A stretch of DNA of 43,179 bases from a virus. The DNA is taken from positions 1-43,179 of IMG/VR virus record IMGVR_UViG_3300043357_000047; one strand, 5' to 3'. The translations under genes and the position numbers were made by a program. Below the pieces are notes generated by a model. That model saw only the letters and a list, made by a program, of their open reading frames with translations, did no database searches and was not told where the DNA came from. Below are positions 1 to 43,179 of this stretch, one piece after another (positions within the stretch are counted from its first letter, which is position 1; each line of letters starts with the position of its first letter).

Positions 1-35
1 ACGTCGGGCGATCGGGCGCGAAGCGCCCGTCGAGT
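1..35. repeat. Terminal repeat of the contig, left copy
   Basis: Bases 1-35 match 43145-43179 at 34 of 35 positions; the only difference is base 6 (G here, T at 43150). The polymerase reading frame continues exactly across this overlap. The simplest reading is assembly overlap of a circular or circularly permuted molecule. Within the repeat, GGGCGC and GCGCCC flank GAA, a small hairpin. Confidence 0.85.
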
Positions 36-2848
36 GGCGCCCCGGCTGGGATCTGCCGGGGCGCTTCCTCGAGGCGATGGCCGATGATGCCGTCGAGGTG
101 GTGGCGCACAACGCGGCATTTGAAAGATTGATGCTCGAATACATATTACACCCTCGTCATGAGTGGCCGCTCATACCACTGGACCGTTGGGTCTGCACGA
201 TGGCGCGCGCGCGCGCGCAGGCGCTGCCGGGCGCGCTTGACGGCGCGGCGAACGCCGCCGGCCTGGACGTCAAGAAGGACCAGACCGGCTACGCGTTGAT
301 GCTACGCATGTGCAGGCCGCGTTCATTCAACCCCGACGGGTCGCCCGTGTGGTGGGTCGACGAGGAGCGCATGTCGCGTCTGTCCGACTACTGCGCGATG
401 GATGTTAAGGTCGAGCGCGCGCTCTATCAGGCCACGGTGCCTCTGCCGGTGTCGGAGCTGGACGCGTGGGACATGACGGAGCGGATGAACGACCGAGGCG
501 TGCGCTTCGATCTTCCCTTCGTGCGCGCCGCGCGCGTGGTCGCCGAGGACACGCGACAACTGCTCGACGCGGAGATGACGGCGCTCACCAACGGCGCGGT
601 CAATCGCGCGTCTAAAGTCGAGGACCTGAAACGCTGGCTGCTCGGGCGCGACGTTGATATGTCGCCGCCGCCGGAGCTGCTGCGCGATCGTGGTCCGGTC
701 GCCAAAGTGTTGGATCCTCCCGCCGACGAGGAGCTGCTGCTGGACCTCGACGCCGAGGCCGAGGATGACGAGGAGGCCGAGGACGCGATGCCGGAGCTGC
801 GGCGCCGTGACGTCATCCGTTTGATCGCCGATCCCCGCGTCCAGGCGCTCGAGCGCAAAGTGCTCAAGGTGCGCCTCGAGGCGGGCAAGATCTCCGTCAA
901 GAAGCTGGACGCGATCGTCCATCGCGCGGACGCCCAAGGCGTCGTGCGCGGCCTGCTCGGCTACCACGGCGCCAATACGGGCCGCTATATTTCGATGGGG
1001 CTGCAGATCCAGAACTTCCCGCGTGACACCACGGACGATTGGGACGGCATGCGCGCTCTGCTCGACCTGGGCGCGGACGCCGTGGACGCCTTCGGCGGGC
1101 CGCCGCTCGATGTCATCTCGCGCATGCTGCGCGGTGCGATCATCCCGCGTGACGGTCATGAGATCGCAACAGGCGATTTCAGCTCGGTCGAAGCCGTGGG
1201 CGTGGCGTGGCTGGCCGGGCAGGATGACCTGCTCGAGGCGTTCCGCGCCAAACGTAAGATCTATGAGGAGATGGGCGCGCGGGTTTACGGCGTCCCAACG
1301 GCTTCGGTCGCACCAGACAGCAAAATTCGTTTCATAGGCAAAACGATAATCCTCGGTAGTGGCTACCAGATGGGGTGGTGGAAGTTCCGCGAAACGTGTC
1401 TGATTCAGGGCGGTGTCCTGCTGACGCCGGAAGAGGCCGATCACGCCATCAAGAGCTATCGCGAGACCTATCCCAACATCCCCGCGCTGTGGTCGGACAT
1501 GCAGCGCGCGGCGGTCGAGGCGGTTAAACACGCCGGCACGGTTACGACAGCCGCCGGGGGCAGGATCAGATTCAAGCAGGACACGCACTGGCTGCGGATG
1601 CGCCTGCCGTCGGGTCGTTTCATTTGGTATAATCGTCCGTTGCTGGAAGACGACCAGTATGGCCGCGCGCGCGTAACCTACATGGCGGTCAACCAGAAGA
1701 CGCGGAAGTGGGAGCGCCAGAGCACCTACGGCGGTCGTCTGGTTGAGAACTGTTTGAGTGCCGGAACAATAATCCTGACCGATCACGGATGGCGGGCGAT
1801 CGAAACCGTGCGCCTCTCCGACCGGCTCTGGGATGGCGAGGCGTGGGTGTGCCATGCCGGGTTGATTGCCAAAGGCGAGCAAGACATCCTTGAGGTCGAT
1901 GGTGTTGGAATGACGCCTGACCATGAGGTGCTGACAACAAGGGGGTGGAGCGATGGGGCGTCCTGCGACGGATTGGACAGGGCGGCGTGTCGGTTTCCAG
2001 ACGGTGTTGTCTCGCTCTGGCAGCACGAAGCAGAGCAAGGCGGTGTGGCTGGTCCGTTGCGATTGCGGGTCCGAACGGCGAGTCGAGGCAGCCGATCTCC
2101 ACAAGGGATCGAAGTCCTGTGGCTGCCAGAAGAACGCTCTGATTTCAGCGCGCAACAGGACACACGGTATGTCGAAGCACCCGGCCTTCGCGGTCTGGCG
2201 CTCCATGCTGGACCGCTGCCGGTTGCCGACGCACCAGGCATGGCGGAACTACGGCGGGCGGGGGATCACGGTCTGCCCGGAGTGGCAGACAAGTTTCGAA
2301 GCGTTCTGGGCCGACATGGGTCCGACGTATCAAACAGGGCTGACCCTGGAGCACATCGACAACATGCGGGGGTATTCGCCAGCGAACTGTGCCTGGGTCA
2401 CACGCAAGGTGAACTCACGCAACACTCGGTGCTCGCGGTTAATCGACACACCATGGGGCCGGATGACAGTAGCCGAAGCGGCGGAACGGAGCGGCATCAA
2501 CGTGTCAACATTGCACCGCCGTCTAAGGGTTGGCGCCGACCTGTTTTCGATGTTCTCGACGCCGGACCTCGGCACCGTTTTGTCGTCGCGGGTGCCACCG
2601 GCCCGTTGATCGTCCACAACTGCGTCCAGGGCCTGTGCCGCGATCTGCTGGTCCACGCCACGCACACGCTCGAGCTGGCGGGCTACAACCCGATCACGCT
2701 CGTGCATGACGAAATCATCGCTGAACCGGAACGCGGCCACGGCTCCATCGAGGAGATGTGCGAGCTGATGTCCGAAGTGCCGCCGTGGGCGGCGGGGTTC
2801 GCGTTGAGCGCGAAGGGGGCGCGCGGCGTGCGTTACCAGAAAACCTAG
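2..2848 (+). CDS. Family A DNA polymerase with intein (main part)
   Basis: Replicative phage DNA polymerase of the Pol I (family A) type; the N-terminus is at 43032-43179. Joined numbering: exonuclease motif II near residues 71-79 (VVAHNAAFE), exonuclease motif III near residue 172 (YCAMD), polymerase motif A at Asp430 (DFSSVE), motif B with Lys485 ([12 protein letters not shown]), and motif C His940-Asp941-Glu942 (VHDE). An intein occupies residues 622-911, between motif B and motif C, and must be spliced out to join RLVEN to [10 protein letters not shown]. The mature polymerase would be about 696 residues. A first ATG at 77 is internal and not the true start. The gene follows DUF2800 and DUF2815 genes, a common phage replication set. 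Confidence 0.93.
1940..1950 (+). promoter_or_regulatory. Ribosome-binding site of the nested endonuclease
   Basis: AGGGGGTGGAG precedes ATG 1953. AGGGGG ends seven bases before the start, good Shine-Dalgarno spacing. This supports translation of the endonuclease as a separate protein rather than by frameshifting from the intein. Confidence 0.6.
1953..2609 (+). CDS. HNH homing endonuclease encoded out of frame inside the intein
   Basis: A 218-residue protein in the frame +1 relative to the polymerase. It has the full layout of free-standing phage HNH endonucleases. The N-terminus is [12 protein letters not shown], followed by a CxC...CGC zinc-binding module (RCDCGSE, SKSCGCQ). Next come [32 protein letters not shown], and the HNH core LEHIDN...[12 protein letters not shown]. 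The C-terminus has a NUMOD-like helix-turn-helix ([20 protein letters not shown]). ATG 1953 is the natural family start and has AGGGGG seven bases upstream. The last ~25 residues run out of frame through intein block F, and the stop TGA 2607-2609 lies in block G. Likely role: cleaving intein-less polymerase alleles to drive homing; this is inferred. Confidence 0.88.
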   Translation: MGRPATDWTGRRVGFQTVLSRSGSTKQSKAVWLVRCDCGSERRVEAADLHKGSKSCGCQKNALISARNRTHGMSKHPAFAVWRSMLDRCRLPTHQAWRNYGGRGITVCPEWQTSFEAFWADMGPTYQTGLTLEHIDNMRGYSPANCAWVTRKVNSRNTRCSRLIDTPWGRMTVAEAAERSGINVSTLHRRLRVGADLFSMFSTPDLGTVLSSRVPPAR

Positions 2849-2859
2849 AGGGGATTGTC

Positions 2860-3165
2860 ATGGAAGAGAACCAGAACAGCAACGGCTTACACTTTGGCGC
2901 GGTGAGGGCTGGTGGTGGCGCGAACGCACCGCACGCGGCCTGGGACATCGTGCTGCACGAGCCAGGTCGGAGCGATCGCGTGCTGGCGCGCGGCGCGCGC
3001 TGGCCCGACGCGGATGTCATCGTCAAAGCGTTGAACCGCGAAATCAACCATCGGGGAGGGGCTGGTGTTTCGCACCGGGCGATCAGGTTCACGGGTGACT
3101 GGGGTGAACCGCTGTTACACCCCGAGGCGCTTCGCATGTTCAGACCCTGGAACGCCGTGAAATGA
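2860..3165 (+). CDS. Conserved-looking small phage protein (101 aa)
   Basis: No family recognised. The start ATG 2860 follows AGAGGGG by six bases, 11 bases after the polymerase stop, so it belongs to the same operon. The protein ([13 protein letters not shown]...) has a central [18 protein letters not shown] segment and ends in RPWNAVK. It is soluble, with no membrane segment. The gene overlaps the next one by four bases (ATGA), which suggests translational coupling. Probably an accessory of replication; function unknown. Confidence 0.7.
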
Positions 3166-3386
3166 GTGATGCTCCGATGAAGCCGCTCCATCCCTCGGTG
3201 ACGCTGGAGCGGGTGCGGGCGGCGGTCGAGCGTGCCGCCCTGTCCCTGGACAATCCCGGCTTCTGCGCGGCCTGCGGCGCCGATGCGGACGGCTGTGAGC
3301 CGGATATGCTGAACGGCCCCTGCGAGGCCTGCGGCGAGCTGGCGGTGTGGAGCGCCTCGGAACTGCTGTTTCACATGGCGATCTGA
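3162..3386 (+). CDS. Small zinc-ribbon-like protein (74 aa)
   Basis: A 74-residue protein with two CxxC knuckles (FCAACGAD and GPCEACGE) about 20 residues apart, which together could bind one zinc ion. It starts at ATG 3162, overlapping the preceding stop (ATGA). It ends at TGA 3384-3386, which overlaps the next ATG (TGATG). Function unknown. Confidence 0.72.
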
Positions 3387-3502
3387 TGGCCGCGACGGAT
3401 CACAGCCTCAACCGGCGGCCCCGGGCGCTCCAGGCGGCCTTCGTGATCGCGCGGGATCTGGAGGGCTTGCCGGTCGTCGGCGCGTTGAACATGAACAACT
3501 GA
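3386..3502 (+). CDS. Very small coupled gene (38 aa)
   Basis: A 38-codon reading frame from ATG 3386 to TGA 3502, starting [19 protein letters not shown] and ending GALNMNN. It has no recognisable domain. The case for it is architecture: its ATG overlaps the upstream stop and its stop overlaps the downstream ATG, both as TGATG, so it fills the 115-base gap exactly and couples its neighbours. Confidence 0.6.
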   Translation: MAATDHSLNRRPRALQAAFVIARDLEGLPVVGALNMNN

Positions 3503-3777
3503 TGCCCGGCAGGTTCATCCCGCCTCCGGTGCGCGCCGCCGACATGGCCCGGGTCTGCCGGGCGCTGGCCGCCGACATGCGCCGCGAGGCCGCGCGCGGC
3601 CTGCCGTCGATCGGTCTGGCCTTCGATGGTCATTTGCCCTACGGCCAGCGGCCCATGATCAGCCGCGCCGAGGCCGCCGCCAGCATCGAGCGGCAGGCAG
3701 AGAGGTGGGAGGAAGAATTGAGGACGGGGGTGTGCAATGTGGTCGACCGGGTCAAGCTGGGGGAACCGGTCTGGTAG
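3502..3777 (+). CDS. Hypothetical protein, last gene of the early operon (91 aa)
   Basis: A 91-residue basic, largely helical protein (MPGRFIPPPVRAADMARVCR...), with an Ala/Glu-rich C-terminal half (SRAEAAASIERQAERWEEEL). The start is ATG 3502, coupled to the previous stop. Its 3' end overlaps the convergent minus-strand gene at 3752 by 26 bases, marking the end of the plus-strand operon. No family recognised. Confidence 0.65.
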   Translation: MPGRFIPPPVRAADMARVCRALAADMRREAARGLPSIGLAFDGHLPYGQRPMISRAEAAASIERQAERWEEELRTGVCNVVDRVKLGEPVW

Positions 3778-4072
3778 CTCGATCTATTTTGTCAGTGATC
3801 TGGAAAACCAACTCAATTTGGCGTCGCGAGGCGGCGCCATGGCACATGGTCGACCGCAGCATGTCCCAGATGTTACTGAGAAAACCATACTCCCAGCTGT
3901 TCAGCCTCCAGAAGTCTCCCTGGTAAGACTCTATATGGCTTTTCAGCGCGGCCATGGAGCGTTCACGAAACAGTTTTTCATCAGGGGTCAGGTTGGCATA
4001 GGGCGTGGTTTTACGCGCACCACCAGGGATGCACAGTATTTCCCTCTCTGCCTTTGTGAGGGACCGCATCAT
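3752..4072 (-). CDS. Rep-associated hypothetical protein (106 aa)
   Basis: A 106-residue protein (MMRSLTKAEREILCIPGGARKT...) without a family I can name. It is mixed helical with several Trp residues (WRLNSWEYGFLSNIWDML). Start ATG 4072 overlaps the stop of the replication initiator gene, so the two form a two-gene unit. Its position and coupling suggest a job in replication or copy control; that is inference. Its base composition is less GC-rich than the virion genes. Confidence 0.65.
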   Translation of the reverse strand: MMRSLTKAEREILCIPGGARKTTPYANLTPDEKLFRERSMAALKSHIESYQGDFWRLNSWEYGFLSNIWDMLRSTMCHGAASRRQIELVFQITDKIDRATRPVPPA

Positions 4073-4665
4073 CCGCCCTCCAGTTCAATCAAGGAGAGTT
4101 GATCTGTTACCGCCTGCCGCTTCCCACGCCGGGCGGGTCTGCGACGATAAGCTTTCACGAATGCGAGACGGTCCCCGTTGAACATATACCGGATATTGAT
4201 GAAGAACACGCCTGGAACAGGACTGCGGAACAGGAATTGCTTTCGCAGCAATTCAAACATCCCCCTGTGATAGGTTCGTTCGTTTAATCCTGGGATTGTT
4301 TCTTGTAGTAACAACAAACTCAGACCGATCGTGTCGCTGTTCGGCTTCGCACTGATCTCCTGATATACGGCGGCGAAGAGGGTCAGCCCGGCCTTGCCCA
4401 GGCCAGTGGCTTGTTTCACGCCGTGCAGGAACAATTTCACGAACCGCTCCGCGTCAACCTCCTCCCATTCGTAGACGATCGCCGATCCGCGCCCGAGTAT
4501 CTCGCCCTCGTCGGGGTCGATAAGGAGCCCTTTTCGCTCATCTCCCAGGCGCCGTTTCTTGCCTCGGGCGGACACGCCCCCGGCCACGCTAGGGTTTTGT
4601 TTGTAGACGGGAAAACCCCTTCTGATAGCTAAAACGTTCGTGTCCTTGTCGTCTATTTCGGTCAT
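4069..4665 (-). CDS. Plasmid-type replication initiator, RepA/RepL-like winged helix
   Basis: A 198-residue protein. The central part (residues 74-175) has the pattern of plasmid Rep winged-helix proteins: FVKLFLHGVKQATGLGKAG, then helices ending in the recognition region NERTYHRGMFELLRKQFL. A wing-like strand follows (PGVFFINIRYMFNGDRLAFV). The charged N-terminus contains DPDEGEILG, reminiscent of the ETGEV segment of RepL-like initiators. It would bind iterons in the origin and recruit host replication proteins. The upstream intergenic region carries 11-bp repeats in both orientations and DnaA-box-like sites. The family assignment rests on remembered patterns; a MarR-like regulator is the main alternative. 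Confidence 0.65.
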   Translation of the reverse strand: MTEIDDKDTNVLAIRRGFPVYKQNPSVAGGVSARGKKRRLGDERKGLLIDPDEGEILGRGSAIVYEWEEVDAERFVKLFLHGVKQATGLGKAGLTLFAAVYQEISAKPNSDTIGLSLLLLQETIPGLNERTYHRGMFELLRKQFLFRSPVPGVFFINIRYMFNGDRLAFVKAYRRRPARRGKRQAVTDQLSLIELEGG

Positions 4666-4710
4666 TTACGCCTGCCTGTTTTGTCTGTAGTCGGCAGGCG
4701 GTTTAGCGCG

Positions 4711-4789
4711 GGTTCAGACAGAAATACAGGTTGTTTTTGTCAGTGTCTCCACGAGATCTGTCTGAACCTGGGCCGAAACTGTCTGGACC
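4711..4789. repeat. Iteron-like 11-bp repeats upstream of rep
   Basis: GGTTCAGACAG at 4711-4721 is the exact reverse complement of CTGTCTGAACC at 4758-4768. A third copy, CTGTCTGGACC (one mismatch), lies at 4779-4789. The two direct copies are 21 bp apart, two helical turns, so a protein could bind both on one DNA face. They lie 46-124 bp upstream of the rep start, fitting autoregulation and origin binding by Rep. Confidence 0.65.
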
Positions 4790-4852
4790 CCCCTAGCAAT
4801 ATCAACAACTTAGGGTGTTTTGCTTCTTAGAATCCATACCCGGATGCGCGAG

Positions 4853-4955
4853 TTATCCATGCCCGCCTAGCGACCAGCGATGAGTCAGGCGACGGCGTGG
4901 TGTGGGTAACTCGGACGTCCCGAAGAACCCGAAACGCGCGCGGCCTTGTGGGTAA
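4853..4955. repeat. DnaA-box-like sites
   Basis: TGTGGGTAA occurs at 4901-4909 and 4947-4955, each one mismatch from the DnaA box in reverse orientation (TGTGGATAA), 46 bp apart. TTATCCATG at 4853-4861 matches TTATCCACA at seven of nine. Clustering next to a rep gene is suggestive; single matches alone would mean little. Confidence 0.4.
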
Positions 4956-5044
4956 GTCCGTGTCTGGAGAAGAAAGATTGCTCGGGAAGGGGTGCGTGCT
5001 GTCAGGTCAGCGCCACCAGGTCCCGCCATGGCAACGTCATGAGA

Positions 5045-5215
5045 CTAACCCTGGATCACGAAGCCGAAGACCCGCCAACCAAGCAGGAACAGCAGAACCA
5101 CGAACACCCAGCCGTTGTAGTTCGCCCAATAAGGCGAGCCGCCCGGCGTGCGCCCCCAGGCCCCGAAAATGATCGCGATGACGAATATTACCCAGAACAG
5201 CAGACCGAGGGTCAT
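5045..5215 (-). CDS. Small two-helix membrane protein (56 aa)
   Basis: A 56-residue protein beginning MTLGLLFWVIFVIAIIFGAW, with a second hydrophobic helix GWVFVVLLFLLGWRVFGFVI. The two helices are joined by a short loop with GGSPYW. Proteins of this form, ending LLGW.VFG..I.G, are common next to tail and ejection genes of podoviruses. Start ATG 5215 is preceded by GGGAG at eight bases; an alternative ATG lies at 5230. It probably sits in the inner membrane late in infection. Function unknown. Confidence 0.7.
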   Translation of the reverse strand: MTLGLLFWVIFVIAIIFGAWGRTPGGSPYWANYNGWVFVVLLFLLGWRVFGFVIQG

Positions 5216-5234
5216 GGCTGTCGCTCCCATTCTC

Positions 5235-6950
5235 TCATTGTGGTTGGAATCTCGGGTCGTCGATGGGGGCGACACGCGGCCCGGGCCCTGGAGGGGCCCC
5301 CAGCAGGCCGGGGAGCTGCGCCCCGCCGATCCCCGCCAGCGTGCCGCGCGTGACCTGTGGGGCCACTCCAGCCGCCGCCTGGTTGGTTAGATACGCCCGG
5401 CCCACGTTGGAGCGCGCCAGGGCCTGGATGACCGAGGGCAGGGCGAGGGCGCCGCCGCCCAGCAGGGCCCGCTGCGCGAGGTTGCCCCCGGCGAGGCCGC
5501 CGCCCAGCACCGCGCCACCTTGCAGCAGCTGCGTCATGGCGCTCCGCATCGACGTGCCGCTGTTCGGGATCGGGTCCTGGATGAAGGTCCGGCCAACGCG
5601 CGCGACGTCGTTCAGGTCGCCCCGGCCCCTGGCGTAGGCCTCGTTGTCACCGGCCAGGACGGTGGACAAACGCGTGGCCGGGATGTGTCCCGCCGCCGTG
5701 GCCGCGCTTGGGGCGTTGATCGCCTCGCGGATGATCATGCCGTTGGCGTATTGCCGCCGGAACGTGGCCAGCGCCTGGGCGTCCTCGGGCGACAGGGAGG
5801 CCTCCATGCCGTCGCGGAGCGCCTCCTGGAGGCGGCCCAGGTGCAGCCGCACCTCACCGCTGTCCACGGAGCGGATAGTCCGCGACAGTTCGGAATCCAG
5901 CGCCTGAAACGCCGGGCCCTCGACGTGCAGCCCGCCCTGCCCGTCGGGCCGGATCTTGGCGATGAAGTCGTCGACCCTGTTCCGCACCTGATGCGCGACA
6001 TTCCCGGGCAGATCGCGCGCGGCGTTGTTGGCCACCGCCGTGACGGCCTGCATCGAGGGCGCGTCGACCCGGAAATTGTTGGCGCCGTAGATGTTCCCCA
6101 TGCCCTGCCCGGCCCGCGCCAGGGCGGCATTGACCACGTCCGGCGTGGCGAGGTTCTCGCCGGTCTCCCCGGCGCGCAGCAGGGCCGCCCGGTTGAACGC
6201 GATCCGCTGCGCCTCCTCGTCCGCGTGCGCCGTGCCGGACGTCAGCGGCAAATCCTTGAACACCGAGTCCATGGTCCGCATCGGCCTGCTGCCGGACAGC
6301 TGGCCGGGCGTGAGCTGGATGCCCTCCCTGGTCGCGACCCCGGCGAGGCGGGCCTGCTCCGGGTTGAGCTGGCTGGCGCCCGGGGAGACCACGCCGCGCG
6401 CCGCGCCCGCCCCGAAGGGCACCAGCATGCTTGCCCCGAGGCCGACCAGCGGGCTGCCGGAGGCCTGCGTGGCGCTGCCGCCGGCAGCCCCGGCGATGGC
6501 CTGGGTGACCGGGTTCTCGGCGAGCTGCCCGGCGACACCGCCCACGACGCCGCCGAGGCGGGCGGCACCCGTCGCCGGCACGACCATCGACAGGGCGTCA
6601 CCGGCGCCGTGCCCGGCGGCGTAGAGGTTGCGCTCGGTCGGCGTGTCCGGCGTCAGCTTGCCGTAGATCGCGTCCCCGACGGCGTTGAGGCCGCCCTGTG
6701 CCCACTTCGTGTATTGGCCGGGGGCCGATGACGGCAGGCCGACGGCGCGCATGCCGGCGCCGATCGCGTCGGGGACGGCGCCGATCACCGATCCGATCGC
6801 GTCGTTGACGCCTGTCCCCACGGCGCGGACGTCGCGGTTGAGCACCTCGCCCGGCGTGCGGGCGTTGATGCGCGCGACCTCGTCGGCCTCGGCGGCGCGC
6901 TTGCGCTGCTGTTCGAACTCAGCGGCGATCGGATCGACGTCGTCCGCCAT
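5235..6950 (-). CDS. Putative DNA ejection / internal virion protein (571 aa)
   Basis: A 571-residue protein with long Ala/Gly-rich stretches (about residues 110-190 and 470-520) of the kind seen in membrane-interacting podovirus ejection proteins. The centre (residues 250-440) is soluble and helical, with DSELSRTIRSVDSGEVRLHLGRLQ. The C-terminus is Pro/Gly-rich. Start ATG 6950 lies four bases past the stop of the preceding gene. By position next to the virion lysozyme gene it would be packaged inside the capsid and ejected with the DNA. Assignment is from context and composition. Confidence 0.6.
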   Translation of the reverse strand: MADDVDPIAAEFEQQRKRAAEADEVARINARTPGEVLNRDVRAVGTGVNDAIGSVIGAVPDAIGAGMRAVGLPSSAPGQYTKWAQGGLNAVGDAIYGKLTPDTPTERNLYAAGHGAGDALSMVVPATGAARLGGVVGGVAGQLAENPVTQAIAGAAGGSATQASGSPLVGLGASMLVPFGAGAARGVVSPGASQLNPEQARLAGVATREGIQLTPGQLSGSRPMRTMDSVFKDLPLTSGTAHADEEAQRIAFNRAALLRAGETGENLATPDVVNAALARAGQGMGNIYGANNFRVDAPSMQAVTAVANNAARDLPGNVAHQVRNRVDDFIAKIRPDGQGGLHVEGPAFQALDSELSRTIRSVDSGEVRLHLGRLQEALRDGMEASLSPEDAQALATFRRQYANGMIIREAINAPSAATAAGHIPATRLSTVLAGDNEAYARGRGDLNDVARVGRTFIQDPIPNSGTSMRSAMTQLLQGGAVLGGGLAGGNLAQRALLGGGALALPSVIQALARSNVGRAYLTNQAAAGVAPQVTRGTLAGIGGAQLPGLLGAPPGPGPRVAPIDDPRFQPQ

Positions 6951-6953
6951 GAC

Positions 6954-9248
6954 CTACCTCCGCTTGATCTTCTCGACCGGGATTCCGTAGCGCCGGGCGA
7001 TCGCCACGGCCTCGTCGTAGGTGCCCTCGCCCTTCGCGATGTGCGCGTTCAGCTTCTCGGCGTAGCTGTCGGGGGTTTCGTTTCCCGGCAGGCGCATCGG
7101 CTGCCCCGGCGGCGTGTATTTGGAGATCGGCTTGACCTCGGGATAGACGTCGTCGGGGTTGAGACCGGCGCGCCCGGTCAGGGAGCGGTAGGTGTCGACG
7201 CGGTCCTTGTAGCTGACCTCATGCGCGTTGAACGCCGACTCGGCCTGCTCCACGAGGTTGCGGCGCACCGAGGGCGACAGCTTACCGTCGCCCTTCACTT
7301 GCTGGATCATGCCCTGGATGCTGTCCCAGATGCCCCCGGTGCGCTGCACCATGTCGCCCTCGGGGCCACGCACGACGCTGTTGGGATCGAGTATCTTGGC
7401 GTAGCCGTAGATCATCTGCATGTCGGAGGCCCCGGTGCCGATCGGCTCGGCCTGACGGATCGACAGCAGCAGCGGGCGGGCGTTGCTGTAGTTGGTGTAG
7501 GTCGGGCCGCTCTCGATCTCCCGGCGCGCCTGGGTAGCGTCACTGAAGAGCTGCTGCGGCGTGCGCGCGGTCTGCGAAGCCGGGGGCGCGGTCTGGACAG
7601 TCGCCGGAAGAGGGGTTTCCTCCGCGCCGAGGCGGGGGAAGTTGTTCGGCACCGGCTGGAACGTGTCGACCTGGGAGCCGTCTGGCTGTTTGACCTGAAC
7701 CCAGCGCCCCTGCTGCGACACGAGGTCGTGCGCGGCGCGGTAGGCGCGACCGACCGGGCTGGTGGGGAGGAGCGTCCCGGCGCGCACGGCGTCGGCGTGC
7801 TTGGCCAGGATGCCGCGCGCGCTGTCGACCGTCATCGGCGCGTCGAGGTCGGTCCCCTTGTCGACCACCGTCGGCTTGCCATCGGGCGCCACGGTCACCC
7901 TGGCGTCCGGCGCGAACCCATGCGCCTTGAGGTAATCGGGGTTCGCCCAGGTCGTCTGACCCGGGTCCACGATGCTGAGCGTGCCGTCGGCTTTACGCTG
8001 AGCGATCGCGTCCGGCGCCAGCCCCAGGCGGGCCTTCTCGGTCGCGGAGACCTCTGTCGCTTGCCCCTCCGCCAGACGGCTGTAGCCGGCGGTCGGCGAC
8101 CACTGCCACGTCCCCGGGCCGAGGTGGGCGGACTGCTGAGGGCTCAGCAGGACCGGGGTCTCGGATTTGCCGGTCAGTTCCAGGATCTTCGCCGGACGCT
8201 GCGCGGCGGGCATCTGGCGCAGCAGGATGAGCTGGTCCGGCGTCAGGTCCGCGATGCTTTTCGGTTTCGTGGGCGGCACGAACGGCGCGCCGCCTCCGCC
8301 ACCGTCGCCCCCGGCGTCGGTCATGGTCCTGGCGCCGCCCGGGGGTTGCAGAGACGCCCACTTGCTGACCGAGGTCCTGTTGCTGTCCTCGGGGTCGCCC
8401 TGACCGCTCAGCCACGTCTGGAGGCCCTTGATGCCGCCCAGCCACGCGCCCTGGAGCAGGCCGGGGGCGGTGATGTTCACGCCGCCGACCTCGCGCCCGA
8501 CGTATTTGTCGAGGCCGGCGGCCTGGATCTGTTGCCAGTTGTGCGCCATCGCCGCCTCGGCGGCGGCCTGCTGGGCCTGGGGGTTGGCGCGGAACTGCTC
8601 ATGCGTCATGAGCTCCATGCCTGGAAGGACCCACGTGCCTTTCCACTGGTTGGTCGCCCTGCCGCGATCGTCGGCGACGGCCTCGCCGGGGGCGGGCTTG
8701 TAGACGCCCGCGTCGGCGGCGAGCGAGCTGCCGATCTGAAACCTGCCGGAGTATCCCTGGCTGTTCTGGGCGCCCGCGTTGCCTCCAGACTCGGCGGGGG
8801 CGAGGGCCGCCAGTGCCTGCTGGATGGCGCCGCCGGTTGGCAGGTTCCCCGACGGGCCCGCCGGAGTGCCACCGCCGCCGCCGGCCTTGGCGGCGATCAG
8901 CTTGTCGAACATCGCGTTGCTGGCGCTCTCCTGCGCCAGCTCGGCCTGGCTCTTCCGCGCGGCGAGGTCGTGCAGCCGGATCTCAGCGCCCCTGCCGATC
9001 GTGTCCTGGTAGACCTGCGGCACGTCTCCGATCGAACCGAGGAGGGCGGCGCGCTGCGCCGGTTGCAGGCCACCCTGGGAGAGGGCGAGGAGTTTACCGC
9101 CGAGGGCGCCGATCATCTGCGAGCGGGCGAGGCCCAGCGTCTCGGCGTCGTAGGGCGCGTCGGTCGGCACGTCCGTTGCCGTTGGCGCCCACCAGTGCTT
9201 CCAACCCTCCCAGGCGTCGTCGAGCAGGCCGGGATCACCGTCCGCCAT
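6954..9248 (-). CDS. Internal virion protein with lysozyme/transglycosylase-like domain (764 aa)
   Basis: A large virion protein. Residues about 141-290 resemble a lytic transglycosylase: AESGGNAGAQNSQGYSGRFQ, with a Glu (E153) in the usual catalytic position and the GYSG-RFQ-IG substrate-cleft motif. A helical part follows, with HEQFRANPQAQQAAAEAAM. The C-terminal third has a pattern widespread in phage ejection proteins: AKILDPNSVVRGPEGDMVQ, then helices with LSPSVRRNLVEQAE. It probably cuts peptidoglycan locally during DNA entry. A low-complexity AGGGGGTPAGPSG linker precedes the enzyme domain. Start ATG 9248. Confidence 0.75.
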   Translation of the reverse strand: MADGDPGLLDDAWEGWKHWWAPTATDVPTDAPYDAETLGLARSQMIGALGGKLLALSQGGLQPAQRAALLGSIGDVPQVYQDTIGRGAEIRLHDLAARKSQAELAQESASNAMFDKLIAAKAGGGGGTPAGPSGNLPTGGAIQQALAALAPAESGGNAGAQNSQGYSGRFQIGSSLAADAGVYKPAPGEAVADDRGRATNQWKGTWVLPGMELMTHEQFRANPQAQQAAAEAAMAHNWQQIQAAGLDKYVGREVGGVNITAPGLLQGAWLGGIKGLQTWLSGQGDPEDSNRTSVSKWASLQPPGGARTMTDAGGDGGGGGAPFVPPTKPKSIADLTPDQLILLRQMPAAQRPAKILELTGKSETPVLLSPQQSAHLGPGTWQWSPTAGYSRLAEGQATEVSATEKARLGLAPDAIAQRKADGTLSIVDPGQTTWANPDYLKAHGFAPDARVTVAPDGKPTVVDKGTDLDAPMTVDSARGILAKHADAVRAGTLLPTSPVGRAYRAAHDLVSQQGRWVQVKQPDGSQVDTFQPVPNNFPRLGAEETPLPATVQTAPPASQTARTPQQLFSDATQARREIESGPTYTNYSNARPLLLSIRQAEPIGTGASDMQMIYGYAKILDPNSVVRGPEGDMVQRTGGIWDSIQGMIQQVKGDGKLSPSVRRNLVEQAESAFNAHEVSYKDRVDTYRSLTGRAGLNPDDVYPEVKPISKYTPPGQPMRLPGNETPDSYAEKLNAHIAKGEGTYDEAVAIARRYGIPVEKIKRR

Positions 9249-9260
9249 CGCTGTCTCCTA

Positions 9261-10058
9261 TTATCCCATCAGGCCGGGTTGCTGCTGGTAACGCCGCAGC
9301 CAGGGCGCGGCGAGGGTCGCCTGCTGACGCAGCAGGGCGAGCTGCTGGAGGCGGTTCTGCGCGAGGCGGGCGGCATCGAGGGGTGTCGGGGTGAGCGGTT
9401 TGGCGCCACCCCCGCCGCCGCCCGCCGAGGCCGCCGCCGGGGCTCCCGCTCCCGCTTTCGCCAGCGTCCCGCCGAGGGAGTTGCCGAGGCCCACCAGGGC
9501 CTTCTGCTGGTTGGTCAGGCCGCCCGTCGTGTCAAGCACCGGCTTGCCCTGGGCGTCGAGCACGGGGTTGCCCTGGGCGTCCAGCTTCGGCTTGCCGTTC
9601 CACATTTCGCCGAGGGGATCACCGATATTGCGTTGCAGCCAGCCCGGGCCGGGGTTGACCCCGGCGGCGCCGGGATTGACCGGCGGCGGCACCGGTCCCG
9701 CCGGGCCGCCGGGCGCCATGGGCAGTGGTGGCATGACGCCGGGTGGTGCGACCGGGGAGGGAATCGAGACCGGGGAGACCGGCACCGGGGAGGGGCCAAG
9801 GGACATCGGCCCCGGGCCGGGGGGAATCGGGGGTGCTGGTGCCACGGTCGGCGCGCCGGGTTGCGGAGTGAGCGGTGCGAAGCCGGGCGCTGGCGCGCCG
9901 GGGGTCGCGGGCATGCCCGCGTTAGGCATGACCGGCGCCGGGGCTGGCGCCGCCTCGACGCCGGGCATGCCGATGCCGCCGGAGCCACTGGCGCCGCCGT
10001 AGGCACCCGCCGCTGATGTGGCGAGCCCCAGCAGGGCCATCAGTTCTTCCTGGGTCAT
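9261..10058 (-). CDS. Pro/Ala/Gly-rich virion protein (265 aa)
   Basis: A 265-residue low-complexity protein. Residues about 30-135 are almost entirely Pro, Ala, Gly and Val. A short repeat follows, LDAQGNPVLDAQGKPVLD. The C-terminal half has helices (LDAARLAQNRLQQLALLRQQ). It lies between two ejection-type genes in one transcription unit, so it is probably a minor virion or ejection component. No family recognised. Start ATG 10058. Confidence 0.6.
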   Translation of the reverse strand: MTQEELMALLGLATSAAGAYGGASGSGGIGMPGVEAAPAPAPVMPNAGMPATPGAPAPGFAPLTPQPGAPTVAPAPPIPPGPGPMSLGPSPVPVSPVSIPSPVAPPGVMPPLPMAPGGPAGPVPPPVNPGAAGVNPGPGWLQRNIGDPLGEMWNGKPKLDAQGNPVLDAQGKPVLDTTGGLTNQQKALVGLGNSLGGTLAKAGAGAPAAASAGGGGGGAKPLTPTPLDAARLAQNRLQQLALLRQQATLAAPWLRRYQQQPGLMG

Positions 10059-10068
10059 GGTGTGCCTC

Positions 10069-11070
10069 TCATCTGCTGCTCAGACCCCCGAAAAGCGCTC
10101 CAGCAGCAGCGCCGATCGCCGTGCCGTAGCCGGGGCTGATCTGGGTTCCGATCGCCGCGCCCGAGGCGGCGCCGCCGAGGGCGCCCAGTGCCGGACTGGC
10201 CTTGCTGCCGCCGCCCGCGTTCACGGTCGTGGTGCCGGACCCGGGCGTGCTGCCAAGCATTTGCTGGAGCCACTCAATCTGACTTTTGTAGTAGTTATTT
10301 CCTTCCATCCAGTTTTGATACTGGAGGTCGAGCGCGCCCTGGTTCATCTGCTGCTGCTGGCCGCCGCTCGTGTCGAGCAGGCCGATGTCGCGCGCCTCGG
10401 CGCCCTGGCGTTGGCCATAAATGTCGGCGGCCTGCTTGTAAGCCGAGAGATCGATCCCGGCGCTGGCGAGCCCGGCCTGCTGGTTGGCCTGCTGGGCCGC
10501 GAGGTTCCGGCTGATGTCTCCCGTGGCCGCCTGCTGCGCCTGGGCGAAGTTCGCCTGCCGCAGCTGCGATGAGAGGTCGCCGGCACGCTGGCCGAATTGA
10601 GCATCCGTCACGGCGCTTTGCAGCGCCTGCCTGGATCCGCCGAACGCCTTGCTCGACAGGAACTGATCGCCGATCTGGTTCTGGGAATCCTGTCTGGTGC
10701 CCTCGAGGGCGCGCAACGCGTTCGTTTCAACCTCGCCGGTATAAGGGTTCATGTATGGTTGCAAATTCGTTCCGGCTAAAGTTTGAGGCGTGACCTGCTG
10801 CGCCTGATAGCCACCCAGCGCGGCGGAGCTGGCGCCCAGCGAGCCCAACGCGGCGCCGGTCTGGCCCTGCATGTTTCGGATCGCCTGCGCCGCCTGGAGC
10901 TGGTCCGGCGTCTGCCCGGCGATGCGCGGCTCGGTATACTGCTGATAATTGTGGTAATCCTTGTTGTAATCCACGGCGCGGTTGAGGTTGTCCTGCGCCG
11001 CGTTGGCGAGCCAGCTCGGCAGCTCGGCCTTCGTCGTCGTCGTGGTGTTGCCACTGCCGCCGCCGCTCAT
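10069..11070 (-). CDS. Gln/Ala-rich internal virion protein (333 aa)
   Basis: A 333-residue protein starting MSGGGSGNTTTTTKAELPSW. The middle is Gln/Ala-rich and helical (NFAQAQQAATGDISRNLAAQ). The C-terminus has a glycine-zipper-like segment, ALGGAASGAAIGTQISPGYG followed by TAIGAAAGALFGG, likely to insert into or cross a membrane. Such N-terminal and Gln-rich patterns are typical of small ejection proteins next to podovirus tail genes. Start ATG 11070 overlaps the upstream stop (ATGA). Role in forming the DNA channel is inferred. Confidence 0.7.
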   Translation of the reverse strand: MSGGGSGNTTTTTKAELPSWLANAAQDNLNRAVDYNKDYHNYQQYTEPRIAGQTPDQLQAAQAIRNMQGQTGAALGSLGASSAALGGYQAQQVTPQTLAGTNLQPYMNPYTGEVETNALRALEGTRQDSQNQIGDQFLSSKAFGGSRQALQSAVTDAQFGQRAGDLSSQLRQANFAQAQQAATGDISRNLAAQQANQQAGLASAGIDLSAYKQAADIYGQRQGAEARDIGLLDTSGGQQQQMNQGALDLQYQNWMEGNNYYKSQIEWLQQMLGSTPGSGTTTVNAGGGSKASPALGALGGAASGAAIGTQISPGYGTAIGAAAGALFGGLSSR

Positions 11071-11429
11071 GATGTCAGATCCTTTCTCCAGTAACCCGCC
11101 ACGTGTTTCCAACCGTCCTGGCGTGGCGTGCGCTCCCAGCCCCGGCGTCCGATCGCGTCGGCGCGCGTGGCGCCCTCATCACGGCCCCAGGCCTCGATGC
11201 GGGGTTGCAACGCGAACGCGCCCTCGAGCGTCCCGGCGATCAGCCAATAGCGCAGCGTTTTGCACAACGGGTATTCCAGTAACTCGGTAACGACGAGGGC
11301 GCCGTCGCCTTCCCAGATCTGCGCCCGGTGGCGGTGGGCGAGGTCGATTACGTCGGCGATCGCGTGCGTGCCCTGGTGCGCCAGCGCCTTGTTGAGCTGA
11401 CCGACGAGGCGCAGCCGTTCCGGGGTCAT
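11067..11429 (-). CDS. Conserved small phage protein between tail and ejection genes (120 aa)
   Basis: A 120-residue protein with features found in many podovirus tail modules: LVVTELLEYPLCKTLRYWLI, then AGTLEGAF, then WGRDEGATRADAIGRRGWER, and a C-terminal GWKHVAGYWRKDL. The pattern weakly recalls GNAT-type acetyltransferases, but I cannot confirm that fold. It is coupled at both ends by ATGA overlaps. Function unknown. Confidence 0.7.
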   Translation of the reverse strand: MTPERLRLVGQLNKALAHQGTHAIADVIDLAHRHRAQIWEGDGALVVTELLEYPLCKTLRYWLIAGTLEGAFALQPRIEAWGRDEGATRADAIGRRGWERTPRQDGWKHVAGYWRKDLTS

Positions 11430-11644
11430 GGTGGCTGCCCCTTGGGCAGCTTCACCGCCGCCAGGGCGCCCGTGTCATCGATCGTGACCTTCCAGACCGA
11501 CTGATCCGGTGATGTCAGCAACAAGTATGGCGAGGCCGTCTCGGTCGACAGCACGCGGGCAAACGCGCGCGTGAGCTGTGCCACGAGCTGGCGCGCCTGC
11601 TCGGGATCGTAGCGCGCGGGTGGATACGCCAACGAGAGGTTCAT
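11426..11644 (-). CDS. Small conserved structural-module protein (72 aa)
   Basis: A 72-residue protein beginning MNLSLAYPPARYDPEQARQL, with a beta-rich C-terminal half (YLLLTSPDQSVWKVTIDDTG). Start ATG 11644 overlaps the stop of the tail gene upstream (ATGA). Comparable short proteins occur at this spot in related phages. Function unknown. Confidence 0.65.
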   Translation of the reverse strand: MNLSLAYPPARYDPEQARQLVAQLTRAFARVLSTETASPYLLLTSPDQSVWKVTIDDTGALAAVKLPKGQPP

Positions 11645-13188
11645 CGCCCGCGCCCCGGGACGATGTCGAAACGCATTTCGCCCACTGACCACTGCCCGTC
11701 CGCGATCTGCTCGAGACGGAGGCGGATATCGCGCCCGCTGAACCGGCATTCGACCCAGCCGTCGGCGTAGGCCTGGAACGGCCCTTCTTCATATTCGACG
11801 GGATCGTCGCGCGTCTCCCGGCAGAACGCGCGCAGCTCCGTCAGGTCGTAGCCGGTGCCGTTGTCGAGCTGCGCGCCGAGGATGTTGAGGCAGCGGTCGC
11901 CAGCCGGAGGCAGCTGCTGCGCGGCACTCTCGGCGAACACCGTGTTACCGCGTGGCGCCCCGGCATCCAGCCAGCCGCTCTCGTGCTGGTAGATATGCCC
12001 GTCGCCGCCGCCCATGAGCGGGTAGGGCCAGACGCCCGCGCCGTCGATCGTGGTGCGGTTGAGCTTGCCGATGCTCCACCAGCCCTCGGCGTAGTTGGTC
12101 ATGAGGTAGGACGTGTTCTCGGGATCGCCCGCCATCGGAAACAGGAACCACGCCTCGGTGAAACGCCCGTTAGGGCCGCCACACATGCGCTCGCCCAGGG
12201 ATCTGATGTCGGTCAGCCGGAAGAAGTAATCGCCGACTTCGCACGGCAGCGGCTGCACCGTTCCGTTGTTATAGCTCCAAAACGTATTATACCCGGCCCA
12301 GATCGCGACACCGGCCACGACGGCGAAGGCATTCGCGCCGATCATGCCGCAGCTCTGGCCGATCTTCTCAAAGCCGTAGATGGCGGGCAGCCCTTTATAG
12401 GTCGCCAGCCACACTTCTTTCTCCGACCAGATCAGGATGCCGCCGCGCACGCGCGCCGCGTTGATCAGGATTCCCTGTGTATCCAGCTCGATGAAGCCGG
12501 CGGTGTTGTTGACGTTGGCGAAATCCCAGTCGTTGAAATTCTCCCTCGCGCACCACGTGATACCGCGCTTGTTGCCGCCCGCGCCGATCAGCATGACGTG
12601 CCGCTCGTCGGTCACGACCACGGCACGGTTGCCGAGGGGGGCGGTGGCGATCGGCACGGCGACCGGGTCGAACACCGGGATCGTGTCGGTGCTGTTTGGG
12701 CTCATGTGCAGCAGGCGGCCATCGGAGGAAGCGACCGCCAGGATGTCTTCGCCGAACGTATCGATCGACCAGATCGCCCCGCGCGCGTAAGGATTGCCGC
12801 CGGGGCCGAAGGCGTCGTCGAGCCGGGGCGTGTCGTAGGTCGAGTAATTATAAAGACCGGTGCCGTAGCCGCCCTCGGTGACCGTGACCGTCGGCAGCGA
12901 GATGAAACCCGCCGGGGTTTTGTTGATGAGCGTGTCCTGATCAAACAACAGCAGTTGCGTATCCGTTCCTATCGCGATGTAACGCACGTCGTTTCCTGAA
13001 CGCCACGCCAGCATCTTGCGGGCGGGAGAGGCCATCGGCGTGGACGTCAGCCGGTCCCAGCCGCCCACCGGCACGAGGGCGCCGTTACGCCAGCGGATCA
13101 GATTGGCGTTCCACCAGCGTCCGCGCGCCATGCCGTCGGTGCCGGTTCGCACGATGCCGGGCGGGAATTTAAGGGCGGTCAGGGTCAT
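11641..13188 (-). CDS. Tail nozzle / P22 gp10-like head-completion protein (515 aa)
   Basis: A 515-residue, beta-rich protein with repeated blade-like segments (YIAIGTDTQLLLFD, DILAVASSDGRLLHMSP, GILIWSEKEVWLATY, YNTFWSYNNGTVQPL). This suggests a beta-propeller like P22 gp10 and the nozzle proteins of SU10-like podoviruses. It would form the lower tail tube below the adaptor and carry the fibers. It starts MTLTALKFPPGIVRTGT, a common opening in this group. The start lies inside the 3' end of the endolysin gene (20-base overlap). Assignment by pattern and position. Confidence 0.7.
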   Translation of the reverse strand: MTLTALKFPPGIVRTGTDGMARGRWWNANLIRWRNGALVPVGGWDRLTSTPMASPARKMLAWRSGNDVRYIAIGTDTQLLLFDQDTLINKTPAGFISLPTVTVTEGGYGTGLYNYSTYDTPRLDDAFGPGGNPYARGAIWSIDTFGEDILAVASSDGRLLHMSPNSTDTIPVFDPVAVPIATAPLGNRAVVVTDERHVMLIGAGGNKRGITWCARENFNDWDFANVNNTAGFIELDTQGILINAARVRGGILIWSEKEVWLATYKGLPAIYGFEKIGQSCGMIGANAFAVVAGVAIWAGYNTFWSYNNGTVQPLPCEVGDYFFRLTDIRSLGERMCGGPNGRFTEAWFLFPMAGDPENTSYLMTNYAEGWWSIGKLNRTTIDGAGVWPYPLMGGGDGHIYQHESGWLDAGAPRGNTVFAESAAQQLPPAGDRCLNILGAQLDNGTGYDLTELRAFCRETRDDPVEYEEGPFQAYADGWVECRFSGRDIRLRLEQIADGQWSVGEMRFDIVPGRGR

Positions 13189-13561
13189 GGTTTGTTTCGA
13201 TCACATGAAAGCGAGAAGCGTCGTTGGACCAGCGCGGATCAGCGCCGCCTTTGTCCCGGATCACTCGCTCGTGACACGGCTGGCCTTTCCACTGGTCGAA
13301 GACCAGCAGCCCGTCCGGCTGCTCCTCCAACAGGATCGCCGCGTGGCTGGTGCCGTCGGTGTGGTTTCCGTAACGGCCATCCGGGGTGAACGTGGCGATG
13401 CACGTCCCGCGCGGCGCGCCGGAGCCGCGCGCCAGGACGCCGGGACGCCAGGTGGACGTGTGCCCGATTCCCGGTGCCACGACCTGCAGAAGCCGCACGC
13501 ACTGGCCGTTATCGACGGCCTCGCCCATGTATTCCTCGTAACCGGTGGCGATGATGCTCAT
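13169..13561 (-). CDS. Endolysin, BPSL0067 / NlpC-P60-like peptidase (130 aa)
   Basis: A compact 130-residue enzyme matching the BPSL0067 family layout. A Cys nucleophile lies in NGQCVRLLQ (Cys21), followed by APGIG..STWRPG and GTCIATFTPDGRYGN. The catalytic His is in GTSHAAILLE (His73), and Asp89 lies in VFDQWKG. Such papain-fold peptidases cut peptide stems of peptidoglycan. There is no signal peptide, so it needs the holin encoded just upstream. Start ATG 13561, four bases after the holin stop. The same family also occurs as secreted antibacterial effectors. Confidence 0.8.
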   Translation of the reverse strand: MSIIATGYEEYMGEAVDNGQCVRLLQVVAPGIGHTSTWRPGVLARGSGAPRGTCIATFTPDGRYGNHTDGTSHAAILLEEQPDGLLVFDQWKGQPCHERVIRDKGGADPRWSNDASRFHVIETNHDPDRP

Positions 13562-13565
13562 ACCG

Positions 13566-13838
13566 TCATGGTCCTTTGGATGGCGGCGACGGTGGCGACC
13601 CGCCGTTTCCGTTCCGCGCCGCCAACAATAATGCTAAAATAGCGCTTAACACCTCGCTCCATATCTCCCTGACCTGATCACCAATCTTCGCACATGCGCC
13701 AATTGGTTCCGCGCGCAGGATCAGAATGAGCCATGCACACCCGATGAGCGCCGTGAGCGTCGCGATAAGCTCGACCGCCACCACCGCCGCGAGCAGCCAG
13801 AAGGCCGCTCGCAGCATCGAGAATGGCGGTCGAGCCAT
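13566..13838 (-). CDS. Putative holin, small membrane protein (90 aa)
   Basis: A 90-residue protein starting MARPPFSMLRAAFWLLAAVV. It has a long hydrophobic region, residues about 9-40, which could form two close transmembrane helices. A further amphipathic/hydrophobic segment EVLSAILALLLAA lies near the C-terminus, ahead of a charged, Pro-rich tail. It is immediately upstream of the endolysin in the same direction, the usual holin position. The ATG at 13838 is chosen because the longer frame upstream lacks membrane-protein character. Confidence 0.6.
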   Translation of the reverse strand: MARPPFSMLRAAFWLLAAVVAVELIATLTALIGCAWLILILRAEPIGACAKIGDQVREIWSEVLSAILALLLAARNGNGGSPPSPPSKGP

Positions 13839-13852
13839 CGGACATTTCGGCG

Positions 13853-14344
13853 TCAGGTCTTCGGCTGCGGCGCACCCGGCAGGCCGGCAGCCGGATGCGA
13901 CGGTTTCAAAGACGGATCGACCGCCACATAACGCCAACCAATGCCAGGAATGCCCGCGACCACCCAATACGTTTTGGAGGGCAGCGTATTGTCGGGCCTT
14001 GGCGGCACCCCGGGAGGCGTCGGCAGCGTGTGGTCCGGCGCGCCTGGGCTCGGCCAGATGGTGCCCGGCGGCGTCCCCGGAGGCGCGGGCTCAATCGGGT
14101 GCGAAGGCCGCAACGGCGGCCAGACGCCGGGAGGCTGTGTCGCGGGCAGATGACCCGCCATCGGCGGCAGGCCACCATAGCCGGGGAGCCCCTGGTCGGG
14201 GTGGCCTTCCTCGATGCCGTAATCGGGATCAACCGGACCATCGACGCCGGGCAGGCTGTTGTCGACCTCGCCACCCGACCCCGGCAGCGAATTGTCAATG
14301 TGACCACGGCGTCTTATCCGTAGGAAACCAGTTACAAAAGGCAT
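13853..14344 (-). CDS. Pro/Gly-rich structural-module protein (163 aa)
   Basis: A 163-residue protein with repeated motifs HIDNSLPG, EVDNSLPG, APDHTLPT and RPDNTLPS, each about D-N-x-L-P, set in Pro/Gly-rich sequence. It closes with a globular-looking YWVVAGIPGIGWRYVAVDPS. Related phages carry similar D-N-T-L-P repeat proteins next to lysis genes. Probably a virion-surface or tail-associated protein; function unknown. Start ATG 14344 has AGGAG ten bases upstream. Confidence 0.65.
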   Translation of the reverse strand: MPFVTGFLRIRRRGHIDNSLPGSGGEVDNSLPGVDGPVDPDYGIEEGHPDQGLPGYGGLPPMAGHLPATQPPGVWPPLRPSHPIEPAPPGTPPGTIWPSPGAPDHTLPTPPGVPPRPDNTLPSKTYWVVAGIPGIGWRYVAVDPSLKPSHPAAGLPGAPQPKT

Positions 14345-14362
14345 GATATTCTCCTCAGTTAT

Positions 14363-14383
14363 GACGGCGGATCATCCGCCGTC
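14363..14383. terminator. Perfect inverted repeat over a stop codon
   Basis: GACGGCGGAT (14363-14372) and ATCCGCCGTC (14374-14383) are exact reverse complements separated by one base. The minus-strand stop of the 51-aa gene (14374-14372) lies at its centre. No T-run follows, so it may be an mRNA-stabilising or coupling hairpin rather than a full terminator. The next gene's ribosome-binding site starts about ten bases beyond. Confidence 0.5.
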
Positions 14384-14527
14384 TTCAACGTCGCTTGCCG
14401 CGAGGAACGCCGGGGGCAGGCTGGCGGCGATGGTCGCCCCGGCGCGGACGATGGCGCCCAGGGCGCCGCCGTTGGTGTGAACTACGGTAGTGATTGCCGT
14501 GGCGGGGGGTTCGGTCATGCTGCTCAT
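14372..14527 (-). CDS. Small hypothetical protein (51 aa)
   Basis: A 51-residue protein starting MSSMTEPPATAITTVVHTNG, with an Ala-rich hydrophobic middle (AGATIAASLPPAFLAAS). Its ATG 14527 overlaps the stop of the tail fiber gene as ATGA, and it fills the gap to the next gene, which supports it despite its size. Function unknown; the hydrophobic part is short for a membrane helix. Confidence 0.6.
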   Translation of the reverse strand: MSSMTEPPATAITTVVHTNGGALGAIVRAGATIAASLPPAFLAASDVEDGG

Positions 14528-15948
14528 GCCGTGCTGCTATCGGTTAAGAGGCCGTAACTGGCCAGGATCGTAGCCAGCGCCTTGCCAGCGGTGTTGCCAG
14601 CCCATGCGCCGGTCAGGGTTGGTTTAGTGGCCGGTGCGTCCCTGTCGAAGAACCCGGCGCCAGCGTCATGATTGACCGGACCACCGAACACCGTGAGGCC
14701 GCCCGCCTCCTGAATGCTTAACTGTGTTCTGATAGTCCACGTCAGATTGAAAGACGCCCCGGCCCCCGAACCACCCGTGGTTCCAACAGGCGATCCCGCG
14801 CCACTGAAAGTGTAAGGTTCTCTATTGGGGATGTAATGTGCCGCCGTAACAGCACCTCCGCCCCCTACGGCAGTCACCAGAATAATACCGCCCAGACCAT
14901 CATACAGTTGATCATTGACCTGATAGTTCGCGCCGCCAGAGGCGATCCCACTGACCGCGCCCACCGATCCGGTCGCATTGATGGCAAGGCCGGCGTTGTC
15001 CTGTCCCAGATAGCCCGTGCCAACCTTCACCGACGTATTCTCTATCGAAACTCCTGGCGAACGAAACGCAGCAGTGGAGAAATTAATCATCGAGAAGTCA
15101 AAACCACCAGCACAAGCCTGTGGCCAGCACGGTGTTCCCCCGGGATTGTTGTTCACGTTCTGCGGATACGTCGTCATGATCCAGCCGTTTGACGCCAGCG
15201 GCCATTGCGTAGCCCGGCGCCCAAGCGAGATCACCGTGTTGAGCCCGGTAACGCTGCCGGGTGGCGTGGTGAGTGAAAGCATCGCTTCCCACTCACTCGC
15301 GTGTGATGGCGTGAAATTGCTGAATATAAGACCAAGCGCGCTGGCCTGAATAACTGTTGATCCGGCTTGCAGCGCGACGGCGATCTCCGCGCCCTCGACG
15401 TCCCAGCCATGCGCGCCTGGGCCATAGTTGACACCGGAGGCAAGCCCAATGGCATTGGCGATATTGTTGCCGCCGTATTCGATATCGAGATAAAAGTTAC
15501 CTGGACCAACGAATACGGTTTCAGTGTCCAGGATATCGGAGGTCTGTGTCAGGTTGACACTGAGTGTTCCCTGCCCTCCCCTGGTGCCACCGAAGTTGTG
15601 CTGCATGGTCGCGGCGAAGAACGATGCACCAGGGTTTCCCGAACTGTCCACGCTGTTGCTGCCTACGATAAGCTCGAATGGCGCTACCGCTCCAACAGCG
15701 CCCATCGTTCCCGATACATGGCTGACAATGGTCAGGCCAAGCGTTCCACCGGTCGATGGTGTGAAGTGGATATCGTGGTTGAGGTTTACCGGCCCGGTTA
15801 AAGTCCCGCCAGCCAACGGCAGGAACGGCCCCACGCTGCCGCTGGCCGTCGCCTGCATCGTCCACTTCACACCATCCCACTTATACGCAGTGCCACTCGG
15901 ACCAGGAACAGTGCTGTTAACAGCGGGTGAGTTCGGAAAGTCAAACAA
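14524..15948 (-). CDS. Tail fiber / receptor-binding protein (474 aa)
   Basis: A beta-rich fiber protein. The N-terminus (LFDFPNSPAVNSTVPGPSGT, then AYKWDGVKW) is a short module common at the start of phage tail proteins. FLPLAGGTLTGPV follows, the usual shaft-repeat signature. The body is Gly/Ser/Thr-rich (about residues 40-460). The C-terminus (AGNTAGKALATILASYGLL) resembles the trimerisation or tip segment of related fibers. I choose TTG 15948, preceded by GGGGAGG, because the longer frame from 16020 overlaps the upstream gene heavily and its first 24 residues look non-homologous. It overlaps the upstream stop by eight bases. Confidence 0.75.
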   Translation of the reverse strand: MFDFPNSPAVNSTVPGPSGTAYKWDGVKWTMQATASGSVGPFLPLAGGTLTGPVNLNHDIHFTPSTGGTLGLTIVSHVSGTMGAVGAVAPFELIVGSNSVDSSGNPGASFFAATMQHNFGGTRGGQGTLSVNLTQTSDILDTETVFVGPGNFYLDIEYGGNNIANAIGLASGVNYGPGAHGWDVEGAEIAVALQAGSTVIQASALGLIFSNFTPSHASEWEAMLSLTTPPGSVTGLNTVISLGRRATQWPLASNGWIMTTYPQNVNNNPGGTPCWPQACAGGFDFSMINFSTAAFRSPGVSIENTSVKVGTGYLGQDNAGLAINATGSVGAVSGIASGGANYQVNDQLYDGLGGIILVTAVGGGGAVTAAHYIPNREPYTFSGAGSPVGTTGGSGAGASFNLTWTIRTQLSIQEAGGLTVFGGPVNHDAGAGFFDRDAPATKPTLTGAWAGNTAGKALATILASYGLLTDSSTA

Positions 15949-16138
15949 CTGGTTGATCCTCCCCGTTGGCGCGCTCCGGCATCGGCGCGAGATGACGCAT
16001 ACACTGTTGCTGAATGGCACCGATTAAAGGGGCGACGGTGGAGTATGGACCGTTGCTCAACACTTGCATCACGGCCTGCCATTGCTCTGCCGTCAGCGTA
16101 ACGGCGAGCGGCAAGTTGCGTTCGATGGTGATGCTCAT
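15941..16138 (-). CDS. Small conserved phage protein (65 aa)
   Basis: A 65-residue protein (MSITIERNLPLAVTLTAEQW...) that looks like a recurrent short protein found before tail fiber genes. It is amphipathic-helical, with QAVMQVLSNGPYSTVAPLIG. Start ATG 16138; it overlaps the TTG start of the next gene. Possibly a fiber chaperone or assembly factor by position only. Confidence 0.6.
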   Translation of the reverse strand: MSITIERNLPLAVTLTAEQWQAVMQVLSNGPYSTVAPLIGAIQQQCMRHLAPMPERANGEDQPVV

Positions 16139-16163
16139 ATCATGCGCTCATGTGGAGACGGAA

Positions 16164-16325
16164 ATGCACCCAAAGAATATTCTCGACGCCGCGTTCGCCG
16201 ACGCGGCACGGAAAGAGATGGCCGCCGCGCTGGCGCTGTTGAAGCGGCGACTGACGGAACGGCGCGGTGATACGCCATCTCAGTTACCGATATGCAGTTT
16301 ACCACCCACCCAAAGCGCCAAATGA
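16164..16325 (+). CDS. Possible small plus-strand gene between two fiber genes (53 aa)
   Basis: A 53-codon frame on the strand opposite to all neighbours. It starts at ATG 16164 with GGAG six bases upstream. The product (MHPKNILDAAFADAARKEMA...) has a strong amphipathic helix (ALALLKRRLTERRGD). It lies mostly in the 141-base gap between the minus-strand genes ending at 16280 and starting at 16138, overlapping the tailspike 3' end by 46 bases. It could be a genuine lone gene or chance. Confidence 0.4.
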   Translation: MHPKNILDAAFADAARKEMAAALALLKRRLTERRGDTPSQLPICSLPPTQSAK

Positions 16326-17893
16326 GGCACCTCCGGCATGCAGGTAACCGTGTTTCCAATGGTAGCGCTCGCCTGGAACGTCACAGTCGCGCCCGCTCCA
16401 TACATTGTCAGCTGCCTTCCTTCCCATAACACGCCCGTGATAGCGGTCACGGTCCCGTTACCGCTCATGACAATCGACGGATTTGCTGGCAGGGTAATCG
16501 TCCCGCCGATTGGCACGACCGCCAGAATATCGTCTAAGCCCGTGTTGTTGGTTATGACCCGACCGGTGCCGGTCCCCTCGTCGGATATCGCGGCATGTCC
16601 GTTTGGCGCCAACACGTTGTCGGTGAACAAGAACCGGCCGCCGGTTCCCGCGTTCACATGAATCGCATCCCGCATCGTCGGCGTGGTCTGCGTATCGGTG
16701 ATCCGCATGCCCTGGATCACGACGTCGCTCACGTTGGCCTCGATCAGGATGCCATCGATGAGGCCGGGGCCGGCTGACCCACAATTCCGAATTATTCCGT
16801 CCACTATCGACACGACACCCGTGTTCGGTGCGAGATGCACACCGTATCCAGCGACACCATCCACGGTGTTTCCAACCAGCAGACAATGCTGCCCCGATAT
16901 CTCAAAGCCGTTCGCGGCCGGGCCACCGGGGCCGATGTGGTTTCCCTCAATCAGCGCCATGCGCGTGCCGTTGGTGCTGTAATAAACGATCTGTCCGCCC
17001 GAGTTGGCGACGTAACAGTGGCACCCAGACACACGATTGTTGACCACCCGCGACCCAGGCCCGTCAAAACCGATACCATCGATGCAGGTTCCAGTGATCG
17101 TGTTGCCTTCGATCAACACGGTGGCGCCAGTTATCGCCCAGATGCCATATCCCGTTTCCAAACCGAGATTAACACCGGGCGCGGTGATCGTATTGAACAA
17201 CGCTTTGGAGTTATCACCGCCCAATGTCAGGTTGACCGTGCCGCGACTGTTGATGATCTGACAGTTCCGCACGGTGCAGTTGGCTCCACCCACCGCTACC
17301 TCGGAAAAGCCGGAGTAGTTGGATGGCACGACATTGTTGCCGTCGATCGTTACGTTCTCGATCGTGCTTCCGGCGCCGCCAAGACTGACCAGGACACCCG
17401 TTGTGAAAGACGCCGCGCGTTGAATGACCGTGCCCCACCCTGGCGCGGTCAATGTGACGTTCGGTTTCGTTGTCGAAACACCAGCGGTCAGAGTGTAGGC
17501 TATATTCGGTAACAAGCTGACCATGCCGCCAGTCGATGGCAGCGCGTCGATTGCCGCCTGAATGGAACCGCCAACGGGGACGACAATGCCGATGACGGTG
17601 TCCGCGCCACCGCTCAACGGCAGGAACGGCATATCCGCGCTGATCGCCGCCACGTTGGTCGCGGGCACCCACTGTTGGCTGTCAGCGTCGGCGTAGCGCA
17701 CGTAAAGTTGCAGACCCACGCTATCGAACCAGAGCGCGCCACCGGGGACGGAGCTGGGCGACGCGTCTCCGATCGCCATCGGGGAGACCGTGTCGAGGAT
17801 GTCAAAGTTGCGATTCAGCATCGCTCCCCAGACATCGAAGTCCGCGCCGTCAGTGGGTTTCAACAGGCCCAGTCTGGGAGTTGTCGCCGGCAT
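16280..17893 (-). CDS. Tailspike with right-handed beta-helix (537 aa)
   Basis: A 537-residue receptor-binding protein. N-terminal residues 1-30 (LGLLKPTDGADFDVWGAMLN) form a virion-attachment module shared in style with the neighbouring collar fiber. Then come a short beta domain (GGALWFDSVGLQLYVRYADA) and LPLSGG. A pectate-lyase-like beta-helix spans about residues 105-450, with repeated rungs (STIENVTIDGNNVV, CTVRNCQIINSRG, VLIEGNTITGT, ALIEGNHIGP, CLLVGNTVDGV). The C-terminus is beta-rich. Such spikes bind and may cleave surface polysaccharide; catalytic residues cannot be assigned from sequence alone. Confidence 0.82.
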   Translation of the reverse strand: MPATTPRLGLLKPTDGADFDVWGAMLNRNFDILDTVSPMAIGDASPSSVPGGALWFDSVGLQLYVRYADADSQQWVPATNVAAISADMPFLPLSGGADTVIGIVVPVGGSIQAAIDALPSTGGMVSLLPNIAYTLTAGVSTTKPNVTLTAPGWGTVIQRAASFTTGVLVSLGGAGSTIENVTIDGNNVVPSNYSGFSEVAVGGANCTVRNCQIINSRGTVNLTLGGDNSKALFNTITAPGVNLGLETGYGIWAITGATVLIEGNTITGTCIDGIGFDGPGSRVVNNRVSGCHCYVANSGGQIVYYSTNGTRMALIEGNHIGPGGPAANGFEISGQHCLLVGNTVDGVAGYGVHLAPNTGVVSIVDGIIRNCGSAGPGLIDGILIEANVSDVVIQGMRITDTQTTPTMRDAIHVNAGTGGRFLFTDNVLAPNGHAAISDEGTGTGRVITNNTGLDDILAVVPIGGTITLPANPSIVMSGNGTVTAITGVLWEGRQLTMYGAGATVTFQASATIGNTVTCMPEVPHLALWVGGKLHIGN

Positions 17894-17896
17894 CGG

Positions 17897-18607
17897 TCAG
17901 GCCCTCATGATGTAACAAAGCGACAGGTAAGGCGGGGTAGTGGAGACCGTTACGTTGTGTTGATGAGCGCCCTGCGTGTAAATCACATGATTGTGCGCGC
18001 CATTGCCGCCCTGGAAATCAGTCACGACATTATGCGCGTGGTTTCCCGCCACGCCGGTCTCCGGGGACGCCTGCTGTGCCGGGGTGACTCCCGCGCCAAT
18101 GGACCCGCCGCCGCCGCCAATGAAAGCACTATAGGTGTGCGTGTGATTGCCCTGCGCGTCGGTGTTGCCGCCATGTCGGTGATACGGCATCTGGGCTACG
18201 GTGATCGCGGTATCGCTCACGTAACCGTAATGATTGTGATCACCCTGAAAGTCGGTTTCAGGCGACACCTGAAACTGCCCACCGGTCTCCCAGTTGGCGC
18301 GCGTCCCAGTGTTGCCGAGGATGAAACGGTCGGTAAGGTTCGGCGTGCCGTTGGTGCCGTCGCACAACAGCCAGCCCGAGGGCACGGCATTGTAGTTACC
18401 CGCCCACGCCATGATAACGCCACCCGGGAGTGCCTGAGTGATCGCAGCCGCGATCTGCGCGGCGACGCTACCAATGGCGTTATTCGTTGTCCCGGCGAAC
18501 TGGTCCAAAAGATCCAGGTCCGCGTTGAGCTTCTGCCCCCAGGTCTGGGCTGACTGATCGATCTCCGGCTTGCAGAGGTTCAGCACGCTGGTAAAGCTGT
18601 CAGCCAT
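17897..18607 (-). CDS. Tail collar-domain fiber protein (236 aa)
   Basis: A 236-residue protein. The N-terminal coiled part (SFTSVLNLCKPEIDQSAQTW) attaches to the virion. A phage tail collar domain follows: PGGVIMAWAGNYNAVPSGWL, then LLCDGTNGTPNLTDRFILGN. The C-terminal half is rich in His pairs (GDHNHYG, PYHRHGG, GNHTHTYS, GNHAHNV, GAHNHVI, GAHQHNV). H-x-H motifs of this kind bind iron in trimeric tail fiber needles such as T4 gp12. Start ATG 18607 is used; the longer frame to 18703 is not needed. It ends Y-x-S-L-C-Y-I-M-R-A, a common C-terminus. Confidence 0.85.
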   Translation of the reverse strand: MADSFTSVLNLCKPEIDQSAQTWGQKLNADLDLLDQFAGTTNNAIGSVAAQIAAAITQALPGGVIMAWAGNYNAVPSGWLLCDGTNGTPNLTDRFILGNTGTRANWETGGQFQVSPETDFQGDHNHYGYVSDTAITVAQMPYHRHGGNTDAQGNHTHTYSAFIGGGGGSIGAGVTPAQQASPETGVAGNHAHNVVTDFQGGNGAHNHVIYTQGAHQHNVTVSTTPPYLSLCYIMRA

Positions 18608-18950
18608 CGGCGGTCTCCAGCTCGGGGCAGACGTAAGGCGGCGGAGGCCGCGCCACCCAGGTGGTGTCGCAGGCTGGATTTGGTTCCCAGTAGAGTCGGG
18701 CATTCATCGTCGACCCACTACGGCCCGCCAGGACACCGACGCGCGCCACGGCGTCCTCATTCAGGACCGCCCGGGCGCCCGACCGGGCCTGGAGGTTGCA
18801 GGCCCCCGCCCTGTCGCGCAGCAACACCGCCGGGCCGCTGCTCCCCGATCGCGCCAGCAGCCACGCCGGGGCGAGGTCCGGCTGACGATACTGCGAGTAG
18901 AGGTCGTCACCGTAGGCACCGAGGCCGTAGGGGCGCGGGCGGTATGTCAT
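18600..18950 (-). CDS. Minor virion protein (116 aa)
   Basis: A 116-residue protein with a Tyr/Gly-rich opening (MTYRPRPYGLGAYGDDLYSQ) like small head- or tail-associated proteins in related genomes. A beta-rich centre follows (RSGSSGPAVLLRDRAG...). It overlaps its upstream neighbour by four bases and the collar gene by eight. Function unknown; virion component inferred from position. Confidence 0.6.
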   Translation of the reverse strand: MTYRPRPYGLGAYGDDLYSQYRQPDLAPAWLLARSGSSGPAVLLRDRAGACNLQARSGARAVLNEDAVARVGVLAGRSGSTMNARLYWEPNPACDTTWVARPPPPYVCPELETADG

Positions 18951-19378
18951 TGCAGGCCGATAACGAGCTGGTTGGCGGAGAAGCGCACCGCGTCCCCAAT
19001 ATCAATCACCTTGATCGAGGAGAGCGGTCCTTGCGCCAGCATGTTGCCCGCGCTGACGGCGTCGTGAATGCCGCAGGAGACGACCTGACCCCAGAGAGCG
19101 GTCGCGGTGGCGAATTGCACGACCGCGCTGTTCCAGACGGTCGAGCTGCCGTCCGTCCCCGGGGTGCCCGCCGCGAAGGTGACCGGCACGCGGGCGTAGC
19201 CAGCCGCGCTGGGCGGCTCGGCGGCGGGGCCGGTGTCCGAGGCATTGACCGCGTAGAGTGCCACCCACAGCCCCGCCGGGGGCGTCCAGACGGTGCCCAG
19301 AAACGCATGCGCCAGTAGCGCCGTCTCGAGGTAGTCCGAGAACGCGCCGTAGACGTAAACAGGTGGCGTGCCACTCAT
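18947..19378 (-). CDS. Gp80-like structural protein (143 aa)
   Basis: A 143-residue beta-sandwich-like protein. It contains the pattern LWVALYAVNASDTGPAAEP, GYARVPVTFAAG, STVWNSAVVQF, WGQVVSCGIHD and DIGDAVRFSANQLVIGL, typical of the Gp80-like family of phage virion or fiber-base proteins. Start ATG 19378 overlaps the adaptor stop. It probably decorates the head or links fibers to the tail. Confidence 0.68.
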   Translation of the reverse strand: MSGTPPVYVYGAFSDYLETALLAHAFLGTVWTPPAGLWVALYAVNASDTGPAAEPPSAAGYARVPVTFAAGTPGTDGSSTVWNSAVVQFATATALWGQVVSCGIHDAVSAGNMLAQGPLSSIKVIDIGDAVRFSANQLVIGLQ

Positions 19379-20043
19379 GAATATTGTCCTCCGGCGGTGG
19401 CGCTCCAGGGTCGTGGATCGACGCCGCGCCCGTAGCCCCTGATGCGTCGTTTCAGCGGCGCGCCACTGTGCAAGGCGACCTGGGATGAGACGTTCAACGC
19501 GGCCACACGGCTGTTGTATTCAGCGGTCCACGTCGCCACGCGGCTGTCGTCCAGGAGGTAGGGCGAGGCGCGCACGAGGGCGCCGTAGAGGTAGCAACCG
19601 ATGTCACGCGTGGTCAGCCAGTTGGTAGGCGCGGCCACGCTCAGCGTGGGGATCCTGCGATAATAGGCCATGTGCAGAATCAATTCGGATGCCGGAACGG
19701 GCGCCAGTTCGATCGTGCTGTCGGTCCAGCTGAAATGCGTGGGTCCGGCGCCCGGGCAGCCTTGCGCGCGGATCTCTTCCAGTGCGTCAACGGTGCAGTA
19801 ATCAAGCGAACGTATGGCGCCGTCCATCCACAACCGCGTGGCGTCGAGCCAGTCGATCGGGAGGTTGACCGAGGCGCAGCTGACCGGCGCGTCCACCGTC
19901 GTCTGCATCTCGCGCGTGCGGAGCTTCGACTGAAGGTCGCTTTCAGTGAGCTTGATGAAATCGCCAGCCATGCCGTCGAGGTTGCGCTTATTGAGCCAGC
20001 GCGGAACCGAAACCAGAAGGTCATTGTAATCATTAAGTGCCAT
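19375..20043 (-). CDS. Head-tail adaptor protein (222 aa)
   Basis: A 222-residue, mostly helical protein beginning MALNDYNDLLVSVPRWLNKR. The central pattern (LPIDWLDATRLWMDG, then AYYRRIPTLSVAAPTNWLTT, YLYGALVRASPYL) is that of SU10/P22-type adaptor proteins that extend the portal and receive the nozzle. ATG 20043 is chosen over 20061 because it overlaps the upstream stop as TGATG. The gene lies in the usual order: capsid, small head gene, adaptor. Confidence 0.75.
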   Translation of the reverse strand: MALNDYNDLLVSVPRWLNKRNLDGMAGDFIKLTESDLQSKLRTREMQTTVDAPVSCASVNLPIDWLDATRLWMDGAIRSLDYCTVDALEEIRAQGCPGAGPTHFSWTDSTIELAPVPASELILHMAYYRRIPTLSVAAPTNWLTTRDIGCYLYGALVRASPYLLDDSRVATWTAEYNSRVAALNVSSQVALHSGAPLKRRIRGYGRGVDPRPWSATAGGQYS

Positions 20044-20342
20044 CAGATTCTTCCCGGCCACACTCTGAACGCCCGGTTTTCAGGATCATTTAACCAGGCG
20101 GCCCATTTATTCCGGTCATGCACCCAGCCCTCGGCGCGTGCCTTTTCGATGATCGCCAGCGGGATCCTCGCGGCGAGGCGAAAGTGCCGCCCGCTCTGGT
20201 CGACGTCCGCGTCCCGCGCGTTGGCGCGCAGGACGTCGCCAACCTCCTGCACGTCATGCACGACCACGGCGTCGTCACCGGGTGTGACGGACACCCAGCG
20301 CATGACACCACCGGAACGATCAAACAAAGCCCTGAACGACAT
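20043..20342 (-). CDS. Small head-module protein (99 aa)
   Basis: A 99-residue protein (MSFRALFDRSGGVMRWVSVT...) located between capsid and adaptor genes. Its C-terminus (KWAAWLNDPENRAFRVWPGR) is a recurrent motif at this position in related phages. No Shine-Dalgarno is obvious; a strong hairpin separates it from the capsid gene. Function unknown. Confidence 0.65.
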   Translation of the reverse strand: MSFRALFDRSGGVMRWVSVTPGDDAVVVHDVQEVGDVLRANARDADVDQSGRHFRLAARIPLAIIEKARAEGWVHDRNKWAAWLNDPENRAFRVWPGRI

Positions 20343-20348
20343 AAGCGC

Positions 20349-20370
20349 GCGGCGGGCTCTCGCCCGCCGC
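20349..20370 (-). terminator. Stem-loop with GAGA tetraloop after the capsid gene
   Basis: Nine-base arms GCGGCGGGC and GCCCGCCGC enclose four bases that read GAGA on the transcribed strand, a GNRA tetraloop. It starts nine bases after the capsid stop codon and ends seven bases before the next ATG. No T-run follows, so it is more likely an attenuator or mRNA 3'-end stabiliser that keeps capsid expression high relative to downstream genes. Confidence 0.65.
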
Positions 20371-20378
20371 CTCCTTGG

Positions 20379-21674
20379 TTAGATCGGCACGTGGAACGAC
20401 TGTTGGTCGAGGAGGATCCCGTTCTCGTCGACCAGACGCACGACATAGTCTCCGGGGTTCTCAAACGTATGTCTGACGCCGGAGTGGCTGGCCTTGCCAT
20501 CGGAGGAGCCGTCGCCCCACACCACGGAGCCCTTGACGCCGCTGGCAGCCTTGGCGTGCACCTCCGAGGGGTTGGCCCCGGGTGAGAGCGTCAGGGTGCC
20601 CGGAGCGGTGCCCGGCTCCGCCGCCATGGGTGTCGGTGGAACCGGCGCCGTGGGTGCCGCCGCCGCCGGGCCATGCAAACCACCGATGATGCGCGGCTCA
20701 TTGCTGAACTGAGTCGGCAGAGCGATCGGACCTGACGTGATCAGGTCGGCGATCTTGAAGTGCGCCGCCTCGTTGCTGCATTGCAACCCATACTCGGACA
20801 GGATCAATTTGGTGGTCGCGTCACCGATCGTGCCGATATCGATCCGGTCCATTTTGCGGTAGTAGGCGACTTTGGTGAAGTTGGGGTCCCAGCCAATTAC
20901 CGTCGACGGGGTGATCCATCGCGACGGATAGGCCTTCATTTCGCCAAAGTCGCTGACGTAGAAGTCAACCGCCGCGACGATTTCGTCAGTGTCGACGGTG
21001 CGGCGGCTGTCGTGACGACCTGTGAACGTCGAGAACACCCGTTTGATGTAAGAGCCCATCAGGAGGTGATCGGGTTCACCGCCGCCGTCGTAGGTCCCTT
21101 GAATGGTGTCGGCGAGCAACGCCTCGGTGAACGCGCGCGCCGTGCCGGGTGTGATCGGCGCCGTGGGCGACACGGGATTGGCCCCTGTCGCGCCGTAGCT
21201 GGCGTGGGTGGTGATCCAGTGCTCGAGGCCGCGCGTGGTGCGCCCCGTGGTGTCGTCGACGCCCGCGCCGTAGGGGTGGCCGGACAGCAAGATCGTTTCC
21301 ATATCGCGCTTGAGGGCTTTACCGGAGAGCGCCATCTGGTGGCTCATCTCACCAGACTTGCCCGCCGCGTCGGCGGCCTCCTGCGTGCCTGAGACGGTCG
21401 CGTCCCGTTCCGAGATCTGCGCCACGTTGTTGATTCGCACGGTCGGTGTAGCCGGCGCGCGGCTCAGCACAAAGCCCTCGATTTGCGCGTTGTTGGCGTT
21501 GACGGCTGGCAGTTTCTCAGTCTGCCAGTCGAACATGACGTTACTGATCGAGCGGGTGTCGGACATTGACAGGAAGACAGTGTCCACGGGGTCGATATTA
21601 AAGATCGCGTCCGCGAGATCTTCGCGGTTGCCTTTCGCCTGAAAGGTTGTGAACGCATTCGTAACTTTAGGCAT
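20379..21674 (-). CDS. Major capsid protein, DUF5309/SU10-like, with extra Ig/PKD-like domain (431 aa)
   Basis: Residues 1-330 match the HK97-fold capsid family of SU10-like podoviruses: FTTFQAKGNREDLADAIFNI, DPVDTVFLSM, then TERDATVSGT-like and WDPNFTKVAYYRKMDRIDIG. This is followed by a Pro/Ala linker (336-358). A separate domain, residues about 359-431, carries VVWGDGSSDGKASHSGVRHT and FENPGDYVVRLVD, the WGDG and P-G-x-Y signatures of PKD/Ig-like beta-sandwiches. Such domains decorate capsid surfaces. Start ATG 21674 has GGAG seven bases upstream. Every virion would display hundreds of copies. Confidence 0.85.
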   Translation of the reverse strand: MPKVTNAFTTFQAKGNREDLADAIFNIDPVDTVFLSMSDTRSISNVMFDWQTEKLPAVNANNAQIEGFVLSRAPATPTVRINNVAQISERDATVSGTQEAADAAGKSGEMSHQMALSGKALKRDMETILLSGHPYGAGVDDTTGRTTRGLEHWITTHASYGATGANPVSPTAPITPGTARAFTEALLADTIQGTYDGGGEPDHLLMGSYIKRVFSTFTGRHDSRRTVDTDEIVAAVDFYVSDFGEMKAYPSRWITPSTVIGWDPNFTKVAYYRKMDRIDIGTIGDATTKLILSEYGLQCSNEAAHFKIADLITSGPIALPTQFSNEPRIIGGLHGPAAAAPTAPVPPTPMAAEPGTAPGTLTLSPGANPSEVHAKAASGVKGSVVWGDGSSDGKASHSGVRHTFENPGDYVVRLVDENGILLDQQSFHVPI

Positions 21675-21686
21675 TTGCTCGCTCCA

Positions 21687-22769
21687 TCAGAGGAGGCCAC
21701 GGATGACCGCCGCCGCGTCGGCGACGGAATGCGATTTCGCGAGACGCTGTTTATTGATCGTATGCGCCGACAAGCGGCGACGGGTCGGATGCGGGCCCGG
21801 CTCCGGCGATGGGCTGGCTTCGCGGCGCGGCGGGTTCGGAACCGCCTTGCCTTGTTTGGCCAACTGGGCATAACGCGCGGCCTGCCACAGGACCATTACG
21901 GCTCTGTGATCAGTCACCTCGCGGATCTGCTCCTCGGTGTAACCAAGCTCGGCGGCGTAGTTGCGCGCCGTCGTGGCCACTTGTTTCCATCGGTTGTCGT
22001 CCGCCCAGGCGGGGACTCGCTCCTTGATGAGTTCCCGCTCGCGGATCAACAAAGCCATGCGCTCGCGCTTCTGCTCGACCTCCGACAACTGCTGGAGGCG
22101 GTGCATCTCCTGCGCCGCCGCCTGCTGTTTCCGATCGAGGTCGTCCCGGTAAGCGCGTTGGCGCATATATTCCACCGGGTCCGTCTGCAACAGATTTGGA
22201 TCGGGTTCAGGAACGATCTCCGTGAATGCCCGATATTGTTCTTGCAGGCGTGGCAGCAGCTCGGCGTATTGAGCGCGCTCCGTTCGAAGAGCATATGCCT
22301 CCACCGCGAGCGCCTTTCGCTCCTCGGCGTGGGCCATGGTCTTCCTGGAGTAGTCCGACGTCCTCAGGTAACCGTCGATGACCTCCTGCTCGGGTAGCTG
22401 CACGTTCCTGCCGTCGAGTTTGACGGTGAGCATGCGCGCCTTGGGTTCGGTCTCTTCAGTGTCCTCGGCTTCGTCGGTCGCCTCGTCCGGCCCCTCTTCC
22501 TCGGCGTCGTCAGGCAGGATCACGTCGTCGATCTCGCCATCATCCGTCTCGGCCAGCGTCTCGCGTGGGCCGGTCTCAGCATCGTCGGGCGGCGCCGCTG
22601 TCTCCGTCCGAGACGGAGGCTCGCGACGTGGCACTGGTTGCCGCCCCGGAACGTCTGGGCTGCCGGAATCCCGGTCCAGAATCGCACCAATGCTGGCCGC
22701 CGCCTCTTCCAGCGTGGATCCCGCGCGTGTCGGCGCGGGGCTGCCCGTTTGCTGCTGCGTGCCACTCAT
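21687..22769 (-). CDS. Scaffolding protein (360 aa)
   Basis: A 360-residue protein immediately upstream of the capsid gene. The first ~110 residues are disordered and very acidic (EIDDVILPDDAEEEGPDEAT). A conserved-looking segment LTVKLDGRNVQLPEQEVIDG, then YLRTSDYSRKTMAHAEE, is typical of podovirus scaffolds. A long coiled coil spans about residues 150-260 (QQAAAQEMHRLQQLSEVEQK). The C-terminal ~40 residues are basic (HTINKQRLAKSHS), the part that usually binds the capsid protein. Start ATG 22769 overlaps the upstream stop. Confidence 0.82.
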   Translation of the reverse strand: MSGTQQQTGSPAPTRAGSTLEEAAASIGAILDRDSGSPDVPGRQPVPRREPPSRTETAAPPDDAETGPRETLAETDDGEIDDVILPDDAEEEGPDEATDEAEDTEETEPKARMLTVKLDGRNVQLPEQEVIDGYLRTSDYSRKTMAHAEERKALAVEAYALRTERAQYAELLPRLQEQYRAFTEIVPEPDPNLLQTDPVEYMRQRAYRDDLDRKQQAAAQEMHRLQQLSEVEQKRERMALLIRERELIKERVPAWADDNRWKQVATTARNYAAELGYTEEQIREVTDHRAVMVLWQAARYAQLAKQGKAVPNPPRREASPSPEPGPHPTRRRLSAHTINKQRLAKSHSVADAAAVIRGLL

Positions 22770-23074
22770 GAATTGGTCTCTCCAACCGTTCTGAGCACAG
22801 AACGATGATTATGCCGTTCGATCGCGGCACCACTGATCGCGCGGGCGAGGTCGGTCGCCAGCGCGTCCAGCGCGCGCAGCATCAGGTAGGCGCCCTCGCG
22901 CCCGTCCCGGTCCTCGGGGGGCAGGCGGCGCATCAGGTCGCCGTAGTGCGCCTGGAGCCGGGTGAACGCCGCCCGCAAGCCCGGGTCTTCCAGCGTGGTC
23001 TGAGCCGCCACGGCGGCCTCGGTGGCCGCGCGCAGGGCGATCGAGGGGTCACGGGAGGCATGCGAGGGAATCAT
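22766..23074 (-). CDS. Small head-module protein (102 aa)
   Basis: A 102-residue helical protein (MIPSHASRDPSIALRAATEA...), Ala/Arg-rich, first gene of the scaffold-capsid transcription block. Its start at 23074 faces a plus-strand gene starting at 23132, so the 57-base gap must hold any promoter. Coupled to the scaffold gene by ATGA. Function unknown. Confidence 0.6.
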   Translation of the reverse strand: MIPSHASRDPSIALRAATEAAVAAQTTLEDPGLRAAFTRLQAHYGDLMRRLPPEDRDGREGAYLMLRALDALATDLARAISGAAIERHNHRSVLRTVGETNS

Positions 23075-23131
23075 GGCGCCAACCCCCGTGACCGTGCTAT
23101 TAAGCGCAACGATTTGAGCAAGGAGTCAGCC

Positions 23132-23497
23132 GTGCATATTCGCCGCGTCAGACGGAAACCGCCCGCGTGGCGCGACCCGGATTTCCCCGACATCCCCGAC
23201 ACCGTGGGAGGCGGGTTCCACGCCTTCCACAACATGAACGAAATCCAGGAACAGCGCGGCCTGCCGGAGCTGATCATTGGCTCGTTGGTTTTCGCCGATC
23301 GGCCATCCATGCGTCTGGCGTGGTGGGACAAAAAACAGAGACGCGTGCGCGGCGTGGAGATCTGGGCCGACATCGTCATGACCCCGGTCCAGTGGAATCG
23401 TCTCCACCCAGCAGCCCGGCGCTTAGTCCCACACCGCCTGCTGCCGCCGGCAATCCTTGGTAGCCATTTGCTCGAGCCCACTCGAGCGCCTGCCTGA
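23132..23497 (+). CDS. Lone plus-strand gene inside the head operon (121 aa)
   Basis: A 121-residue protein with normal globular composition. It includes RKPPAWRDPDFPDIPDTVGG, GLPELIIGSLVFADRPSMRL, AWWDKKQRRVRG and VEIWADIVMTPVQWNRL. GTG 23132 is preceded by AAGGAG at six bases. It is transcribed against the surrounding head genes, and its last 122 bases overlap the 3' end of the minus-strand gene at 23376. This looks like an independently expressed accessory (moron-like) gene. No family recognised. Confidence 0.6.
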   Translation: MHIRRVRRKPPAWRDPDFPDIPDTVGGGFHAFHNMNEIQEQRGLPELIIGSLVFADRPSMRLAWWDKKQRRVRGVEIWADIVMTPVQWNRLHPAARRLVPHRLLPPAILGSHLLEPTRAPA

Positions 23498-25883
23498 GAC
23501 GCCCCTCTGCGATCAGGCGCTGCCACCTCTCGTAGTCCGGTCGGACACCGATCTGCCCCGAAGCCCGCAGGCGCTCGAGGTTCTGCTGCGCCTTGGCGGC
23601 CTCGTTGGGATCGTCAAGCAGGCCCTGGTAAAACCCGGGCGCGGCCTTTTCATTGCGTTGCAGGATCTTATCCATGTAACGCGTGGCGATGCCCTTGCCC
23701 TCATTGGCCGCGCGCAATCGCGTGTTGTAGTTGACGTATTTGCTGGTGGGGTCCTGCGATGCACGACCGATCTGGGCGGCAGGCACGATCGCGCGGATCT
23801 TCATCGCGAGGCCTTCGTCCAACGTCTTCTGGACATCACGGCCCTTGGCGGCGTCATCAAAATTCAGGAGATGCGCGCCCGTGCCACTGTTGCCGAGGTC
23901 GAGGTTGTATTCCTTGCCGAGGGCGTGCAGGCGCATGGCTTCGTCAGCCAGCAGACCTCGCCCCAGGTCGATCGTCACCGAGGTCCGCTGCGAGCTGGGC
24001 GCGCGCCGATCCATCATCGTGACGGGGTTGCCGATCTGCATGTCGCTGAGGCCGCGCACGGCGGCGGCGCTCTCGAGGGCAGCCATCGTCCCCTGGTGAA
24101 ACACCCTTTTGTCGTTGGCGTCCGTCATGGTGTCGATCTGCGGACGCGACACATCGACGGGGTTGGTCTCAAGCAGGCCGGTCTTGCCCTCGACCCAGGC
24201 GCCCGTGCCGGGCGTCGTCGCGCGGTTGAAAAACCCGAGATGCTCGAGCTGCGGATCGAGGCCGCCCGGGTTCACCCGGCGCGCGGCGGCCTGCCACTGC
24301 TCCGGCGTCATGCTGCCCGTGGTCAGGCCGGTGGAGCCGCCCGGCACCTGTTCGTGCGGCATGTCGGCGGTATACCAGTGGGCATAGTCGGGATAAGTCG
24401 CGTTCGCCCGGCGATCGCCCTCGGCTGCGTCGACACCGTAGCGGCGTTGCAGGCTCTCGGATTTGCCGGAGACCCACGGCGCCGCCTGAATCTCCCCCGG
24501 CTTCCAGTCGGTTCTGCCGCCCAGACCAGCATCGTTGGCGCGGTTGAGCGCCTGCATCGTTTCATAGTCGAGCCAGTTGTGCGAAGCCGGGCCGAACGCC
24601 TTGTCCCATTCCTGACCGGTTTTCGGATCGACGAACCCAAAAGCCCGGCCATGCCAGATGTCATTCGTTCCGGTGGACCCGGCGCGCGCGGTCGGATCCA
24701 TGTGCTGCTCATAGATCGCCGTCTTCTTGCCCTGGCGCATACCCGGCAGCAGGCCCGTGTCGAGGGCCTCGTCCGTCCCTGGGATTGAGTTGCGGAGGGG
24801 GTTCTGCCGCGCCAGGAACGCGTCCTGGGCTCTCCTGGCGTCCCAGAAGGCCCTCGCGGCCTCGCCGGTTCGCACGATGCCAGGGTCACCCCCAAGGCCC
24901 TCACGGAGGTAGCGGTTGACCGCCTGAAGCGCGAAACCAGTATTGGTTCCGGGATCCGCCTGCGCGCTCATCTTGGCCCAGACCTCGGCGATCTGACGCG
25001 CCTTGACCGGGTCACCGCCGCTCAGTTCGCCGATGTATTTCTGGACGCGGCCATACCAGTTGCTGCCGCCCACGCCGCGCGCCACCTGTGCGTCGAAGGC
25101 ATCGCGCAGGCGCTGGACATCCTCCGGCGATGTCGTGCCGACCGGCGCACCCACGTAGTTCCCGTCAGGACGTTTGAACGCCAGATGTGGATCGCCGCGC
25201 GCGGCGTTGGCGGCGTCCTCCGGCGTCATGGCGCGTAGATCGGGCAGGGACGCGTTGCCGCGCTCTCCCGTGCCGATCTTGTTCAGGCTGGCGATGTTGT
25301 CGTCCATGAGGCCGCGCCGGGCGGCGTTGCGCGCGGCATACTCCTCCGCCGTCATGCCCTGCGTGGCCCCGGCGCGCGCCTGGGCGCCGAGGGCGGGATC
25401 GTAGAGTTGCCCCGGGCCGAGGAGGCCCAGCTCGGGGATGACAGCCGGGGGCGGCGGCACTACGGCGACCGGCGCGCCCTCTCGGATGTAGGGCGCGGCG
25501 TCAGCGGAAAACTCCGGCACCTCGGGCACAAGACGCGCGGCGGCACGCACCCCGCGCGCGGCCCTGGTCATCCCGGCGATGCCGCCCGTGTCGAAGCCCA
25601 GCGCCGGGTTGTCATCCATCCGCGCCTGACCTCGGGCGGTCAGTTGCCCGGTGGAAGGGTTGACGAACTCGCTGATCGGGCCGCCATGGGAGGTCGCGGC
25701 GGGCATCCCCATCGACTGAATCGTCTCGGTGCCCACGGGGTTGTTCGGATCCCAGATCGGCGCCACGGGCCGGTTGTCTCCCTGGCGCAACGTATCCAGC
25801 AGGGCCGCCGCCTGGGGGTCCTGGCGCAGCCAGGGCGGGAGGTCGTCGTCAGGGTAGAGCAGGGCCGGAAAGGCATCCGCCAT
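23376..25883 (-). CDS. Large virion-associated protein of unknown function (835 aa)
   Basis: An 835-residue protein directly after the portal gene; start ATG 25883 overlaps the portal stop (TGATG). The N-terminal 180 residues are Pro-rich and low complexity. A central block, about residues 260-480, has a pattern seen in phage structural or polyvalent proteins: WYGRVQKYIGELSGGDPVKA, NTGFALQAVNRYL, KKTAIYEQHMDPT and TNDIWHGRAFGF, with HNWLDYETMQALNRAND. The C-terminal 150 residues are helical (NEAAKAQQNLERLRASGQIG). It may travel inside the virion; no enzymatic motif can be assigned with confidence. Confidence 0.6.
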   Translation of the reverse strand: MADAFPALLYPDDDLPPWLRQDPQAAALLDTLRQGDNRPVAPIWDPNNPVGTETIQSMGMPAATSHGGPISEFVNPSTGQLTARGQARMDDNPALGFDTGGIAGMTRAARGVRAAARLVPEVPEFSADAAPYIREGAPVAVVPPPPAVIPELGLLGPGQLYDPALGAQARAGATQGMTAEEYAARNAARRGLMDDNIASLNKIGTGERGNASLPDLRAMTPEDAANAARGDPHLAFKRPDGNYVGAPVGTTSPEDVQRLRDAFDAQVARGVGGSNWYGRVQKYIGELSGGDPVKARQIAEVWAKMSAQADPGTNTGFALQAVNRYLREGLGGDPGIVRTGEAARAFWDARRAQDAFLARQNPLRNSIPGTDEALDTGLLPGMRQGKKTAIYEQHMDPTARAGSTGTNDIWHGRAFGFVDPKTGQEWDKAFGPASHNWLDYETMQALNRANDAGLGGRTDWKPGEIQAAPWVSGKSESLQRRYGVDAAEGDRRANATYPDYAHWYTADMPHEQVPGGSTGLTTGSMTPEQWQAAARRVNPGGLDPQLEHLGFFNRATTPGTGAWVEGKTGLLETNPVDVSRPQIDTMTDANDKRVFHQGTMAALESAAAVRGLSDMQIGNPVTMMDRRAPSSQRTSVTIDLGRGLLADEAMRLHALGKEYNLDLGNSGTGAHLLNFDDAAKGRDVQKTLDEGLAMKIRAIVPAAQIGRASQDPTSKYVNYNTRLRAANEGKGIATRYMDKILQRNEKAAPGFYQGLLDDPNEAAKAQQNLERLRASGQIGVRPDYERWQRLIAEGRLRQALEWARANGYQGLPAAAGGVGLSAGLLGGDDSTGPGS

Positions 25884-28489
25884 CACAGCCCTCCGTCAGG
25901 CGCGGCGGCGCCGTTGCCGGGCTGAGGGGCGCCATTGACGCCCGCGCCGATCGGCGGCGCCCGCAGGGCCTCGCGGATCAGGCCGGTGCGGATCTGCGTG
26001 TTCGCCCTCTGGGTCGCGATGTCGCGGTTGGTGCCGAGAGTGGCGGCCTGTTGGGCGACCTGGTGCACCTGATCAGCCCGCTGTTGGACGGCGGCGGCGA
26101 TCTGCTGCTCCCGGCTGAGTTGCAGCTCGTGGCTCTGCGTGAGCGCCTGCCGGTCGCGCTCGAGGGCGGCCTGAATCTGCTGGATATTGACCTGGGTGCC
26201 GTATTTCGCCTGGATCTCGGCGGCGCGCAGCAGGGTATCGGCGTCGAGCTGGTCCCTGCGGAAATCGTCATCCGATTTCGCCTTGGCCATGTCGAGCTGC
26301 TGCTGGCTCTGGTCGGTCTGGAATTTCGCCTTGGTCTTCTCGCCCTCGACCTGGGCGAGGAGCTGATTCGGATCGGGTGGCTTGTTCTGTGCCATCTGCT
26401 GGCTGAGCTGTTGTTCTTGCCCAGGCGTAACGACCTTGAAGAACCGATCGGGGTTCTTAAATCCCGCGATACTCAACATCTCGGCGTAGGTCTCGCGCAG
26501 CTGACCAATGCTCACGAGAGCGTTGTCCGGCCCAAGCATTTGCAGCACTTGTTCCTGTTTCGCACCGATCGTCTGAAGGAACGCCATGCGCTGGTCGTCG
26601 GTGCCGCGCCCCAGTCCGACGTTGACGCTGACATCCATGTCAGCGTCCCAGAAGCGCGGGTCGACGCTTACCCATTGGTTACGCAGGCGCACCGTGCGCG
26701 GTTTGTCCTGATGCCGGATGATGTAGCGCAAAAGACCTTTGAAAACGTCCTTGACGCCGATCTCGGCGAAGGTGCGCGCGATCAGCTCGACGCGGTCCTG
26801 CTGTGCTTCAACCGAGGCGGACACAGCGGATTTGGTAGTCGACTGGAGAACGTTGGCGTCGAGGCCCTGAGACTGGCGGCTGATGCCGGTGCGTTGCGCG
26901 CGCATCTCGTCCAGATAGTTCATGACGCCGAGGGCAGCCTGACCGATGAAGGGTTCGGACAGCGGCTGCACCATGCCCGGCGCCTGCATGCGGATGACGG
27001 CGCCGACCTCGTTATTCAAAACGTCATCCATCGTGACGGCATTTTCAACAACGGCGGTGCGGGGGAAGATCGATTGTGCTAAACTGTCGAGGATGCTGCG
27101 GAGGACACTGGTTTTGATGTCCTGCAGGTCGATCGTCTGATCGGCGATCGAGTAGCCGATCGCCGCGTGCGGCAGACGGACGGCGCTTAAGAGGGCGAAC
27201 GGCGCGTCATAATCGATCTCATCGGAGACGATCTCCTCGCCATTCTCGCCGACCGTGCAAATACGATGCAATTCGGCGATGCCGTCGCCATCGACGTCGA
27301 TACGCGCCCAGGCCTCGCAGTAAGGCACGCGCCACGTAGAGATGTCGGGGCCGCCGTCGTAATCACCGCCACGCAGGCCGGGATTGCGCTGCCTTGCCTC
27401 GTTGGAGCTGACCGAATTGCGCCCGGCGGGATCGGGACTCGCGTGCTCCTCGACCAGCTCGCGGTCGTAGCCGAGGGCGATCAACTCGGACACGGTCGGG
27501 TTGGTCCGGTGCGCGACGTAGCGCGACAGAACGACAGTCCTCGCCTCCCTGGAGATGAGAAACTCCTCCGGCGGCACGGCCTGCACGCGAAGGATGCGTT
27601 TGATCCGCTCGCGCCTGACCTCGCAGTCGATGAGCGGCTGCGGCCCGGGATCGAACATTCCAGGGAGCCCCGACATGCCGCCGGCGGAGGAAACGGGAGG
27701 CGGCATGCCGGGACCGGCGCCAGGGGGTGGCAAACCTGGAACGACGCCGGGTGGGGGAATCGGGGGAGCCGGACCTCCGCCGGAGGGCGGGTCCGGCGGA
27801 GGTCCCACGCCGGGGGGAGAAGACGCCAGGGGGACGCCCTCCCCGGGGTCCGGCGGTTCGGGGGGTTCAGAGGGTTCGGGCTGTTCGGGCGGTTCCTCGG
27901 CGTCGTCGGCCTGGACGACACCCGGCTTCGTCGCCTGGACGGCCTGATGCAGCACCTCGATCTCGGGATCAGACGACAGCTGCAAAAATTGCAGCAGCGT
28001 CAAACCCGTGTAGTCGAACTCTTCGACGGATGTGGTCTCCTCGAACCACCATTTGATGATGCCGATCTTCTTCAGGAGGGCATCGTGGACGGCGTCGTAA
28101 AGGGTCGAGAACCAGTTGTTGCCGTCGGCGTTCAGGAGGTAGCTGACATACTCGGTCGCCTGCTTCGCCGCGTCCTCGTCCTCCTGGGATCTGGGCTCGT
28201 AATCAACCACGCGTTCGCCACCCGCGAAGATGCGAATAATGCCCGGCAGCATTGTGTGAATGATGTCCGCGACCTCACGCACGACGGTCGCGGAGCGCCC
28301 GGGATCTCGTTGCTCAGGCGTATTGTCATCGTTGAGGACCAGACCCTCGTAATAGGCGAAAGCGCGCTCACGATCAGGCGCCAGCGTGTCGTCGGCGTAG
28401 CTGGCGGCGTCCTGCTTATAGGCACGCAGGATGGCGACGATCTCGTCGTCGTCGAGCTTATCGCGGCGGGGTTTCGCCGAACGTGCCAT
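25883..28489 (-). CDS. Portal protein, P22 gp1-like, with Pro/Gly insert (868 aa)
   Basis: The DNA entry and exit channel of the capsid. Portal features: AYYEGLVLNDDNTPEQRDPG, DIIHTMLPGIIRIFAGGERV, VDYEPRSQEDEDAAKQATEY, GIIKWWFEE, later YCEAWARIDVDGDGIAELHR and DEMRAQRTGISRQSQGL. The C-terminal ~200 residues form a long Gln-rich helical barrel (QIAAAVQQRADQVHQVAQQA), as in P22. Residues about 197-286 are an unusual Pro/Gly/Glu-rich low-complexity insertion between the clip/stem region and the following core. At 868 aa it is longer than P22 gp1 (725 aa). Start ATG 28489. Confidence 0.88.
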   Translation of the reverse strand: MARSAKPRRDKLDDDEIVAILRAYKQDAASYADDTLAPDRERAFAYYEGLVLNDDNTPEQRDPGRSATVVREVADIIHTMLPGIIRIFAGGERVVDYEPRSQEDEDAAKQATEYVSYLLNADGNNWFSTLYDAVHDALLKKIGIIKWWFEETTSVEEFDYTGLTLLQFLQLSSDPEIEVLHQAVQATKPGVVQADDAEEPPEQPEPSEPPEPPDPGEGVPLASSPPGVGPPPDPPSGGGPAPPIPPPGVVPGLPPPGAGPGMPPPVSSAGGMSGLPGMFDPGPQPLIDCEVRRERIKRILRVQAVPPEEFLISREARTVVLSRYVAHRTNPTVSELIALGYDRELVEEHASPDPAGRNSVSSNEARQRNPGLRGGDYDGGPDISTWRVPYCEAWARIDVDGDGIAELHRICTVGENGEEIVSDEIDYDAPFALLSAVRLPHAAIGYSIADQTIDLQDIKTSVLRSILDSLAQSIFPRTAVVENAVTMDDVLNNEVGAVIRMQAPGMVQPLSEPFIGQAALGVMNYLDEMRAQRTGISRQSQGLDANVLQSTTKSAVSASVEAQQDRVELIARTFAEIGVKDVFKGLLRYIIRHQDKPRTVRLRNQWVSVDPRFWDADMDVSVNVGLGRGTDDQRMAFLQTIGAKQEQVLQMLGPDNALVSIGQLRETYAEMLSIAGFKNPDRFFKVVTPGQEQQLSQQMAQNKPPDPNQLLAQVEGEKTKAKFQTDQSQQQLDMAKAKSDDDFRRDQLDADTLLRAAEIQAKYGTQVNIQQIQAALERDRQALTQSHELQLSREQQIAAAVQQRADQVHQVAQQAATLGTNRDIATQRANTQIRTGLIREALRAPPIGAGVNGAPQPGNGAAAPDGGL

Positions 28490-28502
28490 GCCGTGAGAGG
28501 CC

Positions 28503-28519
28503 AGTGCAAAAGTTGCACT
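28503..28519. promoter_or_regulatory. Palindromic operator-like site upstream of the portal gene
   Basis: AGTGCAA and TTGCACT are exact inverted copies separated by three bases, 13 bp before the portal start. The symmetry and position suit binding of a dimeric regulator. Several small HTH proteins are encoded just upstream (28620-29781). Confidence 0.45.
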
Positions 28520-28588
28520 CTGGGCAAATACGGCAGAAAGCGCGGGTTTGCAAGCGTGGGTTGTGGAGGCGAGGACAAACCGGAAATG

Positions 28589-28615
28589 TTGGACAGGCGC
28601 TCAGCGCCTGTCCAA
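28589..28615 (-). terminator. 27-base near-perfect hairpin after an HTH gene
   Basis: TTGGACAGGCGCT (28589-28601) and AGCGCCTGTCCAA (28603-28615) are perfect inverted copies with a single base between them. It lies four bases beyond the stop of the HTH gene at 28620. The transcript continues ACATTTCC without a clear U-run, so termination would be partial or factor-dependent; alternatively a protein-binding palindrome. Confidence 0.55.
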
Positions 28616-28619
28616 CGGG

Positions 28620-29207
28620 TCAGGCGCTGGCGGTCAGCCCGAAATCCAGCAGCTGGCGCAGCAGGGCCGCGCCGCGATCAGCGGGGAAGGAGGCCTTGAG
28701 GGCGATGTTGCTGGTGCCGTCGGAGTGCAGCTCGAAGACCAGGACGGGGACGGCCCTGGGGGGCGCCTGGAGGGGGGCTGGAGCGGCCTGGAGGGGCTGC
28801 GCGGCCTGATGCAGGGCGAGCGCCCTGCTGGCGGGCCCGGGCGCGCGTGGGCGGTTCTTGCCGCCCTTGGGGCGGCCCATCTTCTTCTTCGGCGCGGCCT
28901 TCTTCTTCGGCGCGGCCTTCTTCTTCGGCGCGGCCTTCTTCTTCGGCGCGGCCTTCGCCTTGTCGCCGTAGGCCGCGCGGTTGGGCGTTGAGACCAACGG
29001 CTCCCAGGCGCAGCCGAGGACCACGGCCATCGCCTGGGCGTCCCGGGAGGTGACACCGGATCTGGCCCGCGCCCGGTTGGTGATCGTATTGCCGGAGACG
29101 CCGATCGCCTCCGCGAGACCCTTGGCGGTGATGCTCTTGGCCGCCATCGCCTCGCGCAGGCGCTTCGCGGCGGGCTCCAGCTCGGGGTGGAATCGCATGG
29201 TGGTCAT
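28620..29207 (-). CDS. HTH protein with histone-H1-like tail and AT-hook (195 aa)
   Basis: Residues 10-65 form an XRE-like helix-turn-helix (SITAKGLAEAIGVSGNTITN). Then come four tandem KAAPKK repeats (about residues 86-109) and an AT-hook-like M-GRPKGGKNRPR. The C-terminal ~60 residues are Ala/Pro-rich, then predicted globular (VLVFELHSDGTSNIALKASF). The DNA under the repeats is four perfect copies of an 18-bp unit. The protein should bind DNA both specifically and non-specifically, as a regulator or DNA-compacting factor. Start ATG 29207 is coupled to the upstream stop. Confidence 0.72.
   Translation of the reverse strand: MTTMRFHPELEPAAKRLREAMAAKSITAKGLAEAIGVSGNTITNRARARSGVTSRDAQAMAVVLGCAWEPLVSTPNRAAYGDKAKAAPKKKAAPKKKAAPKKKAAPKKKMGRPKGGKNRPRAPGPASRALALHQAAQPLQAAPAPLQAPPRAVPVLVFELHSDGTSNIALKASFPADRGAALLRQLLDFGLTASA
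28881..28952. repeat. Four perfect 18-bp tandem repeats coding KAAPKK
   Basis: The unit CTTCTTCTTCGGCGCGGC occurs four times without change. It encodes the Lys/Ala/Pro basic repeats of the HTH protein. Perfect identity at every third base implies recent expansion by slippage, so copy number probably differs between relatives. Confidence 0.85.
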
Positions 29208-29551
29208 CAGTGCAGCGCCGCCGGTTGTGTGGCGGCGGGCCGGCGTTTGCGCTTCACGGCCTGGGTGGCCCGCTGTTTGGCCATTTCGCGCTCGAAATCA
29301 TCGTTGTGCGCGGTCATGAGCGGCGCTTTGTGACGACCGAGGGTATACCATGCGTCACGCCACGCGGCGGAAGCAGACTTGAAAGGCCCGGCCTCGCGTT
29401 TGGGCGTAGCCCAATACCAGCCGGAGAAGACCAGGGGTTGGCCTTTGTCGCGGTTCTCGGCCCATCTGCGACAGGCGGCGTAAGACAGATAAAAAACGCG
29501 CGCCTCGAGGGCGCGCGCTTCGTCGAGCAGGCTGTTGGGGAGCCACATCAT
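29207..29551 (-). CDS. Hypothetical basic protein (114 aa)
   Basis: A 114-residue protein (MMWLPNSLLDEARALEARVF...), with an aromatic-rich centre (QPLVFSGWYWATPKREAGPF) and a basic C-terminus (AVKRKRRPAATQ) that may bind nucleic acid. It is coupled by overlaps on both sides within a cluster of small regulators. No family recognised. Confidence 0.6.
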   Translation of the reverse strand: MMWLPNSLLDEARALEARVFYLSYAACRRWAENRDKGQPLVFSGWYWATPKREAGPFKSASAAWRDAWYTLGRHKAPLMTAHNDDFEREMAKQRATQAVKRKRRPAATQPAALH

Positions 29552-29781
29552 CAGGTCCTGGGGTTCGGGTTGGTCGGGTCGTAAGGGGGCCGGCGCGGGG
29601 CGGGCCTGCGGCGGGCCTCACGCGCCAGGCCAGCGAGCCACTGGGCGACGTCGGCGGGGATCTGGCGATCCCCGTTGGCGTAGCGGTGCACGGTGTTGTG
29701 GCTGACGCCCAGCGCCTCCGCGAGGGTGCGCTGGCTCCAGCGCAGGGTGGTGAGAGCCGCGCGGAAGTCGGCGGGGGTCAT
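29551..29781 (-). CDS. Small XRE-type HTH regulator (76 aa)
   Basis: A 76-residue protein whose residues 3-48 form a clear helix-turn-helix (WSQRTLAEALGVSHNTVHRY, then ANGDRQIPADVAQWL). A basic Pro-rich tail follows. Start ATG 29781 is used since the longer frame upstream is not protein-like. Size and fold fit a Cro-like or accessory repressor; its target may be one of the nearby palindromes (28503-28519 or 28589-28615), which is inference. Confidence 0.75.
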   Translation of the reverse strand: MTPADFRAALTTLRWSQRTLAEALGVSHNTVHRYANGDRQIPADVAQWLAGLAREARRRPAPRRPPYDPTNPNPRT

Positions 29782-29783
29782 GC

Positions 29784-29849
29784 TCAGTCCGAGAAAACGT
29801 AAGCAATGAAGATGTAGAGGACGACCATGACCAGAAGAAAGGATCCCAT
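29784..29849 (-). CDS. 21-residue membrane mini-protein
   Basis: The frame ATG 29849 to TGA 29784 encodes MGSFLLVMVVLYIFIAYVFS plus Asp: a single hydrophobic helix spanning nearly the whole peptide. GGAGGAG lies nine bases upstream, inside the end of the preceding gene, and the next gene starts two bases after its stop. The exact fit between neighbours and the strong ribosome-binding site argue it is translated. Confidence 0.5.
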   Translation of the reverse strand: MGSFLLVMVVLYIFIAYVFSD

Positions 29850-29852
29850 GGC

Positions 29853-30146
29853 TCAATACTCCTCCGGCAGCAGAAACGTGGTGGTCTCCCAGCCGCGATC
29901 GGTGATGATCCACAACGTATTCGCGCCGTAGCCGTGTGAGGGCTGGTCGGGGTCGATCGGGTAGGCCGACACGACGCGGTGGTGGTGCGTCATCGCCGCG
30001 TCGTTGAGGGCTTTGTCTTCGTCGGGGACACAGCCCCAGTCGCCGCTGAGATGGCGACGGAGGCAGCGGGACATGCGCTCCGGGGTGACGGCCTCGATGG
30101 CGCCGGGCGTGGCGACGATGTGGCCGGGTTGGACGACGAGGGGCAT
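29853..30146 (-). CDS. Conserved plasmid/ICE-type small protein (97 aa)
   Basis: A 97-residue protein: TPGAIEAVTPERMSRCLRRH, then LSGDWGCVPDEDKALND, VVSAYPIDPD, ANTLWIITDRGWETTTFLLP and a final EEY. This pattern (H..GDWG...D...N, S.Y, WIIT......TT.LLP.EY) recurs in proteins carried by plasmids and integrative elements of proteobacteria. Function unknown. It fits the plasmid-like replication genes elsewhere in this genome. Confidence 0.7.
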   Translation of the reverse strand: MPLVVQPGHIVATPGAIEAVTPERMSRCLRRHLSGDWGCVPDEDKALNDAAMTHHHRVVSAYPIDPDQPSHGYGANTLWIITDRGWETTTFLLPEEY

Positions 30147-30187
30147 GGTGGTAGGTTCCTTGTGTTGGGTTCGGGTATGGTCGCCGG

Positions 30188-30211
30188 GGCCGGGCGTTGG
30201 CGCGCCCGGCC
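30188..30211. terminator. GC-rich stem-loop between small genes
   Basis: GGCCGGGCG and CGCCCGGCC form a nine-base-pair stem with a six-base loop, 14 bases past the stop of the gene at 30225. No U-run follows. Candidate pause site or mRNA end in the minus-strand transcript. Confidence 0.45.
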
Positions 30212-30224
30212 TCGGTCGTTTCGG

Positions 30225-30410
30225 TCAGTAGTGGTGGCGCGAGCCGACGTAATTGAAATCGTCGAGCAGCTTCTCCGCGTGACGCGCGGAGGCGATCCAG
30301 GCCTTCGCCTCTTTCCGCGTCTCAAAGCTCGCCGCCATCTGGCGATCCACGCTGACATTCCAGGGGCGACGAGTGGGCTCCTGGGCCTGGGTGATTTCGT
30401 AGGTCTTCAT
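30225..30410 (-). CDS. Small hypothetical protein (61 aa)
   Basis: A 61-residue protein (MKTYEITQAQEPTRRPWNVS...) with a strand-helix layout: VDRQMAASFETRKEAKAWIA and then helix HAEKLLDDF. This looks like a small fold for binding DNA or a partner. Start ATG 30410 is preceded by AAGGA at about eight bases. That ribosome-binding site is part of a tandemly duplicated 15-bp unit. Confidence 0.6.
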   Translation of the reverse strand: MKTYEITQAQEPTRRPWNVSVDRQMAASFETRKEAKAWIASARHAEKLLDDFNYVGSRHHY

Positions 30411-30411
30411 C

Positions 30412-30441
30412 GGGCGGTCCTTGGTTGGGCGGTCCTTGGTT
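30412..30441. repeat. Duplicated 15-bp unit carrying the ribosome-binding site
   Basis: GGGCGGTCCTTGGTT occurs twice head to tail just upstream of the start at 30410. On the coding strand each copy contains AACCAAGGA, so the gene has two Shine-Dalgarno-like sites in a row, only the nearer one at useful spacing. Confidence 0.7.
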
Positions 30442-30513
30442 GGGTCCGGCCCAGGCGGGATGCCCTGGCCGTTCAACCCATATGGGGCCAGGGTGACATT
30501 GTGTCAACCCTCA

Positions 30514-30807
30514 TCACGCATGCCCCGTGGGCGGCTCCGGCTGACCCTCGAAGCGGGCGATCATCTCGCGGAACAGGGCAACAAGGTCGCGGCGGTCGGC
30601 GCCGTTGCTGATGAAGTTGGCGCGCCCACCGGGCGCGTCACCGAAGGGGAATACCAGCAGCACGAAGCCATGCTCCCCGCCGGGGCCTTTGACGTCGCCG
30701 TTGAACAATTCATCGATCGCACCCGCGAGCGCGATCATCTTCGCGTGGTATTCCGCCTGGATCGGCGCATCGCCGAGGCGTTCGGGTGGTTTCGCGCGAT
30801 CACGCAT
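30514..30807 (-). CDS. Conserved small phage protein after TerL (97 aa)
   Basis: A 97-residue protein (MRDRAKPPERLGDAPIQAEY...). Its second half, GFVLLVFPFGDAPGGRANFI, then SNGADRRDLVALFREMIARF, is a pattern found in many proteobacterial phages. A strand-rich core is followed by an amphipathic helix. It starts at ATG 30807, overlapping the large terminase stop as TGATG. Function unknown. Confidence 0.68.
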   Translation of the reverse strand: MRDRAKPPERLGDAPIQAEYHAKMIALAGAIDELFNGDVKGPGGEHGFVLLVFPFGDAPGGRANFISNGADRRDLVALFREMIARFEGQPEPPTGHA

Positions 30808-32225
30808 CAAACAATCCTCAACTTGCGTTTAAGCGGGCCGCCCGAGGCGGCGGAAGGCGTCCGCGCGAAGCGCAGCATCATGAGGGCGTAACGAAGTGCT
30901 GATATGACGTCGTCGTGCTCCTTCACCGGGCGCCCGTCCTTGCGGTGATAGTTGCGAAACTCTTCCAGAAGGTCGTTGAGGTGCGAGAAGACGCGGAGGC
31001 GGCCTGATTCCAGCCGGTCGACCATGTCGGCGATGGACGCCTCGATGCCGAAGCCGCCCTCGGCGAAGGTGGCGTGCTCGAACAGCATTTTGAGGCCCTG
31101 GCGGCGGTATAACTCGGCGATCGGCTCGCCCGATGTCCGGTCATGGGAGGCCGCGTCGTGCGGCCACGCCACGGGGGTGGAAGGGCCCCAGCCTTTGAGG
31201 ATCTGGGCGTGCTGCGCGACGGTGTGCTGGGTGACGCTGAGGGCGTGCGTGACGTAGACGGCGTCCGCTTCGCGGTCATGCGCGATCCTGACGGCGCCGA
31301 ACGGGTGGTCGTAGCCGAGGTCGATGCCGATCAGGGTGGGCCAGTGCCGGGGGGTGGCGAAGGCGTCGATCACGAAGGCGTCCTCGGGCACGGCGAAAAC
31401 CTTGCCGGAGCCGAGTTGCGGAATGCCGCGCGTGCGCGCCTCGCGCTCATGTGGTTTATAAAACGATACGATCCGTTTACGTTGTTCCGGTGAGAAATGG
31501 GCGGCGTCATCGATCGTCATCTGCACGAGCACGCGGTCATTGGTGGCCGGGCGCGGGTAGAACAGGCGGACGACTTCGCTCATGCCTTCCAAGGGAGTGA
31601 AGGTGAGCATGATCATGCCGTTGCTGGCGTTGGTGCGGGTGACGGCCTCGCTGTAGATGTCATAGGGCGGCTCTTCATCGAGCCAGACCACGTCAAGGGT
31701 TTCCGCCTGCAACTTGGCCCGGTCCTGCTGATATGATTTGAAGCCGATGGTGGAGTTCGCTCCGGTGACATGACGGACGGATACGGTATCATAACCATCG
31801 GAGACGCCGCGAGAGGCGGTCGTATCGACCACGAGACGACGTGGCACGAGGCCGGTGCCGGGCGCGGCGGCGCGACCGAACAGCAGCCGCTGGCAGGAAT
31901 CACGGGTCAGCTCGGAGGAGACGCCGATCGCCCAGGCCGCGATGGGGTCATTGAAGACACGTCCCTGCCACCACGGGGGATAGAGGCCGGTGAGGTGATA
32001 ACTCATTTCGGCACTGGCACAAAAAGTTTTGCCCGTTTGATTTGATGCGAGTAGTAAACGTTCTCGGTGGGTCTTGCCGAACGCGTGGAACGCCGCCTGC
32101 CTTGGGTAAGGCTCGTATAGTTCAATCGCGCGTTCCGACAGGAGCCTGCGAGCCTCGAGGCGGAGAGCGCGGAGGCCGTCGGGGTCGGCGCGGAGCGCGG
32201 CGTCGAGGGTGAGGGGGGCGCTCAT
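30807..32225 (-). CDS. Terminase large subunit (472 aa)
   Basis: The DNA-packaging motor. ATPase domain: Walker A at residues 61-67 (SNQTGKT), adenine-contacting YEPYPRQAAFH just before it, and Walker B at 179-185 (VVWLDEE). The coupling motif is MLTFTPLEGM. RNase H-like nuclease domain: Asp302 (IGIDLGYDHPFG), then WPHDAASHD and a C-terminal Asp in HDDVISALRYALM. Length and motif order fit podovirus terminases. Start ATG 32225 overlaps the upstream stop (ATGA). The small subunit lies 1.5 kb upstream rather than adjacent. Confidence 0.92.
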   Translation of the reverse strand: MSAPLTLDAALRADPDGLRALRLEARRLLSERAIELYEPYPRQAAFHAFGKTHRERLLLASNQTGKTFCASAEMSYHLTGLYPPWWQGRVFNDPIAAWAIGVSSELTRDSCQRLLFGRAAAPGTGLVPRRLVVDTTASRGVSDGYDTVSVRHVTGANSTIGFKSYQQDRAKLQAETLDVVWLDEEPPYDIYSEAVTRTNASNGMIMLTFTPLEGMSEVVRLFYPRPATNDRVLVQMTIDDAAHFSPEQRKRIVSFYKPHEREARTRGIPQLGSGKVFAVPEDAFVIDAFATPRHWPTLIGIDLGYDHPFGAVRIAHDREADAVYVTHALSVTQHTVAQHAQILKGWGPSTPVAWPHDAASHDRTSGEPIAELYRRQGLKMLFEHATFAEGGFGIEASIADMVDRLESGRLRVFSHLNDLLEEFRNYHRKDGRPVKEHDDVISALRYALMMLRFARTPSAASGGPLKRKLRIV

Positions 32226-32479
32226 GATGGAGGCCGGGGGCGGGGGCCTCGGTGATGCGGCGCGCGGGTCCGCCGCGTGGGGGGCGGAGGGAAGAAGGCC
32301 GTCGTGATTTTGAGCATGATCAGGTTAAATTCATCGGTCCAGGATCGCAGCTTGTCGACGGTCACGGCCAGCTCGTCCAGCAGACGCTCGATCTCATCAG
32401 GGTCGGGCTGATTGGAGCTGACATGCTCTCGGCCCTGAAGGACCGAGGTTCCCAGTTTCCCGGGTGCTTCCTGCTTCAT
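32222..32479 (-). CDS. Short coiled-coil protein whose start comes from a TnpB relic (85 aa)
   Basis: The C-terminal 60 residues (DPDEIERLLDELAVTVDKLR, then SWTDEFNLIMLKI) form a convincing amphipathic helix and a basic Pro-rich tail. The N-terminal ~19 residues (MKQEAPGKLGTSVLQGREH) instead resemble translated 3'-end sequence of an IS200/IS605 tnpB element (KQEAP, LQG). ATG 32479 is the first plausible start; no start codon precedes the helix within the non-element part. The original N-terminus may thus have been replaced by the insertion. It overlaps the TerL start by four bases. Confidence 0.5.
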   Translation of the reverse strand: MKQEAPGKLGTSVLQGREHVSSNQPDPDEIERLLDELAVTVDKLRSWTDEFNLIMLKITTAFFPPPPTRRTRAPHHRGPRPRPPS

Positions 32480-32730
32480 CGAAGCTGCCCATGGGGTTTG
32501 TCGCCCACACTGCTTTCGCCTGGGGCTTTTACCGAGGCTGAACACCTCGAACCGGCAAACCCCACAGGTCTCAACGCTTCTCGACAGGCTTTAACTTCGG
32601 GCTCGCCCAGCCCTGGATCGTGGTTTGGACCCGCAATGGTTTGCATCTTACTGAAACTCCTTTCGACTGCCAGCGACTATCGGTTGCAAAGACGGGCTAA
32701 CCCGGCCCTGAAGGACCGGGCTTGCGCCCT
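32422..32730 (-). mobile_element. Relic or mini-element of the IS200/IS605 (TnpB) type with reRNA-like structure
   Basis: Read on the minus strand this ~300-bp block resembles the 3' end of tnpB and its omega/reRNA. A short frame contains EVKACREALRPVGF, like tnpB C-termini. The block ends in KQEAP-coding sequence and a terminal hairpin followed by CATGTCAG. The hairpin core CGGCCCTGAAGGACCG occurs identically at 32430-32445 and 32703-32718, so the block is flanked by similar hairpins. Inside, 32488-32500 pairs with 32556-32568 in a 13-bp stem that encloses a smaller stem (32533-32537 with 32545-32549). No TnpA or intact TnpB is present. Confidence 0.55.
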
Positions 32731-32740
32731 TCAAGGCCGG

Positions 32741-32962
32741 TCATGGCTGAACGTGGTCTCCTTCCCGGGCCAAAGCCAGAAACCGCTCGATGACGGCGGC
32801 GGGTTGGTGGTCGAACTCCCAGTCATCGGACTGGCCGGTCCAGCCGGCTTCGTAAGCGGGACGCACCAGAGCGGCGTGTTCGTCCCACAGCCGCCGGGCG
32901 CGGGCGCGGGTCCGCTCGTCAATGAGGGGCATGGGGTTCGCCGGGGGTGGGGTGGGGTCCAT
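32741..32962 (-). CDS. Small hypothetical protein (73 aa)
   Basis: A 73-residue helical protein (MDPTPPPANPMPLIDERTRA...), with RRLWDEHAALVRPAYEAGWT and DDWEFDHQPAAVIERFLALA. ATG 32962 overlaps the stop of the upstream zinc-finger gene as TGATG, which fixes the start. The gene ends just outside the TnpB-like relic. Function unknown. Confidence 0.62.
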   Translation of the reverse strand: MDPTPPPANPMPLIDERTRARARRLWDEHAALVRPAYEAGWTGQSDDWEFDHQPAAVIERFLALAREGDHVQP

Positions 32963-33192
32963 CAGCGAGGCCTCCCGAAACCGTGCCGGGACAAAGCCCG
33001 CGCCGTCCACGACCAGGAACAGTTCGGCTGGACAATAAAGACGAGGTCGCACTCGTCGCATTCCAGTTCAAACCCACACTGGTCGAAATACCACGCCTCG
33101 TCGGTCTCCCATTTCGCGCCGCAGCCGGGGCACATTGGTCCCACGTTGCTCCAGGTCGGCTCCAGCTCCTCGGGCGGTATCGTGATGCTCAC
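32962..33192 (-). CDS. Zinc-ribbon protein (76 aa)
   Basis: A 76-residue protein with MCPGCGAKWETD and, about 20 residues later, LECDECDLVF: two CxxC pairs able to bind one zinc, with an additional Cys between them. Zinc ribbons in small phage proteins often contact DNA or RNA polymerase, so a role in transcription is possible but not shown. It is the first gene after the repeat-rich non-coding block. Confidence 0.7.
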   Translation of the reverse strand: MSITIPPEELEPTWSNVGPMCPGCGAKWETDEAWYFDQCGFELECDECDLVFIVQPNCSWSWTARALSRHGFGRPR

Positions 33193-33300
33193 GGCTCGGT
33201 CTCCTGTTTCATGGCCCGTGGCGGGGCCTGGATGGGGTCTGGGCGGGTCGGGGGGCTGGGGTGGTGGGTGAGAGCGGGGCGAGGGTGGAGGGGCTCTCCG

Positions 33301-33445
33301 CCTCTCTCCAGCTCACCGGAGGGGGTTCCTGGGGAGAGTCCGGTGGCCCGCCTCTCTCCAGCTCACCGGAGGGGGTTCCTGGGGAGAGTCCGGTGGCCCG
33401 CCTCTCTCCAGATCACCGGAGGGGGTTCCTGGGGAGAGTCCGGTG
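33301..33445. repeat. Three tandem 50-bp repeats with internal dyad symmetry
   Basis: Copies at 33301-33350 and 33351-33400 are identical. The third, 33401-33445, differs at base 33412 (A for C) and is truncated. Each unit contains two overlapping inverted repeats: CACCGGA with TCCGGTG (perfect, 7 bp) and CTCTCC with GGAGAG. The two hairpins interleave and would exclude each other. There is no spacer variation, so it is not a CRISPR array. It lies in non-coding DNA between the small and large terminase genes. Confidence 0.9.
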
Positions 33446-33710
33446 GGAGGGGTGGGTCCTCTTTTCACAGGCCGCCCCCCTCCAAAGCCGCCCCCGGGGG
33501 GTCAAACGCAACCCCGGGTAGAGCGAATGCAACCATCAGTTGGTGCAACCATTGAGCGAGTGCATGCAACCACAGGTAGACCACGCGTTCAATCAGGGAG
33601 TCGGGATACTGATCAAACGGTCGATTGAACACATCGCATGGTTCTGTATGAGCGTTAGTTGCTACAGCCGCCGGCGGTATAACGCAAGACATGCGTGGTA
33701 TTGTAATGAA
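33446..33710. other. Non-coding or weakly coding spacer after small terminase
   Basis: Between the 50-bp repeats and the small terminase stop I see no well-supported gene. A minus-strand frame from ATG 33692 to 33465 (75 codons, LWLHALAQWLHQLMVAFALP) lacks a Shine-Dalgarno and overlaps the TGCAACC repeats. It could be a small membrane protein, but I rate it unlikely. Confidence 0.5.
33507..33572. repeat. Iterated TGCAACCA motif
   Basis: TGCAACCA occurs exactly at 33528-33535, 33544-33551 and 33565-33572, with a related CGCAACCC at 33507-33514. Start-to-start distances are 21, 16 and 21 bases. A row of short direct repeats close to terS is the layout of packaging (pac) or protein-binding sites. 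Confidence 0.55.
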
Positions 33711-34190
33711 CTACCATGCTTCGTCGCTCGCCTCGATCGTCGTTGCCTCGGCCTCGATCGTCAGCTCCGGAGTCAGCGCGCTGTCGATCAGCCGCAACAG
33801 CGCACGCAGGCGCTGAGCGGGCATTTGTTGCAAAGGTGAACTGACTTCCATCGTCCGCATAACGAACATCCCCAGCTCCCGCCCCACCAGCTCCAACCCC
33901 CGATACACATTCGACCGATCCCGCGCCGCCTTGCTCTCGGTAACGTTCTCGATCAGCTCTCGCATCACCCAGTCCCTGGTGGGCACGATCGCCCGCGCCA
34001 CCTCGGACGCGCGCAGCGTCTCCACCGCCTCGTTCAGCTCCGCGATCCGCTGAACGACCGCCTCGCGCAGCATCAGCTTTCCCCCGGCGCTGTTCCCCTT
34101 GTAGCCCGCTTCCTTCGCGGCCTTGCTCGGACTGAGCCCTCTGGCGATCCCCTCGCAGAACAGCCGCTCGCGCTCTTTCAGCATCACCAC
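33711..34190 (-). CDS. Terminase small subunit (159 aa)
   Basis: A 159-residue DNA-recognition subunit of the packaging motor. The N-terminal HTH follows the Terminase_2 pattern: KERERLFCEGIARGLSPSKA, then AKEAGYKGNSAGGKLMLR, then VVQRIAELNE. A central coiled region for oligomerisation follows, then an acidic C-terminus that would contact the large subunit (TIEAEATTIEASDEAW). GTG 34190 is favoured: GGAG lies seven bases upstream. ATG 34184, overlapping the resolvase stop, is the alternative. Confidence 0.82.
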   Translation of the reverse strand: MVMLKERERLFCEGIARGLSPSKAAKEAGYKGNSAGGKLMLREAVVQRIAELNEAVETLRASEVARAIVPTRDWVMRELIENVTESKAARDRSNVYRGLELVGRELGMFVMRTMEVSSPLQQMPAQRLRALLRLIDSALTPELTIEAEATTIEASDEAW

Positions 34191-34729
34191 GTGTCATCTC
34201 CGTCATCCACCGTCTGACGATAACCCCACCACGCCAGCAGCACGGCATCCGCCACGTCATGCCGGTCCAGCGCCACCCCCGCCTCGCGGCTCGTCAGCAT
34301 CATCGCCGAGGCCTCCGGCCCCACCAGTTCACGCGCCATCGCCATGCTGGCGGCTTTGCCTTCGACACCCCCGCCAAGGCCGAACGCGGTGCGCCATGTC
34401 ACGGGCCACACATGAAACGCCACGCGCCCCAGGCCCAGCAGCAGTCCGTTGATCATTCCCGCGCGGAATCCCAGCGTGAACGCACTGCTCCGGCCCATCT
34501 GCGGAGACGCCTGCTGCCGCTCCACGATGATGTCGCCCGCCTGTTCCAGCTGCTCCACGACACTCGCGAGCGCGACCTCGGTGCGCGGCATGTCCAGCCC
34601 ATCCAACCCATTGAGGTCGACGGCTGCGAAAAGCCGGGGCGCGCTCATTTCAGGGGTCATGTAGATCGAGGCCAGAGCCCCGTTCACACCCGGATCGACC
34701 CCGACAAAGATATTTCGATCTTGCACCAT
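34184..34729 (-). CDS. RuvC-like Holliday junction resolvase (181 aa)
   Basis: An RNase H-fold endonuclease. FVGVDPGVNGALAS carries the first catalytic Asp (Asp12). DIIVERQQASPQMGRSS carries Glu70, and the C-terminal HDVADAVLLAWW supplies Asp158 and Asp161. VDLNGLDGLDMPR and the WPVTWRTAFGL loop match phage RuvC-type enzymes. It would cut branched replication intermediates before packaging, in line with its place before terS. ATG 34729, preceded by AAGGTG at eight bases, is chosen over the GTG at 34744, which lacks a ribosome-binding site. Confidence 0.87.
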   Translation of the reverse strand: MVQDRNIFVGVDPGVNGALASIYMTPEMSAPRLFAAVDLNGLDGLDMPRTEVALASVVEQLEQAGDIIVERQQASPQMGRSSAFTLGFRAGMINGLLLGLGRVAFHVWPVTWRTAFGLGGGVEGKAASMAMARELVGPEASAMMLTSREAGVALDRHDVADAVLLAWWGYRQTVDDGDDTW

Positions 34730-35073
34730 TCTGCACACCTTCACAGCAAAAACACATATTGTCCCACATACGCTCTTTCCTCTCTTTTCCCCCCTCCTAT
34801 ATTACCATACTTTCATTACTCCTTGTTCATTTTCGCAGCATATCCCTCTTTTCCCCTCTTTCCTTGTTGTTTATGTAACTCCCTTGAATCACTGTGATGC
34901 TGTGTAAACAATAGAAACATGGAGATGGCGCCGGCAACTTTCACTTCACACCATACTGTGAGCGCGCTGTGATGCTGTGCATCTCGTCCTTCGCATATGC
35001 AACATATCAAAAGGCAATCTGCACAGCAACTGCACAGCACGAGCCAAAGTGCTGTGAGTGATGTTTCAATGAC
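34730..35073. promoter_or_regulatory. AT-richer intergenic region with repeated CTGTG boxes
   Basis: This 340-base gap precedes the resolvase-terminase genes and follows the primase gene. CTGTGATGCTGTG occurs exactly at 34892-34904 and 34967-34979. TGCACAGCA occurs at 35020-35028 and 35031-35039, the opposite orientation of the same core, and GTGCTGTG lies near 35050. A pyrimidine-rich tract (34764-34800) is next to the resolvase gene. Likely a promoter/operator for the packaging genes or an origin; no convincing gene is present. Confidence 0.5.
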
Positions 35074-37518
35074 TTAGTCGAACTCGGGAATGTTGGATTT
35101 ACCCCGATCCGCGACCAGTTGATCCTTCAAAGCACGGGTCGTGAGCTGCCCCGCCAGGGCCGCGTTTCCCGCGCGCGTCCAGACCCGAGGCCTGTCATCT
35201 CCATCCACGATCTGTTGCGGCAAAGTCACCCATTTGAGCATCTTGAGCGCCTTCACGACGTGCTCCCTGGACATGCCCCGGGCTACCATGTCCCCCGCCT
35301 GCCATTTGCCCGCCTGACCCTTGTCGGTCAGCTCCGCGACCGTCACGAAGTTACGCGGCCGCATTGGGCGTCCATCATCCCAGAGCCCCATCACCCAGGC
35401 TACCGCCGGATGCGCGCCCTTACGCGCCATCAGGGCTTTCGCCGCCGTCATCGGCGGGCGCGCGTTCGGGTTGAACCGCGACACGTCACGGCTCAGCAGG
35501 AATCCCATGACGGCCTCCTTGCCGCCATGCGCATACCAATCGTGCAACACCCCCGCCCTGGCGTCGGCTTCTTCCGCGCCGCCAGCGCCCATCACGACGG
35601 CTACGACGTCGAGGCGCCGGTCATCCTCCGCCATGGCGATGGCGTCCTCGTTGTTGGTCGTGATGAAAACGTTAATAATGTTTGGAATGTCATACTCTTC
35701 CAGCCCTTTCCTGTTGATGCGGAACCTGTCCGGCGGCGTCGTCAGCCAGCCCTTGACGTCCTCATAGACATCACGCCGCCGGGCGGATGGCATCTCGGCG
35801 ACCAGCAGCCACGCGCGCTCCAGATACGAATTGAACGATCCGCCCAGCACGGCGCCTTGCACGACCGTGTGGTTGTGCTCCCCGATCGCCGCCCAGAACG
35901 GCACCAGAAGCGTATCCTTGCCGGTGCCCTGACCGCCCTGGAGCACCAGGGCTGAGTTGATCTTGCGCCCGGGGTTCTGGAGCGCCCACGCCAGGCGGTC
36001 GATCACCCTCCGCCTGTCGCTCTCCTCCGGTATCAGGCGCTCGGCGTGATCCAGCCACGGCTTGACATCAGCAGCCGTGGCGCCCCTCAACGGCACCAGC
36101 CGCGACGGCCTCCAGACATTGGCGTGGACCTGCCCGCCCTCGTCCACCAGCGCGCCGGCGCCAGGGCGCATGGTCAGCGAGTGTGCTTTCCGCATGCCTG
36201 AATCCGCCCGCGCCAGACGCGCGATGAGGCTCTTGCGCCCGCCGACCGTGGCGCCGCCCACGCCCATGTGCTGCGCCTCCATCCGCAGGCGTAGCTCGTC
36301 CATCAGCAGAAACGTCTCCGTATCCAGCCAACGGTGCTGCGTCAGGCAGTAGATCATCCGCGCGGCCAGCTTCCTGAAGGCCGCGCCGGCTGTCTCGCGC
36401 GCGTCGGCCTCGCCTGGCTTCGTCTCCGCCGCCTCACGCGGTAGCAGCCCCCTGGCGCTGCCCTCCTCCGCCTCCACCACCACGTCGAACTCGTCGCACC
36501 GGGCGCGGCTCGGCGTCACCCAGCGCCTGTCGGTCTGCCGCGCCAGATACCACAGCGTGCCCCAGCCAAGCGCGTCGGCGGGTGAGTCGAACCAGTGTGC
36601 CCACCGCTCGCGGCAGGCCTCGTCGTCGTGCTTCCAGTCACACTTCTCGGACCACTTCCGCCACGCCTCGAACGCATCCGGGTCGCCGCCGCTGGCGGCG
36701 TGCGCGGCCATGCCGACCCGGCTCCAGTCGTCCCAGTGCAGGTCCTCGTTGCTCATCACGCCCAGGGCACTGGCGATGTCGCCCGCCTCGGCTGTTCGCA
36801 CCGGCCCCGCCCGCCGGATCCGGGCGTCCCGGTCGCGCTCCCGGCTCATCTTCTGCTTGTCGGCCAGCAGCCACAGCTCGAACGCCACGCCGCCGATATC
36901 CACTGTCGCGTCACCGCGCCAGTCCCAACCGGTCACCGTGACGTAGCGCGCGCAGGCGAAGTAGATCTCGATCGCCGCGCGCGGGTCGCACTCCCTCGAC
37001 CCGCCCCAGACCGCCAGCCCCTCGTCATCCTGCGCGGCCAGGAAGGCCGGCATCAGCAGCTTGCCCTGGAACGCCACGTCGAAGCCGCAGGCGCCCAGGA
37101 CGCGCAGGCCGGTCCCGGAGGGCGTCACCTCGACGTAAGCGCCCTGGCACATCTCCAGGACCGCCAGCGCCCACGGCGCCACCTCTCCCGTGACCGGGTC
37201 GCGGCACTTGTCGATGTCCAGGAAGGCTCTCGTCAGGTCGTCCACGCAGAACCAGCCAACGCCGACCGCGCCCGCGACCCCCACGCCAGCGGCGGCCTCC
37301 GTCCAGGTCACGCAGCCTCGCGTGTTGTTGACCCGCGCGCCGTAGCCCGTTCTCGGCAGGGTCGGGCGCTTGGTCCATGCCGCCGTGCCGTCGCGGCGCG
37401 GCACGATCTTCTGAACCCAGGTGCACCATCGCCGCTCCGCCAGCATGGCCGCGAGGGTGGGGATCGTGGCGAGGTCGAGCCCGCGCGCGCGCGGGTCCAG
37501 GGGGGTCGCGCCGGGCAT
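35074..37518 (-). CDS. Primase-helicase (prim-pol, PriCT-2, helicase) (814 aa)
   Basis: A multifunctional replication protein. N-terminus (residues 25-140): prim-pol-like domain, with RWCTWVQKI, KRPTLPRTGYGARVNN, the metal-binding pair FLDIDKC (Asp101 and Asp103) and VEVTPSGTGLRVLG. Middle: a PriCT-2-like segment, LGVMSNEDLHWDDWSRVGMA then DPDAFEAWRKWSEKC. C-terminus: superfamily 3-type (DUF5906/VapE-like) helicase with Walker A LQGGQGTGKDTLL near residue 525 and a Walker B-like WLLVAEMP after it. It would prime and unwind phage DNA. It is on the strand opposite to the polymerase operon. Start ATG 37518 overlaps the upstream stop. Confidence 0.87.
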   Translation of the reverse strand: MPGATPLDPRARGLDLATIPTLAAMLAERRWCTWVQKIVPRRDGTAAWTKRPTLPRTGYGARVNNTRGCVTWTEAAAGVGVAGAVGVGWFCVDDLTRAFLDIDKCRDPVTGEVAPWALAVLEMCQGAYVEVTPSGTGLRVLGACGFDVAFQGKLLMPAFLAAQDDEGLAVWGGSRECDPRAAIEIYFACARYVTVTGWDWRGDATVDIGGVAFELWLLADKQKMSRERDRDARIRRAGPVRTAEAGDIASALGVMSNEDLHWDDWSRVGMAAHAASGGDPDAFEAWRKWSEKCDWKHDDEACRERWAHWFDSPADALGWGTLWYLARQTDRRWVTPSRARCDEFDVVVEAEEGSARGLLPREAAETKPGEADARETAGAAFRKLAARMIYCLTQHRWLDTETFLLMDELRLRMEAQHMGVGGATVGGRKSLIARLARADSGMRKAHSLTMRPGAGALVDEGGQVHANVWRPSRLVPLRGATAADVKPWLDHAERLIPEESDRRRVIDRLAWALQNPGRKINSALVLQGGQGTGKDTLLVPFWAAIGEHNHTVVQGAVLGGSFNSYLERAWLLVAEMPSARRRDVYEDVKGWLTTPPDRFRINRKGLEEYDIPNIINVFITTNNEDAIAMAEDDRRLDVVAVVMGAGGAEEADARAGVLHDWYAHGGKEAVMGFLLSRDVSRFNPNARPPMTAAKALMARKGAHPAVAWVMGLWDDGRPMRPRNFVTVAELTDKGQAGKWQAGDMVARGMSREHVVKALKMLKWVTLPQQIVDGDDRPRVWTRAGNAALAGQLTTRALKDQLVADRGKSNIPEFD

Positions 37519-37880
37519 CAGGCGTTCCCTCCGCGTTCGCCCCGTCTGCGTCTGAGGTCACGCCTGACGCTCTGCAGCTGCTCCCGGATCGCCTGGAGCA
37601 GCCTCGCCTTCTCCTCGGGCACCAGACCGTCCCAGTCCTCCCGCTCCATTGGCACCCAGCGCCCGCCCCGGCGGACATAGGGCCCGGCGCAGTTCAGACA
37701 GATCGACGGGTCGCCCTCGCCCGGCGGCGCATGGTGCGCCGGGTCGAAGGGCGAAGCCACGCTCATCACGCAGCCACAACCAACGCACATCCACGCTGGC
37801 TCGCGCGTGGTGTCGTCATCGCGGCGGCGAGGATGACAGCCGCCAGTTTGTCCAGGAAACCCGCGTCTGAACCGTTGCAT
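37518..37880 (-). CDS. Cys-rich small protein (120 aa)
   Basis: A 120-residue protein with WMCVGCGCVMS and, about 30 residues later, ICLNCAGPYVRRGGRW, together a probable zinc site. The C-terminus is a basic helix (RLLQAIREQLQSVRRDLRRR). Start ATG 37880 has GGGAGG seven bases upstream; it overlaps the preceding gene by 65 bases. A DNA-binding accessory of the primase next to it is possible. Confidence 0.65.
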   Translation of the reverse strand: MQRFRRGFPGQTGGCHPRRRDDDTTREPAWMCVGCGCVMSVASPFDPAHHAPPGEGDPSICLNCAGPYVRRGGRWVPMEREDWDGLVPEEKARLLQAIREQLQSVRRDLRRRRGERGGNA

Positions 37881-38253
37881 CGCGTTTCCTCCCTTGCTTC
37901 GCCCCGGCGGCATCAGCGCCGCCGGAACGGATCATCTCGCGCAGGCGGTCGCCGAACGTGGCCGGGTCCATTGGCAGGCCGTAATAATTGAGGAAGACGT
38001 GCATCGCGCCCAGGTCCACGCCGGTCGCGCGTGAGATCTCCTGGGCGCGGCAACGGCGGACATACAGCTCCGGGTAAAGCGGATGATCACGCTCGAGGCG
38101 GGAGATGTCCCGCCACCGCAGGCGGCAAACTTCAGCGCGCGAGCAGTCCGTGTGCAACATCCAGCGCGCGGCGCCTCCGGCCCAGTGCCCGGCGGCGCCG
38201 CGCAGCAGGGCCTCGCGCTCGTCGGGGTTGTAAACTTTCGGTTTTCCGCTCAC
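37816..38253 (-). CDS. Helical DNA-binding-like protein (145 aa)
   Basis: A 145-residue protein starting at GTG 38253, with GGAGGGGG eight bases upstream. It is helical and basic, with MLHTDCSRAEVCRLRWRDIS and EISRATGVDLGAMHVFLNYY, the latter like a helix-turn-helix. The RAEVCRLRWRDI stretch recalls box I of tyrosine recombinases, but no other catalytic motif follows, so I do not call an integrase. Between repressor and primase; function unknown. Confidence 0.6.
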   Translation of the reverse strand: MSGKPKVYNPDEREALLRGAAGHWAGGAARWMLHTDCSRAEVCRLRWRDISRLERDHPLYPELYVRRCRAQEISRATGVDLGAMHVFLNYYGLPMDPATFGDRLREMIRSGGADAAGAKQGRKRDATVQTRVSWTNWRLSSSPPR

Positions 38254-38294
38254 GACGCGGCCCCCTCCGGTGTTGGCCGGAGAGGCTGGCACGG

Positions 38295-38786
38295 TCAGGC
38301 CTCTTCCGCAAGTTCTGCCGTGGCCACGGCGATACGCGATGCGCGCCCGCGCGCAATTCTTGCGTTTACGGCGGCGTCGTCCAGCGCGCGCGTGATGCCC
38401 GCCAGGGCGTCCACCGCGACCTCGATATGCGCCAGGAACAGCCATTTCCCCGGCCTGCCGGACGGGGTGATCCTGACCGTTGGCAGCGGCGGATCGCTAA
38501 CGGAGGACAGCGCCACGGGCGTGTCGGACAGCCCGGGCAGGCCCATGCGCCCGGCCAGTTCTTCCAGTGATATTCCCGTCAATCGGCAGAACTCCAGCGC
38601 GCGCGACAGGATCAGGTCGCCGCACAGGCTGCCGTCCAGCCAGCGCGACGCGGTGCTGTCGTCGACGTTCCAGGCGCGTGCCAGATCGCGCTGCGTGTGC
38701 CCCGCCCGGTCCAGCAGATCCCGCGCCCAGGCGCGGTTCCCGCGCGTCTTCTTGCTACCCGCCAACAGTGTGTTCGTGCCAGCCAT
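38295..38786 (-). CDS. CI-like XRE-family repressor (163 aa)
   Basis: Residues 15-80 form a helix-turn-helix domain (AGHTQRDLARAWNVDDSTAS, then RWLDGSLCGDLILSRALEF). The C-terminal half (VRITPSGRPGKWLFLAHIEV, then AVDALAGITRALDDAAVNAR) is probably an oligomerisation domain. It lacks the Ser/Lys auto-cleavage motif of LexA/CI proteins, so induction may not depend on RecA cleavage. ATG 38786 is preceded by AAGGGGG. The start lies 14 bp from a perfect CCGTGATCACGG operator, and the gene is divergent to the early operon, the position of an immunity repressor. Confidence 0.78.
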   Translation of the reverse strand: MAGTNTLLAGSKKTRGNRAWARDLLDRAGHTQRDLARAWNVDDSTASRWLDGSLCGDLILSRALEFCRLTGISLEELAGRMGLPGLSDTPVALSSVSDPPLPTVRITPSGRPGKWLFLAHIEVAVDALAGITRALDDAAVNARIARGRASRIAVATAELAEEA

Positions 38787-38799
38787 CAAGACCCCCTTA

Positions 38800-38878
38800 C
38801 CGTGATCACGGCAAATCATGCAAACGCACCGTGATCCAAATCGGTTCCGTTCCGCAAATAAATAATACGTGATCACGG
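38800..38878. promoter_or_regulatory. Repressor operators in the divergent early switch
   Basis: CCGTGATCACGG at 38800-38811 is a perfect 12-bp palindrome. CGTGATCACGG at 38868-38878 repeats its core. A half-site CCGTGATC lies at 38829-38836. They span the 190-bp region between the repressor start (38786) and the early operon start (38977), so one regulator could cover both promoters. The spacing between the outer sites is 68 bp. Confidence 0.75.
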
Positions 38879-38976
38879 CGGATGGCGCATCTCCACGCGA
38901 AATTGATGGTTTTCACATGGCGCGGCTCCCGGCGTTGGCGCACGGTTATCGTCCGATACGCAACCGGAGGTCGCGC

Positions 38977-39192
38977 GTGCCGCACACTCTGCCCGTGCCC
39001 GAAACGATGACCGTGATCGAGGCCGCGCACACGCTCGGCATCGCGGAGCGCACCGTCTATTCGATGATTGACGCCGGGCGCATTCCTTCGCTGCGGATCA
39101 GCAACCGGATCCTCGTGCTGCGCTCGGTCATCAGGGCCATCCTCGACGAGGGCCGCGCCGCGCCGGAGCCGGTGTCGGACGAAGTCTGGTGA
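38977..39192 (+). CDS. Excisionase/MerR-like HTH protein (71 aa)
   Basis: A 71-residue protein of the HTH_17 (excisionase) type: MTVIEAAHTLGIAERTVYSM, then IDAGRIPSLRISNRILVLRS. It has the typical recognition helix and wing. GTG 38977 is chosen as start because GGAGGT stands five bases upstream; ATG 39007 and ATG 38917 lack one. First gene of the early operon, across from the repressor, so a Cro-like or early regulator role is likely. Confidence 0.78.
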   Translation: MPHTLPVPETMTVIEAAHTLGIAERTVYSMIDAGRIPSLRISNRILVLRSVIRAILDEGRAAPEPVSDEVW

Positions 39193-40523
39193 GGTTGTGG
39201 GCGCACCAGCAGGCGGTCCTGACCGACCTCGTCCTTGGGAACTGGCTGTGTTTGTGGGCCCCCGGCACCGGCAAGACTCCGCCCCTGATCGTGGGCTCTG
39301 GCATCGTCGGCGGGCACTGCCTCTGGCTGACGCCTCCCGTGCTGATCCCGCAGCTGCTCGAAGAGATCCGCCGCTGGCGCCCGAACGCCAGCGTCTCGGT
39401 CATGCGTAACGGTCGCGAGGTGGCCCGGCACGACTGCGACATTCTTATTGTTTCTTATGATCTGATGCGCCGTCTGCCGGTCTGGCGGCAGCTCTACCGG
39501 CGCCAGTGGGACGTCTGCGTGTGCGACGAGGGGCATGCCCTGGGGCACTCCAGCAGCCAGCGCACCCGTGCCTTCTACGGTGCGCGCGACAACTCCCAGG
39601 GCGCGCTCTACCGCAAGTGTGACCGCGTGTGGATCTCCACCGGCACGCCCGTGCTCAACAGCCCCGACGAGCTGCACGGCCACCTCTCACGCCTGTTTCC
39701 GCACCTCGTGCCCGGCCTGCATCGGCGGGCCGATTTCCTCTCCAGGTTCTGTATCCTCGCCCGCAAACCCTACGGCGAGGTCGTGGTGGGTGGCCGCAAC
39801 CTGGGCGAGCTGCGCCAGATCCTGACCGCCTGCGCCTCCCGCCTCACCCTGGCCGAGGTCGCCGACCTGCCGGAGCTGATCGAGGATACCATCCCGGTGG
39901 AGATCAGCCGCACCGACCGCGAGGCCATCGAGGCCGCGATACCAGAGTCCATGGCGCGTGAGCTGCACGTCGTCCTGACCCAGCTCAAGGGCGGCGTCGA
40001 GGCCGCCTGGCAGCGCCTCAACGCCATGCTGCTGCCGCTCATGAGCGTGCGCCGCCTGATGGCCCTGGCCAAGGCCGAGGCCGCCGCCGGCATCGTCAAC
40101 GCGGAGCTGGAGGGCGGCACCGACCGCATCGTCCTCTTCGGCACGCACGTCGACGCCCTGCGCCACATCGCCCGTGCCTGCGCGAAGCACAACCCCGGCC
40201 TGCTGATCGGCGACACGCCGCCCGGGCAGCGCGACGGCATGGTCCGCGCCTTCACGGATGGCCGCTCGCGGCTGTTGATATCAGGAATCCGCGTCGGCGG
40301 CGTCGGCCTCAACCTACAGGCGGCACGGCGCTGCATCCACCTTGAGTGCGACTGGACGCCCGCCGGGCACGCCCAGGCCGTGGCGCGTCTGTATCGCGCC
40401 GGGCAGACGCGTCCGGTTCACAGCTCGATCCTCATGGTGCCGCGCTCGATTGACGCGCGCGTGGCTGAAATACTGGCGCGTAAGCGCCTGACAATAGACA
40501 AAGTATTGGGAGAAGTCGCGTGA
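39189..40523 (+). CDS. SNF2-family DNA helicase/translocase (444 aa)
   Basis: A superfamily 2 motor with all key motifs: Walker A LWAPGTGKT (residues 24-30), motif Ia LTPPVLIPQ, and the DEGH box at 113-116 (VCDEGHALG). Motif III is ISTGTPVLN (149-154), the second RecA domain has VLFGTHVDAL, motif V is GVGLNLQAA and motif VI is QAVARLYRAGQ. DEGH in place of DEAH is usual for phage members. It starts at GTG 39189, overlapping the previous stop. In phages with this gene set it accompanies DUF2800, DUF2815 and PolA in replication or recombination. Confidence 0.9.
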   Translation: MRLWAHQQAVLTDLVLGNWLCLWAPGTGKTPPLIVGSGIVGGHCLWLTPPVLIPQLLEEIRRWRPNASVSVMRNGREVARHDCDILIVSYDLMRRLPVWRQLYRRQWDVCVCDEGHALGHSSSQRTRAFYGARDNSQGALYRKCDRVWISTGTPVLNSPDELHGHLSRLFPHLVPGLHRRADFLSRFCILARKPYGEVVVGGRNLGELRQILTACASRLTLAEVADLPELIEDTIPVEISRTDREAIEAAIPESMARELHVVLTQLKGGVEAAWQRLNAMLLPLMSVRRLMALAKAEAAAGIVNAELEGGTDRIVLFGTHVDALRHIARACAKHNPGLLIGDTPPGQRDGMVRAFTDGRSRLLISGIRVGGVGLNLQAARRCIHLECDWTPAGHAQAVARLYRAGQTRPVHSSILMVPRSIDARVAEILARKRLTIDKVLGEVA

Positions 40524-41086
40524 GCAAAACCGTGAGAATGTCTTGCCAGCTTCATTTCGACCTCGATGTAACCGACGAGGACTTACTGTCACTCCTCATG
40601 CGCCGTGAAATGTCCCGCCATCCGGCGCTGGCCGAGGCGGTCGAGGAAATGGATGTTGACGCCGGCATCGGTGGCGCCGCCCAGGCAGCGCCCGTGGCGG
40701 AGGACGATCAGCCGGAGGTGGATCTGGAGGCCACGTCGGACGCGCCCGTAGCGCCGGAGCCACCACCCCCGCCGCCACCCCCGCCACCGCCAGCGCCCAA
40801 GGCGCCAACCGAGGCGGCGAAGGCCTCGCCGCGTGCCGCCCGGGCGAAGGCAGCCGCCGGCACCAACGGCCAGAAACCACTCGCCGCCCCGGTGCTGATC
40901 CCGAAAGAGGCCGACCTGCGCGCCCTGCTGTCGAAGGTGAGCACGGTCCACCCGGCCAAAATCGCCGGGGCCGTGGCGTTGGTCGAGGAGCACGGAGGAT
41001 TCCGCCGCCTCAACGACTGCCCGACCGAAACGTGGCCGGCGATATGGGCGGCGGCGGAGGTGGTTGTCGCGGCGGCGGAACTGTGA
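40520..41086 (+). CDS. Replication-operon protein with polyproline linker (188 aa)
   Basis: A 188-residue protein in three parts. An N-terminal strand-helix domain comes first (VRMSCQLHFDLDVTDEDLLS). A disordered acidic and then polyproline linker follows at about residues 60-110, including a run of eleven prolines. The C-terminal helical domain is KEADLRALLSKVSTVHPAKI, then AGAVALVEEHGGFRRLND. The C-terminal part resembles small modules in other phages placed between helicase and DUF2800 genes. GTG start overlaps the helicase stop. Probably a tether or partner of replication proteins. Confidence 0.7.
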   Translation: MSKTVRMSCQLHFDLDVTDEDLLSLLMRREMSRHPALAEAVEEMDVDAGIGGAAQAAPVAEDDQPEVDLEATSDAPVAPEPPPPPPPPPPPAPKAPTEAAKASPRAARAKAAAGTNGQKPLAAPVLIPKEADLRALLSKVSTVHPAKIAGAVALVEEHGGFRRLNDCPTETWPAIWAAAEVVVAAAEL

Positions 41087-41280
41087 TGTCCGACAAAGAG
41101 AAAGTCGACGCCTACGCCCGGTATTACCTGGCGCGGTTTCGCGATGAAGTGATGCGGTTGGAGGCCGCGCTGCTTATCGCCAGGGATCGGCTGAAGATCG
41201 CTGAGCGCGAGTATGCGGACGGGGAGATGGTGACCGGGGAACCTGACGGTATCCCGGCGTTGCTGAGGGGTGTCAGATGA
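41086..41280 (+). CDS. Small coiled-coil protein (64 aa)
   Basis: A 64-residue, helix-rich protein (MSDKEKVDAYARYYLARFRD...). Its centre (EVMRLEAALLIARDRLKIAE) should form a coiled coil. Start ATG 41086 overlaps the preceding stop (TGATG), and its own stop overlaps the next ATG. Function unknown. Confidence 0.65.
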   Translation: MSDKEKVDAYARYYLARFRDEVMRLEAALLIARDRLKIAEREYADGEMVTGEPDGIPALLRGVR

Positions 41281-42461
41281 GCGCGCCGCCCGCGCCACGC
41301 GGTCATTCCGCCCTCGGCATGTCCGTCCTCGAGCGCCGCCATTGCTGCCCGGGCTCGATGCGGATGGAGGCCGGCAAGGCCGACACGCCCAGTATATATG
41401 CGAAGCGCGGCACGGAGCTGCATGCCGCCGCCGCCGAGTGCCTGCTGCGCGGTCTCAGCGCCGCTGAATATATCCCCGACGACCCCGACGGCATCGCCAT
41501 CGTCGAGCCCTACCTTGACCAGGTGCGCGCGGCGCATGGCCGCCTGGGCGGCCAGCTCCTGGTCGAGCAGGCGTTCCATCTGGAGGCCCTGCATGAGCTC
41601 TACTGGGGCACGGCTGACGCCGTCGTGCTGGCGCCGCCCAAGGCCTGGGTCGGTGACCTCAAGACCGGCGCCGGGCATGCCGTGCCGATCCGCCGCGAGG
41701 ATGGTCGCGTTAACTTCCAGCTGGGCGGCTACGGCCTGGGGGCGGTCAACAGCCTGCCCGAGGGCCTCGCCAACCAGATCACCTCGGTCGAGCTGTGCGT
41801 CTGCCAGCCCCGCCTGGGGCCCGCCCAGAGAACGGTCATGGATCTGGCGGACATGCAGGATCTGGCCGCCGACCTGATCGACACCGCCGAGGCCGCGCTG
41901 CGGCCCGACGCGCCTTTGGTGCCCGGCGACCATTGCACCTTCTGTCGGGCCAGGGGCGACTGCCCGGCATTGCGCGCGGCTGCCTGGGACCGGGCCGCGG
42001 TCGATTTCGATGTCGTGAACATCGACGCGCCGAAGATCGTGTTCCCGGCTCCGGCGTCCCTGACACCGGAGCAGCTGAGCCGCGCGCTGACCGGCGCCGA
42101 CCTCATGGACACCTGGATCCACGGCGTGCGGGTCCACGCCAAGCAGCTGGCCGATCACGGTCACGAGATTCCCAACTGGAAGCTCGTCAATAAAATCGGG
42201 CGTCGGATCTGGGTGGACGAGGTCGAGGCACTCAAAAGTCTGGCTTTCATGCCGACCGAGGATCTCTACGTGGTCAAGCCGGTCAGTCCGCCCCAGGCCG
42301 AGAAGGCACTTAAGAAGCTTAAACTCAGGAAGCCGGATGACTGGGACGACATCGTGACGATGTCCGACCCCGGCACGGCTCTGGTGCCGGCGGGCGATAA
42401 ACGCCCGGCGGTGTCGCCCCGCCTCGTTGAGTTTGAGGTCGAACCAAACGCAGCCGATTGA
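41277..42461 (+). CDS. DUF2800 nuclease, Cas4/RecB-like (394 aa)
   Basis: A PD-(D/E)XK exonuclease-type protein. RGTELH (44-49) carries the first acidic and His residues. GTADAVV (111-117) and GDLKTG (126-131) give the D...D-x-K core, and FQLGGYGLGA follows as the QxxxY motif. Cys23/Cys24 near the N-terminus and a C-terminal HCTFCRARGDCPALR cluster could bind an iron-sulphur cluster, as in Cas4 and AddB. The last 120 residues form a separate domain (ADLMDTWIHGVRVHAKQLAD...). Likely processes DNA ends in phage recombination. Confidence 0.88.
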   Translation: MSAPPAPRGHSALGMSVLERRHCCPGSMRMEAGKADTPSIYAKRGTELHAAAAECLLRGLSAAEYIPDDPDGIAIVEPYLDQVRAAHGRLGGQLLVEQAFHLEALHELYWGTADAVVLAPPKAWVGDLKTGAGHAVPIRREDGRVNFQLGGYGLGAVNSLPEGLANQITSVELCVCQPRLGPAQRTVMDLADMQDLAADLIDTAEAALRPDAPLVPGDHCTFCRARGDCPALRAAAWDRAAVDFDVVNIDAPKIVFPAPASLTPEQLSRALTGADLMDTWIHGVRVHAKQLADHGHEIPNWKLVNKIGRRIWVDEVEALKSLAFMPTEDLYVVKPVSPPQAEKALKKLKLRKPDDWDDIVTMSDPGTALVPAGDKRPAVSPRLVEFEVEPNAAD

Positions 42462-42474
42462 ACAGGAGAACAAC

Positions 42475-43035
42475 ATGCCAGTCGCCACCAAGAAGAAGAA
42501 GATTGACGTGCCCACGCTGCGGATCGGCCCCGGCAGGTTGTCGTGGCCCCAGTTGCTCGAACCGAAAAGCGTTGATGGCGGGCCGGAGAAATACTCGACC
42601 GTGCTGCTGCTGCCGCCGGACTATGACGTGTCGCCGATCCTGAGGGCGCTCAATGATTTGTGCGAGGAGGCCTGGGGTCCGAAGCGCGAGAACTGGCCGT
42701 CGACGGCCCGCAGGCCGGAACAGGTGGTCAGGCGCGCGGAGGAGAAGAAGAACGTCTCCGGCTACGAGCCCGGCTGGCATTTCATCAGCTGCAACTCAAC
42801 GGAGCCGCCCGGTGTTGTCCAATGGGACAAGACACCCGTCACCAACCCGCGCGAGGTCTACGCGGGACGTTGGGCGAACGTATCAATGCGCCCGTTCATT
42901 TATGACAATATCGGCGTGGGCGTGAGCCTCGGCTTGAATAATGTTCAACTTTTGCAACATGGGTCGGTGTTCGGTCGCACCTCGGCGGAGCAGGATTTCG
43001 ATGTCGAAGCGGCGGCTGTGGATCAGGAGTTTTGA
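42475..43035 (+). CDS. DUF2815 single-stranded DNA-binding protein (186 aa)
   Basis: A 186-residue protein with the DUF2815/Enc34-type OB-fold pattern: TLRIGPGRLSWPQLLEPKSV, KYSTVLLLPP, GYEPGWHFISCNSTEPPGVV, NPREVYAGRWANVSMRPFIY and GVGVSLGLNNVQLLQHGSVF. It ends with acidic DFDVEAAAVDQEF, like the acidic tails of phage SSBs that recruit polymerase. Start ATG 42475 has AGGAGA five bases upstream. Its stop overlaps the TTG start of the polymerase, coupling the two. Confidence 0.88.
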   Translation: MPVATKKKKIDVPTLRIGPGRLSWPQLLEPKSVDGGPEKYSTVLLLPPDYDVSPILRALNDLCEEAWGPKRENWPSTARRPEQVVRRAEEKKNVSGYEPGWHFISCNSTEPPGVVQWDKTPVTNPREVYAGRWANVSMRPFIYDNIGVGVSLGLNNVQLLQHGSVFGRTSAEQDFDVEAAAVDQEF

Positions 43036-43179
43036 CCCTCGACCGCGTCCTGTTCTGGGATTGCGAAACCAGATCCACCGTCGATCTTCGCAAGACGGGT
43101 GCTTACGTTTACGCCGCGCACCCGTCGACGTCGGTCACCGTGGCACGTCTGGCGATCGGGCGCGAAGCGCCCGTCGAGT
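43032..43179 (+). CDS. DNA polymerase A, N-terminal part (continues at base 2)
   Basis: This is the beginning of the polymerase gene cut by the contig end. It starts at TTG 43032, which overlaps the TGA of the ssDNA-binding protein gene (TTGA). The first residues carry the exonuclease I motif D-x-E (FWDCET, Asp10 and Glu12) of the DnaQ-like 3'-5' proofreading domain. The frame enters the end repeat and continues at base 2 of the window. Joined, the gene is 2,961 bp, encoding 986 residues including the intein. The TTG start is chosen because it is the only start that keeps the ExoI motif and it is coupled to the upstream stop. Confidence 0.85.
   Translation, partial: MTLDRVLFWDCETRSTVDLRKTGAYVYAAHPSTSVTVARLAIGREAPVE
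43145..43179. repeat. Terminal repeat of the contig, right copy
   Basis: Right-hand copy of the 35-base end repeat. Joining the ends here gives a circle of about 43,144 bp and restores one uninterrupted DNA polymerase gene. Confidence 0.85.

What the first reader, a model, noticed from the sequence alone, without database searches (positions are those of the whole stretch)
1751..2620. Homing endonuclease encoded out of frame inside a splicing-competent intein
The polymerase frame shows a full set of intein motifs (Cys1, block B T-x-x-H, block F, His-Asn, Cys+1). The +1 frame over 1953-2609 encodes a complete HNH endonuclease with its own start, AGGGGG ribosome-binding site, zinc module, HNH core and C-terminal HTH. 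In ordinary inteins the endonuclease is fused in frame. Here both frames stay open for 657 bases, so the intein's ~190-residue linker is a frame-shifted read of the endonuclease. The nuclease would be made as a free protein from the same mRNA, independent of splicing. This looks like a snapshot of endonuclease invasion of a mini-intein. Similar cases may have been reported; I cannot check.
Basis: partly seen in the sequence, partly recalled or inferred. Interest (0 to 1): 0.92.

Follow-up and report, generated by a model that had tools for sequence, protein, structure and literature searches.

The report
Intein hiding an out-of-frame homing nuclease
A self-splicing protein insert (an intein) in a phage DNA polymerase carries a complete DNA-cutting enzyme written in a second reading frame of the same DNA. 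Nearly 190 related phage inteins are built the same way, so this is a stable, widespread and largely overlooked design, not a one-off.

Summary
A family-A DNA polymerase (2-2848, start cut off) carries a 290-residue intein (1751-2620) with intact splicing motifs. A complete HNH endonuclease gene (1953-2609) lies in the +1 frame inside it, behind an AGGGGG ribosome-binding site.

It is not a sequencing error, and not a snapshot of fresh invasion. I found 189 distinct HNHs nested out of frame in related phage inteins: 124 at +1, 65 at +2, none in frame. They include APSE-1, Shewanella, Caulobacter and E. coli phages.

Both frames are maintained, but differently. The HNH frame is under amino-acid selection (dN/dS about 0.13-0.15). 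The intein frame over the same bases is only kept free of stops: 185 of 185 open, about 2 expected. AlphaFold models a Hint fold with a disordered linker.

Best reading: intein and nuclease are separate proteins made from the same bases, the nuclease by internal initiation. Splicing and cleavage are inferred. A pair of near-identical contigs differs by a 531-bp in-frame loss of the HNH. Three relatives look like split inteins with the HNH between the halves.

Single instances are known (APSE-1 P46, brucellaphage terminase, the non-splicing ShiLan element). I found no description of the class, but a relevant 2025 preprint could not be read.

The parts
2..2848 (+). Family-A phage DNA polymerase ORF, 5' end cut off by the contig end; host gene (exteins 2-1750 and 2621-2848)
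   Evidence: phrog_17 E 3.4e-84, Pfam DNA_pol_A E 3.3e-17; open throughout
1751..1948 (+). Intein Hint-N half (Cys1, block B TPDH)
   Evidence: Hint-N profile E 6e-30; AF2 pLDDT 93-98 for residues 1-80
1939..1945 (+). AAGGGGG Shine-Dalgarno-like site for the HNH, inside the codons for Hint T-R-G-W
   Evidence: SD enrichment over synonymous null at fixed start positions in relatives
1953..2609 (+). HNH endonuclease gene in +1 frame relative to the polymerase (218 aa: zinc module, HNH core, C-terminal HTH)
   Evidence: phrog_374 E 1.6e-55; alignments A1, A6; dN/dS about 0.13-0.15 in relatives
1950..2536 (+). Intein linker: frame-shifted read of the HNH gene, predicted disordered, conserved only as absence of stops
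   Evidence: pLDDT mainly 36-56 over residues 91-258; intein-frame dN/dS above 1 in most classes; 185/185 open vs 2.2 expected
2537..2620 (+). Intein Hint-C half (block F, His-Asn end), overlapping the last ~70 bases of the HNH gene
   Evidence: Hint-C profile E 1e-14; AF2 pLDDT 85-97
2621..2623 (+). Cys+1 of the C-extein; the uninterrupted polymerase of Microcystis phage MJing1 reads GGRLVEN^AVQGLCRDL here
   Evidence: extein alignment with MJing1

Best explanation
This is a self-splicing intein in a phage family-A DNA polymerase whose homing endonuclease is not a domain of the intein. It is a separate HNH gene nested in another reading frame of the same bases. Ribosomes reading the polymerase frame make a precursor whose Hint domain removes the intein together with a disordered ~170-residue linker (inferred from motifs and fold). 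Ribosomes starting at ATG 1953, using the AGGGGG site, make a free 218-aa HNH (supported by start and SD conservation). The HNH would cut intein-less polymerase genes at or near the insertion site so that repair copies the whole intein in (inferred). Selection preserves the HNH amino acids, the Hint amino acids, and the absence of stops in the linker (shown in relatives). The window is one member of a widespread class with two relative frames.
For: Same layout in 189 distinct HNHs: 124 at +1, 65 at +2, 0 in frame. In a scan chosen by HNH similarity alone, 74 of the 80 nearest relatives are nested at +1 in a same-ORF Hint intein. The intein frame is open in 185/185 against 2.2 expected by synonymous shuffling, and 36/36 below 50% GC against 0.03 expected; the third frame is never open. 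HNH-frame dN/dS about 0.13-0.15 and Hint-N about 0.13-0.2 for close pairs, intein frame over the same bases 1.1-1.7 in nine of ten identity classes. Linker identity 0.246 against 0.223 expected passively. SD enrichment at five start positions, each above all 500 null draws. AF2 Hint fold with disordered linker; best folds are all inteins. Empty site in MJing1. In-frame 531-bp loss of the HNH in L161 against L162 leaves a 135-aa mini-intein. APSE-1 P46, an HNH gene, is already annotated inside P45 DNA polymerase.
Against: No splicing, nuclease or translation data. Hint hits from single sequences are weak (Pfam Hint_2 E 0.14); support comes from profiles and fold. The first HNH His is Arg in most relatives, so the exact catalytic set is uncertain. 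The HNH model has no significant PDB fold match. The polymerase start lies outside the contig. Membership of the 'intein' set required both Hint halves in one ORF, so 185/185 partly reflects that definition; the failures found separately are the three fractured loci and contig-edge fragments.
Confidence: 0.85

Rival explanations
1. The HNH is joined to the intein by programmed ribosomal frameshifting, so the nuclease is a fusion of Hint-N and HNH and not a free protein.
For: A G-run (AAGGGGG) precedes the HNH start in the window, and the HNH frame is already open from 1935.
Against: Start codons with SD motifs enriched above the synonymous null at five different positions, and SD much rarer at the +1-class positions in members without a start there. 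The frame offset differs (+1 or +2) between clades, which one conserved slippery site would not explain. I did not run a dedicated slippery-site scan.
Confidence: 0.06
2. The insertion does not splice: it is a ShiLan-like out-of-frame HNH inserted in the polymerase and tolerated as a loop.
For: Such non-splicing out-of-frame HNH insertions are described in phage methylases (PMC11855218).
Against: Complete Hint motifs (Cys1, block B Thr and His, HN, Cys+1) are invariant or nearly so across relatives, Hint-N is under purifying selection, the fold matches inteins, mini-inteins without HNH persist, and the insert lies in the conserved GGKLVEN-VQA polymerase motif.
Confidence: 0.05
3. A sequencing or assembly frameshift pair puts an ordinary in-frame HNH intein out of frame.
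For: One environmental contig; no reads available.
Against: The same +1 offset occurs in phage genomes sequenced independently (APSE-1, Shewanella SFCi1, Caulobacter KcrB) and over 100 contigs. No in-frame version was found.
Confidence: 0.01
4. The HNH ORF is a decaying relic that is no longer translated.
For: Some relatives carry broken or partial HNHs (L034, L102/L108, L109, L169, L180).
Against: The window copy is full length with start, SD and conserved residues. Even HNH pairs above 90% identical show dN/dS about 0.13.
Confidence: 0.07

Closest known systems
APSE-1 P45 (DNA polymerase) with P46 (HNH endonuclease), Hamiltonella phage
   Same: Same polymerase motif, same intein, HNH in the same +1 frame (intein 30% identical end to end, HNH 49%); P46 annotated as an overlapping CDS
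   Different: P46 is annotated with a late start (4431 in L019) that cuts off the zinc module; a 2021 APSE genomics paper (PMC8579659) has no mention of an intein or HNH
ShiLan domain, mycobacteriophage methylase (PMC11855218)
   Same: Out-of-frame HNH inserted in a phage gene with the host frame kept open
   Different: ShiLan has no detectable splicing domain and no detectable ribosome-binding site; here a complete Hint domain surrounds the HNH and SD motifs are enriched
Brucellaphage large terminase HNH (PMC4422536)
   Different: Terminase gene; the passages read give no intein motif analysis; the record was not available here for testing
Fractured genes: split inteins with a free endonuclease gene between the halves (Dassa et al. 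2009, cited in PMC3229294; content from own knowledge)
   Same: Intein and endonuclease are separate genes at one locus; relatives L217, L178 and L142 have this layout
   Different: In the window the two Hint halves are in one uninterrupted ORF
Ordinary large inteins with in-frame HNH or LAGLIDADG domains
   Same: Hint splicing domain, endonuclease between blocks B and F
   Different: Endonuclease is not in the intein frame and has its own start

Membership tests
Intein (class 1 Hint splicing domain) | Cys/Ser1, block B TxxH, block F, C-terminal His-Asn, Cys/Ser/Thr+1 | tested here: met
   All present; C1, T55, H58, H289, N290 invariant in alignment A2
Intein (class 1 Hint splicing domain) | Hint fold | tested here: met
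   AF2 pLDDT 86-98 for residues 1-90 and 85-97 near the end; Foldseek best matches all inteins with prob near 1, though E only 6e-3 at best; profile matches Mtu RecA intein E 1.8e-6
Intein (class 1 Hint splicing domain) | In-frame insertion in an otherwise intact host protein with an empty-site homologue | tested here: met
   MJing1 polymerase reads across the site without a gap
Intein (class 1 Hint splicing domain) | Protein splicing activity | not testable with these tools
   needs expression
Large intein with in-frame endonuclease domain | Endonuclease read in the intein frame | tested here: not met
   HNH offset +1
HNH endonuclease (phage phrog_374 type) | Profile match to the family | tested here: met
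   E 1.6e-55
HNH endonuclease (phage phrog_374 type) | Catalytic H-N-H residues | tested here: inconclusive
   H71, N145 and N157 invariant; first His present in the window (EHIDN) but Arg in most relatives
Homing endonuclease | Cuts the intein-less allele near the insertion site | not testable with these tools
   Indirect only: an empty site in a relative and wide spread across phages
Split intein / fractured gene | Hint halves in separate ORFs | tested here: not met
   One ORF 2-2848; met in relatives L217, L178, L142
ShiLan-type non-splicing insertion | No splicing domain | tested here: not met
   Hint domain present
Group I intron with HNH ORF | Intron RNA structure | tested here: not met
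   No intron family in Rfam over 1500-3000, even at E up to 1; host frame open throughout

The most novel reading that the evidence does not exclude
Overlapping-frame inteins are a distinct, ancient class in which intein and homing endonuclease are two genes on the same bases, and they are a source of split inteins. Because the nuclease is already translated independently, the linker can acquire stops and Hint-C can acquire its own start. L217, L178 and L142 (polymerase N-half + IntN, free HNH, IntC + polymerase C-half in three frames) would be the products; in L217 the IntC start overlaps the HNH stop as ATGA. The reverse direction, from split to overlapping, is not excluded.
Probability: 0.45. 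Interest if true: 0.8.

Novelty: new variant of a known kind. Interest (0 to 1): 0.66.

Why it matters
The textbook intein fuses splicing and endonuclease in one chain, which ties the two evolutionarily. Here they are separate proteins on one stretch of DNA, so the linker is a natural case of a protein segment with almost no sequence constraint except being readable. The class is common but hidden: the 'intein-containing DNA polymerase' of a Salmonella Jerseyvirus carries it without an annotation of the nested HNH, and 145 Salmonella phage records match the intein query. Its relatives span loss of the nuclease and apparent split inteins, so the question of how split inteins arise can be tested on real intermediates.

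Tried and rejected
Frameshift or assembly artefact: rejected, since independently sequenced phages share the layout. Chance long ORF in GC-rich DNA: rejected by synonymous shuffling and by low-GC members. Recent invasion: rejected by the tree and the distance correlation. A constrained linker protein: not supported, as dN/dS is above 1 in most classes and identity is near the passive expectation. Group I intron: no Rfam match. HNHs of Vibrio phage AQKL99 and Pseudomonas MR18 that overlap neighbouring genes: no Hint halves found, so treated as free-standing. The first SD test chose the best start and was biased; it was redone at fixed positions. Pfam and NCBIfam gave no useful Hint or HNH hit for single sequences. 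HNH against PDB folds: nothing significant; the profile gives only a weak match to the HNH homing endonuclease 1u3e (E 0.079). A brucellaphage record was not found under the accession tried. Two controls first classed as free-standing (L209, L110) are inteins cut by contig ends: L209's HNH is at zero tree distance from the one in the L047 intein, and L110 holds a Hint-N but its contig ends just after the HNH match.

Full report
What is there. The window is an IMG/VR virus record of 43,179 bases. Its left end holds a family-A DNA polymerase whose frame is open from 2 to 2848. A 290-residue intein interrupts it at GGRLVEN^C, with Cys1, TPDH, block F, His-Asn and Cys+1. In the uninterrupted polymerase of Microcystis phage MJing1 the same place reads [16 protein letters not shown]. 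Inside the intein, 1953-2609 encodes a 218-residue HNH endonuclease in the +1 frame (phrog_374, E 1.6e-55), with AAGGGGG seven bases before its ATG.

Is it more than chance? Holding the HNH protein and its codon usage fixed and shuffling synonymous codons, the intein frame stays open in only 0.3% of trials for the window. Over 185 related inteins all 185 are open against about 2.2 expected; among the 36 below 50% GC, all are open against 0.03 expected. The third frame is never open and has about the expected number of stops. Full-length free-standing HNHs of the same family have stops in the other frames, about as many as expected. One caveat: the intein set was defined by both Hint halves lying in one ORF. 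Loci that fail that definition were looked for separately and are the three fractured loci below plus contig-edge fragments.

How widespread. The whole 290-residue intein frame, linker included, matches end to end in Shewanella phage SFCi1, Caulobacter phages and APSE phages. In those examined the HNH is at +1. A second group in the polymerase O-helix region (site assigned from the motif) has the HNH at +2: Vibrio 97.13, Pseudomonas MR14, Escherichia P-GXEC-L2P5, Salmonella Jerseyvirus vB_SpuP_Spp11. Scans of IMG/VR and GTDB genomes, pooled with the phage records, gave 189 distinct nested HNHs: 124 at +1, 65 at +2, none in frame. When loci were selected by HNH similarity alone, 74 of the 80 nearest relatives were nested at +1 in a same-ORF intein, 5 were free-standing and 1 was fractured. 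The +1 group also sits at a second, different motif (NKLLQIS^CGxVY; L071, L079, L080, L081); I did not identify that host gene by a family search.

Which frame is conserved. In the HNH frame dN/dS is about 0.12-0.15 for pairs 75-99% identical, and in Hint-N about 0.13-0.2. In the intein frame over the same overlapping bases it is 1.1-1.7 in nine of ten identity classes; the exception, 0.84, is the small class of closest +2 pairs. Ratios above 1 here are the expected by-product of constraint in the other frame, not evidence of positive selection. Linker identity between distant +1 members is 0.246, against 0.223 if the HNH codons are synonymously shuffled. So the linker is close to a passenger under one rule: no stops. 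AlphaFold agrees. Hint-N and Hint-C are confident (pLDDT 85-98) and residues 91-258 are mostly below 57. Foldseek's best matches are all inteins, though with E only near 6e-3, probably because the disordered linker dilutes the score.

How the nuclease is made. Members use ATG or GTG at several positions near the end of Hint-N (+1 class) or inside it (+2 class). At each of five fixed start positions the mean SD match is longer than in all 500 synonymous re-codings of the upstream Hint codons. For example, at Cys1+202, 98% have an SD of at least 4 bases against 84% expected, and 53% in members without a start there. In the window the SD lies in the codons for the conserved T-R-G-W of Hint. This supports internal initiation; it is not a measurement.

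History. A tree of 171 HNHs needs one change of frame offset. HNH and Hint distances correlate (Mantel r 0.60, largest null 0.07). The Hint tree needs five changes, but it rests on about 94 residues. So the two frames are most simply two old lineages. The nuclease can be lost: contigs L161 and L162 from one metagenome are 99.5-99.8% identical in the flanks, and L161 lacks exactly 531 bp of HNH between two ACCG repeats, leaving a 135-residue mini-intein in frame. Loss, not gain, is inferred from the repeats. Partial relics occur in L109, L169 and L180. In three loci the polymerase is fractured: N-half + IntN, HNH, IntC + C-half in three frames with many stops in between (L178, L142; L217). In L217 the IntC start overlaps the HNH stop as ATGA. 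These look like split inteins with a free nuclease.

Compared with what is known. HNH P46 is annotated inside APSE-1 P45. A brucellaphage paper mentions a putative out-of-frame intein HNH in terminase (PMC4422536). The ShiLan element is an out-of-frame HNH without a splicing domain (PMC11855218). Fractured genes with split inteins and free endonucleases were described by Dassa et al. 2009 (own knowledge; the paper is not held). A 2025 preprint on non-canonical actinobacteriophage inteins is cited in PMC11855218 but is not held and may overlap with this class. Hence the rating 'new variant of a known kind'.

Shown and inferred. Shown here: the two open frames, conservation of the layout, selection on the HNH and Hint residues, stop avoidance in the linker, SD enrichment, Hint fold prediction, and loss and fracture variants. 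Inferred: splicing, translation of the free HNH, cleavage of the empty allele, and the route to split inteins.

Noticed in passing
L217 (893-3932), L178 (3401-5300), L142 (700-2300): Three polymerase genes broken into N-half + IntN, a free HNH ORF, and IntC + C-half in three different frames; in L217 the IntC start overlaps the HNH stop as ATGA. They look like split inteins with the nuclease between.
   Followed up: partly
L161 4922-5326 and L162 4186-5121: Near-identical contigs from one metagenome: one has the HNH, the other an exact 531-bp in-frame deletion between ACCG repeats, leaving a 135-aa mini-intein.
   Followed up: yes
L265 (Salmonella phage vB_SpuP_Spp11) 2756-3652: The annotated 'intein-containing DNA polymerase precursor' hides an unannotated HNH at the +2 offset.
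   Followed up: partly
L002 and L006, 2828-4834: One polymerase with two inteins, one with HNH at +2 (O-helix site) and one with HNH at +1 (C-terminal site).
   Followed up: partly
L071, L079, L080, L081 near the intein start: The same class of intein in what seems another gene, at a KLLQIS^CGxVY motif that from memory resembles a helicase motif; not tested.
   Followed up: no
L019 4431-4853 (APSE-1 P46): The annotated P46 start seems too late; a GTG at 4203 behind an AAAGGG would add the zinc module conserved in relatives.
   Followed up: partly
window 5238-6950 (-), 25886-28489 (-), 35077-37518 (-): DNA ejection protein, portal protein (phrog_1216) and DNA primase on the opposite strand to the polymerase.
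   Followed up: no
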